This document shows positions 1 through 64,000 of a stretch of DNA of 64,000 nt, in pieces. Position numbers and translations under genes: made by a program. Each line of letters starts with the position of its first letter. Position 1 is the first letter of the stretch. Source of the stretch: Xanthostigma xanthostigma (lineage: Eukaryota > Arthropoda > Insecta > Raphidioptera > Raphidiidae); the NCBI GenBank assembly GCA_963575645.1, contig OY754464.1, positions 44,568,192 through 44,632,191 of the forward strand, read 5' to 3'. A model generated the notes under the pieces. It did no database searches. It saw only the letters and a program-made list of their open reading frames with translations, and had not been told where the DNA came from.

Positions 1-724
1 GCTTTTTAACATATCATACTTACGAAGAATTCCAGCTAATTGAGCGACGCGACGGGAGCATTTCAACTTCAAAAACATTGACATTTGATATGGTATACTA
101 AAGAGAATAAAATTTCGGATATCGCGTGAGGTGACGCGGCTAATGACTAGTATTCAATATAATATTTGCTATTCGTTATCATAAGTTCCACGCCATGTAA
201 AAATTAATTAAAGCATGCTTAACTAGTTTATATCGGACAGATCTACAAAACAAATATACGGCTGATTTTTTTTTTATTTTCAAAATATTTCCAAAATTAT
301 TGTTTAGAATAAAAATGTCGACAAAACTGTCTTGAAAAAATTAATAGAATAATAAACCGTTATTTAAAGTATATCATTATTGTATAAAAAATAACGTTAT
401 AGTAGTATAAAATAATAGTGCACTTCATATTTACGTATTAAATATCTTCCCAAAATTTGGATACAATCCGTTCATCCGTTTGACATGTATCGTGCTCACA
501 GACTAACAGACGCACAGAGCTTTTCCAAAAATATGTTTTTTGGGTTCTGGGGACCTCACAACGAAAAAATATTGCAAAATTTTTAAAAGTCAAGTTTGAC
601 CGTAACTAGTACATGTGAGTTGGAATGGTAAAAAAAGTTTACAAAAAAATATTTACAAAACTTTCTTGAAAAAATGAATAAATTAATAAACTTTATGTAA
701 AGAACATCTTTATAAAAGTATATA
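1..724. repeat. Gene-free AT-rich stretch with a degenerate dispersed repeat
   Basis: No coding signal is visible. From about 290 the text (AATAATAAACCGTTAT, then a stretch ending AACGTTATA) resembles repeated units near 51.6-51.9 kb, and the phrase about a 'CCGTTTGACATGTAT' end recurs in related form near 2.45 kb. I read this as one diverged dispersed repeat family into which the element starting at 725 has inserted. The family type is unknown. Confidence 0.4.
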
Positions 725-1271
725 CAGGGTGTTTGGCACATGAACCGACACAATTTTTTGGGGGGTTCTCGTGGTCATTGTGATCATCTTAACCCCAATG
801 ACTTTTGCCCTAAGTGTCATGGTTATCGAGATACGATTTTTTTTAGTTATTTTCGAAAATTGGCCTAAAAATTGCCTTCAAAAAATCGTAACCTGTTTGT
901 TTTTGGTGCTAGAGACACGAAAATACATTTTTTGAGTTCTCGAATGACTCCTTGTTCTAAATGAATCATAATTTTATGCAAATAGTATCAGGAAAAAGAC
1001 CCTATGGACTTTTAAAGTGCCTGTATTAACAAAAACCAGTAGAAAAAAATAATTTAAAAATCATTTAAAAAAAAATTAACGGGTATTTAGAAATTAGTTT
1101 TGTTTAGAAAAATACTCCACTTTATCCTCTTTTCAACGATATGCCACATGTTATATTTATCATTCAGAATGTAGCCAAATTAAACATTACCAGTTTGCAA
1201 GAGTCAACTCGTGCGCCAAAAAATATCAAGTCAGGTAGTCAGCCGTTATGGATCTAGGATGTAAATAACAA
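725..1271 (+). repeat. Left 547-bp terminal inverted repeat of the mariner-type element
   Basis: Matches the reverse complement of 1789-2335 over its full length, ending inward at the shared ATGTAAATAAC block. Equal arm length means there is little or no net insertion or deletion between the arms. Confidence 0.85.
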
Positions 1272-1275
1272 AAAT

Positions 1276-1734
1276 CTTATTGGGCCGTTTTATTTACCCC
1301 AACGCTTAAACGGAGATGCATATTTGGAATTTTTAGAGAATAATCTCCCAGAGTTATTGGCAGAAGTGCCTGTGCACGAAGAAGACGTGCCGATAGTGTT
1401 TCAGAATGACGGTTGTCCGGCACATTACCAACGATCAGTACGCGAGTTTTTAAATTATTCTTTCATCAATTCGTGGATTGGAAGAATGGGCCCAATCCCG
1501 TGGCCCGCGCGATCTCCAGACCTGACACCTGTAGATTTTTATGTCTGGGGACGTGCTAAAGATATAGTATACGCAACGAAGGTACCCAGCAGAGAAAATT
1601 TAATAGAAAGAATAGATGCTGCATTTGAAATAATGAAAAGGGAAATGCTTTTGAGAACAACAACTGTTGAAATTAGAAATAGGTGTCGTGCTTATATCCG
1701 ATGTGGAGGGGCACAATTTGATCAAATTTTGTAA
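1276..1734 (+). pseudogene. C-terminal part of a DD41D mariner-type transposase
   Basis: Open reading to a stop at 1732-1734 encodes the C-terminal half of a DDE transposase. It starts with a recognisable 'GPFYLPQRLNGDAYLEFLEN' block (from about 1282), then VFQNDGCPAHY with the second catalytic Asp, and WPARSPDLTPVDFYVWG with the third. I count 41 residues between the two aspartates (D in QND, D in TPVD), the spacing of the DD41D group. The first catalytic Asp and the N-terminal helix-turn-helix DNA-binding part are absent. The ATG-less left edge runs to the inner edge of the inverted repeat, so there is no native start. Not functional on its own. Confidence 0.85.
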
Positions 1735-1788
1735 TCATTGTCTACCTGTTTAACAGTCAATATCGTTTAATGAAAAGTGAAACAAGAC

Positions 1789-2335
1789 TTGTTATTTACA
1801 TCCTAGATCCATAACGGCTGACTACCTGACTTGATATTTTTTGGCGCACGAGTTGACTCTTGCAAACTGGTAATGTTTAATTTGGCTACATTCTGAATGA
1901 TAAATATGACATGTAGCATATCGTTGAAAAGAGGATAAAGTGGAGTATTTTTCTAAACAAAACTAATTTCTAAATACCCGTTAATTTTTTTTAAAATGAT
2001 TTTTAAATTATTTTTTTCTACTGCTTTTTATTAATACAGGCACTTTAAAAGTCCATAGGATCTTTTTCCTGATACTATTTGCATAAAATTATGATTCATT
2101 TAGAACAAGGAGTCATTCGAGAACTCAATAAATGTATTTTCGTGTCTCTAGTACCAAAAACAAACAGGTTACGATTTTTTGAAGGCAATTTTTAGGCCGA
2201 TTTTCAAAAATACCTAAAAAAAATCGTATCTCGATAACTATGACACTTAGGGCAAAAGTCATTGGGGTTAAAATGATCACAATGACCACGAGAACCCCCC
2301 AAAAAATTGTGTCGGTTCATGTGCCAAACACCCTG
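1789..2335 (+). repeat. Right 547-bp terminal inverted repeat of the mariner-type element
   Basis: Reverse complement of 725-1271. It follows the transposase stop codon by about 55 bp, so this arm is probably the original 3' end of the transposon and the left arm the duplicated one. Confidence 0.85.
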
Positions 2336-2337
2336 TA

Positions 2338-3260
2338 TATATAAAACATTATAGAACCTATCTTTTCTGCGCATGCGTAGTTTTTCCTCAAAAACAATAG
2401 GACTCTTCCTATTCACATGTTAAACTTCCTATTAAATTTGGTTTCGATCCGTTTGGCCGTTTGACCTGTATGTCGACTTTTAGCACTAAATTTTTCCATA
2501 TCTAAGATAATTAAATGCTAAAAGTAATTTTAACACCGTAACAAATCGTATCAGAATTCAAACATTAGCGTTGAAAATTCCATCAAAACACGATGACAAG
2601 AATAATGACAGCTGAGAATAACAAATACGATGACTTGGATAGTCGACACATTGCATAAAGTGTCAAATTACGCTGCCAACAATTTGAACGCACTCCATAT
2701 GGTTCTCTGTTGGGTGTTGTGATTTTTAATCCTTTTCGATTTTAATTTAAGAATAAACACATGGTGTATGAATTCATACAATGAGACCAAAGCCAGGTGA
2801 CGTGCTGAACTGTCGCATATCCACATACTCATTAGTCCACATCAGCGTTTACTAAACTTCTTCGTCTGCGAACCCCTTAGGATTTAGAGATTAACAAAAA
2901 TTGTTGCGGACCCCATAGCCATTCGTAAAAAATTATTATTTTTTTGAAGTAAAATGTCTTTACGCACACTAAAGTGAACTAGATTCATCTATGAAAAACT
3001 TCTTATGTCTCGGATCGAAAAATGGTTCCTACAAAAACTGTAGAGTCGAGCTCCCCCGACATTTTGGTATAGTTTGTGACCGACTGTCGGAGGGGGCGGC
3101 GGGGGATATGCCGCTTTAAAGTTCCGGAAAACCCGTTTTTGCCCCATAACTCGGTCATTATTATCGGAAGGGAAAAACTTCCAATAAAAGTTGTAGACAA
3201 AAAGAATCCGCGTAAGCTCGTTCCAGACCGGGTCGGATCAGATAACCCGTTCGCGATATA
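2338..3260. other. Stretch without a recognisable gene
   Basis: 2338-2480 resembles the GCGCATGCG-containing repeats found near 51.6-52.3 kb, so the mariner-type element inserted into a copy of that family. The stretch 3020-3260 is richer in GC and looks like a separate repeat (words such as 'TTGTAGACAAAAAGAATCCG'), with no family I can name. No open frame here has protein character. Confidence 0.4.
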
Positions 3261-3269
3261 TCGTAAATA

Positions 3270-3688
3270 AAATTAAAATAAATTTAAATGTAAGCCTTAG
3301 AATAAAGTAATGTAGAAAATAAAAAAAAATTTAAACATTTTTGCCCAACGTGGAGCTCGAACCCACGACCCTGATATTAACAGACGCATGTGCTACCGAC
3401 TGAGCCAGCCGAGCTTGTAAACGTGCAACGCTAATATTGGTATATTTAGTTAGGGCATTTCACCTGAATAGAAGCTTATTTTTGAGATACATTTTGCAAC
3501 ATTTTTCATTGATGCTCCGCTCCTATTGGTTGTAGCGTGATGTTATATAGCCTATGCCCTATAGCATAAATGGGATATCTAACAAAAATTTTTTTTTTCA
3601 ATTTATACCAGTAGATTAGCGCGTTCAACCAACCAACCAAACAAACAAATAAACGAACAAACTCTTCAGCTTTATATATTAGTATAGA
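3270..3688 (-). mobile_element. Helitron-like repeat, minus strand, carrying a tRNA-Lys-like module
   Basis: Read on the minus strand it begins at 3688 with TCTATACTAATATATAAAGC and the GTTTGTTTG run, the same 5' end as the complete Helitron copy at 13503-14259. The two share the 'GATGCTCCGCTCCTATTGG' block (opposite strand here), the tRNA-like body and the following segment to about 3270, after which they diverge. The 3' Helitron terminus (hairpin plus CTAG) is not visible on this copy, so its true end is uncertain. Confidence 0.6.
3343..3415 (-). tRNA. tRNA-Lys-derived module (pseudo-tRNA) in a repeat
   Basis: The minus strand is a 73-nt body ending GGGTTCGAGCTCCACGTTGG, close to eukaryotic tRNA-Lys(CTT): D-arm GGCTCAGTCGGTAG, B box GGTTCGAGC and matching 3' acceptor strand. 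The 5' acceptor strand has changed (AGCTCGG), so the acceptor stem no longer pairs. The anticodon loop reads CTGTTAA. It is embedded in a repeat also present at 13.8 kb, so I call it a tRNA-derived repeat part, not a working tRNA gene. Confidence 0.75.
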
Positions 3689-4253
3689 TTTCCATTGAAG
3701 TTTAGTTCATTTGGATAACACGTCAGTGAAAGTTAAAAAAATTGAATTTTTATAATTTTAATCAATTATAGCCATGAACATTTTTTTACGGCAACCCTAT
3801 CAATATATGTTCAGAAACATATATTATTTGATCAAATATAAGTTTCATCCGGATAACAGATCAGTGAAGGTCTTGCTTACTTCGGATCCTCTACTAATAG
3901 TACTAATGGACCGGCATTAGACATGGAAACTGAAAAACTTGAAAGCTCGTATGAATGAGTTTAAATTTCTAAGATCTAATACTTAAATGTTTATGGATTA
4001 GAATTATTGTTTCTTTTAAAGCAAAGTTTATTAAAAAAAACAGAAAAATGTAAAAAATTGCTCAATCAACAATAATTAATAATGCAATTACAAGTTTAAG
4101 ATAAAAAATTACAAATCAAAAATGTAGCACATAAATTGGCGGCCAAGATGCTAAATTAGGGAGAATTTAATTAAAAAAAAAGAAATTTTCTATATAATAG
4201 AAATAAGATTATTTTTAAAACACATAATAATTAATATTAACGTCAACAAAATA
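3689..4253. other. Stretch without a recognisable gene
   Basis: AT-rich sequence with short repeated phrases about 'CATTTGGATAACACGTCAGTG' (3708 and, varied, 3848), suggesting a degraded internal duplication. Nothing codes for a recognisable protein. Confidence 0.35.
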
Positions 4254-4600
4254 CACTATTTATTTTCAATGTCTTCATTTTCAACTTGATCTATTTGAGG
4301 ATTGAGACAACTTTCACCATTGCATTCCGAACAAGCTGCAGTACAAGGCAATTCACGCTTTCTGCATCCACAAGCAGCTCGCGTCATTCTGCCTTACATG
4401 CACAGAAAAACAGTTGAGTAGACTTTCAGGAGCTGTTGGCTAATTTACTGTTATTGGTCTCAACATCGGTCGATCACATTATTTTCCATCCCCAGTCTAT
4501 AGTTGATATATCATTCTCCAACTATAACAGCACTTGAAAGTATACTCTTTACAAATGCTCAAAGACTGCATCAAATATGGAAACTAATACTGTCAATTGT
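4254..4600 (-). pseudogene. C-terminal tail of an XPG-nuclease (Academ-like) transposon protein
   Basis: On the minus strand, fragments in more than one frame match the tail of the protein family at 31.5-39.9 kb and 55.0-57.1 kb: a block FDAVFEHL, then RVYFQVL, LENDISTIDWGWK, MLRPITVN, PTAPESLLN, and finally a Cys-rich CGCRKRELPCTAACSECNG close to the stop. The last part is a tesmin/TSO1-like CXC motif. The piece is too short and broken to be functional. It shows that the family is present in at least three copies in this window. It is below the size that simple ORF finding would report. Confidence 0.7.
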
Positions 4601-4808
4601 AATTTTATGTGTTTAGGCGGGCCGAATTCATGACGTTTTCAAAAAAACTCAGCAACGTCTTGAGGGTCTTTCCATTTTTCAAACATTTCAGCAAACCTAC
4701 TATTCTAACCCTATTGTAAAAAAGTTATATAATGTCATATCCTGTGAATGTATATAAAACCAAATATGCTTCTTACACATAGGCAATGTATGCATCGGGT
4801 GTATTTTT

Positions 4809-5583
4809 AACTTCCCGCTATAAAAAAAAATGTTTTTCAAAAATCGGGAAGTTATTGGTTTCACCCCGATTTTCGAAAATCGAGTTTTCGCCAGATCTCG
4901 ACGTTTTGAGGTCCTAGGAAGCTATTGAAACTATTTTGGCGATGATGTCCGTAGGGCTGTATGTATGTGTGGGTGTGTGTATGTATGTATGTAAACCTTT
5001 TATATCTTTTGAACGGAGTGTCCGACTGAAACGCGGTCTGGCGTGATCTTGGTGAACTTAGACTTCCTGAAAATTTGAAATGATTCGGCCCAAAAAATTT
5101 TGAGAAATCTTAAAAAAACAAGTTTCAAAAATTTTTAAAAATTTGTTTTTGTAAAATATTTTCTAAACTACTAAACCGATTAATTCCAAAATCTAATTAG
5201 CTCTTCTCCTTAACAAACTGCGTCGATTTCCGCAAACCGCATCAAAATCGGTTCATTTGTTCACGAGATATCGTGAACGAAAAATTTGTAAAAAAGTGTT
5301 TTTTTTTTTAATTACTCGTAAAATTCCTACGAGATCGATTTTTCTGTAATAAATTACTTTTTTAGGTTAAAAAATTGCGTCGACTGCCGCAAATCGCATC
5401 AAAATCGGTTTATTTGTTCATGAGATACCGTGAACGAAAATTTCGTAACAAAGTGTTTTTTTTTGATCTCGAAGAGCTAAAAAATAAACTTCTTACTATA
5501 TTTTATATATTTTTTATTTTATATATTTGTTTATGTATTTTATATATTTTTGAGCGTTTTGAACTCGAAAATAGCGGGAAGTT
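4809..5583. mobile_element. Unclassified 775-bp element with 13-bp inverted repeats
   Basis: The ends AACTTCCCGCTAT (4809-4821) and its exact inverse (5571-5583) bound a gene-free block. Inside, a unit of about 155 bp is repeated: 'CGCATCAAAATCGGTT...GAGATATCGTGAACGAAAA' near 5240 and again near 5395. A GTATGT microsatellite lies at about 4965-4995. No transposase is encoded, so it would be non-autonomous. A target-site duplication is not clear and the superfamily is unknown. Confidence 0.55.
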
Positions 5584-5727
5584 ACAGGAATGACCTGCAG
5601 GGTCAAACTTCTTTTCAAATTTTTTTTTTAGAGTGATAGAACTTTCGATCGGGTTAACTGTAATAATTTGACAGAAGGTAGGATGTTATTTTGACATTTC
5701 TGTTCAGTACCTAAGCATTGACAAATT

Positions 5728-6450
5728 ACCATGGAAAGACTCACGCCGCAACAACGTTTATAAATTGTTGAAATTTATTTTCAAAATCAGGGTTCTATTC
5801 GCCAAACTGACAGAGCAGTTAGTGAAATTTATGGTTTTCAGACAACCTTTTCTTTACTCGATGCAAAAACAACAAGACAAATATCTATACGTACAGAAGG
5901 AAATATCGGCGCTGTAAGTACTAGTGTTGATGAAGATCCAAATTTGTCTATCGTCGACGTTCACAACAAGTTGGACTCTGTGCATCCACCACATGGAAAA
6001 TTTTGCGTAAAGGTCCTGGTCCACACCCATACAAGATACAACTGCTTCAAGAACTAAAGCCAATTGACCATAATAAGCGTCGTTTTTTTGCTGATCGGGG
6101 CCTAGAACAACTTGAAATTGATCCACTTTTTTCTCGAAAAATTGTGTTTAGTGATGAAGCTCATTTCTGGTTGAATGGCTACGTAAACAAGTAAAATTGC
6201 CGTATATGGATTATTTTCTTTGGAGTTATGTATAGTCATTGGTTTATGCTGATAAACCAGAAACAATAGACGCTTTAGAAGTCAACATAGCTCGTGTTAT
6301 TGATGAAATAAGGCCTAAATTACTCGAAAAAGTGGTCCAAAATTGGTTTGATCGAATGCGGTTCCCCAAAGCTAGTCATGGTGGACAATGTCATTTTTCG
6401 ATCATTAATAATACCTATAGTAGGATATACGTACTATATTAGCATATTAT
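5728..6450 (+). pseudogene. Mariner-like transposase remnant (DUF4817-type N terminus)
   Basis: Begins MERLTPQQR, the typical start of insect mariner-type transposases with a DUF4817 helix-turn-helix, but a stop follows within ten codons. Recognisable blocks continue in several frames: DEDPNLSI, then HPYKIQLLQELKPIDHNKRR, FSRKIVFSDEAHFWLNGY with the first catalytic Asp (about 6150), and after an internal deletion the C-terminal block ADKPETIDALE ... QNWFDRMRF (6245-6365). The region with the second and third catalytic aspartates is missing. Clearly dead. Confidence 0.85.
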
Positions 6451-7214
6451 CTCGGTAAAAAAAATGAAAAGCCAAACTGCCTTTAAATTACAAAGCTTTT
6501 TCAGCAGATCATCTGTCTCACGAAGTTTGAAGAATAATAGCATCAAAATCTTTTCAGGATTTATGCGATTTCGCAAATGTTGATAGTATAATAATCTCTA
6601 TTGGCCAACTAGTCAAAGAACTCGAGTATGCGTGAAGTGTCCCCGATAATCTTGTTATAAAGTTGCATCAGATCCGCATATCCGCAACGACTGTTGCGAA
6701 TGCGGATGCAGATGTCAAAAATGATGCGAGTTCTCCGCGATTGCGGATGCGATGCAAACGCCTGCTAGTTACAACATTCCCAATATAGATTATGCACATA
6801 GCATATATTAACATACTACTGTGGGAATAGACACTCTAAAAATTCTCGGAAACATATTCACGTTTGTAGTCGGTTGTAATATTAAGACAAAGATTTATTA
6901 CAATTGGCATTTTATAAATATAAACATTGAAATTTATGTGGTATTCTGTATTCATTAACAAACGTAATAAAACATGTCAAATGTATTAAAAACGAGATTG
7001 AAGATATTAGGTTGATTGGGTGTCTATTAAAATAGATTTATAAGCGCTCAAAGTAACACAAAAGTGACTGGTCCACAGAAGTAATGTCTGTTTTAAAAAC
7101 GTTTATGTAAATTACAAAATATTTGTATCATACTTACGTATGGCACACCTGTCTGTGTTTATATCGAAATGCAACAGTCAAAATAGTTTTAAAACAAGTA
7201 TTCTTATATCGTTA
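6451..7214. other. Stretch without a recognisable gene
   Basis: AT-rich intergenic sequence. A short run at 6670-6745 repeats 'GATGCGGATGCAGATG'-like words. I see no coding or RNA signal. Confidence 0.35.
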
Positions 7215-7218
7215 ATAT

Positions 7219-7790
7219 TGTAACAAAACTGCTGTAGTCCGTGGCGGAAATTATTTACAATATTAACTGTTTAACAAACAGTAAAAACACACAAACGAAA
7301 GCGTATAACGTTAACAGAAATAAAACTAATAGTTCTAGATTATAAAATAAAAGACTAAGTAATAGAGAGTAAAAAGTCACTAAATTATGTACAAAGAAAT
7401 ATTTACAACACACTGGAACACAACACAGAGTTTATCAGCACACTTGTCTATTCACTATAAGTCATTTATTTAAAACCACTCACTAGAGTTATATTTATTT
7501 CCACAGATTAACTGAATTTATGTCGTAATACCAGGTCACTGTGTCAACACAACGAACAGCTCTAATAACTGACTGACAGACTTGTTCACTCTGCTTCCTT
7601 ATATAGTTTTTCGGTCCAATCTTCTAGAATGTTCGAGACGAATCGAGTTCCTTTCCTTTACATGTGTGTGAGCCTCCAAGGTCGAGTGTTCGTTACCTGC
7701 TTTCATTGTTGTTGGTTGACCTTCGAGTATTGTATAGTCTTTTCTAGAAACTCCCATAGGCGCATAACTGGGGGGGGAAATACGCAACAA
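7219..7790. repeat. Solo LTR of an LTR retrotransposon (fossil)
   Basis: A 572-bp block begins TGTAACAAAACTG and ends CGCAACA (TG...CA), flanked by the 4-bp direct repeat ATAT (7215-7218 and 7791-7794). A relative lies at 50159-50725 with its own 4-bp duplication, and truncated relatives start at 48243 and 49797. Four-bp duplications and TG...CA ends fit a Ty3/gypsy-type LTR left after recombination. Orientation is not certain. Confidence 0.7.
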
Positions 7791-7794
7791 TATT

Positions 7795-8492
7795 ATCAAA
7801 TCTCTTGAAAAGTAAGGTGCACTAACTGATGACAAATAAGGACTACATTCTAGTATAATACTTTAACATGCAATTTTAACGTGATTACGTTTTTAAAATC
7901 AACAGTAGGTACTGGAAGAAGTTTTTCTTTAAAAAATAACGGATTGAATAAAAAAAGTCCGAATTAAAGTTATTGAGTTTCGAGGGGGAAATCGTTTGGA
8001 TCAATACTCATCCCCACCACCTGATCCCATAGCAGGGGGAGGGGGTGACCTTTGTTTGATAAAAGAGGAACCCCCATTTTTTTATGGTCGGATATTGTTT
8101 TTTCGTGAAAAAAACATTTTTTGTCTGAATTTTTGTTGAATTCAGCTTGTAGTTTTTTTTACCAAAACGCTCATTAAAAAAATCACTATTAGCGATTTGC
8201 AAAAAAAAACTACAAGCTAAATTAAAAAACATTTCACAAGATGTTCATTTTCACATAAAAAAAATTCGATGATAAAAAAGTCCAGTTTTTAAAAAAACAC
8301 CCACATAAATAAATCGATGATAAAAAAAGTCCACAGTTTAAGAAAAAAACACGCCCAGTAAATAAATAATGTCCGTACCTGACGTGACCTTTGAACTAAG
8401 TAATCAGTGATTTTAATTATTTCGCAATACGACGCAATTTTATGTAACTTCACATTGCATTTAGTGAGAACTACGAAAATTGTGAAGCTAAT
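7795..8492. other. Stretch without a recognisable gene
   Basis: Contains homopolymer-rich sequence and an imperfect inverted repeat around 8115-8220 (GAATTCAGCTTGTAGTTTTT against AAAACTACAAGCTAAATT). 'CGATGATAAAAAAGTCC' occurs twice (about 8267 and 8313). No protein or RNA gene recognised. Confidence 0.4.
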
Positions 8493-8504
8493 AAACTACA
8501 CTAC

Positions 8505-8746
8505 GAGGACAGCGTGGTGTAATGGTCAGCGTGCTGGCCTTTGGATCGCACTGTCGTGGGTTCGAATCCCACCTCTGCTCATGGATATTTTGTGATTGTC
8601 GTTTAGACTCAGCTTTACATACTCAAACATACTGGCCAGATACTAAGAGATAGTGCCACCCCCCCAAGTGATATTCTCTTGTATATGTGCATATGCTCTA
8701 TATATGTGGATATATACAATTGGATATACCTTTAAAAAAAAAAAAA
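8505..8746 (+). mobile_element. tRNA-derived SINE with poly-A tail and 12-bp target duplications
   Basis: A complete-looking 242-bp SINE. The head (about 8509-8580) is tRNA-like with A-box-like GTGGTGTAATGGTC and a perfect B box GGGTTCGAATCCC, the internal promoter for RNA polymerase III. A tRNA-unrelated body follows and a run of about 17 A ends it. It is flanked by AAACTACACTAC at 8493-8504 and again at 8747-8758, the signature of LINE-driven target-primed insertion. The undamaged duplication suggests a young insertion. The parental tRNA is unclear. Confidence 0.9.
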
Positions 8747-8758
8747 AAACTACACTAC

Positions 8759-10320
8759 ACTGAATATATAGGACAAAAATCATTTGCTAAGTAACCAAAG
8801 AAAGATTTTATTGCAATTTTTGAAATTTGTGAAGATTCCTTCCAGGCTACACGTAATTAACGTCCATATGTACATTTGATTGCTTAAAATTCAAGAACTA
8901 CTGCATCAATTTCATTAAAATTGATATTAATCGTTAATATACATATAACGTAAAAATCAATATGCTAAGGTCGTCAGGACGCTCAGAGGACAGCTAACTA
9001 TCTTATATTTTTTTTTTATTTTAAAAACAAAATAAGCGAATCAGCAACTAAGGCCATTATCTCAAAAACAAATACATAATAATATGGTAAGTATAATTTA
9101 AAAACGCGAGTAGTGAACCTAATTACGTGAACCTAATTTAAATATTTTTATATTTTTTAGATCAATTCTGAAGAAAGTCCAAATCCGGATCGAAACGTTA
9201 AATAATTGAATTATAATTAAATAATTTGTTCAAATATTGACTGAAAAATTGGTCGATAATTTTATTTATTAAAGTGTAATCAGACGTTAATCAAAGACTT
9301 AAATATTTTTTGCACAACCCCTTTAAAATAGCTAATTATCATGCGTGTATAACGGTCTTAAAATGATTCATTAAACATTGGTGCGTGAAGTAAAACAAAC
9401 ATAGGCGGTCTAACCAATTTAATGGTAATTTTCGTGAACCACCCAAGATTTCCATTAGAACTATAATATGAAAGACAAACAGCAGGCACGAGTAATAATT
9501 ATTTTCACTATATAAATAGAAATGAAGTTTACTACACAATTGAACTGTCAAAAATGTTTAAAATATATTGAAAACGAAGTGAAAATCAGCTATTTTACAC
9601 ATCTTCAACGTAATGACATTATGACTCGTGTTACTAGATTTTTACATATTGCCACACCTCGTACGTAATATGCGTCATTACGTTCTAGGTAGATAAACTA
9701 CTAGTTTTCTTTGCAGTACATCATCAGAACTACACTAAAAATGTTGATGTCTCTCTCGTACTCTCACGTAGTAAGACATCTTTTTACTGATGAGAGCGCG
9801 TATTAAACAATTAAAAATGAAACTTATAAATAAAAAAAGTGTTAAAAAACGGAAATATTTGCTTATCGCTCATCGTATTTCTTTACCAAACAATGATATT
9901 ATCTGACATTATCTCAGTAATTAAATATAACAAAACAAGTATTGCTCTGCATTTTAAATCGGAATCATTCCTGCGATCAGTTGCAATAAATCACAGGCTT
10001 AACAACCGAATAATAAAAAGGAAGGACCGCGGTTATAATAAAAATATATAGTTAATAAATATATACCTATGGCTGCATGTACATAACACAGGTGTCCCGT
10101 CATGTGTGTCCATATTGAAATTATGTGTTCCTTAAAAATCTTTATATAGTATCTACACACTTATTTTATACTTTGAGAGGCGCCCTGTCAAGGGAACACT
10201 GCAGCCTCTAAGGCATATTGTGCGCTCTCTCAGTTTCTTATATCACTCAATTCAGCATCCTCGTTCCTTGTACTAGCTTGCATAGTCCGTAACACAAGAA
10301 TAGTGTCCGTAACCTGACAC
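8759..10320. other. Stretch without a recognisable gene; one retroelement-like tail
   Basis: At 9160-9250 the words AAGAAAGTCCAAATCCGGAT and CGAAACGTT, then ATTGGTCGATAATTTT, match the inverse of 47745-47860, marking a dispersed repeat on opposite strands. The GAAGAAAGTCC...CGAAACG pattern resembles the ends of some retroelements but I cannot assign it. The rest of this 1.5 kb shows no gene. Confidence 0.4.
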
Positions 10321-10560
10321 AATATACAAATAATATATCAAATTTACTGTTTTTCTCAAAAACGGCCCAGCCGATCGGTCTGAAATTTTTACACAACCTT
10401 CTCAGATGTATTCTTCAGGTATTAATCGAAGGAATAAGATTTCCGATAATCATTTCTATTTTATTAAAAAACTTAACAAAAAAATTTGGTACGAAAATCG
10501 GATTTTTTTCTTTTCGGAGCTTTCATTTTGTCAAAAATCAAAATTTCGTCTATTCCTTCA

Positions 10561-11421
10561 CAGGCGCGGTCCAAAGGGGGGGGGTCACAGGGGACATGAC
10601 ACCCCCCCAAAATCTAAGGTCAAATTGAAAAATCTCAAAAATTTGCCAAATAATAAAAGGACATTTGTAGCTATCCCCTAACAGCGATAAATTTACAGTT
10701 TGCTATTTAGCGGCAGACACTTCGCGATAACTATGAAGGAAATAGCGAGGAATATTTTCGGAGGACTGTTTATATTCCACTTATAGATAGCATAAATACT
10801 GACCTACAAGACCTACTTTCTGCGGATACAATAAACTTGTTCGGATTAGACATTCTTATGCCGAAATCTGAATATACAGAAGAAGATCTTCTTAATGTCA
10901 AGAAAGTATCTGAATTCTATTCCTATTTTTTAAATGTTCCTGCTGCCAATGTCATTACAGAGTATCAACTATGGATTACAAAGTGGAAACGGGAGGTCAC
11001 AGAAAATGCTGATACGAAACTTCCTAAGTGTATAGTTTCTACCATCGAAGTTTGTGATGATGATTTATACCCAATTATAACGACATTTCTCAAAATTCTG
11101 GCAACTCTTCCCATAAGTGGTGCGACAGCAGACCGATCCTTTTCTACGCTTAGGCGTGTAAAAACGTGGTTGAGAGCTAACATGTTAGAAGAGCGATTAA
11201 CAGGTTTAGCTCTTCTAAACATTCAGCCGGAAATAGTACCAGACGTCTCAAATATTATCACCCGGTTCGCAAATACAAAAAGACGACTTCCATTTGTTTT
11301 ATAGGTAATGTATAAAATAAAATTGTGTCTTGTGCAATAATGTTTATTTTATTCCAGATACCTATTTTTTATTAGTGTAGTGAGTGACCCCCTCCAAAAT
11401 TTCAGGCTGCGACCGCGCCTG
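10561..11421 (+). mobile_element. Internally deleted hAT transposon with perfect 8-bp target duplications
   Basis: Ends CAGGCGCGGTC and its inverse GACCGCGCCTG are flanked by TTCCTTCA at 10553-10560 and 11422-11429, the 8-bp duplication made by hAT transposases. The 861-bp element keeps only the C-terminal part of its transposase gene. It interrupts an older repeat: the text before 10553 and after 11429 reads on as one unit (CAAAATTTCGTCTA then ATTAATACC). Needs a full-length relative to move. Confidence 0.9.
10711..11304 (+). pseudogene. hAT transposase C-terminal fragment with dimerisation domain
   Basis: An open frame to a stop at 11302-11304 encodes the C-terminal ~197 residues of a hAT transposase of the type often annotated '52 kDa repressor of PKR inhibitor-like'. 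Upstream of the first ATG-like codon the frame already reads family sequence (SEEYFRRTVYIPLIDSI). The hAT C-terminal dimerisation motif is clear: LPISGATADRSFSTLRRVKT then MLEERLTGLALLNI (about 11106-11225). The N-terminal zinc finger and catalytic core are missing because of the internal deletion of the element. Confidence 0.85.
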
Positions 11422-11942
11422 TTCCTTCAATTAATACCTAGATTAATTATCTATTCACTTATAGAATCTTGTTTTTTTTTTAATTCAGATAATCCAAATC
11501 GGAGATATCTTGCACACCGCCAGATACCTTTTTTTGAAGTACCGTCCACAGGAGCAAAGTAAATCAATATTTTTAAAAATAAAAAATGCCGAAACAAAGT
11601 TAAAAGTTACCACTACATTTATTAATATTTCTTATATTTGTCAAAGAAAACCCTTCTTCAGAAAAAAATCGTAAAAAAACGACTTTTTTGCAATTGCGTA
11701 ATACCCCTTAACATTCCGTTGAGAAAACAACTGAATTTTGAGACAATATGAATTTATTTTGAAAATACTGAAAGTTGTCGTGTTGAAAACTAGCCATTCT
11801 TTTTTAGTGTAGGTATTTGCCATCCAGTTAATTTCATTTAAAATGCAATATATACATGAGTTTTGTTGATATGGTGGCTATAGAAACGGGATGGCAGGTA
11901 AAAGTTTCAATTTTATAATTTATTGTTGATTTTGAATAATTT

Positions 11943-12400
11943 TTGGGAGGGAGTTGTTCTAACACGATTTTGCATCAGTTAACACACGGATTTTTTACAG
12001 CACGTAAGGAACAGCCCTTCTGTAAGACGTGTGATACTCGAGTCGTCATCTCTCACATTTTAATTGAGTGTGCCCAGTTTAAAGCACAAGATCCCGATTT
12101 GGCTCGATCTTCACCCATCGAGTTGTTAATTTTATTTCTGAAATGTAGTTATCGAGTTTTCAGATAATTTATTACCAATCGAAAGTAAAATATGTTTATA
12201 AAATGCTAAAGTTTGGTTGACATTTTAATTCCTGGCATATAATATGTCATATATGAAAATGTAGGTAATTTTATTGCGAACACGATGGTATTTGGTTGCC
12301 TCAACAAAAACTGACACAAGTTAGGGTCTTCAAGACTTAAAGTTCGGAAATTGTAGAAGAGAGTAGGCTGCGACAGAGAAACGCTCTGTGTATAAGTTTA
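11943..12400 (+). pseudogene. LINE 3' end: C terminus of ORF2 plus 3' UTR (Jockey/R1-like)
   Basis: The frame 11943-12167 reads LHQLTHGFFTARKEQPFC, CDTRVVISHILIECAQF, the zinc-knuckle-like Cys/His block found at the C terminus of Jockey/R1/I-type LINE ORF2 proteins (C-x2-C, H-x4-C). The last residues IELLILFLKCSYRVF end at a stop. The rest to about 12400 matches the inverse of 12740-13210, so it is the shared 3' UTR. Only the tail of the element is present, as expected for a 5'-truncated LINE copy. Confidence 0.65.
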
Positions 12401-12410
12401 TTATCCCTAT

Positions 12411-12590
12411 ATTATTAAACGAACTAATCTTGTATCTATATATGTCCCTAAACATTTTCTAGAAAATGGCCATAACGATTTGGATGAAATTTATTGTAAG
12501 TAGGTTTTGGAATTTTATACAAACAATGAGCATATCAGTATTTTATTTAACTTTTCGAGCAAAGCTCGGTCACCCAGGTACTTAGTATTA
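12411..12590 (+). repeat. Helitron-like repeat fragment between LINE ends
   Basis: Contains AAAATGGCCATAACGATTTG and ATTGTAAGTAGGTTTTGGAA, both also found at 32710-32895 inside the large transposon. It ends in a hairpin CGAGCAAAGCTCG (about 12557) followed by CCAGGTACTTAGT, resembling a Helitron 3' end with an altered CTAG. Assignment is tentative. Confidence 0.4.
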
Positions 12591-12735
12591 TTAGTTATAT
12601 ACCTTATACTATTTTCTTATAAATATAATGAAAACATAGTTAAAAGCATAAATTCATTAATTTTTAGATGACGTGGAACATATTATATATTATATAGGTA
12701 ACCATGGCAACGAATAAAAAATATTATATTTAATA

Positions 12736-13210
12736 CTAGCCGTTACCCGAGTTTCTCTGTTGCAGTCTACTTTCTTCTACAATTTCCGAACTTTGAGTCT
12801 TAAAGATCTTAACTTGTGCCAGTTTTTGTTGAGGCAACCAAGTACCATCGTGTTTGCAATAAAATTACTTACGTTTTCATATATGACAATATAGAAAACC
12901 CTATAACTACAAAATACTAATTAAAAGATACCTGTTTATGTCTGGCTACCTGGTTTTATGCCAGGAATCAAAATATCAACCAAACTTTGGCATTTTATAT
13001 CTATACTTCACTTTCGATTGGTAATACATTTATCTCAAAACTCGAAAACTACATTTCAGAAATAAAGTTAACTTAATATTTTTATAAAAAATAGCTGTAC
13101 CAAAAAATTGAATGGCAACTAAATCAATTTTTCTTTATTAATACATTATATTATAAAAATTCTAATTTCATTAGAAAACTCGATGGGTGAAGATCGAGCC
13201 AAATCGGGAT
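12736..13210 (-). repeat. Second copy of the LINE-like 3' region, inverted
   Basis: On the minus strand this repeats 12087-12400, from ATCCCGATTTGGCTCGATCT onward, with two extra inserts (about 13068-13165 and 12890-12960). Its outer end reads GAAACTCGGGTAACGGCTAG followed by T, a Helitron-like terminus, so the LINE-derived sequence may have been captured by a Helitron. No coding part is kept beyond a few codons. Confidence 0.55.
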
Positions 13211-13502
13211 ATTATAGATCATTAGAGACACACGACAGCATATTGTGGGATTGGCAAGTGATCTATCGTTGGTTTTAGGAAATGATACTGACAATTTCGA
13301 TCTGCTGTTTCAATTTTGAAAAGAAACCAGTCTCGACCATTGTATGTTATCTTATTTCATTTACTCAAGATGAGATCATCCGTCGGAATCCCCACAGTTT
13401 CCAATTTCTAGGTCAAAAAGTAGAGAAATTAAATACGTGCAAATTTACGGGAGGACAAGCTGTAGATGAGCACACACACATTAGGTATAGCTCAATGATA
13501 TA

Positions 13503-14259
13503 TCTATACTAATATATAAAGCTGAAGAGTTTGTTTGTTTGGTTGGTTGAACGCGCTAATCTCAGGAACTACTGGTTCAAATTGAAAAAAAAAATGTTGG
13601 ATAGCCCATTTATCGAGGAAGGCTATAGGCTATATAATATCACGCTACGACCAATAGGAGCGGAGCATCAATGAAAAATATTGCAAAATGTATCTCAAAA
13701 ATAGCTTCTAATCAGGTGAAATTCCGTAACTACATATATCAATATTAGGTCGTACATTCACAAGCCCGGCTAGGTCAGTCGGTAGTGCATGCGACTGTTA
13801 ATATCAGGGTCGTAGGTTCGAGCCCCACGTTGGGCGAATATATTTTTATTTTTTTTTTTCACATTGCTTTCTTCTAAGGCTTACATTTAAATTTATTTTA
13901 ATTTTATTTACGACTAATTAAAATTAAATAAATCTAAATAATAGCTCATTTGAAAACTGTTATAACTATAGGTACCTATATAAAAATAATTATCCTACAG
14001 TGTTTTCAATTAAATATTTACTATATTTTATTAATTACCTACAGTAATTATTGATTTAAAAGAAATTTATTACTTAAAAAAGTATAAATAGGTATCTACT
14101 GTTTTTTATCAACAAAAACTTTTAAACGGTAACTCCGATAATCATGAAATTTAGACACAACATTCATCTCGGTAAACTATAAGATGAATGTGCGTACTCA
14201 TGTCCCTCCCTTCCCCATTCGTTCTTTTACACCCGGGTGAAATCGGACGGGGCCGCTAG
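13503..14259 (+). mobile_element. Non-autonomous Helitron carrying a tRNA-Lys-like body
   Basis: Starts TCTATACTAATATATAAAGC with the preceding base A and ends CCGCTAG followed by T, i.e. inserted between A and T with no target duplication, as Helitrons are. The palindrome CACCCGGGTG lies about 16 bp before the CTAG end, the expected hairpin position. At 757 bp it lacks Rep/helicase, so it is non-autonomous. It carries a tRNA-Lys-like sequence at 13764-13836 and shares its 5' two-thirds with the minus-strand copy at 3270-3688. Confidence 0.8.
13764..13836 (+). tRNA. tRNA-Lys-like body inside a Helitron (pseudo-tRNA)
   Basis: Exactly 73 nt, starting GCCCGGCTAGGTCAGTCGGT and ending CCCCACGTTGGGCG; the seven-base acceptor stem pairs (GCCCGGC...GTTGGGC with one wobble). 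It is close to tRNA-Lys(CTT), but the anticodon loop is CTGTTAA, giving GTT, and the anticodon stem has central mismatches. The T-arm is weakened by one base change. Because it sits inside a repeat I treat it as a mobile tRNA-derived module, probably not charged or used. Confidence 0.75.
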
Positions 14260-15225
14260 TTATATGTAAATACATTATGTATAGGTACGTTATAATAATA
14301 TTATATTGTGTAATTCCAAGTGATTTACGCTTTGTGTGAGCTGGTAAGTTTATGCTCGACAGTCTAATTAAGCCAAACTGCCTGCTTGAAAGTATGATTT
14401 ATATAAAACGGAAACATGTCACGCGGCACACACAACACGCCAATGACGTCACGTAGGTGAGTTACTTTATTGGTTCAGTTAGCGTTAAGTGGCTGTGCAC
14501 GGGTACAGTTTTGGTAATGTGAAACTCGTTTCGTTTGAAAAACTCAGCCAATTCTTTACTCTGATTTGTATGGTTACGATTTTTTTCCAAATTTTGGGGT
14601 GATGCATCTTTTTTCGTTTTCATAATTGTACAATATCCAAAAAAGCAATACCTAATGTCTTAAAAAAAAGTTTGGGTATATAGGTATAAGGGCCTAAAAA
14701 AGCGAGACTACGGATTATTTTTCTGTTAAAAACAAATTTAAAACGCAATAACATATTATTTAGATCTGTGACAGGATTAAATAATCTTTTTTTATTACAT
14801 CGTAATTAGACAATGGATGAACACGATGCATAAGAAAACTATTTTCTCTACCCATATCTTTGCGCATTTTAACCTTTATATGAGTGACAAAAAAAAACAA
14901 CTTCATCAGAGTGACGTAATGTAAACAATCAAGTTCTGCTTTTACATAACCTACACTTACTTTTTTTATTATTCGGTATGTTCCAAGCAGCTAGAGAACG
15001 GACACGAAACTGTCACCGTCATGCGCAGTAGCTAAAACGAGACTGTAACGGTTTTGGAACAAAGCTAATATAAACAGGTTAAATTTGTTTGTAGGGGTTA
15101 TCTCTGGAACTACTGAACCGATTTTAAAAATTAATTTACTAACAAAAAGCAACATATTATCCCTGAGTAATATACGCGATATTTTATTTTGATAATAATA
15201 ACAATGCGCTGACGAAATGTTAGAA
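14260..15225. other. Stretch without a recognisable gene
   Basis: AT-rich. One TGACGTCA octamer lies at about 14447, a CRE-like palindrome, with CpG-containing sequence around it, but no transcription unit follows that I can recognise. 15080-15130 (GGAACTACTGAACCGATTTT) is common repeat language. Confidence 0.3.
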
Positions 15226-15526
15226 TTGTCACGTGGTGCTGTGGCACCGCGACAAATTAATTATTGCTAGTATAAAATTATTATTAAAATAAATAAAAAC
15301 TTAAGTCCTGTGGATTTCGCGGGTATTTGCATGTGCCGTATGATTTGGATCGCGTGGCTTGGACATATAAACTATAAGTGTGTCTAAGTTGTGATCAAGT
15401 CGCCGGACGCTAGATACGCGGTACTTGTGAAACAACCAGTGAATAAGTGACAAACAATAGTTGTTAAGGTTTTTAAATAATTAAAATAAATATTGATTAG
15501 TTACGGAAAAAAATAATAAACAAGTC
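15226..15526. repeat. Possible solo LTR (uncertain)
   Basis: A block from TGTCACGTGGTGCTGTGGCA to AATAATAAACA has TG...CA ends, a TATAAA-like motif and AATAAA-like signals, and stands out as having CpGs in AT-rich surroundings. I could not verify a target duplication or a second copy in the window. Confidence 0.3.
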
Positions 15527-16159
15527 GTTTTTCCGGGTTTGATGAAGACGCACGTAAAAAGGACGCTCATGGAAAAAATTATTAAGTAACTATTTAATTA
15601 AAACTTCCAAGTCATTTTCGGACTTCACCTACAACAATGAAGTGGTCGAATCACCAGTCATCATTCAACACGTTTGTAATGTATAATTAGGATAAATTAT
15701 ACTTATTTGTAAGTACGGTAGCCGGCGTACAGGTATGAAGTCGTTCCTAGTTTTTGTCCTGTAGTTTTTAACTTAATTAATTTATTGAATATGTAATTTC
15801 CCTGTCCTTGTCTCTTCTTGTTAATTAAGCTTGATCTCTCCTTCTTCAGGGTTCCACCCCCAGCAATAATAAAGCAATGTGTTAAATATGAAAATACTGT
15901 TTTGTAATTTAACCATTTATTGTACAGTTATATCTCGTTCACGTATCTAAGCGATTAGTAAATATAATAATGTTATCGACCTACTGTGTTTTCTTTCTAT
16001 ATTTTGATTCACAAATTTTTCGGAATAGTAGAGGAAAATTGTGAGGTATATTCTCTGACTACTATGGGCCCGAAACAAAACCTGTACCGTCCAAACAATC
16101 TATTATTTTGAGAAATCTGTTCGTCTTTTCTTCTTATTTCCTCACAGGTGGGAATGGAC

Positions 16160-16406
16160 CTACGTTCATAAGAAAAACTTCCACTGCCGTGCTATAAAAT
16201 ATACGTCGATAGATCTGACAGTTTAACTGCGGGAAAATACTTAACATGTATGCAGTAGAGCTGCAGGCTCCACTAATTTTGTCCCTGTCGAGCGAAGCAC
16301 AGTCCCTCGAGACAGAACTGTAATAGGATGAAGCCGAAGGCTCCCACCACTGTTGTCGCTGCCCTGTTTGATCTTAATCGCGTGCGGAGCCGCGCGTAGC
16401 AGCTAG
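16160..16406 (+). mobile_element. Helitron-like 3' terminus
   Basis: Ends in a strong hairpin CGCGTGCGGAGCCGCGCG followed by TAGCAGCTAG and T at 16407, the layout of a Helitron 3' end. The same end (TTAATCGCGTGCG, GCCGCG, AGCTAGT) occurs at 40868-40900, confirming a family. The 5' end could not be placed, since 15.2-16.1 kb appears composite. Confidence 0.6.
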
Positions 16407-16719
16407 TTCTGTATAAACACAGAAATTGAGTTCTGTATAAATACAGAAATTGTATTTTTTTATATTACCTAAATAAAACATTTTAATAAATATTTATTAT
16501 TTCATTTATTTTTAGTATTGCGAGTCCAAAATTAGACACAGTGTAAATGGGTTGACGGAGTCAAAGCATAAAAAAAGATAGTTAAAAAAAGTCAAGAGCT
16601 CTCACGAAGCCACAGCTATCTATAATGCGTAAAATAATGTTTTTTTTTTAATTGAAAATGCAAAAGGTACCCGGGTACCTCGTCACTCACATAGGGTTAA
16701 GATTAAACCGGTGAATCTC

Positions 16720-17656
16720 GAAACATGAAATTTTGCACAGGAATTCCTTCTACACCTCTTTGGCCACAAGCAAATGGGGAAGTAGAGCGACGAAATAGAA
16801 GTATTTTACGACGTCTTCGCATTGCCCAAGCGTCAGGACTCAATTGGAAAGAAGAACCTCTTACTTTTCAAACCAACTATACAACAACTCCGCATTCTTC
16901 AACGGAGGTTCCACCTGCAAATTTATTTTTTGGCAGAACAGTTCGTACCAAACTGCCCAATGCTAGATTGCTTTACTTCGAAAAGAAGTTATACGAACCA
17001 GACGAACATGTTCGTGATCACGACAGACTATGCAAGAGTTTGGGAAAGCAATATGCTGATGATCGACGTCATGCCCGTCCCAGTACTCTAGTACCTGGAG
17101 ATATGGTGCTAGTTCGTCAGCCAAGGCAAAATAAACTTACCACCCCCTTTTCTCCAACTCATCTTAAAGTCCTATGGAAAACAGGAAATGCATTTGCAGC
17201 GCAGTCTGCCACAGAGACAATAATAAGAAGGAATTCAACGCAGTTTCAAAAAGTTTAAGAGAGGTGTAACAGGAAATTCTAAACCAGGAGTAGAAGGTGA
17301 AGAGACTTTCCCTGGGGTAGACGAACATGATGTCGCACCAAGAAGTTGTTCTGATAACGAAGATTCAGTCAGTCCAATAGAAACAGAGTTTAGAGATGCT
17401 TACAAAACTCGACCAAGTAGAGCTATCAGAGTGCCAGAGAAATTAAAGGACTTTGTCCTATCATAGAATAACCACCATAGCGTTAAGCTAAATGAAAGCA
17501 GAGAGGGATTGTAGGATTATAATAATATATACATAGCATAGTAGGCAGAGGGAACAAGTGTAGGTTGTTAGGGAAAATAAAGATACATAAATGTCAGTGT
17601 AAAATTGAAATGTAAATTTGAAAATAGATACTAAATAAAGAGAATACTATTCTACA
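16720..17656 (+). mobile_element. Ty3/gypsy fossil: 3' end with integrase tail and one LTR
   Basis: A 5'-truncated Ty3/gypsy retrotransposon. It holds the C-terminal part of integrase (PLWPQANGEVERRNRSILRR, then the LPNARL and GDMVLVRQ blocks, about 16740-17250), a short pol tail, a purine-rich tract just before 17510 and a 147-bp LTR that begins TGTAGGATT and ends TCTACA. Nothing of gag, protease or reverse transcriptase remains next to it. It is broken and clearly old enough to have lost most of its body. Confidence 0.8.
17510..17656 (+). repeat. 3' LTR of the Ty3/gypsy fossil
   Basis: TG...CA ends, 147 bp, preceded by the purine tract AAAGCAGAGAGGGA that would prime plus-strand synthesis. 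No partner LTR is present within the window. Confidence 0.6.
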
Positions 17657-17799
17657 ATATATGTATTCATACGCCATCTGAAAGTAGACATTTTAACGAA
17701 GAAAACCCCATACTACGATTTTTGAAAATCTGAAATTTTTACATTTGTTTTTTAGGTTGAAGTTAGGGGTCATTTTTCGATTTTTTGTTAATATTGCAT

Positions 17800-18145
17800 T
17801 GGCAAATAATTTTTTTTATTCGAAAAAACTACAGTTTATTTAGGACATAAAAAAATTTCATAAAAAAAATACATTTTTGTAGGAGCAAAAAACACAATTT
17901 TTTCGATATTTCTCTGAATCTTTAAGGTTATGTGAAAAAATTATATTCATAAAAATTGTAGATCCTTTTAATACCTACATTGCCATACAACATTTTTCGA
18001 TTGGAGGTCAACTTTCGCCGGAAATTACGCATTTGAATTGTTGGTTTCTCTATTACTGACGGCAGTTTCTTCCCTTCCTCATCATTCGTTTTCTGCTATT
18101 AATTTTTTCCTTGTCAAAAGTTAACTTCACTGGTCTATTATTGTT
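17800..18145 (-). repeat. Half copy of the foldback element at 45.1 kb
   Basis: Shares AAGGTTATGTGAAAAA, GTAGATCCTTTTAATACCTA, TTTTTCGATTGGAGGTCAAC and CTTCCCTTCCTCATCATTCG with one arm of 45082-46110. Only one arm is recognisable here and the outer end is missing, so this is a diverged half copy. Confidence 0.7.
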
Positions 18146-18365
18146 TCATTATTAAAATAAAAATACTCGGATCGCAGTGCGAAACCCTGCCGACAATATA
18201 GTGTATTTGCTTTTATAGGCAGTGAGGCTCTATTATATGAACTTAACTTTGTTTTTGGACAAAAAAAAATTACCTCTTAATACACCCCTTAAAATAACAT
18301 TTTTTTACTTAATTTCAATACTACATATCAATTCAACATTTTGTACCAAATTATATACATCCTTC

Positions 18366-19745
18366 AGTAAGGGTGGTAGATAATTGGACTAACGAACGGT
18401 TGTACATTTCTGTGCTCTGTGTGTTTCTTTTGAATTTGAAATAAAACCAAAAGTGATAATAGACTGTGAAGGAGAGCTAGGTGATCTTATGTGAGCTAGA
18501 TATTATAAGAAGTAAAAGAGCTTTGGAAAAGCTTCGATTTATAAGATAAATGCTAAACATTGATACAGAAAAAATCTAACCTATCTTTTATCTAGTAATT
18601 TAATGTCAAAAGTATTTAATGACATAAAAGACTATAGTGGCATCTATCGCAAATTCTAAATAAAAGTTAAAAGATAAGTAAAGGTTCTGTGCTCTACTAA
18701 TTGTCCTATAGACATTAATTATTAATAAATTTAAACATAATGGAGGCCAAATTAGATGAGATCTTAATTCAAATAAAGACATTAAACCAGAAAATTGATA
18801 ACACTGAAGAAAAGTTGATCAACGAAATGAAAAAAATAGTTATGGAAAACCAAGAAGAAATCAAGAAAATAAAACAGGAGAATAAACTACTAAAAGAAAA
18901 AATAGGTGATCAGGAAGAAACAATCAAACGATTGGAGAATCAGAATAGGAAGAATAATATTGTTATGTTAGGAATAAATGAAACTGAGATGAACAGTGGG
19001 GAACTCGAGGATTATATTATCAAGGATATAATTGAAAGTAAACTCAAAATTTATATTAATAACGCAGATATAAATTTTATTACGAGAATTGGACAGAAAG
19101 GGCAAGTTTCAAGACCGGTGTTGATAGGATGTACAACCTGGCGATTGAAAAGAGAAATACTAATGAAAAAGAAAATGTTGCAAAATTGTAATATAGTAAT
19201 CAAAGAAGATTTTCCAAAAGAAATAAGAGAAGATAGGAAAGAAATCGGAAACACGTTAATGCAATTATGGGAAGCAGGTAAAAGGGCGACGATGAGGGGA
19301 AATAAATTATTATATAACGGAAGGTACTATTTAAAAGAGGACTTACACTTATTAAATGAAGAAACTGAAAATACGCAGTCGAACAGTAACTTCAGAGAAA
19401 AAAGACAAAGGAGTGAGGAAGAACAAGAAAATAGTCAAGACAAAAGAGAAAAACATGAAAATATAAGCATGCGAGGACAGGTTGGAAACATAAAAGACGC
19501 GAAAGAAGGCGAGAAGATAACAGCTTTTTTTGGAAAAAATCGAAGGAAGCAAAGTTATTAGCAAGAAATTCAGAGCACAGGGACGATATCCGATGGAAGG
19601 CAACGGCAAACCACCATCGTAATCTGCCCAGGAAGACCAATATTTACACATAATAAAAATATAATAAAGCGCGAAGAAGTTCTAAAAACGAATTTACGTG
19701 CAAGAAGAAATAAGAATATTTTGAGGGTTGGAACTTGGAATGGAT
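18366..19745 (+). mobile_element. LINE with ORF1, truncated in ORF2 (RTE-like endonuclease start)
   Basis: A LINE fragment with a leader, a complete-looking ORF1 (18740-19561) and the very beginning of ORF2 near 19560-19745, where KNILRVGTWNG is the start of the apurinic endonuclease domain (TWN motif) seen in proteins called craniofacial development protein 2-like. The element breaks off there; the reverse transcriptase is not present. LINEs usually lose 5' sequence, so loss of the 3' side here suggests later rearrangement. Confidence 0.65.
18740..19561 (+). CDS. LINE ORF1 protein, 273 aa, coiled coil plus RRM-like region
   Basis: An intact 273-residue frame starting MEAKLDEILIQIK in an AAACATAATGG context. 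Residues 3-70 are heptad-rich with alternating Lys/Glu, a strong coiled coil for oligomerisation. Residues about 72-160 (NNIVMLGINETE, then FITRIGQKG and RPVLIGCTTW) resemble the RNA-recognition-motif region of L1-type ORF1p, and about 150-200 the C-terminal domain (KEDFPKEIREDRKE, GRYY). The tail is very basic and charged. Its likely role is binding LINE RNA in a ribonucleoprotein. It is the longest intact frame in the left half, but the element's truncation means it is probably not in use. Confidence 0.75.
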   Translation: MEAKLDEILIQIKTLNQKIDNTEEKLINEMKKIVMENQEEIKKIKQENKLLKEKIGDQEETIKRLENQNRKNNIVMLGINETEMNSGELEDYIIKDIIESKLKIYINNADINFITRIGQKGQVSRPVLIGCTTWRLKREILMKKKMLQNCNIVIKEDFPKEIREDRKEIGNTLMQLWEAGKRATMRGNKLLYNGRYYLKEDLHLLNEETENTQSNSNFREKRQRSEEEQENSQDKREKHENISMRGQVGNIKDAKEGEKITAFFGKNRRKQSY

Positions 19746-20195
19746 ATCCAACATAAAAAAATGGACGGGTTTTAATATGTTTGCTTCAATGAAGAACGCA
19801 ATTGTGATCAGAGATCATTGGAAAAATGTGGTCGCCAACATCCTGTAAAGGATACGGCACGTCATCATCTTCATCAGTATGTAAATCCAAATCAGTAAAC
19901 TTGTGTTTTAATAAAATTTATAAGTCCGGTCCTGTCGGGCCGATTTTATTAAAATTTTAGCAGCACATTTTAATAACTACTAAAGGGCTGATATGTAACC
20001 TCACACCAAGTTTGATACAACCTACACTAAAATTGATACTGGTAACACCAAAAAAAAATATGTTTGAACACTAAATAAATTATTTCCACATCAAAAAAAT
20101 GATTTGAGCATCAAAATATGATATGAACATCAAAAAAGATTGTCACTTGTGTAATTTTATAGTATAACGCAATACAAAGCGTGGAGATACCTATA
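19746..20195. other. Stretch without a recognisable gene
   Basis: Short repeated phrases around 'CATCAAAAAATGATTTGAGC' at 20090-20130 look like a degraded tandem repeat. No gene is visible. Confidence 0.3.
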
Positions 20196-20267
20196 TCCGG
20201 TGTGGTCTAGTAGCTAGCATACCTGGATCTCGCCCAGGAGGTTCGGGTTAGAGTCCCGGTACTATAA
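20196..20267 (+). tRNA. tRNA-Glu(CTC)-like pseudo-tRNA
   Basis: The body matches tRNA-Glu: TGGTCTAGTAGCTAG (D arm, A box), CCTGG-ATCTCGC-CCAGG with a perfectly paired anticodon stem and anticodon CTC, and CGGG-TTAGAGT-CCCG as T arm. The acceptor strands (TCCGGTG and TACTATA) do not pair, and the B box has TTAGAGT where TTCGAGT is expected. A T9 run, a pol III stop signal, follows at 20271. The missing acceptor stem argues for a pseudo-tRNA or the head of a repeat. Confidence 0.65.
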
Positions 20268-20436
20268 TGTTTTTTTTTTACTTTTTATTTTTTCACTTTA
20301 AGACTGATACAATTAAAACATACATTTTTTAGAAAACGCAGTTCTATTCAAACAATTAACTAATTACGGAATAAGAAATTCTGTATCAAACAAATTATTC
20401 ATCTCAAAATGTGTTATTTTAGGAACTCCTCCTTTC

Positions 20437-20620
20437 CATTTCACTGCAAAACAATTCGCATATCCCTTTATCGTTCACCCCGGAATTTCTTTTTTAAAAA
20501 CACCCCTTTTCCCGTTTTACTGCGCATACCCCTTTATTGTTCACTCCGGAATTGTTTTTTTTTAAACTCCCCCTTTCCCCCTTCCCGTTTCACTGCGAAG
20601 CAATTCGCATACCCATTTAA
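20437..20620. repeat. Imperfect tandem repeat, about 2.4 copies
   Basis: The phrase 'TTTCACTGC...GCATA.CC..TTTA..GTTCAC.CCGGAATT' appears at about 20437, 20512 and 20597 with length variation. The repeat creates the frame at 20409-20630, which has no protein character. Confidence 0.6.
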
Positions 20621-20809
20621 CCCAATTTGAAACAATTCCGAGAATTTTTTCGGTATTTTTGAGCCTGAAAACTTTTTTCAACACTTAACACCATCCTTAA
20701 CATAGCCCGATTGGGCCCATTTTAAATAGGCTTCGAGCGGTGATTGATTTCAACATGTGAACCAAATTTCGTTTAAATCAATTAAGTGCACATAACCCAA
20801 ATCATGGTC

Positions 20810-21180
20810 AACGGAGTAACAACGTAGACATGTGAAGTAAAATAGTCAGCGCTTATAAAACGTCGAGTGTGCAGAAGTGCGTCAGTTCCATTCACAAAGG
20901 CACGGGGTTCGACGGACGCCACGACGAAATGGTTAAATGGCGATCGGTTGAGATAACAGCAGGTCTGTAATTGATATCGCACCTGAACTGACGGTCGTCG
21001 GGTCATTACGTCCAGCACGATATCCCTAGTTTCTAATAACACACACGCCGTATAGAGGTATATTGTCCTTGTGTGTGTGGTAACGCGTACGTGTGTGTGT
21101 ATATGCGTGCCGACCAGAAGCCCGAAGGGATCATAAAATGGCATATAATCATCAACAGGAAAAAGCTTTGCACGCATTCA
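20810..21180. other. CpG-richer island of unknown nature
   Basis: This stretch is visibly richer in GC and CpG (words such as CGACGGACGCCACGACGAAA) than its AT-rich surroundings. A minus-strand frame of 131 codons (20782-21177) spans it but has no motif I recognise and contains GT-repeat-derived His/Thr runs. It may be a promoter, an LTR or an orphan; I cannot choose. Confidence 0.3.
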
Positions 21181-21360
21181 TTTCATTACATTTTAATAAA
21201 AAATAACTTTTAAATAAAAAAAATCTCATAAATTTTTTATTAACAATTAAACAAAAATTCTAAACAGAATTTTTGTTTAATTTTTGACATAATAAATAAT
21301 TATGAGATTTTTCTAAAGTGGAAAATAAATTATAATTTTTTATGTTAAACTTTATTTTCT

Positions 21361-21565
21361 AACTTTAAAGAATAGCTTCTGTTGCTACATTGTTGAAACA
21401 CCCATTGTTACATGTCTATATTAGAAAAATTTATTTCTCAAACAATGTCACCATCGGGATACGAACCCCGAATCTTTCCACTATCGCGGCGGACTGAGTT
21501 ACATTACTCCACAGTGACACAGTAAGGTTTCAACAATGTAGCAACAGAAGCTATTCTTTAAAGTT
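21361..21565. mobile_element. 205-bp MITE-like element with 39-bp perfect inverted repeats and a tRNA-like core
   Basis: AACTTTAAAGAATAGCTTCT begins a 39-bp arm (21361-21399) whose exact inverse is 21527-21565. The 127-bp centre is filled by a tRNA-like sequence on the minus strand (about 21447-21520) with an A-box-like TGTGGAGTAATG and a B box GGGGTTCGTATCCC. A clear target duplication is not visible. A tRNA-like body framed by perfect inverted repeats is unusual for either a SINE or a MITE. Confidence 0.7.
21447..21520 (-). tRNA. tRNA-like core of the inverted-repeat element
   Basis: Read on the minus strand, ends GTGTCAC and GTGAC-like acceptor halves can pair (GTCAC...GTGAC), the T arm CGGGG-TTCGTAT-CCCGA is intact, and the D-arm region is loosely kept. 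The anticodon arm is not convincing. Probably a tRNA-derived repeat part. Confidence 0.5.
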
Positions 21566-22016
21566 ATTAATAGTAGTACGCACTATACCGTATTAAAATT
21601 CACATTTGTTTATTTTCTAATTTAAAAAATTGTTTTTTGAGCTTTGACAAAGTCAATATTTTTGATGAAACGTAAGCAATAAAAAGAAAAGAATTATACC
21701 TATGTGTCCGCATTCCCATTATTCATAATTATTTAAAATAAATATTACGGACTTTAAATGGAAAATAATAATAAAAAATAACTACCTATTCTTATTTTGT
21801 TATCAGTACAAGATATAATAGGTTATGACTCTTTATAGTACATAAGTGGCCTATTTTAATAATATTTACTAACATTGATAATGAATAATATTGTGATAGG
21901 TCCTTATGGTTTCCCTTTCAATTAATACTAGTAGATCCAGAAAAATGATTTAAACACTCTCTTTTTCTAATATTTTTATTAACACAGACTCAATACACTT
22001 TCTCACAACTCCAAAA

Positions 22017-22108
22017 CTCTCTCCTCCCCCCTCACTCGCCTTCCTCGATCTCTAACTTCACACACACTCTCCTCTCCCCTCTCGCCTTCCTCGATCTCTA
22101 ACTTCACA
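22017..22108. repeat. CT-rich tandem duplication, about 45 bp x 2
   Basis: CTCGCCTTCCTCGATCTCTA followed by ACTTCACA occurs twice, each time preceded by a CTCTCCTC pyrimidine tract. Confidence 0.7.
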
Positions 22109-22330
22109 AATATGTTTTATGTTGTGTTTATAAAATATTATTATAATAATATGTGATTTCGCCATGGGAACTGATTCTAGTGCCCACTGGTGGCAGAAAA
22201 TAAAAGCTGTAATGCTTTAATCAATTTTAAAGTAAACGTCACATAAGTAATTTATTTATAATGGATAATAAATTCGAAATAAATACTACTGATATTATTA
22301 AGTATTTGGGTAATTCTAAAAGACATCTAA

Positions 22331-23038
22331 AGCGGCCTACACACCTTGGTACAAGCTGCGATGCAGGCATGGACTCTATGTTTCATGAAACTTGCATCGG
22401 TTGCACAAACGCCTACATAATTCGAAACCTATTGCGATGCCTGAATCGACTCCATGTTCATGCAACACAAGAACAGTAGATTAAGTTATTTTCTAGGTAC
22501 CTAGTGCTTGACGAATAAAATGAGGTACGTTTTGCCAACACCAGTTTTATTACCAGTAGTTGGGGCACTTTTTATACTCCATAAAAGAAAAAGGAAATCA
22601 AAAAGGAAATGGTTAAAAAGATAGTTTATAGAAAGAAAAAGTTATTCAAATGCTTTATTGGAAGAGCTAAAAGTACGTTTGTATTCCAAAGACACTTGTG
22701 CAGATGATAAATGTTTATGAACTCTTCCCAAAATACACGATCACTTTCCATTATAGAATTTATACACACAAACAACAAAGTAACCTCTAAAATAGCGCGG
22801 GAAAATAAATTAATATCGTCTTGGCATCAACGCAATTCTATACACGCTGAAACTTGCATCGGCATCACCGACTCGACGTCGTGGCTCGCCGACCAAAATG
22901 GGATTCCAAACTCTGCATCGCTGCAAGCCGCAACTGATGCCAAATACGTGATTCAGTACTACACACACTGCTACTTGCATCATGAAACATAAGAGTCGAT
23001 GCCTGCATCGCAGCTTGTATCAAGGTGTGTAGGCCGCT
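22331..23038. mobile_element. PIF/Harbinger-type MITE
   Basis: Left end AGCGGCCTACACACCTTG and right end CAAGGTGTGTAGGCCGCT are inverted repeats, continuing inward imperfectly for about 70 bp (GCGATGCAGGCAT, TTTCATGAAACTTGCATC). The flanking TAA at 22328-22330 has its partner at 26706-26708, beyond the hAT element inserted at this MITE's last bases. A 3-bp TAA duplication is typical of PIF/Harbinger. The 708-bp interior has no transposase. Confidence 0.8.
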
Positions 23039-23280
23039 CAGTAGCGCGTTTACCTATGGGCTTATGAGGCTTGAGCCCTAGGGCGCCGGGCGTGAGAGGG
23101 CGCCGGACGCCAGGGGACACCCACTGTGACGTACAATTCGGCAAAAGTTTTTTGAAGTGAAACTTCTTCTGAGCGCGAGGTCGAAGGTTTCGAGGTGTTT
23201 CGAGGCGCGATAGTCAAGTATAATGAATTTTTCAATTATGTTTTGAATGAATGAATTAGTTAAGTAACTTTATTTTAAAT

Positions 23281-23506
23281 AAATAATGATTTTTACCTCC
23301 CGTAGTCCACAGCATATTCACAACAATTAAGTTGTGAATTATATCAGACAACACTGCGGCTGTCCTGATTGTTAGGCTATATTTAAGAAAAAGTCAAATG
23401 CCGCTGTCGGGCCTAACAATTAGGACAGCCGCAGTGTTGTCTGATATAATTCACAACTTAATTGTTGTGAATATGCTGTGGACTACGGGAGGTAAAAATC
23501 ATTATT
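23281..23506. repeat. Long hairpin: 96-bp arms, 34-bp loop
   Basis: 23281-23376 and 23411-23506 are inverse copies with a single mismatch (CCTGATTG against CCTAATTG). The hairpin lies in the 5' leader of the hAT element, about 250 bp before its start codon. Transcribed, it would form an almost perfect 96-bp double strand. It may be a tiny foldback MITE inserted in the hAT, or part of the hAT itself. Confidence 0.85.
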
Positions 23507-23759
23507 TATCAAATAATCCGTCCACCAAAATGTTGTACATCGCACTAGTCGAAGCGATTTGCGTACACTGTGACTTCTATGAGTAGGCTCGTGAGTATCA
23601 GCAGACCAAAATAAAAAATAAACAAATAAACACGCTCACGAAGTGTGTGTAGTGAAGAAAGCGCATAGTGCACCGTGTATTTCATGTTCATCCTCTATCA
23701 CTGACAATAGTTAGTTCTCAGTTGTTTAGCTTGTTATATCTGTTCTAAATTTTTCCAAA

Positions 23760-23923
23760 ATGTATAAAAAGTTGAGTGGTGGTGCAAGAAGAAAATTGAA
23801 TGCGGAAAAAGTTCAAAAACAACAAGAAGTACTTGAGAAAGTGCCAAAAATAAATATTTTCTTTGCACAAAAACAAGATAATGAATCCGATGAAGCTAAA
23901 AGCTCAAGTAATATTGTCGAAAG
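23760..23923 (+). CDS. hAT transposase exon 1
   Basis: MYKKLSGGARRKLNAEKVQK opens a 54-codon exon that ends EAKSSSNIVER at an AAG|GTAATT splice donor. Basic N termini like MYKKLSGAQRRKLN are usual for ZMYM1-like hAT transposases. The last two bases plus the first base of exon 2 (24283) restore codon AGC and keep frame with the ATG-containing frame at 24284. The start is chosen because nothing in frame upstream has coding character. Confidence 0.7.
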
Positions 23924-24282
23924 GTAATTTTCTATTAAGTTCTTATTGCACTAGTATTATTATACTCATTATACTCTACGATAAGAAATAAAGTATTTAG
24001 ATATAATAATATAAATATAATTCGTTTGCCGCTTTGTAGAGTATGTGTACTCGTTAATTACAGTACGCATAGTGAAGAGTGAACAGTTTTTTTTCCTTCC
24101 CTGGTTGTAACACAAATAATTTACTATAGTAAAGAAATGTCTTTAGAGATTTGCATAGAATTAAGAGAAAATTTGTAGAAAAAAGTAAGAGACTCGTATG
24201 CAGTAGATCTTTAGAAAAAATGGTACATTTTGTGCTTAAAGGATTATATAATTAAAAAATTGTTTTCTGAATAATCTAATAG
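23924..24282 (+). other. Intron of the hAT transposase gene
   Basis: GTAATTTTC at the donor and TAATCTAATAG at the acceptor bound a 359-bp AT-rich intron, phase 2. Both ends follow the GT-AG rule and the reading frame is kept across the join. Confidence 0.65.
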
Positions 24283-24871
24283 CATGCTTGATGTGGAACA
24301 ATCAATAGAGCAAAACCCGATCATAGTCGAATCCGTGTTGTGGTTGGTGCATGTGCATGAAGATGAAGAGATTGAAAATGAGCACAGCGATGTTAATGAA
24401 GATCCAGAGACGTGGAAGAAAGACGATAAATCCATTCGATATGTATTAAGAAAGGTACTAAAACAAGATGTAGATGCCTTAGATTTGTCGGCCTCGCTTG
24501 TGATTGGAACCACTCAAAAACGGTATGCAAGAAAAAATATGTTTTTCCGAAAACTAAAGAACAGGGAAGTAAGAAAACGAGAATGGTTGGTATATTCTCA
24601 AACAAGCGGGAAACTATTCTGCACATACTGCAAGCTTTTTGGAAATGTAGAAAATAGCTTTTCCAAAGGTTTTAACGATTGGAAACACGAAGAGAGAATC
24701 ACTCATCACGAAACATCCTCCTCTCATCAAAAATCAGCAGGCTTGTTCATGACAAGGTCTAGGATTGAAGGACGCGTAGATACAGCTCTCAAAAAACATT
24801 TGGTTGAAGGAAAAAAATATTGGCGCATGGTATTGAAAAGAGTTTTATCTGTGGTTAAGTTCTTGACTTAA
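24283..24871 (+). pseudogene. hAT transposase exon 2: TTF-type zinc finger region
   Basis: After an acidic linker the frame reads WLVYSQTSGKLFCTYCKLFG and then WKHEERITHHETSSSHQKS, a TTF/BED-like zinc finger (C-x2-C...H-x-H type) that binds transposon ends. It continues RSRIEGRVDTALKKHLVEGKKYWR and stops at 24869-24871 where family members read on, so this copy has a frame change here; the next coding block (from about 24880) is in another frame. Confidence 0.8.
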
Positions 24872-24879
24872 AAGTAAAG

Positions 24880-25580
24880 GACATGTTTCGTACCTATCGA
24901 ATACGATCTGCGATGAATTTATCGAAATCATTGGACAGCATGTAAGGACATCGATTATTCATGAGTTAAACAATTCGAAATACTTTTCAATAATTGTTGA
25001 TTCAACGCCTGATATTGCAAATGTTGACCAGTTAACTATTGTTGTTCGATATGTTTCTGCCGATGGATGCCCGGTTGAACGTTTTTTACTTTTTTTGCCG
25101 AATGTTGGGCATAAAGGAGAGGAAATGAGTAATGCAATTTTAAAAACTTTACAAGAGTTAAACATCGACTTTCAAAATTGCAGAGGTCAATCTTATGACA
25201 ACGCCGCAAATATGTCGGGGTGTTATAGGGGATTGCAGGCAAGGCTTATAGAAAAAAACGAATTGGCTTTTTATTTCCCATGTGCGGCACATTCTCTAAA
25301 TCTAGTCGGAAACAGCGGAGCTGATTGTTGTCAAGAAGCCACCAGTTTTTTTTTATTTTTGCAAAATATGTATGTGTTTTTTTCTGCATCGTCAGCCAGA
25401 TGGGAGGTTTTGAAAAAACATTTAATGGCGTCGAACTCAAATCATGTACCGAAAAGACTAAGTGACACGCGTTGGTCGGCAAGAGCAGACGCTACAAAAG
25501 CTTTATCTCTAGGATATAGTTGTTTTCGAAACGCTATAGAAGAATTGATAAAAGTTTGCAAAGTATTAATATCGATTTAG
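24880..25580 (+). pseudogene. hAT transposase central region (DUF4371-like catalytic part)
   Basis: On the same strand the coding text continues: SYLSNTICDEFIEIIGQHV, KYFSIIVDSTPDIANVDQLT with the first catalytic Asp candidate, then in the open frame from 25095 NVGHKGEEMSNAIL, CRGQSYDNAANMSG with the second Asp, and FYFPCAAHSLNLVG. The part before 25095 is also open in this frame. It stops at 25578-25580, earlier than intact relatives. Confidence 0.8.
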
Positions 25581-26340
25581 AAACAGTGTTCAAATTATAT
25601 GGAAGCTTACACGATTACCTTTCAAGCCTTCGAACAGAGGAATGCTTTTTGGATTTCGAAAAAAGAGGGAAAGAAAAATTTGGTTCTGAGAATTACGATA
25701 CCGATTCAAAAAATCGACGCCGGAAAAGGAGCGGCATTTTGATGAAAGTACAGAACCTGAAACAATTTTTGAAGCCAGAGATGTGATGAGAGTTAAAGTT
25801 TATTATTCAATTTTGGATAATCTTAAAAATGCTCTAGAAAAAAGAGCGGCAAGTTATCATCAACATTCGGAAACGTTTGGATTTCTGAATAAACTTCATC
25901 TTTATTCAGAACTCGAAGATAAAAAACTGAGAGTTTCTGCTGAAAATTTAGTAAAAGTATATACTGCTCACTTAGAGGAAGAATTTATTGAAGAAATCGT
26001 TCAATTTAGATATTTCATCAAGACTGAAAATTTTCCTGCTAATACCCCACTTCCAGTTGCTTATTTAAAACTAATACTTGACAACAAAATTCAAGCTACG
26101 TTTCCAAACGTGGAAGTAGCACTACGAATTTACCTCTGCCTAGCGCTTACTAATGCTACTAGCGAACGTTCATTTTCGGCGTTAAAGCGAGTCAAAACTG
26201 CGCTTAAATCAACTTTGGGTCAAGAAAAGCTTAATAACCTCTCGATTTTGAACATCGAATCAGAATTCACAGCCAAAATTGACTTCGATGAAATAATTGA
26301 AATATTTTCTGAGACAAAAAGTCGAAAAGTGACTTTATAA
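25581..26340 (+). pseudogene. hAT transposase C terminus with dimerisation domain
   Basis: Family sequence goes on in at least two frames. The last frame, 25783-26340, carries the hAT dimerisation domain: FPNVEVALRIYLCLALTNAT, SERSFSALKRVKTALKSTLG, LNNLSILNIESE, with a stop at 26338-26340 in the expected place. The 3' UTR to 26697 includes a hairpin at about 26549-26612 (GTACAAAAGCTC... GAGCTTTTGTAC). Confidence 0.8.
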
Positions 26341-26821
26341 AAAAAAATATTTTCTATTTGTAAGCTCCTTTCTTTCTTAATTCAATATATGTTTAATAAA
26401 TAATATGTGTATATGTTATGTTCAATAATTTAATAAACATTATTAAGTAATCCTATTTTTATCATGTAACTCATTTATTGTTTCTTTATTATTTTTAAGA
26501 TATTATGATCAGTTGCCCTTCTGAAAGAAGCGGACAAAATGGACCAAAACTGTACAAAAGCTCATAAGTTCTATAACCGTTTTTATCCGAATTTACGAGC
26601 TTTTGTACGGTTTTGTCTATTTCGTCTGCTATTTTCAGTATGGTAGGGCGCTTGAAGATCATAACCCCTGGGCGCTGATTTTGTAAACGCGGCACTGAGG
26701 CCGCTTAATAGAAGGAGAACAGAATTATTTAAGACGAATCATATTATAGTCAGGGGGCAAGTACATTTTTGGAACTTTGATTTTTCTTTATCGGTAAGTT
26801 CTTTTCTTTTCTGTTTATATA

Positions 26822-27029
26822 TGTTGAGTGTTATAGATTTGTATTTCCCGTCAAACAAAGAATATGCCATCTATCGGTATATATTTAAGTTAAGTAAGCA
26901 AGCATATGTATGTGAGTTCAGTGGGTGGTTAGAATGCAGTGCTTAAGGAAGGATGTATGTTAATTAAAAGTTGTAAAGAATATGTATCTTAAGTTATTAT
27001 TTAATTAAAATAAACGTATTTAAATAACA
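26822..27029 (+). repeat. 5' LTR of the Ty1/copia fossil
   Basis: 208 bp, TG...CA ends. The 3' LTR is about 15 bp shorter because of one length difference. Confidence 0.95.
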
Positions 27030-27114
27030 TGGTAGCAGTGAGTAGTTTAAAACGGTGAAAAAGTGAAAAATAGAAAAACAAGGTTGGTTCGCCACGTGAA
27101 CAGAAGAAACGAAA

Positions 27115-27840
27115 ATGGCATATGCAAAAGTCGACGAAGTGATAATACCTATTTTTGATGGAGCTGATTATGGAAACTGGAAGAAAAGAATGCTGAAATT
27201 TTTTGAGTATGAAAGTTGTAAAGAAGCGGCGACAAGAGAAAGAAATTCAACAGACAAAGAAGATGATTGGAAGCGCGCTGATATCAAAGCAACAAATTTC
27301 ATCTACAATTGCATAACAAACAAACAACTTGAGTATATTGGAGACCTCGATTCTGCGTACAAAATTATGAAAAAATTTGATGAAATGTATCTAACAGAGT
27401 CAACAGATCAAGAAAAATTAAGTTACATGTTAAAGGCACTACCGCCGACGCACAGTTATATTGGCGATCTCATCGACGTACTGCCAGAAAAAGACAACAA
27501 TAGAATTTCTAAAAAAGAAAATTCAAATGAAATACATTGAAGAAAACAACAAAAAGGATCAAAATGAGCCGAATTCAAATTCAAACGCTTTCTCATTAGA
27601 GAAAGAGATTAGAGGAAAATGTTTCTCATGTGGCAAGACTGGACACAAAAGAGCGCAATGCACACAAAGAGGACGTGGACGTGGACACAGCCAATTTAGA
27701 GGTCCATCACAGCAACAGGGAAGTTATGGTCGCGGAAGAAGCACCAGCCGATCAGGAAATGCGTTCATTACTGAAGTTAATGTGTCACAAGTGTACAATA
27801 ATGGTAACAGTGATAGGTCGAGTTACAACAATAATTGACT
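27115..27840 (+). other. gag region of the Ty1/copia fossil
   Basis: Starts near 27115 (MAYAKVDEVIIPIFDG, then YGNWKKRMLKFFEYE, a copia-type gag opening). Further on lies a CCHC zinc knuckle CFSCGKTGHKRAQC (about 27620-27660), followed by a Gly/Arg-rich RNA-binding stretch. This is the structural protein that packages element RNA. Fossil. Confidence 0.85.
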
Positions 27841-29210
27841 GGATTCTTGATAGTGGGTGTACTGATCACATTGTATATGATGATTCTTTGTTTGAAGAAT
27901 ATGTAATTTTAAACAAGGTTATAGATGTAAAATTAGGAGATGGTCGAAGTTTGAAAGCAACAAAAGTAGGTAAGATTAAAGCTATTTTTCCAATTTATGG
28001 TCAGCGAAGTGAAATAACTCTGTATAATGTATTCTTTTTTAAAGATATGAGACAAAATTTGATAAGCTATTCCAGAGTCACAGATAAAAATAAAATAGTT
28101 TCACATGGAAATTATTCAAAAATTTATAATCAGTATAAAGAATTAATAGCAGTAGCTAGGAAAGAAGCTAACTTATATCATTTGACAAGTTTCGTAGAAA
28201 AAAATAAGGGTAGAGAAATTAGTGCGAATGTACTTAAAAATGAAAACATGACGTTGAAAGAAAAGTGGCATAGAACACTAGGACATATTAATTTTCAGTA
28301 CTTAAATAAATTATGTCATGAGGAGTCGTTAACAGGCTTACCTAAAAGGTTAGAAAAAGATTTTTTAAAATGTGCTATATGTATCGAAAGTAAAATGAGT
28401 AATGTACCCTTTGATAATAATAGGCACTGAGCAAAAGCAATTTTAGAAATTGTCCACACTGATTTAAATGGCCCTCACCCGACAGAAGGAAACTGTAGGT
28501 AAAAATATTTTTTGACCTTTATAGATGACTACAGTAAGTTAGCCAAAGTGTATACAATAAAATCAAAATCTGATACGTATGATTATTTTCTTGATTATAT
28601 AAATTTAGTTGAGAATTTGACAGGTAAACGAATACAGAAACTAATCTGTGACAACGGAAAAGAATATCTGAACAATAATATTTTTAATTTGATAAAAGAA
28701 AAGGGAATATGCTTAAATCCTTGTCCACCGTATGTACATGAATTAAACGGAGTGGCAGATAGGTATAATAGAACAATTATGGATTCAGCCAGATGCTTAT
28801 TCAAAGAGGCACGGGTAAATAGGAAGTATTGGCCAGAAGTTATACAAGCAGCAGCTTATTTGAAAAACAGGACGTTAGCAAATACAATTGAGCGTAATAA
28901 ATCGCCCTATGAAATCTTTTTTAATGAAAAACCAAATGTAAAATATTTAAGAATATACGGTAGTAGAATTTATGTTAGGATACCAGAGCAAATTAGAAAA
29001 TCAAAATGGGATGACAAAGCTAGATTAGGAGTTCTTTTAGGTTATAATGAAACAGGTTATAGAGTTTTAATAAACAACAAAATTATAAATGCTAGACATG
29101 TTGATGTTATTGAAGAAGGAGTACAGTATGTAGGTCTTTCTGATGATAAAACTAACGAGTTAGAAGATAGGGAAAATGCAGTAGGTAAACGAAAATACAG
29201 AAAATATTAA
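27835..29210 (+). other. Protease and integrase regions of the Ty1/copia fossil
   Basis: WILDSGCTDHIV (about 27840) is the aspartic protease active site (DSG). WHRTLGHINFQYLNKL and CAICIESK form the integrase N-terminal HHCC zinc site (about 28265-28390), and FIDDYSKLAKVY, LICDNGKEYLN and PPYVHELNGVADRYNRT are the DDE catalytic core (about 28515-28770). Fossil; described by parts only. Confidence 0.85.
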
Positions 29211-29449
29211 AAGTCCAAATGATCAAAATCGTGAATCCAATGAAACTAAAGAACAAGAAGTAGATGAAAATGTAAGTAGGAATGAAAATGAAAGTTCAGA
29301 ACCTAGACGTTCCTTTAGAGTTAATAAACCTAATGAAAAATATTTTAACAATGATTATCAAACGTATTTTATATGTGCTAACTATTGTGATGCTAATGTA
29401 GAACACTTTTAACGAAGCGATTGAATCTGTAGAGTGTGAAAGTTGGAGA

Positions 29450-30840
29450 AAGGCTATGGACTTAGAAATAAACAATATAGAAAAAAACAAAACATGGAAA
29501 CTAGTAGACAGGCCGATAAATAAAAAAGTGTTAGAAGTAAAATGGATTTTTAGAAAGAAAGAAGAAAATATATTTAAGGCTAGGCTAGTAGTAAAGGGCT
29601 TTCAACAAAAGGATTATATAGACAGTGTTTATTCACCTGTACTAAAGTTACAAAGTTTAAAAATATTACTCTCTTATTGTTGTCAAAATGGGTTATTAAT
29701 AGAACAAATGGATGTATAAACCGCCTTTTTAAGCGGGGAAATCATTACTGAAGTGTATGTAAATCAACCGGAAGGTTATAAAAAAGATAACGAAAAGGTA
29801 TATAAATTGTTAAAATCTTTATATGGATTAAGAGAAAGTCTAAGGTCGTGGTACCGATGTTTCAATGATTTTATGAACGAATTAGGCTTTGTAAGATGTA
29901 ACTATGATTATTGTTTGTATGTAAAGTATGATGATAAAGAATCAATATACATATTACTATTTGTTGATGACATTCTAATTTGCAGTAAAAACCAAAAAAG
30001 AATAGATGAAGTAAAACACAATTGTCTGTTCGATTCAAAGTGAAAGATATAGGCAAAATAAAAAATTATATAGGTATAAATATTGAATACGATATAGATA
30101 AAGGTAGCATGACATTAAATCAGAGGAAGTACATTGATTCTCTGTCAAAGAAATATAATTTAGAAAATGCGAAGCTATATGACACTCCTATGGAAACTAA
30201 TTTAAAATTGGATCCTGCGAGTGAACTGGATGACCAAATAAAATATAGAAATTTAATTGGGGAATTGCTATAATTATATCAGTACAGGAACCAGACCTGA
30301 TAATATTACTTTCAGCGTTAATTATTTATCTAGATTCCAAAACTGTTATGACAGTACTCATTACAAGTATGCTTTTAGAATTTTAAAGTATTTGTACAAA
30401 ACTAAAAATTTAAAACTGATATACAATAAAAATGAAAAATGCGATATTATCGACTGTTATGTGGATGCTGATTGGGCAGGAGACAGTATCGACAGAAAAT
30501 CTACAACAGGCTATGTTATAAGACTGTTTAATAATATAATTTACTGGAAAACACATAAACAAAGCTCAGTGACTAAGTCCTCAACTTTTGCAGAATATGT
30601 GGCCTTATCAGAGGCAGTAACTGATGTTAACTTTGTACGTAATATGTTAAAAGAGACATTTAGAGTAGAAGTAAATGATCCTGTAAAAATTTTTGAAGAC
30701 AACTATTGCAAAGTATGGAAATTTTACAAAAAACTCGAAGCACATCGAAGTGCAATATCACTATGTAAATGAAAACTATGAGAACGGTATTATTAATTTG
30801 ATTAAAGTAGAGTCTGAAAATAATATAGCAGATATATTCA
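29450..30840 (+). other. Reverse transcriptase and RNase H regions of the Ty1/copia fossil
   Basis: The RT opens with KNKTWKLVDRP and VLEVKWIFRKK, keeps the LVVKGFQQK block, GLRESLRSWY and the polymerase active site YILLFVDDILI (about 29950). RNase H follows with CDIIDCYVDADWAGD and KSTTGYVI (about 30440-30520). Order and motifs are those of Ty1/copia. Fossil. Confidence 0.85.
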
Positions 30841-30925
30841 CAAAAAAGTCTTTGTAAAACCAAGTTCGAAAAATGTAGAGAAAACTTAAAACTTGAATAA
30901 TATGAAATATAAATCTATGGAGGCG

Positions 30926-31117
30926 TGTTGAGTGTTATAGATTTGTATTCCCGCCAAACAAAGAATATGCCATCGATCGGTATATATTTAAGTTAAGTAA
31001 GCAAGCATATGTCTGTGAGTTCAGTGGGTGGTTAGAATGCATGTATGTTAATTAAGAGTTGTAAAGAATATGTATCTTAAGTTATTATTTAATTAAAATA
31101 AACGTATTTAAATAACA
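30926..31117 (+). repeat. 3' LTR of the Ty1/copia fossil
   Basis: 192 bp, about 98 percent identical to the 5' LTR outside the length difference; preceded by a short purine tract GGAGGCG. Confidence 0.95.
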
Positions 31118-31467
31118 ATATACTTACCTACAACAATTTTTTTTTCTTTTTTTTATTTTTTACATTAAATAAAAAAGTGTTTTTTCCATATTCCATAATG
31201 ATGAAAATTTGTTAACTGTAGTTATGAAATTCTTTTTAACCTAACTAAATCCTAAATTTCTAATGACCCTGAATTTGACTGACATCCGACAAAAAAAAGT
31301 TTGCCTAGAGATATCAAGAGTAAAAATAAAGTTACTGAAAACGCTCAAAATGGATGTTGTTTGGCGACTCGGCATCTTCGTGTGGTTAAGTTCAAAATAT
31401 ATTTTTTTTATAAATAACTTTTTATAATCAAAAATAATTTTGTACTGGCTCTCCAAGATTTAAGAAT
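31118..31467. other. Spacer between copia fossil and large transposon
   Basis: AT-rich with no recognisable gene. The 3-bp sequence AAT at 31465-31467 is the left target copy of the following transposon. Confidence 0.4.
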
Positions 31468-32560
31468 TAGTGGGAGCGATCTGTCGAAAAAAAACCCTGT
31501 TTTTGAAGTCGGAATAAACATTTTTTTTCCTATATTGTAGTTTAGAGTCTCCTCTATACATTAAAAATATTTTTGGTCCAGCAGGTGGTGGGGGAGGGGG
31601 GGAAATGACCATGGAAAATATGGGAAAATGAGTTTTTAGACAATAACTTTCTTAGTTGAAGTTGGACGGGAAAAACCAAGAGGTAAAAATGAAGGGCTCA
31701 AAAATACGCATAAACTGGTGTTTTGTTTTTTAAAATCGGTCCAGCGGCTCCCGAGATATCACGATTTGAATCAGCAAAACGGAGGCTGTACTTTTTTGTC
31801 GCGGATAGAGCGTCCGAGAGCCGTGTTGATTTTTTTTGCAAGGAAGAAATCGACTTAGGGACTTGAAATTTTTTTCCTCGGCAGATGGTCGGGTCCAAAT
31901 GATTGTCTGCAAATTTCAAGTCCCTAACTCGATTAGAAGGAAGGGGGGGGGGGGAAATAAAAAAAAAAATTCAAATTGACCGACTTTCTTTATTTATCGG
32001 CCGATCTCGCACAACCAACGTGACTTTATAAAGGAACATTGGAACTTTAATTTTCAATATTTTTTTTTTATTTTTCGCCATAAATAAACAAATTATGGCG
32101 AAAAAAACAATTTTTTTTTTCGAAAAAACGTGTTTTTTTCTGGGAAGGAAGGGGTGGGGGGAAAAAAATAAAGCCATTAAACGCGTTTTTTTATTATCTT
32201 TAATTTAAGACGCCATGGAATGTAATCTGATGATTAGGAAGGGCGGAGGAGACCCGCAAAGTCTTTGCCCTGTAGCGGAGCGAGGAAAAGGGTTACGGAC
32301 TTCAACCTTGGCTTATTTTCAAGGTACATCAATTGGCTTTCTAAATCTTTTAATTCGAAACCGATATCTCGATTAGGGCATGAAGGAGCGCGTGATAAGC
32401 TTATCAATTCGTATGTGCATCGCAGCCGCCGAGCAGCGAGATGCCGGGGGCGGAGTCTAGCGCTCCCTCTCCTTTCCTTTCACTTTCACTAATACTTCCC
32501 CACTCTGCGCGTCCGTGTGTAGTGCTGAGCAGGAACTTTCAGTTCAAAATTATTTTTGAC
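31468..32560 (+). repeat. Left long inverted repeat of the Academ-like element
   Basis: Matches the inverse of 39075-39914 from the outer end to CTTATTTTCAAGGTA (about 32327), then has an insert of about 190 bp with higher GC content, and matches again over TAGTGCTGAGCAGGAACTTT to about 32560. Homopolymer runs and GGGGG/CCCCC tracts give small length differences between the arms. Confidence 0.85.
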
Positions 32561-33081
32561 GTGATAACGTCTTATAAATTGATGAATCACCAATCTTATA
32601 AATTGATAAAACACCGGCTGCATGCACGAAAAAGTGTAACGTTCCTAACGTAACGTTCCTAACGTTCGTAACGCGTAACGCGTAACGTTCCACCTGACCC
32701 TGTGCGTGCTTTTCTCGAAAACGGCCCTAACGATTTGGATGAAATTTACTGAAAAGGGATTTTGGGGGGCAAAAAATCGTTTTAGCTAGGTCTCATCTCT
32801 CGAAAAAATCGTTTTCTTACAAATTTTATCATTATAAAAATCAATTTTTTGACGTATGAAAATACTTAAATATTGTAAGTAGGTTTTGGAATTTTATATA
32901 CTTAAACAATAAAACAATTGTTTTCTAAATATTATGACAGTTAATCTAATTACATCGTCTTCACGTGATTGATCTACTTCCTGGAATAACTGAGTGTTTG
33001 GATAACTCTACATCGGGGAATCGTACCACAACAGATCGAATCGCAATCACAAGTGTAAGGAGACGCAGTTACTAGGCGACT
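32561..33081 (+). other. Leader between left inverted repeat and the transposase gene
   Basis: A run of short repeats of AACGTTCCTAACG type lies at about 32635-32690. It is followed by CGAAAACGGCCCTAACGATT, repeat language shared with 12.4-12.5 kb, so another repeat inserted here. The 80 bp before 33082 look like a normal 5' UTR. Confidence 0.5.
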
Positions 33082-33681
33082 ATGGCGGAAATGCAGGTCT
33101 GTGCAATATGTACCCAAGAAATTGAAGATGGTCAATCTGTACGGATTTTGAAGACAAGGGGTTTAGCCAAGATGCGATCTGTCATCCAGAAGGACCCAAC
33201 GTACAAGCACGTAATATCACCTACCGCTGCTGAACAAACCTTTCATCAGAAATGTTACTTGACGTTCCCTCACGTTAAAACTCCCTCCAATGAAACTAAC
33301 ACCGGGCAGTCACATTGTACGCGAAGAAAAACAATACAGTTCGACTTCGATAAATGTTGCATTTTTTGTTCGGAGCAATGGGTTAGTTTGCCAAAAGACA
33401 TGGGTAGACAAAAGGTAAATCCAAGAGGACGCGTCTGTATGAAAGAATCTGAGAGCAATGTTTTTGTAGAAAAAATTCTGGAAATAGCTGAGTTAAGAGA
33501 ATTTGATGAACGTGCAGCTTTGGTTACTGATCGGATCCGATGCGCTGGTGACAATTTGGTTAATTTGGAAATAAAGTACCATGTAGCGTGTTTAAACACT
33601 TTCACGGACGGTGAAATGGAATGGCCACCTAAAAAAAATGTTTTGGCCAAGTTTTTCGTCATACATTTCCAATTATTTTAA
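33082..33681 (+). pseudogene. Academ-like protein, N-terminal zinc-binding part
   Basis: Starts MAEMQVCAICTQEIEDG; the ATG is the first in frame after upstream stops. Two split zinc sites are visible: C7-x2-C10 with H55-x2-C58, and C93-x2-C96 with H167-x2-C170 (eight ligands), which fits a Cys-rich DNA-binding head of an Academ transposase. The frame reads true to about residue 188 (MEWPPKKN), where an A8 run coincides with a shift to the next frame (33611-34711); the last residues here are out of frame. Function: probably recognition of transposon ends. Confidence 0.75.
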
Positions 33682-34711
33682 AGAACATCAGGACGTCAAT
33701 ATGGCAGGACTAAAGGACATGTTCTGCAAATTTAAAGCAATCAATTTGGAATTCGCGGAAGTTACGAATGATTGGCTTAGATTGGGATGGCCAGAGCATA
33801 TGGCAAAACAACTGTCACCTGAACTGTACGTTGTGGTGCGAAAGAAACAACACGCTATCGTCTGTCGCAGAGCATTCGCTGCTGAACTGATCAACCGTCA
33901 ATTCTTCACATCAGCAGAGGACGAAGTCACAAGAGAAAAAGCAGTCGTTTTTGAAGCGGCCAACATAATTGTTCGTGATGTCAGTAAGATGGAATTTTCG
34001 CGTGATTGTTATCCAGCTACAGACCAATTTTTTTTACATTTGGAAAACCAAATCCCCGAGACCGTACTGTTATTCTGCAGGTCATTGATTACAAGAAAAA
34101 ATTTGAACAATGAAGGGAGACTGATCATCTCGTTGGCTAATAATATTATGGTAGCAGCTAGGCCTCGTAGTACATTTTCTATTTTTCAAGTAGGTCTAGC
34201 TCTGACTCTTCATCACATGTTTGGATCGAGAAATCTAATTTCTATTCTGCATCACCTCGGGTATTGTGCTAGTTACGATGAGGTCTCTCTTTTCCAAAAC
34301 GGCGTCATTGCTGGGAAAATTAAACCTAATTTGCAACCAAACTTCTCGCATTTTGCATACGACAATGCCGATCATAACACAAATACTTTGGACGGTAAAG
34401 GAACACGTCACTGTGCGGCGGGAGTACAGTTCGTGGAACCAGGCTTATCTGCTACTTATTACCCTTTCGATCGCAATATGAGAAGATTATGTTCAGCAGA
34501 CATAGCGAAAAGAGGAGTGACGTCCCTCAAATTCTGTCCAAAAGGCAAATCTATTGGAATGCAAGGTACTGTTTTTTCTCCTCTTCCATATTTTCAGTCG
34601 TGCAATGACAGTGACATTCTTCTTGATATCAAAATGCCGGCTGAGAATTTCTTTTGGGTTTACAAGAAATCTAGCGACTCAATAACCACGCCTGGTTGGA
34701 GCTTGCAATGA
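33645..34711 (+). pseudogene. Academ-like protein, central region I
   Basis: Continues the protein in the second frame: SSYISNYFKEHQD, EDEVTREKAVVFEAANIIV, ALTLHHMFGSRNLISILHHL, then FAYDNADHNTNTLDGKGT (about 34355-34405). The DNADHN...LDGKGT block is strongly conserved in this protein family, and its Asp is a candidate for a DDE-type catalytic residue in the RNase H-like transposase core. The open frame ends near 34711, where the next overlapping frame takes over. Confidence 0.7.
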
Positions 34712-35097
34712 AAATGAGACCATTCTCAAAATCGCGAGCAATTTGTCTTCCGTTCATATCAGCCCCCCCTTCGGATTATGATACTATTTACACTACTTTA
34801 TTGGACGCAGCTGCTCGAGCTAAATCCAACAACCAGACATACGCTTTCGTAACATTTGATCAACCATTGTATGCTAAGGCTATGACCGTCCTTTTAACTT
34901 ATAAGGATTCTGGCCTGCAATGTATAAAGCTGAGAATGGGACCATTCCACCTCGCAATGTCTTATTTAGGATCTATCGGAAATATAATGGCTGGTAGTGG
35001 ATTAGAGGAGTTGATCGCAACCGTTTATGCTGGAGAGACGGTTAAACATTTAATGAGTGGCCATGCTTATTCTAGAGCAGTCAGAGCTCATACTTAA
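34696..35097 (+). pseudogene. Academ-like protein, central region II
   Basis: Third coding block: YAFVTFDQPLYAKAMTVLL (about 34840-34895), with the family's DQPLYA motif and a second candidate catalytic Asp, then MGPFHLAMSYLGSIGNIMAG and GLEELIATVY, ending with SRAVRAHT. These motifs recur in unannotated proteins of cnidarians and arthropods, by memory. A frame change separates it from the next block 12 bp later. Confidence 0.7.
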
Positions 35098-35108
35098 TCC
35101 AGGTTGCA

Positions 35109-36701
35109 ATGTCCAGGGATATATTGCGGATGATAAATTTGAGTGAAAGTGAAAGAGCTTATTTGAATTCTATCATGGATCTCGTTGGTTCTCCTACGTT
35201 CTTCGAAGAACTTGAGAAATCTGAATTCAAGAGAATTCATGATTTATTCGAGGCCAAATTAAACGAAATGGCGAGTGCACGCTCACCCACATCACGTCTT
35301 TGGATCCAGTATTATAAAATGGTCACGCTCCTTAAGAAGTTCATTGCGGCTGATCGAACTGGTAATTGGTCTGATCATCTCGACTGCATAGAGAAAATGC
35401 TTCCGATTTTCCACGCTAGTGGTCATCATATGTACGCTAGAAGTGCGCATTTATATTTGCAAGACATGCGTTCATTGGATGAAACGGAGTTTCGTGAGTA
35501 CACGCAAGGAGGAAATTTTTCTGTGAGGTTGACAGATAAGTTTTTTTGCGGGATCCCGACCGATCAGGCAATCGAAACTTGCGTCATGAAATTTTTCAAA
35601 GATCCGCGTATGGGTCTTACTCATGGTAGAGGGACGGATGATTCTGACGTTAGCAAGTGGATTGCCTGCATGCCGTTATTAATAGAGTTACAGAACAAGT
35701 TCTTCGAGTTCCTAGGGTTCAACGCTAATACCATGAGTGAACAGGGCAATTCACTTGAAAGGCATGACGATGCCGGTCTTGCTCGCATCAAACATGACGC
35801 TGTCGCTATTCAGAAATTCTCAGAATGGTTCGATTTACACTCGCCTTTCCATGAATCGTCTGCACTAATGAGTCTGTCGACTGGAATTGTTGCTGACGAA
35901 CCTATAAATTGCCACAGGGCCTTCGAAATTGGAGTCCAAAGTCTTAGAAAGATTTTTTCAAAGGAGTATGAGCAGGTCAAAATTCCTCGAAAAATCTGCA
36001 TTCAAGCCCTTGATGAAATGAGCAAAACCGTTAAAATCCACGATAAACGGGTAGCCGTTGATCCGTTGCAAATGTTTCAGCGCATTTGTTTGTTGAAGAA
36101 AAACAACGAAGATTTGGAGCAATTGTTTGAATATGAACTGTCACCTTATCCTTTGTCTCTCTTCAATAGCTTAGGAATGAATGACTCTGACAAAGCAACT
36201 CTTTATGATTTCTTCACCCCCATGGTCCATGATGTTCAATTAGACAATCCAATACATGTTATTGATGGTGGCTATTTACTCCATCGCGTTGTTTGGACGA
36301 AAGGTTTCACTTTCGACGAGATAGTAAATTCTTATGTGAGATACGTTGAAAGGCATTTTTCCTCTGAAGCTCTGGTTATTTTTGACGGGTATCCTGACCC
36401 AAATGTTTCTACGAAAAATCCAGAGCGTCTAGTGCGACTGCAGCGGAATGCCTGCACCGATTTTGCGTTTACGGGGAATATGAAGCCTCATGTGGCACAA
36501 AGTAAATTCTTGACGAATAGTATGAATAAAGAAAGACTCATTAGGATGATTGTTGTAGAAATGGAAAAGAAAAACATAGGAACACAAATTTGTTCTGACG
36601 ATGCAGATGCAATCATAGTACACACTGCATTTGATTTGTCACAAAAAAATCCGACTCGTGATACAGTAATAGTAGGAACAGATGTAGATTTACTGGTATA
36701 A
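35109..36701 (+). pseudogene. Academ-like protein, central region III and XPG/FEN1-like nuclease core
   Basis: 530 residues. The first part holds FIAADRTGNWSDHLDCIEKM and YARSAHLYLQDM, family-specific motifs. From about residue 380 the nuclease core has the acidic ladder of FEN1/XPG enzymes in order: IDGGYLLHR (D~385, as D34 of FEN1), VIFDGYPD (D~426, as D86 in FDG), SDDADAIIV (D497-D500, as E158/E160), VGTDVDLLV (D525, D527, as D179/D181). These residues bind two metal ions for phosphodiester cleavage. The frame ends right after the fourth block, while family sequence (TQLTQAKDCRLYYMFCNG) goes on in another frame. Confidence 0.75.
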
Positions 36702-36790
36702 TGACACAACTTACACAAGCCAAAGACTGCCGCCTATACTATATGTTTTGTAACGGTTTAGTATCCAGGACAACGGAAAAAAATAAGTTC
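36702..36790 (+). pseudogene. Continuation of the nuclease region
   Basis: A short block reading TQLTQAKDCRLYYMFCNGLV matches the family right after the DTDLLV motif (compare LAPHNENIMFCKRNRG in the copy at 55.5 kb). Coding similarity ends near 36770. Confidence 0.55.
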
Positions 36791-37700
36791 AGTTGAGGAG
36801 AGCATTTTTGATAGAAAGAGGTGTGAGGTTGAAAGTCGGAATAAATATTTGGATAATTGTCTAAGTTTGGTTGTCACAATTCATTAAAGTGTGAAATTAG
36901 TCAATTGGTACCATGTTGTAGATGTTCAGATTATAAGCGTGTTTTGTTATTATGGTTGAAACTGTGAAGTGACATGTATTGTGAATATAGTATCTTGTAT
37001 CTAATATTTGCGCGTTCAGTGCGATAAAATTGTGATGAAATTGAAGATAGACAAAAATTTGTTGCGTATTTGAATTTTATAAATTTGGATGTTGTTTATT
37101 GCTCATATAATTTATTTAATTTTGAATACTAGTTAATTTTAAGGATTCAATCTAATGTCATACCAGCGTTGTATTGTTTAACTTACACAGCCTTCACTGA
37201 CAAATGGTTGTACTTCAGTTTCGAATTTACGGGAAAGTTAATTAATTATTATGACATTAGGTTATATTAGATTAATATTTTTCTTACGGTGCACCGCTTC
37301 AATTCTAATATTAATTAATTTAGAAGATATTGCCTAAACGGTACCTGTGTTACTCATCGATTTTTGATAATTTAAATTTTGTTAAATATAGACCTATATT
37401 AGTTAATAATTTTTTTATTGATCTTACTCCTGTCTTTTTACTTCAGAATTATTAGGACAGATAATTCCTGAATCATTTATACATTGTGCACTGTCCTTGG
37501 CGCCCTTAAAACATCTTTAAAAGGTCAACAACAAAATTTCTTCGGGACCTCATATATTGCACTTATTATTATTACTCTGAATAGACAGGATAATTTTTTT
37601 CGTTTTCTTTAATTAGACCCTGCAGTTCTTACGACCCTCTCTACGACTGGTTTCAGCTGCCGCACATGACGTTTTCTGAAGGAATCGTCATAGTATAAAC
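36791..37700. other. 0.9 kb without coding similarity inside the nuclease gene
   Basis: Separates the acidic core from its fifth motif. It is AT-rich, contains an imperfect inverted pair (CTAATGTCATA at 37152 and TATGACATTAG at 37251), and could be an inserted element or an intron. A GT at 36761 and several AGs near 37700 exist but no splice pair is compelling. The copy at 55.4-56.6 kb has no interruption at this point. Confidence 0.5.
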
Positions 37701-37739
37701 CTGGTGTTGGTAAAGTCCCCTGTCGATATTACAATAGAG

Positions 37740-37990
37740 CGTCATTCATACATGAAGATTTACGGGAATTCATCATGTTTATTCACGCTTTCTCAGGATG
37801 CGATACAACTTCAGGGATTTTCAATTTCAAAAAAAAAAAATTTGTTAAGCTAATGACAACTAAACCAGACTTGCTAGAAGTTGCCAAGCTATATAGCTTG
37901 GCAACTTCTAGCAAGTCTGGAAAGTAGGCTGGTAATATTACCAGCCTACTATTTCCAATGCTCTATTCGATAATTCAACGGAAAATTTGT
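37740..37990 (+). pseudogene. Academ-like protein, XPG helix-turn-helix block
   Basis: EFIMFIHAFSGCDTTSGIFN (about 37765-37830) is the fifth acidic motif, equivalent to GSDY/GCDY of FEN1/XPG (D233) and the following DNA-binding H3TH turn. It continues FVKLMTTKPDLLEVAKLY and then runs into a 56-bp perfect palindrome that inverts this very coding text, followed by another of 28 bp. Confidence 0.75.
37865..37950. repeat. Two adjacent perfect palindromes (56 bp and 28 bp)
   Basis: 37865-37920 reads the same on both strands with centre CTATATAG; 37923-37950 is a second perfect palindrome centred on TAATATTA. The left half of the first is normal coding sequence (PDLLEVAKLY), so the right half is an inverted copy with no spacer. 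Confidence 0.95.
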
Positions 37991-38039
37991 TTGTCAGCAT
38001 GTATGGAAGAGAGGCACTATAAAAACAAAATCAAATTTA

Positions 38040-38676
38040 CGGCTCTTGCCCCCCACACGTGAAGTGGCGCATTTACATTCACTTCGGGTACGTTTGCAAA
38101 TGGCAAAATGGCTTATGCAACCGGCAATACCTGAAGAGTTTGGTTGGCAAAGAACACCTAGTGGGCTAATGCCAATACAAAATAGTAGACAACCTTACCC
38201 AGACTCATTGCTCTCCTCTATATCATGTGCTTGCAAGACTGGGTGTAAAAAATATTAATTGTTCATGCGTTAAATTGTCTCTAAAATGTTCAAGTCTATG
38301 TCAGAAATGTATTGGTGTTCATTGTGAGAATTGTGCCGTTTCTGAAATAATTGATGGAGATAATGATCTATTAGTGTTGCAATCCCAAGAGGGAGCTGAA
38401 GCGGAGGTTCAATCCAACCTGCCGTTGACAGTCGATGTTAATGAAGAACAAATTGATACTGGCCCGATAAACTACGCGCATGTAAACAATAGAGCGTCAG
38501 GGCTCCATGACGACGCTGGTAATTCTTCACCTTCTTCAGATGAGCCAATTACATGCAGCGATGAAGATACAGCTTGGTTATGGCAATATGAGAGTTCTGA
38601 TGACGAATTAAGTTCAAGCGATTATGAATCTGCCATTCCTGTTAAAAAAGCCCGTTACACATTTGAGCGTAGATAG
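38040..38676 (+). pseudogene. Academ-like protein, C-terminal tail with CXC zinc motif
   Basis: LPPTREVAHLHSLRVRLQMA, then EEFGWQR and PDSLLSSISCACKTGCKKY in one frame and NCSCVKLSLKCSSLCQKCIG, HCENC in the next (from about 38250), a tesmin/TSO1-like CXC arrangement of about nine cysteines that could bind DNA through zinc. A long acidic Ser-rich end follows (DDELSSSDYESA) and the stop is at 38674-38676. One frame change lies inside the CXC motif. Confidence 0.75.
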
Positions 38677-39074
38677 CAATAAATGCATTGTTAAATTTCT
38701 TATTTATATGACTTCATTTTACATTTGTATTCTAACTACGTTGTATTCGTTGTAATCATACTTGCGTTATACATCTGCATCTGTATATTATATATATGTA
38801 TATATTGAAATGTGATAAATTATTAAAATATATATTCTGTGTTACATTCATAAAATGTAGGTGTGAAACCTAACTTAAATTTCCCCGCATCTCCATTCGC
38901 CCTTCTATTGGAATATTCTAGTACCTTTTCCACGACTCGGTAATAAATTATTGAATAACATCCACGCGAAAACAGAGAGTAGCACTCAAGTATAGTAGCG
39001 GTGAAGTATAGGTCATGTTAAAAAAAAAAATGAAGTGAATCGGTTAAAAACGAGCGAGATGTGACCGATATATC
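38677..39074. other. 3' flank of the transposase gene within the element
   Basis: AT-rich sequence with AATAAA-like words (38680) and TATATA runs. No gene. Confidence 0.45.
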
Positions 39075-39914
39075 CAAAAATAATTTTGAACTGAAAGTTC
39101 CCGCTCAGCACTACCTTGAAAATAAGCCAAGGTTGAAGTCCGTAACCCTTTTCCTCGCTCCGCTACAGGGCAAAGACTTTGCGGGTCTCCTCCGCCCTTC
39201 CTAATCATCAGATTACATTCCATGGCGTCTTAAATTAAAGATAATAAAAAAACCCGTTTAATGGCATTATTTTTTTCCCCCCACCCCCTTCCTTCCCAGA
39301 AAAAAACACGTTTTTTCGCCATAATTTGTTTATTTATAGCGAAAAATAAAAAAAAAATATTGAAAATTAAAGTTCCAATGTTCCTTTATAAAGTCACGTT
39401 GGTTATCGGCCGATAAATAAAGAAAGTCGGTCAATTTGAAATTTTTTTTTATTTCCCCTCCCCCTTCCCTTCTAATCGAGTTAGGGACTTGAAATTTGCA
39501 GGCAATCATTTGGACCCGACCATCTGCCGAGGAAAAAAATTTCAAGTCCCTAAGTCGATTTCTTCCTTGCAAAAAAAATCAACACGGCTCTTACGCGACA
39601 AAAAAGTACAGCCTCCGTTTTGCTGATTCGTGATATCTCGGGAACCGCTGGACCGATTTTAAAAAACAAAAAACCAGTTTATGCGTATTTTTGAGCCCTT
39701 CATTTTTATCTAATGGTTTTTTCCCGTCCAACTTCAACTAAGAAAGTTATTGTCTAAAAACTCATTTTCCCATATTTTCCATGGTCATTTCCCCCCTCCC
39801 CCACCACCTGCTGGACCAAAAATATTTTTAATGTATAGAGGAGACTCTAAACTACAATATAGGAAAAAAAATGTTTTTTCCGACTTCAAACCTTGAGTTG
39901 GATCGATCCCACTA
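39075..39914 (+). repeat. Right long inverted repeat of the Academ-like element
   Basis: Inverse of the left arm, 840 bp, without the ~190-bp insert present in the left arm. Ends at CCCACTA, with AAT following. Confidence 0.85.
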
Positions 39915-39917
39915 AAT

Positions 39918-40425
39918 TATTAACAATGAATCTACTTATAGGAATTATAAAACGATTTTCTAAATGTGAATTATTTTCGTTTTTGGAAATTTGTTTTAGA
40001 TTTTTTGATGAGAGATATCTACATGAAAAATCACTAAAAATAAATTTAAAAAAAAAAATTTGAAGATTTTTTAAAAATCTACATGTGGATTTTTTCATTT
40101 TTTTAAGTTTTTAATTTTTTTCGAAGATATTCAGAACACAGTTTTTTTAAGAGGGGGGTCTCGGCAAATGTCACGTAATTTTTTTCCCGCAAGAAACAGT
40201 ATGAAAATGCGGGAAAACTAAGTTAAATTAAGTAAAAAAAGTGTTCCTCCACTAAAATATGGCTAAATCATCAAAATATGCAATAATAACTAATGGTTAG
40301 CCTGTCTCCGTCAGGCGCAATATAGTAATCCGACAATTCAAAATAGCATCTTTCTTTATGCATTATAACAAACAACAATAATAATCTATCATAAAAATAC
40401 GGGATTTTTCTTTAAAAAAATTATT
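39918..40425. other. Stretch without a recognisable gene
   Basis: AT-rich with poly-A and poly-T tracts; nothing codes. Confidence 0.35.
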
Positions 40426-40429
40426 CGTT

Positions 40430-40899
40430 GTTGAAACCGTGACTGATTGACTGATCTATCAACGCACAGCTCAAACCACTGTACCGATTGGGCTGAAATT
40501 TGACACACAGATAGTTATTATGACGTAGGTGTCCCCTAAGAACACATTTTTTAAAATTAAACCCCCAAAAGGATGTAACGGGGGTTCAAAATTTCCATGA
40601 AGAAATCATATAAGATGTAACAATTCGAAAATGCGCAGAATTACTGTCAACAAATAAATAAACACGTGTTTCATGCTTTTTCCAAAAAACAACCCCTTCG
40701 GGGGGTGAAAAGCGGTAAATAGTTTAAAAATCAACCTAAGTGTCATTTTCAAGATTTTGTCAGGACGTTGATCACGTGAATGTAATCCATTTTAAATTTT
40801 ATTAGAGAGTCTACGTCGAGAAAGGAGTAACTATGCCAAGTAATAGGAATGCATCCGTGTTTCGTCTTAATCGCGTGCGACGCCGCGGCTAACAGCTAG
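40430..40899 (+). mobile_element. Helitron-like element end
   Basis: Ends in a CGCGTGCGACGCCGCG hairpin and CTAACAGCTAG followed by T, as at 16403-16407. The body has the words ACTGTACCGATTGGGCTGAA and CCCCCAAAAGGATGTAACGG found in many insect non-autonomous Helitrons. The 5' TC end was not found with certainty. Confidence 0.6.
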
Positions 40900-40931
40900 T
40901 AATGTATAAATATCAAGTGGAATAAAATGGA

Positions 40932-40995
40932 AACCATTGACATCGGCAGGGATCGAACTCGGTACCTTGCCCCTACTGAGTTATAGATTTATCTA
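40932..40995 (-). tRNA. Partial tRNA-like sequence
   Basis: On the minus strand GGTACCGAGTTCGATCCCTG has a B-box-like centre and a paired T arm, preceded by AACTCAGTAGGGGCAAGG. The 5' half is degraded and no anticodon arm can be folded. It is probably a tRNA-derived repeat fragment. Confidence 0.4.
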
Positions 40996-41009
40996 CTACA
41001 TCAAGGAGC

Positions 41010-42470
41010 TCTGTCAACAAACAAATCGAAATAACAATTGAAAAAAATTGTAACAATGTGCCAACAAATAGAAAAATTCCAAACAATGAAAAAATAATGT
41101 TAATGTATTTTAGTTATACATTTTGATGATACCAGAATTTTTTGAGCGATGACTTGCTTAAAATGGTGTGTGATTTAACTGTGCGTGATTACTTATATAC
41201 GATTATAAATTACTTGACGGATAGTAAAAGAGTTTAATTTAAGTTCAAAGCGTCATTAAAAATATAAACCGATTTTCGCAGCTGTGTAGGTATTTATAAG
41301 AATGTTGTGCTGATTGTGCTGTTTTTGAGAAGATATGGTTCAACTGGAAATATAATCTTTAACTGTTCTATAGCAAGAAGAAAATAAAAAAATGTGTGTG
41401 GCGTGTGCCCATTCAGTGAAATTTTACCGTGCAATTAAGCCTCCAGCGAGCCAAAAGTGCGATCATTCGCGCCGCTAATTTATCATTATTTATCTAAGAA
41501 TGCATTAGTTTTCACGTAGTTTTTTTTTGATATTTAAGTAAAATCGAGTTCATATATTTTTAATGCTGATAAAGTCTTTATAAAGAATTGTTTTAACACA
41601 CCAATTTATAAAATCTACCAATGTAGAAATTTCTTCTCTTCTTTAGAAAATGCTTGAATGGATCTGACTGAGTGAGCTATAGGCCAAAAACACTTTTATT
41701 TTAAGTACTGTCCGAAATTCTATGCTAAATCGATTTTTCGCTCCGGAAAATCTCGTTTCTGTAAATTTCATCACAATCGTTAGAGTCTTTTGTCAATAAA
41801 GTTTTACGTATACCTATTATGCATAATCTACATTAGTGAAAATTACATAATGCTACACATATAATATAAAAACAACATACTTACCTATTGTTATTATTTA
41901 GATATTCGTTAAAGTTATAATTTACTCCATTATTTATTTGTTCTTTTTATTTTATTTATATAATTAACTTTTATATTTAAAACCTATTAAAGATGTCAGT
42001 ACTTATTTTGACATTTGTAATTTGTTTTTCACATTTTACTACATTGTTTATATACGTAACCAAGGCAACTATCGATTCCACGGCCTGTTACGTCGTATGA
42101 AGTTTTTATCAAAAAAAAAAAAACCCTATTTCGGTCCCCGGGGAGAAAAACGAAAATCTGGCTCCATTAGGATCTGTCCCGTGTCCTATACTATAAGTGT
42201 GCCAAATTTCAACTCTTTATGTCTACTGGGGCCTTCTGGAGGCTCTGGAAAGACAGACATACAATAGGTAATTATATATGTAGATATTTATTGCGGTTAA
42301 TAATATGTTTCTATGATTCTACACTATGTCCTATAAGAAGTCTTGAAAATACTAGTCTTAATAAAATACACACACACAATGCTCCATTAGTATACACTGT
42401 ATAAAGTCTTCATACTTATAAACTATTTTTTTTTAGTTTGGTTTGCTATTAAAGCGTGTTTTTTAGTTTT
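41010..42470. other. Stretch without a recognisable gene
   Basis: AT-rich. 42100-42260 (CGGTCCCCGGGGAGAAAAAC, then ATCTGTCCCGTGTCC) is a GC-richer patch of unknown origin; the open frame over it has no protein signature. Confidence 0.35.
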
Positions 42471-42479
42471 TTTAAACTA

Positions 42480-43230
42480 TAATTTTTCATTCTGTTAACC
42501 ATTTGCGGCATAATTCACAATTGTAAAGTAGCTGTCATCTTTCATCTGCTTGAATGTATTTTTTAAAATATTTCAAACAATCATAATGTGCCCATCTTGA
42601 ACAACAATCACACGAAATCCATTATTCAACTGACGTCGTGTCTCGCCTTGACCACATCTTAAACATCGATCGTTAACATCTAGTGATTGTGGTAACACTC
42701 AATTTTCAAGTCATTTCTCATCTTACTTGTATCAAAATTTGACACTGGTATGCAATTCATTATGATAATTTGTTGAATGAAGTAAAGTACAAATATTCCA
42801 CAATTAAATCCATCAGTTTGACGAGGATGATACCTTTTTTTGTAACCCAGTTTATATTACTTTCAGGAAGTACTTTTTTATAACAACAATAAAAATTTTT
42901 AAAATAAGTTTTGCGATTCAGGAAACTCGTTATTCGGATCTAAAATATATAGGTACAAGATTATTAAGAGTTTCTACAGAAAATAAAATCCAATGATTTT
43001 TGGCAACATTAAGTGGCAAAAAAAGATCCGCTTTATTTGCCCATTGTCGATTTAAGTTAATATAAAAATCTTCATTTACATTTTTACAACCATTAGTTAA
43101 CATTATTGATCCTATTTCGCAATGACAATACGCAATTTTATTCTTTTTTGATGAATGATTAATTAAAACACTAGAGTAGTAATCAATAATTAAATTTGAC
43201 AACCATTGGTCTTCGTGCAAGGTAACATAG
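42480..43230 (-). pseudogene. Ulp1-like (C48) protease and PHD-finger protein fragment
   Basis: The minus-strand block 43220-42930 reads DQWLSNLIIDYYSSVLI and FLPLNVAKNHWILFSVE, the substrate-binding Trp-Leu region and catalytic His-Trp of Ulp1/SENP cysteine proteases. Further downstream on the same strand (about 42625-42490) ISCDCCSRWAHYDCLKYF and YNCELCRKW form a PHD-finger pattern (C-x2-C...H-x2-C...C-x2-C). Proteases of this fold with a zinc finger occur in transposon- and virus-like elements, so this is probably an element relic. It is broken and I cannot name its family. Confidence 0.5.
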
Positions 43231-43489
43231 TCTTCTCAGTTTAAGTAAACATACGAATTATCGCAGTCCACTTTTTTAGTGAAGGTTTTTGTCGTTTCGA
43301 TTCTCTCCACCCTTCTTCTGACAAGAAATTATCCATTTGATCCCACACCGGCTTCGATTTTCTTTTCAGATGAACTTTCGGGGTTGATAAATTTAACTGT
43401 TTAAATTTGGAAGAAATTGATAGAACTAGTTAGTCTATAAATTCTCCGGCTTTTAAATCAAAGTTTTTTTGGTTTTCATTGGTTTCATT

Positions 43490-44450
43490 GCATTGTTTGG
43501 AAATTTATGTGCAATTACAGCACCTAAGCCATATGCGGAAGCATCACAGTATAAATAAATCGGCAAATCATTATCAAAGTGAACCAGAATACGATCAGAC
43601 ATTAAACACTCTTTTATTTTTTTAAAAGCAGAATCACAAGTATTATTCCAGCACCATTTTGTATTTTTACGTAATATAAAGGTGCTAAAATAGTGCTTAT
43701 GTTAGGAATAAATTTCCCGTGAAAATTTACAAGTCCTAAGAAACTTTTTAACTCGGTGACGTTCGCCGGGTTTCGGGCATTACGTATAGCTTCTATTTTG
43801 TCGGGAGCTGTGCGTAACTCACACTTATCAATAATAAATCCTAGGTATGAGACAGACTCTTTAAAAAATTGACATTTAGATCTATTGACTTTGAGTCCAC
43901 TATCTTTTAAAATTGAAAATACTTTATTCAAATTTTCCACTTGTTCTGGGTCAGATTTTCCAGTTACCAATATGTCGTCTAAATAGACTATTACTCCTGG
44001 AATATTTTGGAATAACTGTTCTACAATTCTCTGAAATATTCCGGGCGCTGAACTAATACCATACGTAAGTCTAACGTAGCGAAAAAGTCCCAAGTGCGTA
44101 GTTATTGTCACATATTTCCTAGACGCCTGATCTAAAGGAATTTGTTGATATGCGTGCTTAAGGTCACTTACGCTAAATGAAAGACACCCGTCCAATTTGG
44201 CAAGAATATCTTCAATACGAGGTAACGGATACCTGTCTACTAGTAAACATGGATTCAGTGTGATCTTAAAATCTCCGCAGATCCGCAATGATGAATCTTT
44301 CTTTAGAACAGGGACAATCGGTGTTCCCCAATCACTAGTTTGTACCGGCTCCAAAATACCTTCTTCAATTAAATATTGCAGAGTCAGCCATTCCATGTTC
44401 AACACTGAGACTTTGATCTGGGCCTTCTTGAACTTCTGACTGATCTTCAT
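43490..44450 (-). mobile_element. Ty3/gypsy fossil: reverse transcriptase and start of RNase H
   Basis: On the minus strand: ILEPVQTSDWGTPIVPVLKK, LRICGDFKITLNPCLLVDRY, PLPRIEDILAKLDG, the active site VIVYLDDILV and the YLGFIIDKCEL and FLGLVNFHGKFI blocks of a Ty3/gypsy reverse transcriptase. The beginning of RNase H (LYCDASAYGLGAVIAHKFP) lies near 43500-43560. No LTRs were found around it, so it is an isolated, broken pol fragment. Confidence 0.85.
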
Positions 44451-45077
44451 TATCCGTGTAGCTAATGGTTTTTTCAGGTTTAAGTATTAAGTCTTCAATT
44501 TCAAGATTTCATACTACCGGGTCACTTGTAACGTAGTTTGACATTTTTCTAAACTAGTTTCGGAAAATACATTAACCTTCCCAGCACCTTTTTTAAAAAT
44601 TACACAAGAAACACATTCCATTTTGATCGGATGATTATTTTTGTATTAAATCGCGTGCAGTATGCAGGTAATGGCTAATATTACATACGATATTTAGCAT
44701 TCATTGACATGATTACATACATAATATTATGTTCCAATAGGGTATTTTGCTCCATGCAAAAAAAATATAATAATATATATTCTTGATAGATTTTGTAAAA
44801 AGCAAACGAGAAATGTGGATTTCTATTCATGATAATGCAATATAAATTTTGTAATTCAATTTTAAAAATTGTAATTTTTAACTGTTCTTTAAAAGTCAAA
44901 AATGTTGTTAGCCAGATTGGATTCCGGAATAACGTCACTATGTCCGTAAACAAGCTACTTTTATGTTGTGCTGTGTGTTATTTTGAATTTCTTTAAAGTT
45001 ATTATCAGGTTTATAACTCCAGAAAGTTGCTGATCTTCCAAGGATAAATACGTTTAATAAATTTATAAAGTTTTACT
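44451..45077. other. Stretch without a recognisable gene
   Basis: Contains at most the N-terminal flank of the pol fragment. No other signal. Confidence 0.35.
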
Positions 45078-45081
45078 AATA

Positions 45082-46110
45082 GTCCAAGAGACGGCTGCAG
45101 AAAATGTGTCGTCATAAGGTGGACGAACGAAAAAATTAGAGATGATAGTTAAGACCATAATTAAGAAAGATCGCTAAGGTTGCCTGCGAAAATCCTGCCG
45201 AAACAATGTTTTTTTAATTTGTTTATCAGTTAATAGACCAGTGAAGTTAGCTTTTGACAAGGACAAAATTAATAACAGAAAACGAATGATGAGGAAGGGA
45301 AGAAACTGCCGTCAGAAATACAGAAACCAAAAATTCAAATGCGTAAAAGGCCGGAGGGCTGTGGGGGGTGCATTTTAGGGGTCAAGCGCGGTTTTTCGTT
45401 ATTTCCGGCGAAAGTTGACCTCCAATCGAAAAATGTTGTACGGCAATGTTGTAGGTATTAAAAGGATCTACAACTTTTATGAATATAACTTTTTCACATA
45501 ACCTTGAAGATTCAAAGAAATATTGAAAAAACCGTGTTTTTCGTTTTCAATTTTTTTCTCCTGCAAATTACAGCTTATTTAGGACATAGAAAGGTAAGTC
45601 TCCTGAAAATTTCATGAAAAAAAAATATTTTTGCAGGAGAAAAAAATTAAAAAAAACACGGTTTTTTAAATATTTCTTTGAATCTTTAAGGTTATGTGAA
45701 AAAGTTATATTCATAAAAGTTGTAGATCCTTTAAATACCTACAACATTGCCATACAGCATTTTTCGATTGGAGGTCAACTTTCGCTGGAAATAACGAAAA
45801 ACCGCGTTTGACCCCTAAAATGCACCCCCCACAGCCCTCCGGCCTTTTACGCATTTGATTTTTGGTTTCTGTATTTCTGACGGCAGTTTCTTCCCTTCCT
45901 CATCATTCGTTTTCTGTTATTAATTTGGTCCTTGTCAAAAGCTAACTTCACTGGTCTATTAACTGATAAACAAATTAAAAAAACATTGTTTCGGCAGGAT
46001 TTTCGCAGGCAACCTTAGCGATCTTTCTTAATTATGGTCTTAACAATCATCTCTATTTTTTTCGTTCGTCCACCTTATGACGACACATTTTCTGCAGCCG
46101 TCTCTTGGAC
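45082..46110. mobile_element. 1.03-kb foldback element with 4-bp target duplication
   Basis: GTCCAAGAGACGGCTGCAGA starts the left arm and its inverse ends the right arm at 46110. The arms (about 45082-45560 and 45630-46110) match over almost their whole length, leaving a centre of only some 70 bp. AATA flanks both ends (45078-45081 and 46111-46114). The arms are 90-95 percent alike by eye. There is no protein. A diverged half copy lies at 17800-18145. Confidence 0.85.
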
Positions 46111-46114
46111 AATA

Positions 46115-47744
46115 ACTTGTAGGTATACTTACTTACACTGGTAACGTAATAATCATAGCCTTCTTAAATATTTTTAACCGTAAAGTGTTGCTATGGTGAC
46201 TGTGCATTATCGTTATTTACAATCATAGTGATGTCACGAGTAATTTTCGCGCAAAAATTCGTAATGATAAATTAAAAGTTAAAACACTTCAAAAAACGGT
46301 GTAGGTAATAGCCTATTAATCAAACATGTTTAACTAGATTCCTTCAATTAAACAATTTTTTGGCATACATTTTTGGACGTATTTCCCGTATGTGCAGTAC
46401 CTGCTGTAAGTCAGGCAAACATATTATTTCTTATCCATCTTATTTGTATAAAATTTTTACGTGAATCAAACAGTTCATGAAAAATGAGTCATGAGCTCTC
46501 CAACTATTTGTAGTAGATCAATAAACAAATCGTATTAAGAATAAGAAAAGAGAATTGTTTTGTTGAGAAAATGTTTATTTTCAATAGATTGTTTACTAGG
46601 TGGAAAGCATAGAATTAGCTATGCAGTCAAATTTTTGAAAATCAAAACGACACAATACTTTGACAATTTCGTTTTATCAAGATATTTATATATATTATAA
46701 AAATCGTCATGCAATATTCAAATAGAAAATTGTATTTATTTGAGAAATAAAATTTCTGAATTTAGGTATTAATACAAAAATAAAATAGTTAGCGGAAAAT
46801 TACTTACTAAATGCATAAAACAGTGCATGTAGTTTTCTAACGCAAATTCTTAAAACAGTATGAAATGTACAAATAACTCGTGTATCTAATCTACAGGAAA
46901 ATAGACTTTTCTCATATTGCCTGTCCGGTGGTATCACTTAGGCACGCATATACTTTGGACAGTCCTGATCATAGACCTATTACAAATATGGCCTAAGCAA
47001 TAGAGACAAAATATAATAAAAACACATTTATCTTCTTTTCATCCCAATTTTGAAAATTCCTTTCTTAGTGGATGCATACGTTATAGAAAAACATATATAC
47101 TCTACATGTCATGTTTCAAAGATTCGGCTACAGCAACTTCCTCAAAACTGAGATACGGTGTGAAAAAAATACTGAACCATAATTTTTCCTGGTAACATCA
47201 ATAATATCAAACTATATCCTATATCAGACGCCAGGCACACAAACATCCCTTGGCCGTCGGGACTATATGTAGGGAATAGGGATGTTGGTAAATTCGGTTC
47301 CAACAGGTAGCAGATTAAGTGAAATTTTCTATACCCTTTTATCGGTACATCCAAACATTTTTGTTTTTATTGATAAACTTAAAGAATTTCAAATGGGATC
47401 TTATGTTCAACTTTATTTAATAAAGGCAAATTATTCAATGCTGCAGTTTTATTTTACTGGCCATCTCTTAAAATGTTTAGCCCGGACTTACTTGTGTAGT
47501 TTCAGGTAGATACAAATTTTGGGACAGAATTTGCCTGTTATTTTTGACCCCTCCTTCTGTGGGAGGGAATATGCCTATTCCCATATATAGAACAGAGCGA
47601 GTCAAATAACTAACTGATCTACACTGAAAAAGATCGTTTTCCAAGCTAAAATTGAACAAAAATACCTAGATAAAATGTTGTTTCAATGTAGACATTTTTC
47701 AAAAATGAAAACATTTGCAATGATTACTAAGATACTCTTCAATA
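46115..47744. other. Stretch with at most one weak protein trace
   Basis: Mostly AT-rich. At 47340-47410 the phrase VHPNIFVFIDKLKEFQ resembles a C-terminal block of MULE-type (FLYWCH-linked) transposases (HPN.W.F...LK..Q), but nothing around it supports this. No other gene is seen. Confidence 0.3.
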
Positions 47745-47880
47745 AATAAAATTATCGACCAATTTTTCAGACAATATATTAACAAACAATATAAAATTAA
47801 TACATTAACGTTTCAATCCGGATTTGGATCTTCTTCAGAATTGATCTAAAAATATAAAAATAATTAATATTTAAATATAA
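47745..47880 (-). repeat. Dispersed repeat end shared with 9.16-9.25 kb
   Basis: AAAATTATCGACCAATTTTT and AACGTTTCAATCCGGATTTG, then CTTCTTCAGAATTGATCTAA are the inverse of 9130-9260. A retroelement-like tail, family unknown. Confidence 0.6.
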
Positions 47881-48242
47881 TTCGCTTTTTAAAGAATTTT
47901 TCAAAATTAATTATGAAATTCAAAATAATGAAAAAATAATAACAAACAATTTTTTATTAAGTAGTCATGGAAATAATTTGTGAGTACCTAAAAAAGAAAG
48001 AAAAATTAATAAAACAAAAATTATTTCAATATAATATTATATATATTACTTAAATTTTCTGTATCTAATTGAGCATTGAGAGAATTTTTATTTGATTTTA
48101 TATGTAACATTTCCGAAATATTTCTTTTAAAAAAATTACTAAGATATCTACTAACTAAATTCTAAATTATTGCTCGATTTTCGGCACCACTTAAAAAGTA
48201 GGTATAAGAAATAAGACAAAACAAATCCAATGTTAAAAGTAT

Positions 48243-48512
48243 TGTAACAAAACTGGCAAAACTGTTCTTTGTCAGAGGTAAAGATATTAATTTTACTAAA
48301 AACTAAAAAGTACTTCTTACAATGCAAAAATGAAATAAAATAACGAAAATCAAACGAATTCTAAAACAACAGTAACAATACTAGACTACTATGTACACAG
48401 AATATTTATATCAGAGTTCTCTATTTATTTCTATATTTATTAAGAACATTTATTTATGTCGCTCGAGCACTGTTCACTGTCACTGACTCGTAACTGACTG
48501 CCTTGCCTTTTA
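48243..48512. repeat. Truncated LTR-like copy
   Basis: Begins TGTAACAAAACTG and shares AAAGTACTTCT and GTACACAGAATATTTA-like words with the LTR at 50159-50725. It is cut off at the minisatellite that starts at 48513. Fossil. Confidence 0.55.
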
Positions 48513-48741
48513 TTGTTTATTAACTTTAAAAGATTTTGTAGGGGTAGACAAAGTTGTTTATTAACTTTAAAAGATTTTGTAGGGGTAGACAAAGTTGTTT
48601 ATTAACTTTAAAAGATTTTGTAGGGGTAGACAAAGTTGTTTATTAACTTTAAAAGATTTTGTAGGGGTAGACAAAGTTGTTTATTACTTTAAAAGATTTT
48701 GTAGGGGTAGACAAAGTTGTTTATTAACTTTAAAAGATTTT
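48513..48741. repeat. 41-bp minisatellite, about 5.6 copies
   Basis: The unit begins TTGTTTATTAACTTTAAAAG and ends GGGGTAGACAAAG. Copies start at 48513, 48554, 48595, 48636, 48677 (one base shorter) and 48717 (partial). Copies are almost identical, pointing to recent expansion. It directly follows a truncated LTR copy. Confidence 0.95.
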
Positions 48742-49796
48742 TGGGACACCATTAGATTCTACTGATTTTAATAAAAAGCTGAAACAATACATAATTAATA
48801 TAGTTCCATATTCTATAAACGACTTGTTATCGGATTAATTAATATAACATGTTTTAACTGTGTACTGACGTTTTGTATCCATTTTATATAATGGCGCAAC
48901 AAATAAACATATTATTTTATTATTATTAATGCTCGTTTAACCTTAACGTCACACATCATCATAATATAATTAATTACGCACTTGATATACACCTAACCTA
49001 ATATTTCTTTATAGCAGTCGTTTTCGATTTTCAAAAAACCGTTTTTCGTGACCTTTGATCTATAAATTATTTAAACTGTGATATACCTTGAGATGTTTCT
49101 TTACGTCTTTTTTTGAAATTCTATTAAAAATATAAACACAACTGATTTCACTTAAAAAGGTACTGTCTAGCCTGTACTGTTTGGTAGGTGTATTGACTAT
49201 GTCGATGGTTTTAAGAGTTCCAACTAACCCAGTCATATCACATTGCATGCAGTCAGTTTGCTGAGCTAAACCCGATCGCATGCCTGCGCTCAATGCACGC
49301 AGCTGCTAGTCGACAGTACAACAAAAACTAACAAACCTACTTGCTAGTTAGCTTATCTGGGATATCGGTTTGACTTTTCATGAAAGCATTTTTAACAGGC
49401 TCGGTTTATTGCTCTGTATAAACTAATTGTAAATAAACGGCTCTAAGGTTTGCAAACACAAAATTCCAATTTGATGAATATTGTAATTAATAATACTAAT
49501 AAGACAGAAAATTGCGCATCCTAATCATTAAACGAATATATTTGCAACCAGAATAAATTACATCTGATAAATCTTTTTCATAAAAATGTCACTTTTTTGC
49601 AGTCATTTTCTTTAAACAAAAAAACACTTAGACCACGCTTGATAAAATTTCTTTTGGATAATTTTGACGTTAACACACTAACGAAGTCGATATAATTTCA
49701 TGTAAAATCGTGATAATCTTTAGTTTTTTTTCTCAATTTTGTTATTATTACTTATTAGGTATTATTTTTACTATCCAATAAATGGATATTTCTTAT
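48742..49796. other. Stretch without a recognisable gene
   Basis: AT-rich; the minus-strand frame at 49060-49293 has no recognisable motif. Nothing else. Confidence 0.35.
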
Positions 49797-50140
49797 TGTA
49801 ACAAAACTGTTCTAATTCATGGTAGAAAATATTTATTTGCAATAGTAAAACTTTAACAGAACCAATAAACAAACTAAAAAGCACTTCTCTTTAACGTAAC
49901 GAAAACAAAACAACAGTTCTAACTAATAAAATAAAAGAATATAAAGTCACTAATTACTATATACACAAGATTATTTACAACACGGGAACACACCAAAATT
50001 TATTTAACACCCTTTATAATTTTTTATTATTCACTCTTAATCATTAGAGTTACCACATTCTTTCTCATATTAGTACTTCAATTTTACGAATATTAAGCAA
50101 AGTTAGACTGTGGGAGAAACAATAACTTTTCTTAGTATCG
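49797..50140. repeat. Truncated LTR-like copy next to a solo LTR
   Basis: Starts TGTAACAAAACTGTTCTAAT and follows the first ~300 bp of 50159-50725 with many differences. Together they form a head-to-tail pair of related, unequal LTR copies. Fossil. Confidence 0.6.
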
Positions 50141-50158
50141 TCTTTTATATTTCAATAC

Positions 50159-50725
50159 TGTAACAAAACTGTACTAGTTCGTGGTGGAAAATATTTATTT
50201 ACAATAGTGAAACGTTAAGAAAACAAATAAACACACAAACGAAAGTACTTCTCTATGACGTAACAGAAACAAAACAACAAATTCTAACTAATAAAATAAA
50301 AGAATAAGTAATGAAGAATACAAAGTCACTATTTATGTACACAAAATATTTACAACACAGGAGCACACCAAAATTTATTTAGCACACTTATTTATTAACT
50401 TTATACACAGTTCATTTATTTATCTCAGCAGTTACCTCAGTACTGTTTACAATACTGACTAATAATTTATGTCAGAACTATTTGTCGATTGTTACTCGAT
50501 GGTACAAAATGTACGAATCTCCTCCACTGAGCTATTCCGTGGTTTATATATGCGCTGGATCGGTCTTTCTTTTCTTGCATTCATTGTTGTCTGGAATTTG
50601 ACAACAAAGCCCTTTTTACCTACGCATATTGTTAGAACAACAAGCCGTTGTGTGTCATTGTTAGAATGGCGAGCCGATTGTTGTCTCACGAAATCCTTTG
50701 TCGTCGCAACGGGGAGCGTCTAACA
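50159..50725. repeat. Solo LTR with 4-bp target duplication (fossil)
   Basis: 567 bp, begins TGTAACAAAACTG and ends GTCTAACA. ATAC flanks it at 50155-50158 and 50726-50729. Same family as 7219-7790. Ty3/gypsy-type by duplication length; orientation not certain. Confidence 0.75.
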
Positions 50726-50729
50726 ATAC

Positions 50730-51299
50730 ACATATTTGTAAAGTATTACTTCCTTTTTAAATTTAACATGAAAGAAAATTATCAAAAAAAAATGAAAATT
50801 ATTATATTTTCTTTAGAACTCAAAATTATTATCTAATTCAATTTTATGAGGAGAATTATTCTGAACTCCTTTTTAATATTTAATATATTTACAACTTAAA
50901 ACTAGCATTTTTTATCCACAGCACAAAAATCATTTGCTGCGGTTGATGATAACAAATCTTTTAATATTTACAGCCCCTTTTTTGGGTAGATATTTACATT
51001 ACAACGTTAATATTGGATAGAGAAGAACCATCTATTCAATGTTAACGGTATTATTCATTACCAAAAAAAAGTATTTTTAAGCGACGCCGACGCGTTTAAT
51101 TATTACTTTGTTATCGACACACTGAGTCTGATCAAAGAAAAAACCGTTTAATCACACCCAGCAAAATTTTAAATGTAGCGCATTTTGACTAATTGATTTT
51201 ATTTTTGTTCCCTTTTTTTCCTGTATTTTTATTTATTTAAAATGTTATCCGAAGTATATTTATCATCATGATGACCAGATAAATTTAAATCTTCAAGAT
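50730..51299. other. Stretch without a recognisable gene
   Basis: AT-rich, no coding or RNA signal. Confidence 0.35.
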
Positions 51300-52380
51300 T
51301 GGACAAAAATCGGTCAAGTGTGAGTCGGACTCGATCACGAAGGGTTCCGTACACTATGTACTTTTCAAATACTTTTGTAAAAGAAACAAGAGAGGCGCTA
51401 TAACAATATGTAACCAGTGGGAGTATGCAAGTAGTTCAAGAATTTCAAGGCGTGAAAGTTTACATAATTCACCCCGGCGTTTTTATATTATAAACACTTT
51501 TTTTACAAAAAATTCTTGTAGAATAAAATTATATAAAGTTTTGATAAATATACCATTATATCAAATAACAACGTTATGGCAAATATCTTTGTTGCGCATG
51601 CGCCGATTTCCCCAAAAAAAAAATACAAAACTTTAGAATATTAAACCATTATGAAAAATATACCATTATTATATAAAAACAATGTTATAGCACATATCTT
51701 TTCTGCGCATGCGCCGCCTTCCCCCCTAAAACTTTTTACGAAACTTTCTTTTAAAATAGAATAATAAACCATTATGAAACATATACTATTATTATATAAA
51801 ACAACGTTATTGCATATATTTCTTTTGCGCATGTGCCAATTTTTCCCAAAAAAATTTACAAAACTTTTGTAAACATAGATAGAATAATAAACTGTTATAA
51901 AAAGTATAACGTTATTATATAAAAGACAGCCTTATTGTTAGCAATTAATGATGACAACGTGGCAGTTTTAACAAAAAATAATTTATTCAGACTATATAAA
52001 AATAACGAAAAACATAAAATTTATAGATTTTTTAACAAAAGGAATTTGATCTTAATTATATAACAAAAAATAAGAAATTATTCAATAAATTAAAATACTC
52101 TTTGTAATGCCAGGTTTAAATCGAGCGATAAATCTTGAACACTTATAGTATATATTTCTTCTACGCATGCGCCGATTTTTTTCAAAAATTTATTTTACAA
52201 AACTCCTGTAAAACAAAATAATAAGCCGTTATGAAAAATATACTATTATCTTAAAAAAACAACATTATAATATATATTTCTTTCGCGCTTGCGCCGACGT
52301 CTCTCAAAAACAATAGGCCTCTTCACATTTGCATATCGAACATCCTCCCAAAAGGGTATAGCCGGATAGATATGGCGAGT
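51300..52380. repeat. Degenerate tandem-like repeat with GCGCATGCGCCG motifs
   Basis: About five diverged units of 115-130 bp, each with AATAATAAACC.TTATGAAA, TATAAAA.AACGTTAT and GCGCATGCGCCG (51593, 51706, 51826, 52165, 52287). The left edge carries AAGTGTGAGTCGGACTCG and GAAGGGTTCCGTA, a phrase common in arthropod repeats. Related text occurs at 290-500 and 2340-2480. Confidence 0.6.
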
Positions 52381-52448
52381 TGGCCCCCAAATGGCAACCT
52401 ATATCGAAACTTATGTTTTAATATCTACTTGATGTATGAACTCTTATA

Positions 52449-52967
52449 CAGATTGTATCAAATCAAAACGGTCCATAGAACATTCTGTGTGTAAGACAGA
52501 GACGATATTATATCAAGCACTAAAGCAGTAAGTAAGAATGAGATAAATGATGGCTAATAGTTACTGTGGTTATACAATCTGATAGTATCGTCTTTGCTTT
52601 CTACAGTAAAAATAACAATTTTATCAAATGTTAGTATTCACTAGTGAAATTATTAATAAAATGGCTATTTATTATAATCGATTAGGATATTGTTTGGCAG
52701 AACGTGGAGGTCTTTTTGAACATTTAATAAATTAATTATTAAAAGTATTGTTAAAACTTTTGTACCAGATACAAATAATAATACGAATTAATATTACGGC
52801 TTAGTTGTTTTAATTGATAAATTGGTAAAAAGATTTACAGTGTACGTAATTATTTACGTAACCACAGTAACTATTATCATTTATCTCATTCTTACTTACT
52901 GCTTTATATATCGTCTCTGTCTTACACACAGCATGTTCTATGGACCGTTTTGATTTGATACAATCTG
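52449..52967. mobile_element. Mariner-type MITE with ~125-bp inverted repeats
   Basis: CAGATTGTATCAAATCAAAA at the left end has its inverse at the right end; TA flanks both (52447-52448, 52968-52969). The arms match for about 125 bp with small gaps (left 52449-52575, right 52853-52967). There is no transposase inside the 519 bp. Confidence 0.8.
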
Positions 52968-53183
52968 TATATGTATTACCCCCGCACTCCCCTTTGACCT
53001 TGAGATATAGAGCAAAAACCAGCCTACCTACGACTATCGTTCAAAGAGTCATATCTCGAAAACTAATTGAGCTAAAGAGGTAAAACCAACGCGAGCATTT
53101 AGGCAACCTTTAAGAGCACATTTTATATTTTTTTTGCATTTAAGATACTGAATTTTCAAAACAGATCATGCTAAATAATTAAT

Positions 53184-53740
53184 GTTATTGCACATACCGC
53201 TTCACTATCGGTTCATACAAGAAGTTATATCTAAGTTAATTTCACACGAAATCCATTCAATTTATAGTTTTTTAAAAGAGGGGATTTTGTTCTATAAAAC
53301 AGGGCCATTTTTAGATCGATTTGAGTTCATAATTACTACTAAAATTGTAACTGAAAATCACAAACAGTATTTTTCGGTTGGTCTGTACAAACGTACGTCC
53401 GAGCTCTACAGATCGCAATTTTGGTTGGATGGTTGGATCGCCTTAGTTTATATTTTATTCACTTTGTTTACTATCAGAGTAGAACCCTACTTACATTTAG
53501 GGAAATGTGTTCAGTAGTTTAATTTTTATAAACAGTTTTATTTTGTTATTTTTTGACAGCTAATAGTTAAAAAAAACAATATAATAATTACTGTGTAAAT
53601 TACCATAGAATAAGTGCTACACTTCTATACCATAACGGCGGAACTGCCATCATGCTTCCGTGGCTTAGTGGATAAGCCATTAGATCAGCAACAACAAGGT
53701 CCCGAGTTCATTGATTTTTAGGCGAAAATAGCGTAAGCTA
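53184..53740 (+). repeat. Diverged copy of the tRNA-bearing CACATACCGC repeat
   Basis: From TTGCACATACCGCTTCACTA it follows the units at 58.3-59.7 kb (AAGAAGTTATATCTAAGTTA, GGTTGGTCTGTAC, CTCTACAGATCGCAATTTTG, TTTTGACAGCTAATAGTT, AAGTGCTACACTTCTATACC) up to a tRNA-like sequence at 53651-53712. It then turns into the inverted arm described next. Confidence 0.8.
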
Positions 53741-54070
53741 ATAGGCGCTTTAGCTTACGCTATTTTCGCCTAAAAATCAATGAACTCGGGACCTTGTTGT
53801 TGCTGATCTAATGGCTTATCCACTAAGCCACGGAAGCTTGATGGCAGTGCCGCCGTTATGGTATAGAAGTGTAGCACTTATTCTATGGTAATTTACACAG
53901 TAATTATTATATTGTTTTTTTTAACTATTAGCTGTCAAAAAATAACAAAATAAAACTGTTTATAAAAATTAAACTACTGAACACATTTCCCTAAATGTAA
54001 GTAGGGTTCTACTCTGATAGTAAACAAAGTGAATAAAATATAAACTAAGGCGATCCAACCATCCAACCAA
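53421..54070. repeat. Near-perfect 650-bp palindrome (320-bp arms, 10-bp loop)
   Basis: 53421-53740 and 53751-54070 are inverse copies without net length change and with about two mismatches noticed (for example near 53646-53652). The loop is ATAGGCGCTT. The palindrome covers the second half of the repeat copy, including its tRNA-like part, so the right arm is an inverted duplication of it. Confidence 0.9.
53651..53720 (+). tRNA. tRNA-like module of the CACATACCGC repeat (left palindrome arm)
   Basis: GCTTCCGTGGCTTAGTGGAT has an A box (TGGCTTAGTGG). The B-box side (CCCGAGTTCATTGA) is degraded. A mirrored copy sits at about 53771-53840 on the minus strand. Not a usable tRNA. Confidence 0.55.
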
Positions 54071-54962
54071 TTAAGCAATTTCAGAGGAATTCCAGGACCT
54101 AAATGCTAACTACATACTGACGATGGATTCTTGTAAACCATATCACAAACAAGTAATAAAAAAAAAAAACAGTCGTGATTCGCATAAAAAAACAAAATGG
54201 CGGCATGTTTAAGTTCGAAAATCCGCTTTTTGTCCAGATATGAATTATTATTGAAGAAACTAAGAGTTTGAGTGAAAAATGTTTTATTAGAAAGTTGTAG
54301 GTAATATAAAAACCTTCAAAATGGCGCCTGTTGAATCAAAATCGGTTCATTAGTTTATCGGTAAACGGCAAAAAACCCGTCTAAAAATGCTTTTTATTAA
54401 ATTTGCAATAACTTTTGCAATAATTATTTAGCGGTCTTGAAACTTTCCAAGAATGTGCTCCTTATTGAGCTTAAAAAGTAGCCGCAATTTGAGTGTTGAG
54501 AGATAAACAGGAGCCGAGATATTCAATTGTTTATTAAAAACCATTTTGGTAAAAGTGTTATTCTTCGGATTGAGGTACTCCGATTTTCAATTTTCAAGAC
54601 GCATTCTACTCTATAAGAGTTGTACTTTAACGTAGAAAAAAAATAAAAATGTAATATTTCAGTTCAATTGTTTAAAATTGGCTCTAAAAATGATATACTT
54701 TTTTTCAGCTTAAACAAATGCAATAACTTTTTAAATTGCATTCGTACTGAAATGCAACTTTGATAATCGTACAGCTGGTATTTTTTTACAAATTTTAAAA
54801 CAAAAAAATTCGTTCTACGACCTTCAGAAGCCGAGATAATTTTTTTTTTCATTTTAATCCTGCGGCTTCGTTATTTCATGCACAGGACTTAGATTTGAAG
54901 GTGCTCTAGTTGAGTTCCTATATTTTTGATAAAAAATTATTATCAACAGTTTCGTTGCCTCT
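54071..54962. other. Gene-free stretch, possible long inverted repeat of the second Academ-like copy
   Basis: Downstream of the minus-strand Academ-like gene. The text (AATCGGTTCATTAGTTTATC, AAATTTGCAATAACTTTTGC, poly-T tracts) has the style of the long terminal repeats of the 31.5-39.9 kb element, yet is not similar to them in sequence. Its partner would lie beyond the right edge of the window, so this remains open. Confidence 0.3.
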
Positions 54963-55385
54963 TTACAATAGATAATAACGTTGAAGTATCAGCTGTCTAA
55001 GAGGCAGGGTGAGAGGAGAACAGCCGATTCTACAGAAAATTGTCTTTAGAAGTTCCTCTGGGATCAGAAAGTCCTTCGTATAAATAGGCCTTAATATATT
55101 ATTCGTTACTTTCCAGCCCCATTCAGTAGCCGGTTTTATATTTCCTAGCCAATATTGTAACTGCAGGTACGTTCTATAAGAATGCTGTTCTGCTGCTCCG
55201 TTAGTGGGTGGCAATGATTCTAGCTTAAAGGACGACCTACTAGTCGATTTTACAAAGCGTCCGTACCGTAACTCAGTCAGATCTGCTGTTTCTGTCTTGG
55301 TTCTGTAAATATGCGCAATGATTTTTGTACCGTTTTCAGCAACAGTATTTTTTGGCGCATCGGCATCATACAAAATTTTGCTCAA
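54963..55385 (-). pseudogene. Second Academ-like protein, C-terminal tail
   Basis: 140 codons on the minus strand: ESLPPTNGAAEQHSYRTYLQ, LQYWLGNIKPATEWGWKVT, IPEELLKTIFCRIGC. This aligns with LPPTREVAHLHSLRVRLQ ... PDSLLSSISCACKTGC of the first element. The Cys-rich CXC motif is only begun (FCRIGC) and the frame then leaves the family pattern, so the tail is damaged. It overlaps the upstream frame by four bases. Confidence 0.7.
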
Positions 55386-56611
55386 CTTATTAAATTTTCA
55401 TTGGATTGGAATTTCTTGACGATCTTATTTTTACCCTGCATGTAGAATGAAGAAGTCGTGTCACAACCACAAAACGTGTACAAAAATCCAATTATAGATT
55501 TTAAATTTGGAAACTTGAATGACTGCGATGTGTAGTAATCGCATTCAGAACCCCTATTTCTTTTACAAAACATAATATTTTCATTGTGCGGTGCTAATTG
55601 CGTTAATATAACGAGTAGATCGGTGTCTTGGCCAACAATTGTTACTGGACTATCTATCGATAATTCAATGGCTGTTTGAACGATCAAAACGTCAGCATCT
55701 TCGTCCGCGACTCGAGTCTGTACGGCCACTTTGTTTAGTTCAAAACACAGCACTTCAATTAACCTTTTTTTGTTTTTGTTATTGCTTAAAAATTTTTCTT
55801 GAGCGATTGCAATCGTCGTTCGCAAATTAAAAACGATTTCACGACCTACGTTTTTTAATTGTCGGCGACATCTTTCGAATGATTTTGTTGAATCGACATT
55901 ACTCTCGGGATATCCATCAAAAACGACATGGCACGTCCCTCCGTATACTTTCAAAATATAGTTTACGTAGGTTCGTAAAATATTTTGAACTGTATCAGGG
56001 TAATTCCACGTAACCCGATGTAACAGAAAACCACCATCTAACACGTTCGTAACATTGGTTCGTTCGGGGATTTCTTCCAAGCGCTGAAAATTATCTAGAA
56101 AAAGTGACTTCGGAGATTTGCGCATACCGTCTTCATCAAAGAGTGATAGTGGGTAGGGAGCTAGCTCGTATTTTAAATATTCTTTCATATCATCTTGAGA
56201 TTTAATATTTAATGATATTCTTTGGAAAATCAACAGAGGATTGACCGCAACTACATCGTCATTTATTTTTACTGAAGAATTAATTATTTTTAAAGGTAAA
56301 ACTTTATTTTTCTTTTGAAATTTTATAGATTCGAAACTTTTACCGATTACTTGTGTTTGCAAAGCCAAACCGATTTCACGAGCATTATAGCAATTTATAG
56401 TTGCATCGCCTACAACTCTAGAAACAATAGATATCACAAAATCAGTGATAGGGAATGGATCATGCGTCTCAAAGAAATCTAGTAATTTTTTTCTGTCTTC
56501 GAAATCCCGGAACAATCGAGAATTACTTGTGTCTACGTGCTGCTCAGACGTCGTGTAAAAAATGTGGCAAAAATTCTCAACCTCGTTGCATACCTCTATC
56601 AAAACTATCAT
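55382..56611 (-). pseudogene. Second Academ-like protein, complete XPG/FEN1-like nuclease ladder
   Basis: 409 codons. All five acidic motifs of an XPG/FEN1-type nuclease are present in one frame and in order: NVLDGGFLLHR, HVVFDGYPESN, VADEDADVLIV, TIVGQDTDLLVIL and FLYTFCGCDTTSSFYMQGK. These match D34, FDG (D86), E158/E160, D179/D181 and GSDY (D233) of human FEN1. They would hold two metal ions for cutting DNA. The nuclease core is thus intact at motif level here, unlike the copy at 35-38 kb. Frame breaks lie upstream and downstream. Confidence 0.75.
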
Positions 56612-57106
56612 CGATAAAATATATGCAACATACGACGACCACGAGTGAGACCCCCACTACTTTTCATTGCTCTCATGAGTGCCTGTTCGATGCACATATC
56701 CGACCAAATACCACACCAGAATTTATCGGATCGTCTGATTGTAAAGTAGCCTTCATTTGCGAATTTATCGAACTCAAATCGATCCATAATATTTTCCAAT
56801 TCTAGCATATCCTGTAGGTAAATTTGACTACATAGAAATTGTGGCCAGTTGCATAGAAAAAGGGAATCATTTGCCGTACACACTCTAAATGAAGTATCCA
56901 ATTACCAGTGCGCTCCGCTTCAATATATTTTTTAACCAATTCAAAATAAAGCACCCAAAGCTTGGATGTCGGTCCATTGTCTTTGAGTAGTGTCAACTGC
57001 CTCAAAAAATGGTCTTTTACCTCACGTAGTTTCTTTTCGTACTTTTTCATACTGGTATTTGAACCTTCTTGTACACAAGCTTCTGCCAATTCTTGAAGGT
57101 CGGTAT
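56608..57106 (-). pseudogene. Second Academ-like protein, middle part, cut by a copia insertion
   Basis: Two overlapping frames hold family blocks: PTSKLWVLYFELVKKYIEAE, RTGNWILHLECVRQMIPFFY, then YLQDMLELENIMDRFEFDKF and SDKFWCGIWSDMCIEQAL. They parallel RTGNWSDHLDCIEKM and SVRLTDKFFCGIPTDQAIE in the first element. Coding similarity runs straight into the LTR at 57107, so the copia fossil interrupts this gene; its N-terminal half should lie beyond 64000. Confidence 0.75.
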
Positions 57107-57491
57107 TGGAAAATGGGAATCAGGTTTCAATATTATGAATTAAATAACACTTTTATTCTTTAAATAATTATTCTTTTTATTTAAAAAGATGCACTAAGGA
57201 AGGCAGTGTTATCTGTATGAATATCCGTATAAGACTATATTCTATAATATACTTAAAAACCATATAAGGGATCTTTTCTATACTTATCTTATAACTATCG
57301 CATAAACATAAGTACTTGAAACCCTTATATTCTTGACAGAATATTTTCTCATCTGTATATTTGCTTTTATCACCTAAAGAAAAATAATCATTCATCACTT
57401 AATATCTATAGTAGATATACGAGTATATTTGTTTCAAAACTATTACTAAAATAGTAAAGATTAATTTTTGTATCCTTATAATATTCCAACA
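57107..57491 (-). repeat. 3' LTR of the minus-strand copia fossil
   Basis: 385 bp; on the minus strand it begins TGTTGGAATATTATAAGG and ends CATTTTCCA. Its outer end lies inside the coding sequence of the second Academ-like gene. Confidence 0.85.
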
Positions 57492-58027
57492 CGCCCCCTC
57501 AAAAATTAATCGGGTAGCTTGTATAAAATATATTTCAATACATATATTTAAATATAATTAACTCGAATACATTATATTTTATAATTTCTTATTATATTAA
57601 CTACTAACTTCTAACTACCTTCCTTCCTTGTGCTTTCTGGGGAATATTTACAATGGTCCAGCATTTGCTGCTATGGATTAGAGAAAACCCAGCAAAACCT
57701 AATCAGACCATATTGCTTAATTCATTTATATTACATTATATTGCAATTTATAATTCTTTAACAACCAATTATTCCAAGCCCATTCCAGCTCTCAGTTCTC
57801 GAAATTTGGCTGCCGGTAGTGGCTTTGTCAGTATATCTGCAAGTTGGTTACCTGTGGAAATATATTGCAATTTAATTACATTTTTCTCAATTTGTTCCCT
57901 GGAAAAATGGTATTTTATGTCGATATGCTTCGACCTTTTGTGACTGGTGGGATTATTTGCAATACTAATACAACCATTATTATCTTCAAAAATTAATACT
58001 GGTTTTGAAATAATTATGTGGATACTT

Positions 58028-58275
58028 TTATAAAGTCACTAGCTTTAACCACAATTCTTCTTTAACAGCCTCGAAAAGAGCCATGTATTCAGCTTCTGTT
58101 GATGAAGCTGCTACAGACAATTGTCTCTTTGTATTCCAACTTATTGTACATTGCTCAAATAGTTTAAATAAATAACCAGTTGTACTTTTTCTATCATTAT
58201 TGTCACTTCCACCCCAATCAGAATCTACATACCCAATTAATATATTTTCATAATCACCGCGTGTATATGTTAATT
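58028..58275 (-). other. RNase H region of the minus-strand copia fossil
   Basis: LIGYVDSDWGGSDNNDRKST, TTGYLFKLF and AASSTEAEYMALFEAVKE are the copia RNase H motifs (D, D and E of the active site are visible). It ends at the inserted repeat units. Fossil. Confidence 0.85.
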
Positions 58276-58987
58276 GCACATACCGCTAAACTAGCGGTAT
58301 GTGCTTTATTATCGCTTTGTGCGTCATAGCTGACTTTCGTTCATATAAGAAGTTATATTTAAGTTAATTTCACACGAAATCCATTCAAATTGAAGCTTTT
58401 TTAAAAGAGGAGATTCTAATCTATAAAATAGAACCATTTTTAAATCAATTTGAGTTCATAAATACTATTAAAATTGTAATTGAAAATCACAAACAGCAGT
58501 TGTCGGTTGGTCTGTACGTACGTACGTCACGACTCTACAGATCGCAATTTTGGTCGGATTGCCTTGGGTTATATTTTATTCACTTTGTTTACTATCAGAC
58601 CAGAACCCTATTTAAATTCACTAAAATGTGTTCAGTAGTTTAATTTTTATAAACAGTTTTATTTTTTATTATTTTTGACAGCTAATAGTTTAAAAACAAT
58701 ATAATAATTGCTGTGAAAATATAGTGTAATCCATAAAACAAGTGCTACACTTCTATACCGTGATAACACCACTACACGTATTAGGCAGCCGTGGCGTAAT
58801 GGTTATGCCGTTGGATCCCCAAGGGCAAGGTCCTGGGTTCGATTCCTTACGATATCATTGACTTTTTTCTTTTTTTTTCTTTTTATTTTGTTTTATTTTA
58901 TTCCACTTGATATTAATTATATATTATATTATGTATAGTTCTTAATTTTTTTTATTTTTGCAAACTTAAAAAAAAATATTTTTTCAA
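58272..58987 (+). repeat. tRNA-bearing CACATACCGC repeat, tandem unit 1
   Basis: Begins with a self-complementary hairpin GCACATACCGCT / AGCGGTATGTGC, contains a tRNA-like module at 58794-58850 and ends in T-rich and AT-rich tracts. The next unit starts 716 bp later. It is inserted in the RNase H part of the copia fossil. Confidence 0.85.
58794..58850 (+). tRNA. tRNA-like module of unit 1
   Basis: GGCAGCCGTGGCGTAATGGT (A box TGGCGTAATGG) to CCTGGGTTCGATTCCTTAC (B box GGTTCGATTCC). The anticodon arm cannot be folded with a seven-base loop. T runs follow within 15 bp. Probably a pol III promoter module, not a tRNA. Confidence 0.65.
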
Positions 58988-59754
58988 TTGCACATACCGC
59001 TAAACTAGCGGTATGTGCTTTATTATCGCTTTGTGCGTCAGAGCTGACTTTCGTTCATATAAGAAGTTATATCTAAGTTAATTTCACACGAAATCCATTC
59101 AAATTGAAGCTTTTTGAAAAGAGGAGATTCTAATCTATAAAATAGAACCATTTTTAAATCAATTTGAGTTCATAAATACTATTAAAATTGTAATTGAAAA
59201 TCACAAACAGCAGTTGTCGGTTGGTCTGTACGTATGTACGTACGTATGTACGTACGTATGTACGTACGTATGTACGTACGTATGTACGTACGTCACGACT
59301 CTACAGATCGCAATTTTGGTCGGATTGCCTTGGGTTATATTTTATTCACTTTGTTTACTATCAGACCAGAACCCTATTTAAATTCACTAAAATGTGTTCA
59401 GTAGTTTAATTTTTATAAACAGTTTTATTTTATTATTTTTGACAGCTAATAGTTTAAAAACAATATAATAAATTGCTGTGCAAATATAGAGTAATCCATA
59501 AAACAAGTGCTACACTTGTATACCGTGATAACACCACTATACGTATTAGGCAGCCGTGGCGCAATGGTTATGCCGTTGGATCCCCAAGGGCAAGGTCCTG
59601 GGTTCGAATCCTTACGATATCATTGATCTTTTTCTTTTTTTTTTCTTTTTATTTTGTTTTATTTTATTCCACTTGATATTAATTATATATTATATTATGT
59701 ATAGTTCTTAATTTTTTTTATTTTTGCAAACTTAAAAAAAAATATTTTTTCAAT
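58988..59754 (+). repeat. tRNA-bearing CACATACCGC repeat, tandem unit 2
   Basis: Nearly identical to unit 1 apart from a GTACGTAT microsatellite expanded at about 59229-59293, which accounts for most of its extra length. The tRNA-like module lies at 59549-59615. Confidence 0.85.
59549..59615 (+). tRNA. tRNA-like module of unit 2
   Basis: As in unit 1 but with GCGCAATGG in the A box and an exact GGTTCGAATCC B box. The sequence closest to a pol III promoter consensus of the three copies. Confidence 0.65.
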
Positions 59755-60003
59755 TTTTAATTATTTATTTCTTTAAATTTTTAAATCTTGTTAAATTTAT
59801 TAAAAATATTTTTTAATTGTTATTTTTTTATCATACAGTGGAAAACTTGCGGGATGTGCACTTTTGGTTTTGCCAACTATTTTTAATTATTTATTTCTTT
59901 AAATTTTTAAATCTTTTTAAATTTATTAAAAATATTTTTTAATTGTTATTTTTTTATCATACAGTGGAAAACTTGCGGGATGTGCACTTTTGGTTTTGCC
60001 AAC
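59755..60003. repeat. Tandem duplication of about 125 bp
   Basis: AATTATTTATTTCTTTAAAT ... CAGTGGAAAACTTGCGGGAT ... TTTTGCCAACTATTT occurs twice in a row, with only a few differences. It is part of the DNA inserted in the copia fossil, whose own sequence resumes near 60005. Confidence 0.85.
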
Positions 60004-60004
60004 T

Positions 60005-60930
60005 ATTTCAAATTTATTGAGCCTTTTAAATATCTTAACACACGTTTAAGACAAACCCACAGTTCTTTATTATTTTTATTCATATATCTACTCAATATGT
60101 TTACTGTTGTACTTAAATCGGGCCGTGTACATATCATTACGTACATTAAACATCCAATAACGTTTCTACATGGTGCATCGTATTTTTCATCTGAGTTTTA
60201 TTATAATCTAATCTATTTTCAAGTGGTGTACTCACGGGGTTGCAATCAGTCATTCTAAATTTATTTAAAATTGTTTTAATGTAAGCGCTTTGGTCTAGAG
60301 TTATTTTATTATCATATCTCGTGATTTTTATCCCGAGAAAAAGTCTAATTTCTTTCAAATCTACCATTGAAAATTTATTCATCAAATAATGTTTGAAACT
60401 ATTCATTGTTTCAATATTAGCCGTTGTAATGACAAGATCGTCAACATAGAGCACAACATAAATATTTTTACTTACATCACCTTTATCTAAAATATAAATG
60501 CATCTATCTACAGCTGAATTTTGAAATCCTTTTTCTTTGAGAGTTAGCTCAAATATCTCAAACCAGCACCTTGCTGCTTGTTTCAGACCGTACAAAGCTT
60601 TATTTAATTTACATACTTGATTATTTTTGCTAGAAACTCCCTCAGGTACTTTCATATATATTTCTTCTTTTAACACCCCATTAAGGAAAGCTGTTTTAAC
60701 ATCCATATGGTGAATCAGTAAATTAAACTGATTTGCAAACGCTATAATAAAACGAAGACTAGCAATTCTCGCAATGGGTGCGAAAGTTTCATCATAATCT
60801 ACAAGATACTCTTGACTAAAACCTTTAGCAACAAGTCGAGCTTTATATTTTAATGGATTTCCGTGTTCATCATTTTTGATAGAAAATACCCATTTACAAT
60901 CGACAATATTTCTATTCTTTGGTTTTTCTA
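60005..60930 (-). other. Reverse transcriptase region of the minus-strand copia fossil
   Basis: Minus strand: MDVKTAFLNGVLKEEIYMKV, GLKQAARCWFEIFE and the active site YVVLYVDDLVIT (about 60440-60475), then LFLGIKITRYDNKITLDQ. Earlier RT blocks (FDETFAPIARI-like and WVFSIKNDEHGNPL-like) lie at 60740-60900. Fossil; described by parts only. Confidence 0.85.
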
Positions 60931-61339
60931 GTTTTATTCGTTAACAACGAATTTATTTCTTCTTTAATAGCTTGTTCCCAAAGATTTTTATCATTCCTAC
61001 TTTTAATTTCGTCAAATGAAGTAGGTATTTTACATATTAATGACTGAGCACACATAAAATAATCATTCGATATATTTTGTTCGTTATAAGAAATAGGTGG
61101 ACGACTTTTAACCCTTTCACTCCATCTAAGTTCAGAAAATTCATGTTATTTGAATTTATTTATTTGCGATACAGATTCGTTATCATTTTTTATCTAATTT
61201 ATCTACACATTTATAATTCATTTCATTAGCTTGAGTAGAGTTTTCATAATATATTCTAGGTCCTATTATATCTGATTTTCTATTTGTATTACTACTATCA
61301 AATTTTTCATTTTTTTTTTACTATATCTGATTTCCTATG

Positions 61340-61990
61340 TGTATCATCAGTATCAGATTTTTCATTTAATATAGGTCCTACTATATCTGATTCCTTACGT
61401 GCATTATCACTATCAGATTTATCACCTTTATTATAGAGTTTTCATTTATTCTAGGCCCAGCCGTACCTGATTTCTTACGTGTATTATCACTATCAGGTTT
61501 TTCGGCTTTTAGGTATATCTGATTTCTTACGTGTATTACCACTATCAGATTTGTCGTCATTTATATCTGATTTCTTACGTGTATTACCACTATCAGATTT
61601 CTCATCTTTACCACTAGGATTTTCACAATTAATCCTATTCGACTCAATAATATCTGATTTCTTATGTGAGTTATCACTATCAGATTTCTTGGCGTTACCA
61701 CTAGGATTTTCACAATTAATCCTATTCGACTCAATAATATCTGATTTCTTATGTGAATTATCACTATCAGATTTGTCGTCATAACCACTAGGATTTTCAC
61801 AATTAATCCTATTCGACTTTAGCCTAGACTTCAGAAAACCTATCTCATCAGCAATGAATAGAGTTTTCATATATTCTAGGTCCTGCCCTACCTGATTTCT
61901 TACGTGCTTTATCACTATCAGGTTTGTCGTCATTACCACTAGGATTTAAACAACTAATCCTATTCGACTCTGGCCTAGACTTTAGAAAAC
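61340..61990 (-). repeat. Repeat-rich linker between integrase and reverse transcriptase of the copia fossil
   Basis: The motif KSDSDNSHKKSDI / KSDSGNTRKKSDI recurs at least six times, partly as an 87-bp unit with ESNRINCENPSG. On the nucleotide level ATATCTGATTTCTTA..TG and ACTATCAGATTT alternate. Copia linkers are hydrophilic and variable, but a repeat of this regularity stands out. Confidence 0.8.
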
Positions 61991-62038
61991 CTATCTCATC
62001 TACAATTACATCTCTAGCAACAACAAATTTATTATTCT

Positions 62039-62860
62039 CTACATCCCATAATTTATAACCATTCGGTTCATATCCGACCAGTATTCCTTTCCATGATTTT
62101 TCATGAAATTTTTTTTACTGGTTTTACTATGTACATAAACAGTTGAACCGAAAACTTTCAAATATTTTATTTGCGGCTTTTTATTATGCCACAATTCGTA
62201 TGGTGTTTTATTTGTTTTTAAGGCTTTAGTTGGAGTTTTATTAATTAAGTACGTAGCAGTGAGAACTGCTTGACCCCAGAACATCTTTTCTAAATGAGCA
62301 CCAACTAGCATTGTTCGAGCCTTTTCTGTTACTGTTCTAACCATTCTCTCTGACACCCCATTTAATTGAGGAGTTCGCGGAACTGTTAAATGATAACTAA
62401 TACCTTTCTGTACGCAATCATTTTTCATTTCATTAGATAAATACTCTCGCCCGTTGTCACAATATAAATTAACTACTTTCAAATTAAAATGAGCCTCACT
62501 TTTTGCTACATAATCTTTAAAAACTGAAAATACATCAGCCTTATAAGTAGTTAAATATGTGACACAGTAATGAGTATATTCATCAACAAATAACACAAAA
62601 TAATTTTTATTATCTATTGTAGAAGGAGTGATTGGACCTGCAAAATCAGAATGTACTATGTGGTCGTCTTATGTAACTTTTACCCTTATTTCTTTCAAAT
62701 GGTAACCGTGTTTGTTTACCGTTTATACAGGCCTCACATAAATTATTAGTCGGTGTAATATGATCTAACTGTCCTATGTCATCTGTCAGTTGTTTGTTCT
62801 TTAACTCGACAAATTTATCTTTTCCTATATGGCCTAAACGTTGATGCCACAATTCATAAT
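62039..62860 (-). other. Integrase region of the minus-strand copia fossil
   Basis: WHQRLGHIGKDKFVELKNKQ with CEACINGKQ (about 62730-62850) is the HHCC zinc domain; LFVDEYTHYCVTYLTTYKAD, LYCDNGREYLSNEM and PRTPQLNGVSERMVRTVTEK are the DDE core (about 62280-62590), followed by LKVFGSTVYVH. Fossil. Confidence 0.9.
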
Positions 62861-63199
62861 TAACTTTTGTGGTACTAAATGCTTGAACAACAGATTTTTC
62901 TATGCTTGCATTTATTATAAAATCAACTGTAATAAAATTGTTTGACGGCTTACCTTACATCAGAAGTTTGTTACCTTTTTTCTAATTTGAATACCTTGTG
63001 GATTGAAAATCACTATCATTCCAGCCTGTTGGATTCTTGAAATTGATAATATTTCATACGGAACTTCCGGACAATAATAAGTATCCTCCAATGTTCCTGT
63101 GAAGCCCATTTTGCTTGTAACATGCAGTGTACCCTTATTTGTCGCCGTAATAATTGTGCTATTCTTCTCTACTAATATTTTTGTTTGTAAATCTGAAAA

Positions 63200-63900
63200 A
63201 TTGTTAGTTAAATCTTCTCTGTTAATAGTATGAGCGGATGATCCAGAATATCATTGATTTTTGATTGCTCTGCTGGTTGTATTGTTTGAGCATTTCTTTT
63301 CTTCTGATTTTTATTTTTATATTGAAGTGTTCTTTTGTAATAATTACACTTATTTTTATGTGTCCCAATCTACCACATTGATGACACTTAATTATAAATG
63401 ATTGATTTTTGGATATATCTACTATTTTCTAATCAATATAAAATAAATTATTCTAAATTTCTATTTCACTTAAATCACTTATATTTGACTAACTTAATTT
63501 CACTTTAATTTGTTTTATTTACACAAAACACAATAAATAGAAATTTTAATATTATACAAAACTCAAATAATAGCACGTTACACAAAACACAATACTATAC
63601 ATTTTAATATTATTCAAAACTCATATAATTGCACTGTTGGATTTTTAATTTATTATACAAAACTTAACACCACGACTATCCTGGATGTTTAACAAAACTT
63701 AACTGCACGATTACTGGATTTTAATTTATTATACAAAACTTAAATAATAACACGAGTATCCAGAATTTTTAATTTATTATACAAAACTTAAATTATAATA
63801 ATAATAGCACGAATACTGGATTTTAATTTATTATTAATAATAGCACGAATGCCCTGAGCGTTCAACAAAACTTAAAGCACGAGTGTCCTGGGCCCCTAAC
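63200..63900 (-). other. gag-side region and leader of the minus-strand copia fossil
   Basis: A CCHC-like zinc knuckle is suggested near 63345-63395. From 63420 to 63900 the DNA is made of repeated phrases (TTTAATTTATTATACAAAAC and TTAAATAATA..CACGA), about seven diverged 45-70-bp units, and most of gag is missing. The primer site lies at about 63885-63900. Confidence 0.55.
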
Positions 63901-63904
63901 CTAT

Positions 63905-64000
63905 TGGAAAATGGGAATCAGGTTTCAATATTATGAATTAAATAACACTTTTATTCTTCAAATAATTATTCTTTTTATTTAAAAAGATGCACTAAGGAAG
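63905..64000 (-). repeat. Start of the second LTR of the copia fossil (cut by the window edge)
   Basis: The 96 bases match 57107-57202 with about one difference (TTCTTC against TTCTTT). Confidence 0.95.

Follow-up and report, generated by a model that had tools for sequence, protein, structure and literature searches.

A decayed transposon of Xanthostigma xanthostigma, very probably of Academ type, whose relatives appear to join a DDE transposase core, an XPG/FEN1-like acidic ladder and a CXC tail

The window analyzed here is a stretch of 64,000 nucleotides from Xanthostigma xanthostigma (GCA_963575645.1, contig OY754464.1, 44,568,192–44,632,191, forward strand), and a DNA transposon bounded by long inverted repeats occupies positions 31468–39914 of it. 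The left terminal inverted repeat occupies 31468–32326 on the plus strand, and the right one, on the minus strand, occupies 39075–39914 and consists of a long arm (39112–39914) and an inner arm (39075–39114), the latter being 98% complementary to a 40-bp inner left arm at 32519–32558 (plus strand). Alignment of the two long arms gives 782 identities, 18 mismatches, and 62 gap columns. The termini are TAGTGGG...CCCACTA, and at the left end the common outer TAGTGGGA-CGATC is followed by about 20 bp without inverted repeat and then by the long arm. Because the flanks read AAGAAT/TAGTGGGAGCG...ATCCCACTA/AATTAT (slashes mark the insertion boundaries), AAT is duplicated on each side (31465–31467 and 39915–39917); an earlier note, made from the letters alone, had described such an 8.4-kb transposon with an AAT duplication, and this description is confirmed.

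The coding part lies on the plus strand in several pieces. The zinc head (33082–33681) contains two CxxC...HxxC modules, and the eight ligands proposed for them (C7, C10, H55, C58 and C93, C96, H167, C170) are exact when counted from the ATG at 33082. A probable transposase core follows in three parts: 33596–34711, with DNADHN at 34361–34378 (candidate first D); 34675–35097, with FDQPLYA at 34855–34875 (candidate second D) and GPFH, H at 34948–34950; and 35076–36698, with TDQAIE (candidate E, 35574–35576), after which the same piece continues into part 1 of the XPG/FEN1-like domain. All motifs of the acidic ladder listed for this domain, DGG, FDG, DDAD, TDVD, and GCDTT, are present, at 36264, 36381, 36597, 36678, and 37796, respectively. 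The last of them, in IHAFSGCDTT (GCDTT, 37796–37810), belongs to a separate piece at 37694–37927, and between TDVDLLV and this motif lies about 1 kb without homology to the relatives (36699–37690, plus strand), which is an intron or an insertion. The CXC tail (38226–38331) is split over two adjacent frames, in which it reads CACKTGC and CSCVKLSLKCSSLCQKCIGVHCEN, and it ends with CEN. Frame breaks are found near 33650, 34705, 35090, and 38255, the coding sequence breaks off between about 36699 and 37690, and the frame ends directly 3′ of a 56-bp perfect palindrome (37865–37920). For these reasons the window copy cannot make the whole protein, and it is dead.

Starting from this locus, relatives whose frames are open over their full length were found in the same genome. 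Three of them have stop-free ORFs of 1521, 1463, and 1449 aa, and one of the three lies in an element of about 6.8 kb with 1-kb inverted repeats that are 99.4–99.6% identical, TAGTG...CACTA ends, and a 3-bp duplication. Judging from these unbroken frames, the full-length form probably encoded one protein of about 1450–1520 aa. Its two CxxC...HxxC zinc modules are followed by the probable DDE transposase core and then by a putative XPG/FEN1-like metal nuclease, and the CXC tail with its nine cysteines comes last. When conservation is counted in the numbering of the C4 element, with the window fragments included, the eight zinc ligands are kept in 6/7 to 9/9 sequences per column. Among the DDE candidates, D425 and D428 are found in 10/10 each, D589 in 9/10, H623 in 10/11, and E834 in 11/11, while in the ladder D1056, D1096, D1178, D1214, D1216, and D1270 are kept in 11/11 each and D1176 in 10/11. 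D425/D428, D589, H623, and E834 also recur in a single ORF belonging to a divergent lineage, and one locus of that lineage retains the zinc head, the DDE residues, and the XPG ladder. Relatives at other places in the genome keep the zinc ligands, the ladder acids, and the DDE candidates, so that these positions are more than chance. DNADHN and FDQPLY, which had been put forward as sites of DDE residues, are conserved across the relatives and keep this status; the third residue may be the E at window 35574, a candidate. Domain order and the conserved candidate catalytic and zinc positions are directly established for the element, and the locus thus yields a residue map of two candidate active sites. 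For the core itself, neither Pfam nor NCBIfam names a family with confidence: no Pfam match of the element proteins lies above any curated cut-off, NCBIfam gives no match, and the core has no fold match and no family match besides a weak one to DUF6589, the best in Pfam (E 1.3e-5, 24.6 bits vs. a cut-off of 27, in 2/5 proteins).

Ends and duplications were scored in 15 two-ended copies of the host genome, the window copy counted. Exact target duplications are 3 bp in 10 and 4 bp in 3 of these, and absent from the remaining 2. Nearly all sibling copies keep the TAGTGGGA ends; the two exceptions are a copy starting with CAGTGGG and a copy without the last bases. Thus both the repeat starts and, in 13/15, a duplication length of 3–4 bp recur among the siblings, which supports the Academ-type reading of the earlier note. 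A related family with TAGTGC...GCACTA ends has a 3-bp duplication in 4/4 copies. One 2.4-kb copy (C6), in which the two ends are retained, is devoid of the coding part. The ends, the target duplications, and this internally deleted copy are direct observations on the element. Two candidate features of C4-type elements were dropped: an inverted repeat starting at ATTAATTG without duplication, since the true ends are 30–40 bp further out, and a flipping interior, since copies inserted in either orientation explain the data.

The CXC tail described from the window exists: besides the window tail in its two adjacent frames, the relatives' tails share the nine-cysteine pattern, and the spacing together with an Asn two residues after the last Cys is found in 6/6 tails tried. 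Nine cysteines and Asn two after Cys-9 are given as CXC hallmarks in PMC3447885. The pattern occurs in 0/120,000 shuffles; since this pattern and that for the XPG spacing were composed after the members had been seen, their shuffle counts are descriptive. The tail resembles the tesmin/TSO1 CXC domain (LIN54, MSL2) in its nine cysteines, which are closely spaced within about 50 residues, and in the Asn, but differs in having one domain per protein and in being weakly detected, with Pfam TCR staying below threshold in all six tails (E 0.81 and 1.4 in two, no match in four). Against the PDB, a single tail matched only unc-13 (E 0.067 and worse). The tail is found in one lineage; at one locus of the divergent lineage no CXC tail was seen.

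The ladder had also been matched motif by motif to the metal ligands of FEN1. The acids bear this out: in a full-length profile alignment with the threshold set to zero, 7/7 FEN1 catalytic acids lie opposite family acids in the same order and spacing, with the family DAD in register with the EGE pair of FEN1, and this pairing persists after the divergent lineage is added. The fold part did not follow, because a PIN/XPG match was not obtained and the AlphaFold models of two window proteins (424 and 230 aa) are poor; no fold is claimed, as their pLDDT is only 33 and 37. It may then be asked whether the D-G, FDG, DAD, DxD, GxD ladder belongs to a PIN/NYN nuclease not specially near FEN1, or to no nuclease. 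The hhalign probability against FEN1 never exceeds 26%, being 12.6% in the first run, where the FDG stretch alone aligned, 26% with more members, and 5% with the divergent lineage, and the global mode gave no useful alignment. Pfam XPG models match none of 11 members, the six XPG_I places of the genome are all outside these elements, and the recurrent weak Pfam matches are instead NYN_YacP (best E 0.0089) and PIN_4 (best E 0.026), in 3/11 members; the lowest E in the region, 0.003 for RestrictionSfiI in one member, is unrelated. PDB sequence and profile searches found nothing relevant, Foldseek with the low-pLDDT 230-aa model gave no PIN among the 50 matches listed and nothing at E 0.001 or better (ZPR1 and metallo-beta-lactamases were treated as noise), and FEN1 is the only PIN family put through the seven-acid alignment. 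Against this possibility, no shuffle equals the 7/7 pairing (never more than 5/7 when the acids keep their places, and 1/7 at best in full shuffles, 300 each), FDGYP...K..ER.RR of the family aligns with FEN1 VFDGEPP..K...R.., and GCDYNPAFYRKGK of the divergent lineage corresponds to FEN1 GTDYNPGGVKGIG. The local profile score against FEN1 is 33.4 vs. a best of 26.7 among 1000 column shuffles, and it falls to 26.7 when divergent-lineage fragments are added. A nuclease apart from FEN1, or none, is judged unlikely, and the domain is called XPG/FEN1-like here, with the differences that its similarity is not detectable by Pfam and that it is fused to a probable transposase.

The AcademX nuclease is of XPG type. 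According to PMC10045372, AcademX has 3–4-bp duplications tied to its nuclease, and AcademH encodes a helicase and has 9–10-bp duplications; in PMC10294476, Academ is treated as a DDE/D superfamily and has a mean length of 5565 bp in bivalves. The present element resembles AcademX in its 3–4-bp duplications and in its putative XPG-like nuclease, and differs in the CXC tail and the two CxxC...HxxC modules, no description of which was found in the part of the literature surveyed. From AcademH, of the same superfamily, it differs in having no helicase match in Pfam and duplications of 3–4 rather than 9–10 bp. Assigned by the traits described for AcademX, 31468–39914 is very probably a decayed, once autonomous cut-and-paste transposon of Academ type (AcademX-type). 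Its TAGTG...CACTA ends and the mostly 3-bp duplications in two families also recall CACTA/EnSpm-type elements, which have 3-bp target duplications and CACTA/TAGTG ends. CACTA/EnSpm elements, however, end in 5′-CACTA...TAGTG-3′, the opposite polarity; 3/13 duplications here are 4 bp, the Pfam search gave no named transposase family, and the element carries a FEN1-like ladder and a CXC tail, which CACTA proteins are not known to have. Such an origin is very improbable. Slightly less so, and still improbable, is a new superfamily that is like Academ in duplication length and nuclease domain alone. It would fit with the likeness having been drawn from described traits, and with DUF6589, without stated function, being the sole Pfam family with some support, but short duplications and a nuclease are just the two AcademX traits given in PMC10045372.

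For the Academ-type element, a division of labor may be proposed. The zinc head and the CXC tail would bind the element ends or the target, the DDE core would join the 3′ ends to the target with a 3–4-bp stagger, and the XPG-like nuclease would cut the other strand or trim flaps at the junctions. TnsA and TnsB of Tn7 also bring together a DDE enzyme and a second nuclease, and labor might be split here in a similar way, with another nuclease type and in a single polypeptide. Tentatively, and with some doubt, we suggest one protein with two nucleases: the DDE core would act on the transferred strand, and a flap nuclease of the FEN1 class on the second strand or on junction flaps. A LIN54-like CXC domain, which a single Academ lineage has gained or lost, would read the minor groove of AT-rich DNA in the ends or the target. 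Academ is mostly a line of annotation tables in the part of the literature surveyed; members with unbroken frames in the same genome would make this two-nuclease and CXC reading testable, and the role of the XPG-type nuclease in transposition can now be addressed by specific point mutants.

A search of viral contigs found no relatives of the element. At least 27 places match only query residues 406–541 and might suggest a stand-alone XPG family, but the one copy inspected (L092) argues against it, being a 5′-truncated derivative of the C5-type protein in which two acids are altered. The window itself holds two more remnants, both on the minus strand: a scrap of the C-terminal stretch only, with part of the CXC tail (4271–4605), and a decayed relative at 55017–57074, whose matching N-terminal half sits past the window end and whose XPG-like ladder is complete (55385–56656).

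The element at 31468-39914 of the window is bounded by long inverted repeats, as the earlier note had proposed: aligned with each other, its left arm (31468-32326) and right arm (39112-39914) show 782 identities against 18 mismatches, with gaps in 62 columns. There is also an inner inverted-repeat arm of 40 bp. Both ends start with TAGTGGGA-CGATC, the next ~20 bp being unlike between them, and the AAT reported as target duplication is present in both flanks. On the + strand, the coding stretch extends in pieces from 33082 to about 38676. Because its frame is broken near 33650, 34705, 35090 and 38255, about 1 kb (36699-37690) is without homology, and the coding stretch contains a perfect, spacerless palindrome of 56 bp (37865-37920), the window copy is dead. 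Just inside the left arm, at about 32559-32850, a separate dispersed repeat (CTTATAAATTGATGAATCACC...) was recognized by eye; it also adjoins the right end of the C4 element described below (L094) and an exon of the host XPG gene (L113).

The host assembly comprises 623 Mb in 28 contigs, and the first 333 bp of the element have 35 matches in it. Target duplications were scored in 15 two-ended copies, the window copy among them, one more pair (C8:20357451) and single-ended matches being left out. Ten copies carry 3-bp duplications (AAT in the window; TAT, TTA, CTC, GGA, TAA, ACT, ATA, TAA and AGA elsewhere), three carry 4-bp duplications (TATT, CATA, CACG), and two have none. Besides the window copy, 13 of the 14 are about 1.0-2.4 kb long and one, on C5, is about 7 kb, with no protein match in its two end loci (ends only). 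The one 2.4-kb copy that was compared over its full length retains element positions 1-1092, 7441-7647 and 7645-8447; since the ends are kept and the coding part is absent, it is an internal deletion derivative.

A 541-aa piece of the window protein has at least 81 matches in the host genome (a lower bound, as 80 of 256 candidates were scored) and a 371-aa piece has 29. With the window itself excluded, identity to the former is 36-40% for matches longer than 400 aa and up to 55% for shorter ones, and the best match of the latter is 33% identical; these searches turned up no other coding copy from the family to which the window copy belongs. Among the matches listed, L092 and 26 further places match only query 406-541 of the 541-aa piece; L092, the one copy read, derives from a C5-type element by 5′ truncation and has two of the XPG acids altered (GENVD, GCETT). 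In three relatives the ORF is free of stops, with lengths of 1521, 1463 and 1449 aa. The 1521-aa ORF sits in an element at C4:19.93 Mb, whose inverted repeats of about 1018 bp are 99.4-99.6% identical, which suggests recent movement. Comparison of copies gives its true ends as TAGTGCAGGC...GCCTGCACTA, and a 3-bp duplication is found in all four C4-type copies; thus, TAGTG...CACTA ends and short duplications are common to two families.

All eight zinc ligands named in the earlier note lie exactly where it had placed them in the window copy, and its other motifs are found there as well. Conservation was assessed on an automatic alignment of four long ORFs, to which 22 fragments taken from the window and from further relatives were added; a column was reported if it had 7 or more letters and one residue among D, E, H and C made up 85% or more of them. 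The zinc ligands are conserved in 6/7 to 9/9, and the candidate DDE set D425, D428, D589, H623 and E834 (C4-protein numbering) in 9/10 to 11/11; the divergent ORF L073, which ends before the XPG part in this alignment, also retains all of these. Among Pfam families, DUF6589 alone has support, with E 1.3e-5 for the C4 protein and E 6.4e-4 for L073, both below the curated cut-off; the remaining three of the five proteins do not match it. The third piece of the window copy matches at E 0.0091. In the C4 protein, the matched stretch takes in D589 and H623, and in the window piece the candidate E. We propose D428 (or D425), D589 and E834 as a candidate catalytic triad. The divergent lineage of L073 and L118 (C10:16.32 Mb) has DNFDRYVE in place of DNADHN.

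The XPG/FEN1 likeness has evidence on both sides. The XPG-like acids D1056, D1096, D1176, D1178, D1214, D1216 and D1270 are conserved in 10/11 to 11/11 in the same alignment. A family profile was built from 15 members, of which two are the same ORF, and compared with a profile that combines six FEN1 from archaea with three host pieces of the XPG family (assigned by eye). The score was 33.4 over 75 columns, compared with at best 26.7 in 1000 column shuffles and 15.4 for the reversed profile. In a full-length alignment with the confidence threshold set to zero, FEN1 D27/D80/E152/E154/D173/D175/D224 stood opposite family D9/D49/D122/D124/D146/D148/D201, seven of seven, with or without the divergent lineage. 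Shuffling the other FEN1 columns with the acids fixed left at most five exact pairs in 300 trials (none in 248), and shuffling all columns at most one in 300. A spacing pattern, drafted after the members had been seen, fits 11 of the 15 members and 0 of 30,000 shuffles, and misses two cut-off sequences (the window copy and L027), L024 with its longer spacing, and the mutated L092; a looser one fits 6/6 FEN1 and 12 of 30,000 shuffles. The divergent locus reads, over two frames, VVVIDG, IIFDQ, HEEAD, SDTD and FTGCDYNPAFYRKGK, the last close to FEN1 GTDYNPGGVKGIG, and the ladder of the L073 and L118 lineage (HEEAD, GCDYNPAF) is nearer to FEN1. Against the likeness, three hhalign runs returned 12.6%, 26% and 5% probability, Pfam XPG_I has no match in these elements, and AlphaFold with Foldseek was uninformative on the fold. 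Weak PIN-type Pfam hits in the region (NYN_YacP and PIN_4, each in 3 of 11 members) stand beside isolated matches to families that are unrelated; of all these, RestrictionSfiI has the lowest E-value (0.003).

At the C-terminus, the pattern C-x-C-x(3,4)-C-x(3,5)-C-x-C-x6-C-x3-C-x(1,2)-C-x(2,4)-C-x-[NC] fits all six tails tried, with N in each (near-duplicates L032 and L042 set aside), and none of 120,000 shuffles; seven of the nine cysteines pass the conservation filter. The window tail is divided over two frames and finishes in CEN. CXC and pre-SET domains are described in the MSL2 paper (PMC3447885) as sharing nine invariant cysteines, with Asn at the second position beyond Cys-9, and the CXC pair of LIN54 is described as binding the minor groove (PMC4974476). 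Pfam TCR matches two of the six tails weakly. The ORFs of L029 and L030 are without the tail. None was seen in 2.1 kb read at the frame-broken divergent locus, so the tail may be lineage-specific.

The element ends, the duplications, a deletion derivative, a one-ORF protein in relatives and the conservation are directly shown by the sequences. As to mechanism, the zinc head and CXC tail would bind DNA, the DDE core would carry out strand transfer with a 3-4-bp stagger, and, as the least certain step, the XPG-like domain might cut the non-transferred strand or flaps. Duplications of 3-4 bp in AcademX and 9-10 bp in AcademH have been tied to nuclease and helicase, respectively (PMC10045372); Academ is classed as a DDE/D superfamily, with a bivalve mean length of 5565 bp (PMC10294476), and duplications of 3 bp are given in a survey of insects (PMC5199201). 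In literature searches, none of the matches listed joined Academ with XPG, TSO1, tesmin or DUF6589, or "XPG nuclease" with DNA transposon or Academ; nothing was found for DUF6589, nor for Academ with CXC domain, cysteine-rich, DDE or zinc finger when at least four terms were joined, and a first description is not claimed.

The window holds further scraps. A second decayed Academ-type relative at 55017-57074 (-) has the full XPG-like ladder (P0001, 424 aa), and L057, just beyond the window, is an N-terminal half matching it. A third scrap at 4271-4605 (-) is a C-terminal end including CGCRKRELPCTAACSECNGESCLN. An ORF at 30257-30772 (+) contains YVDADWAGD..., a motif that we take to resemble the end of a copia-type polyprotein.
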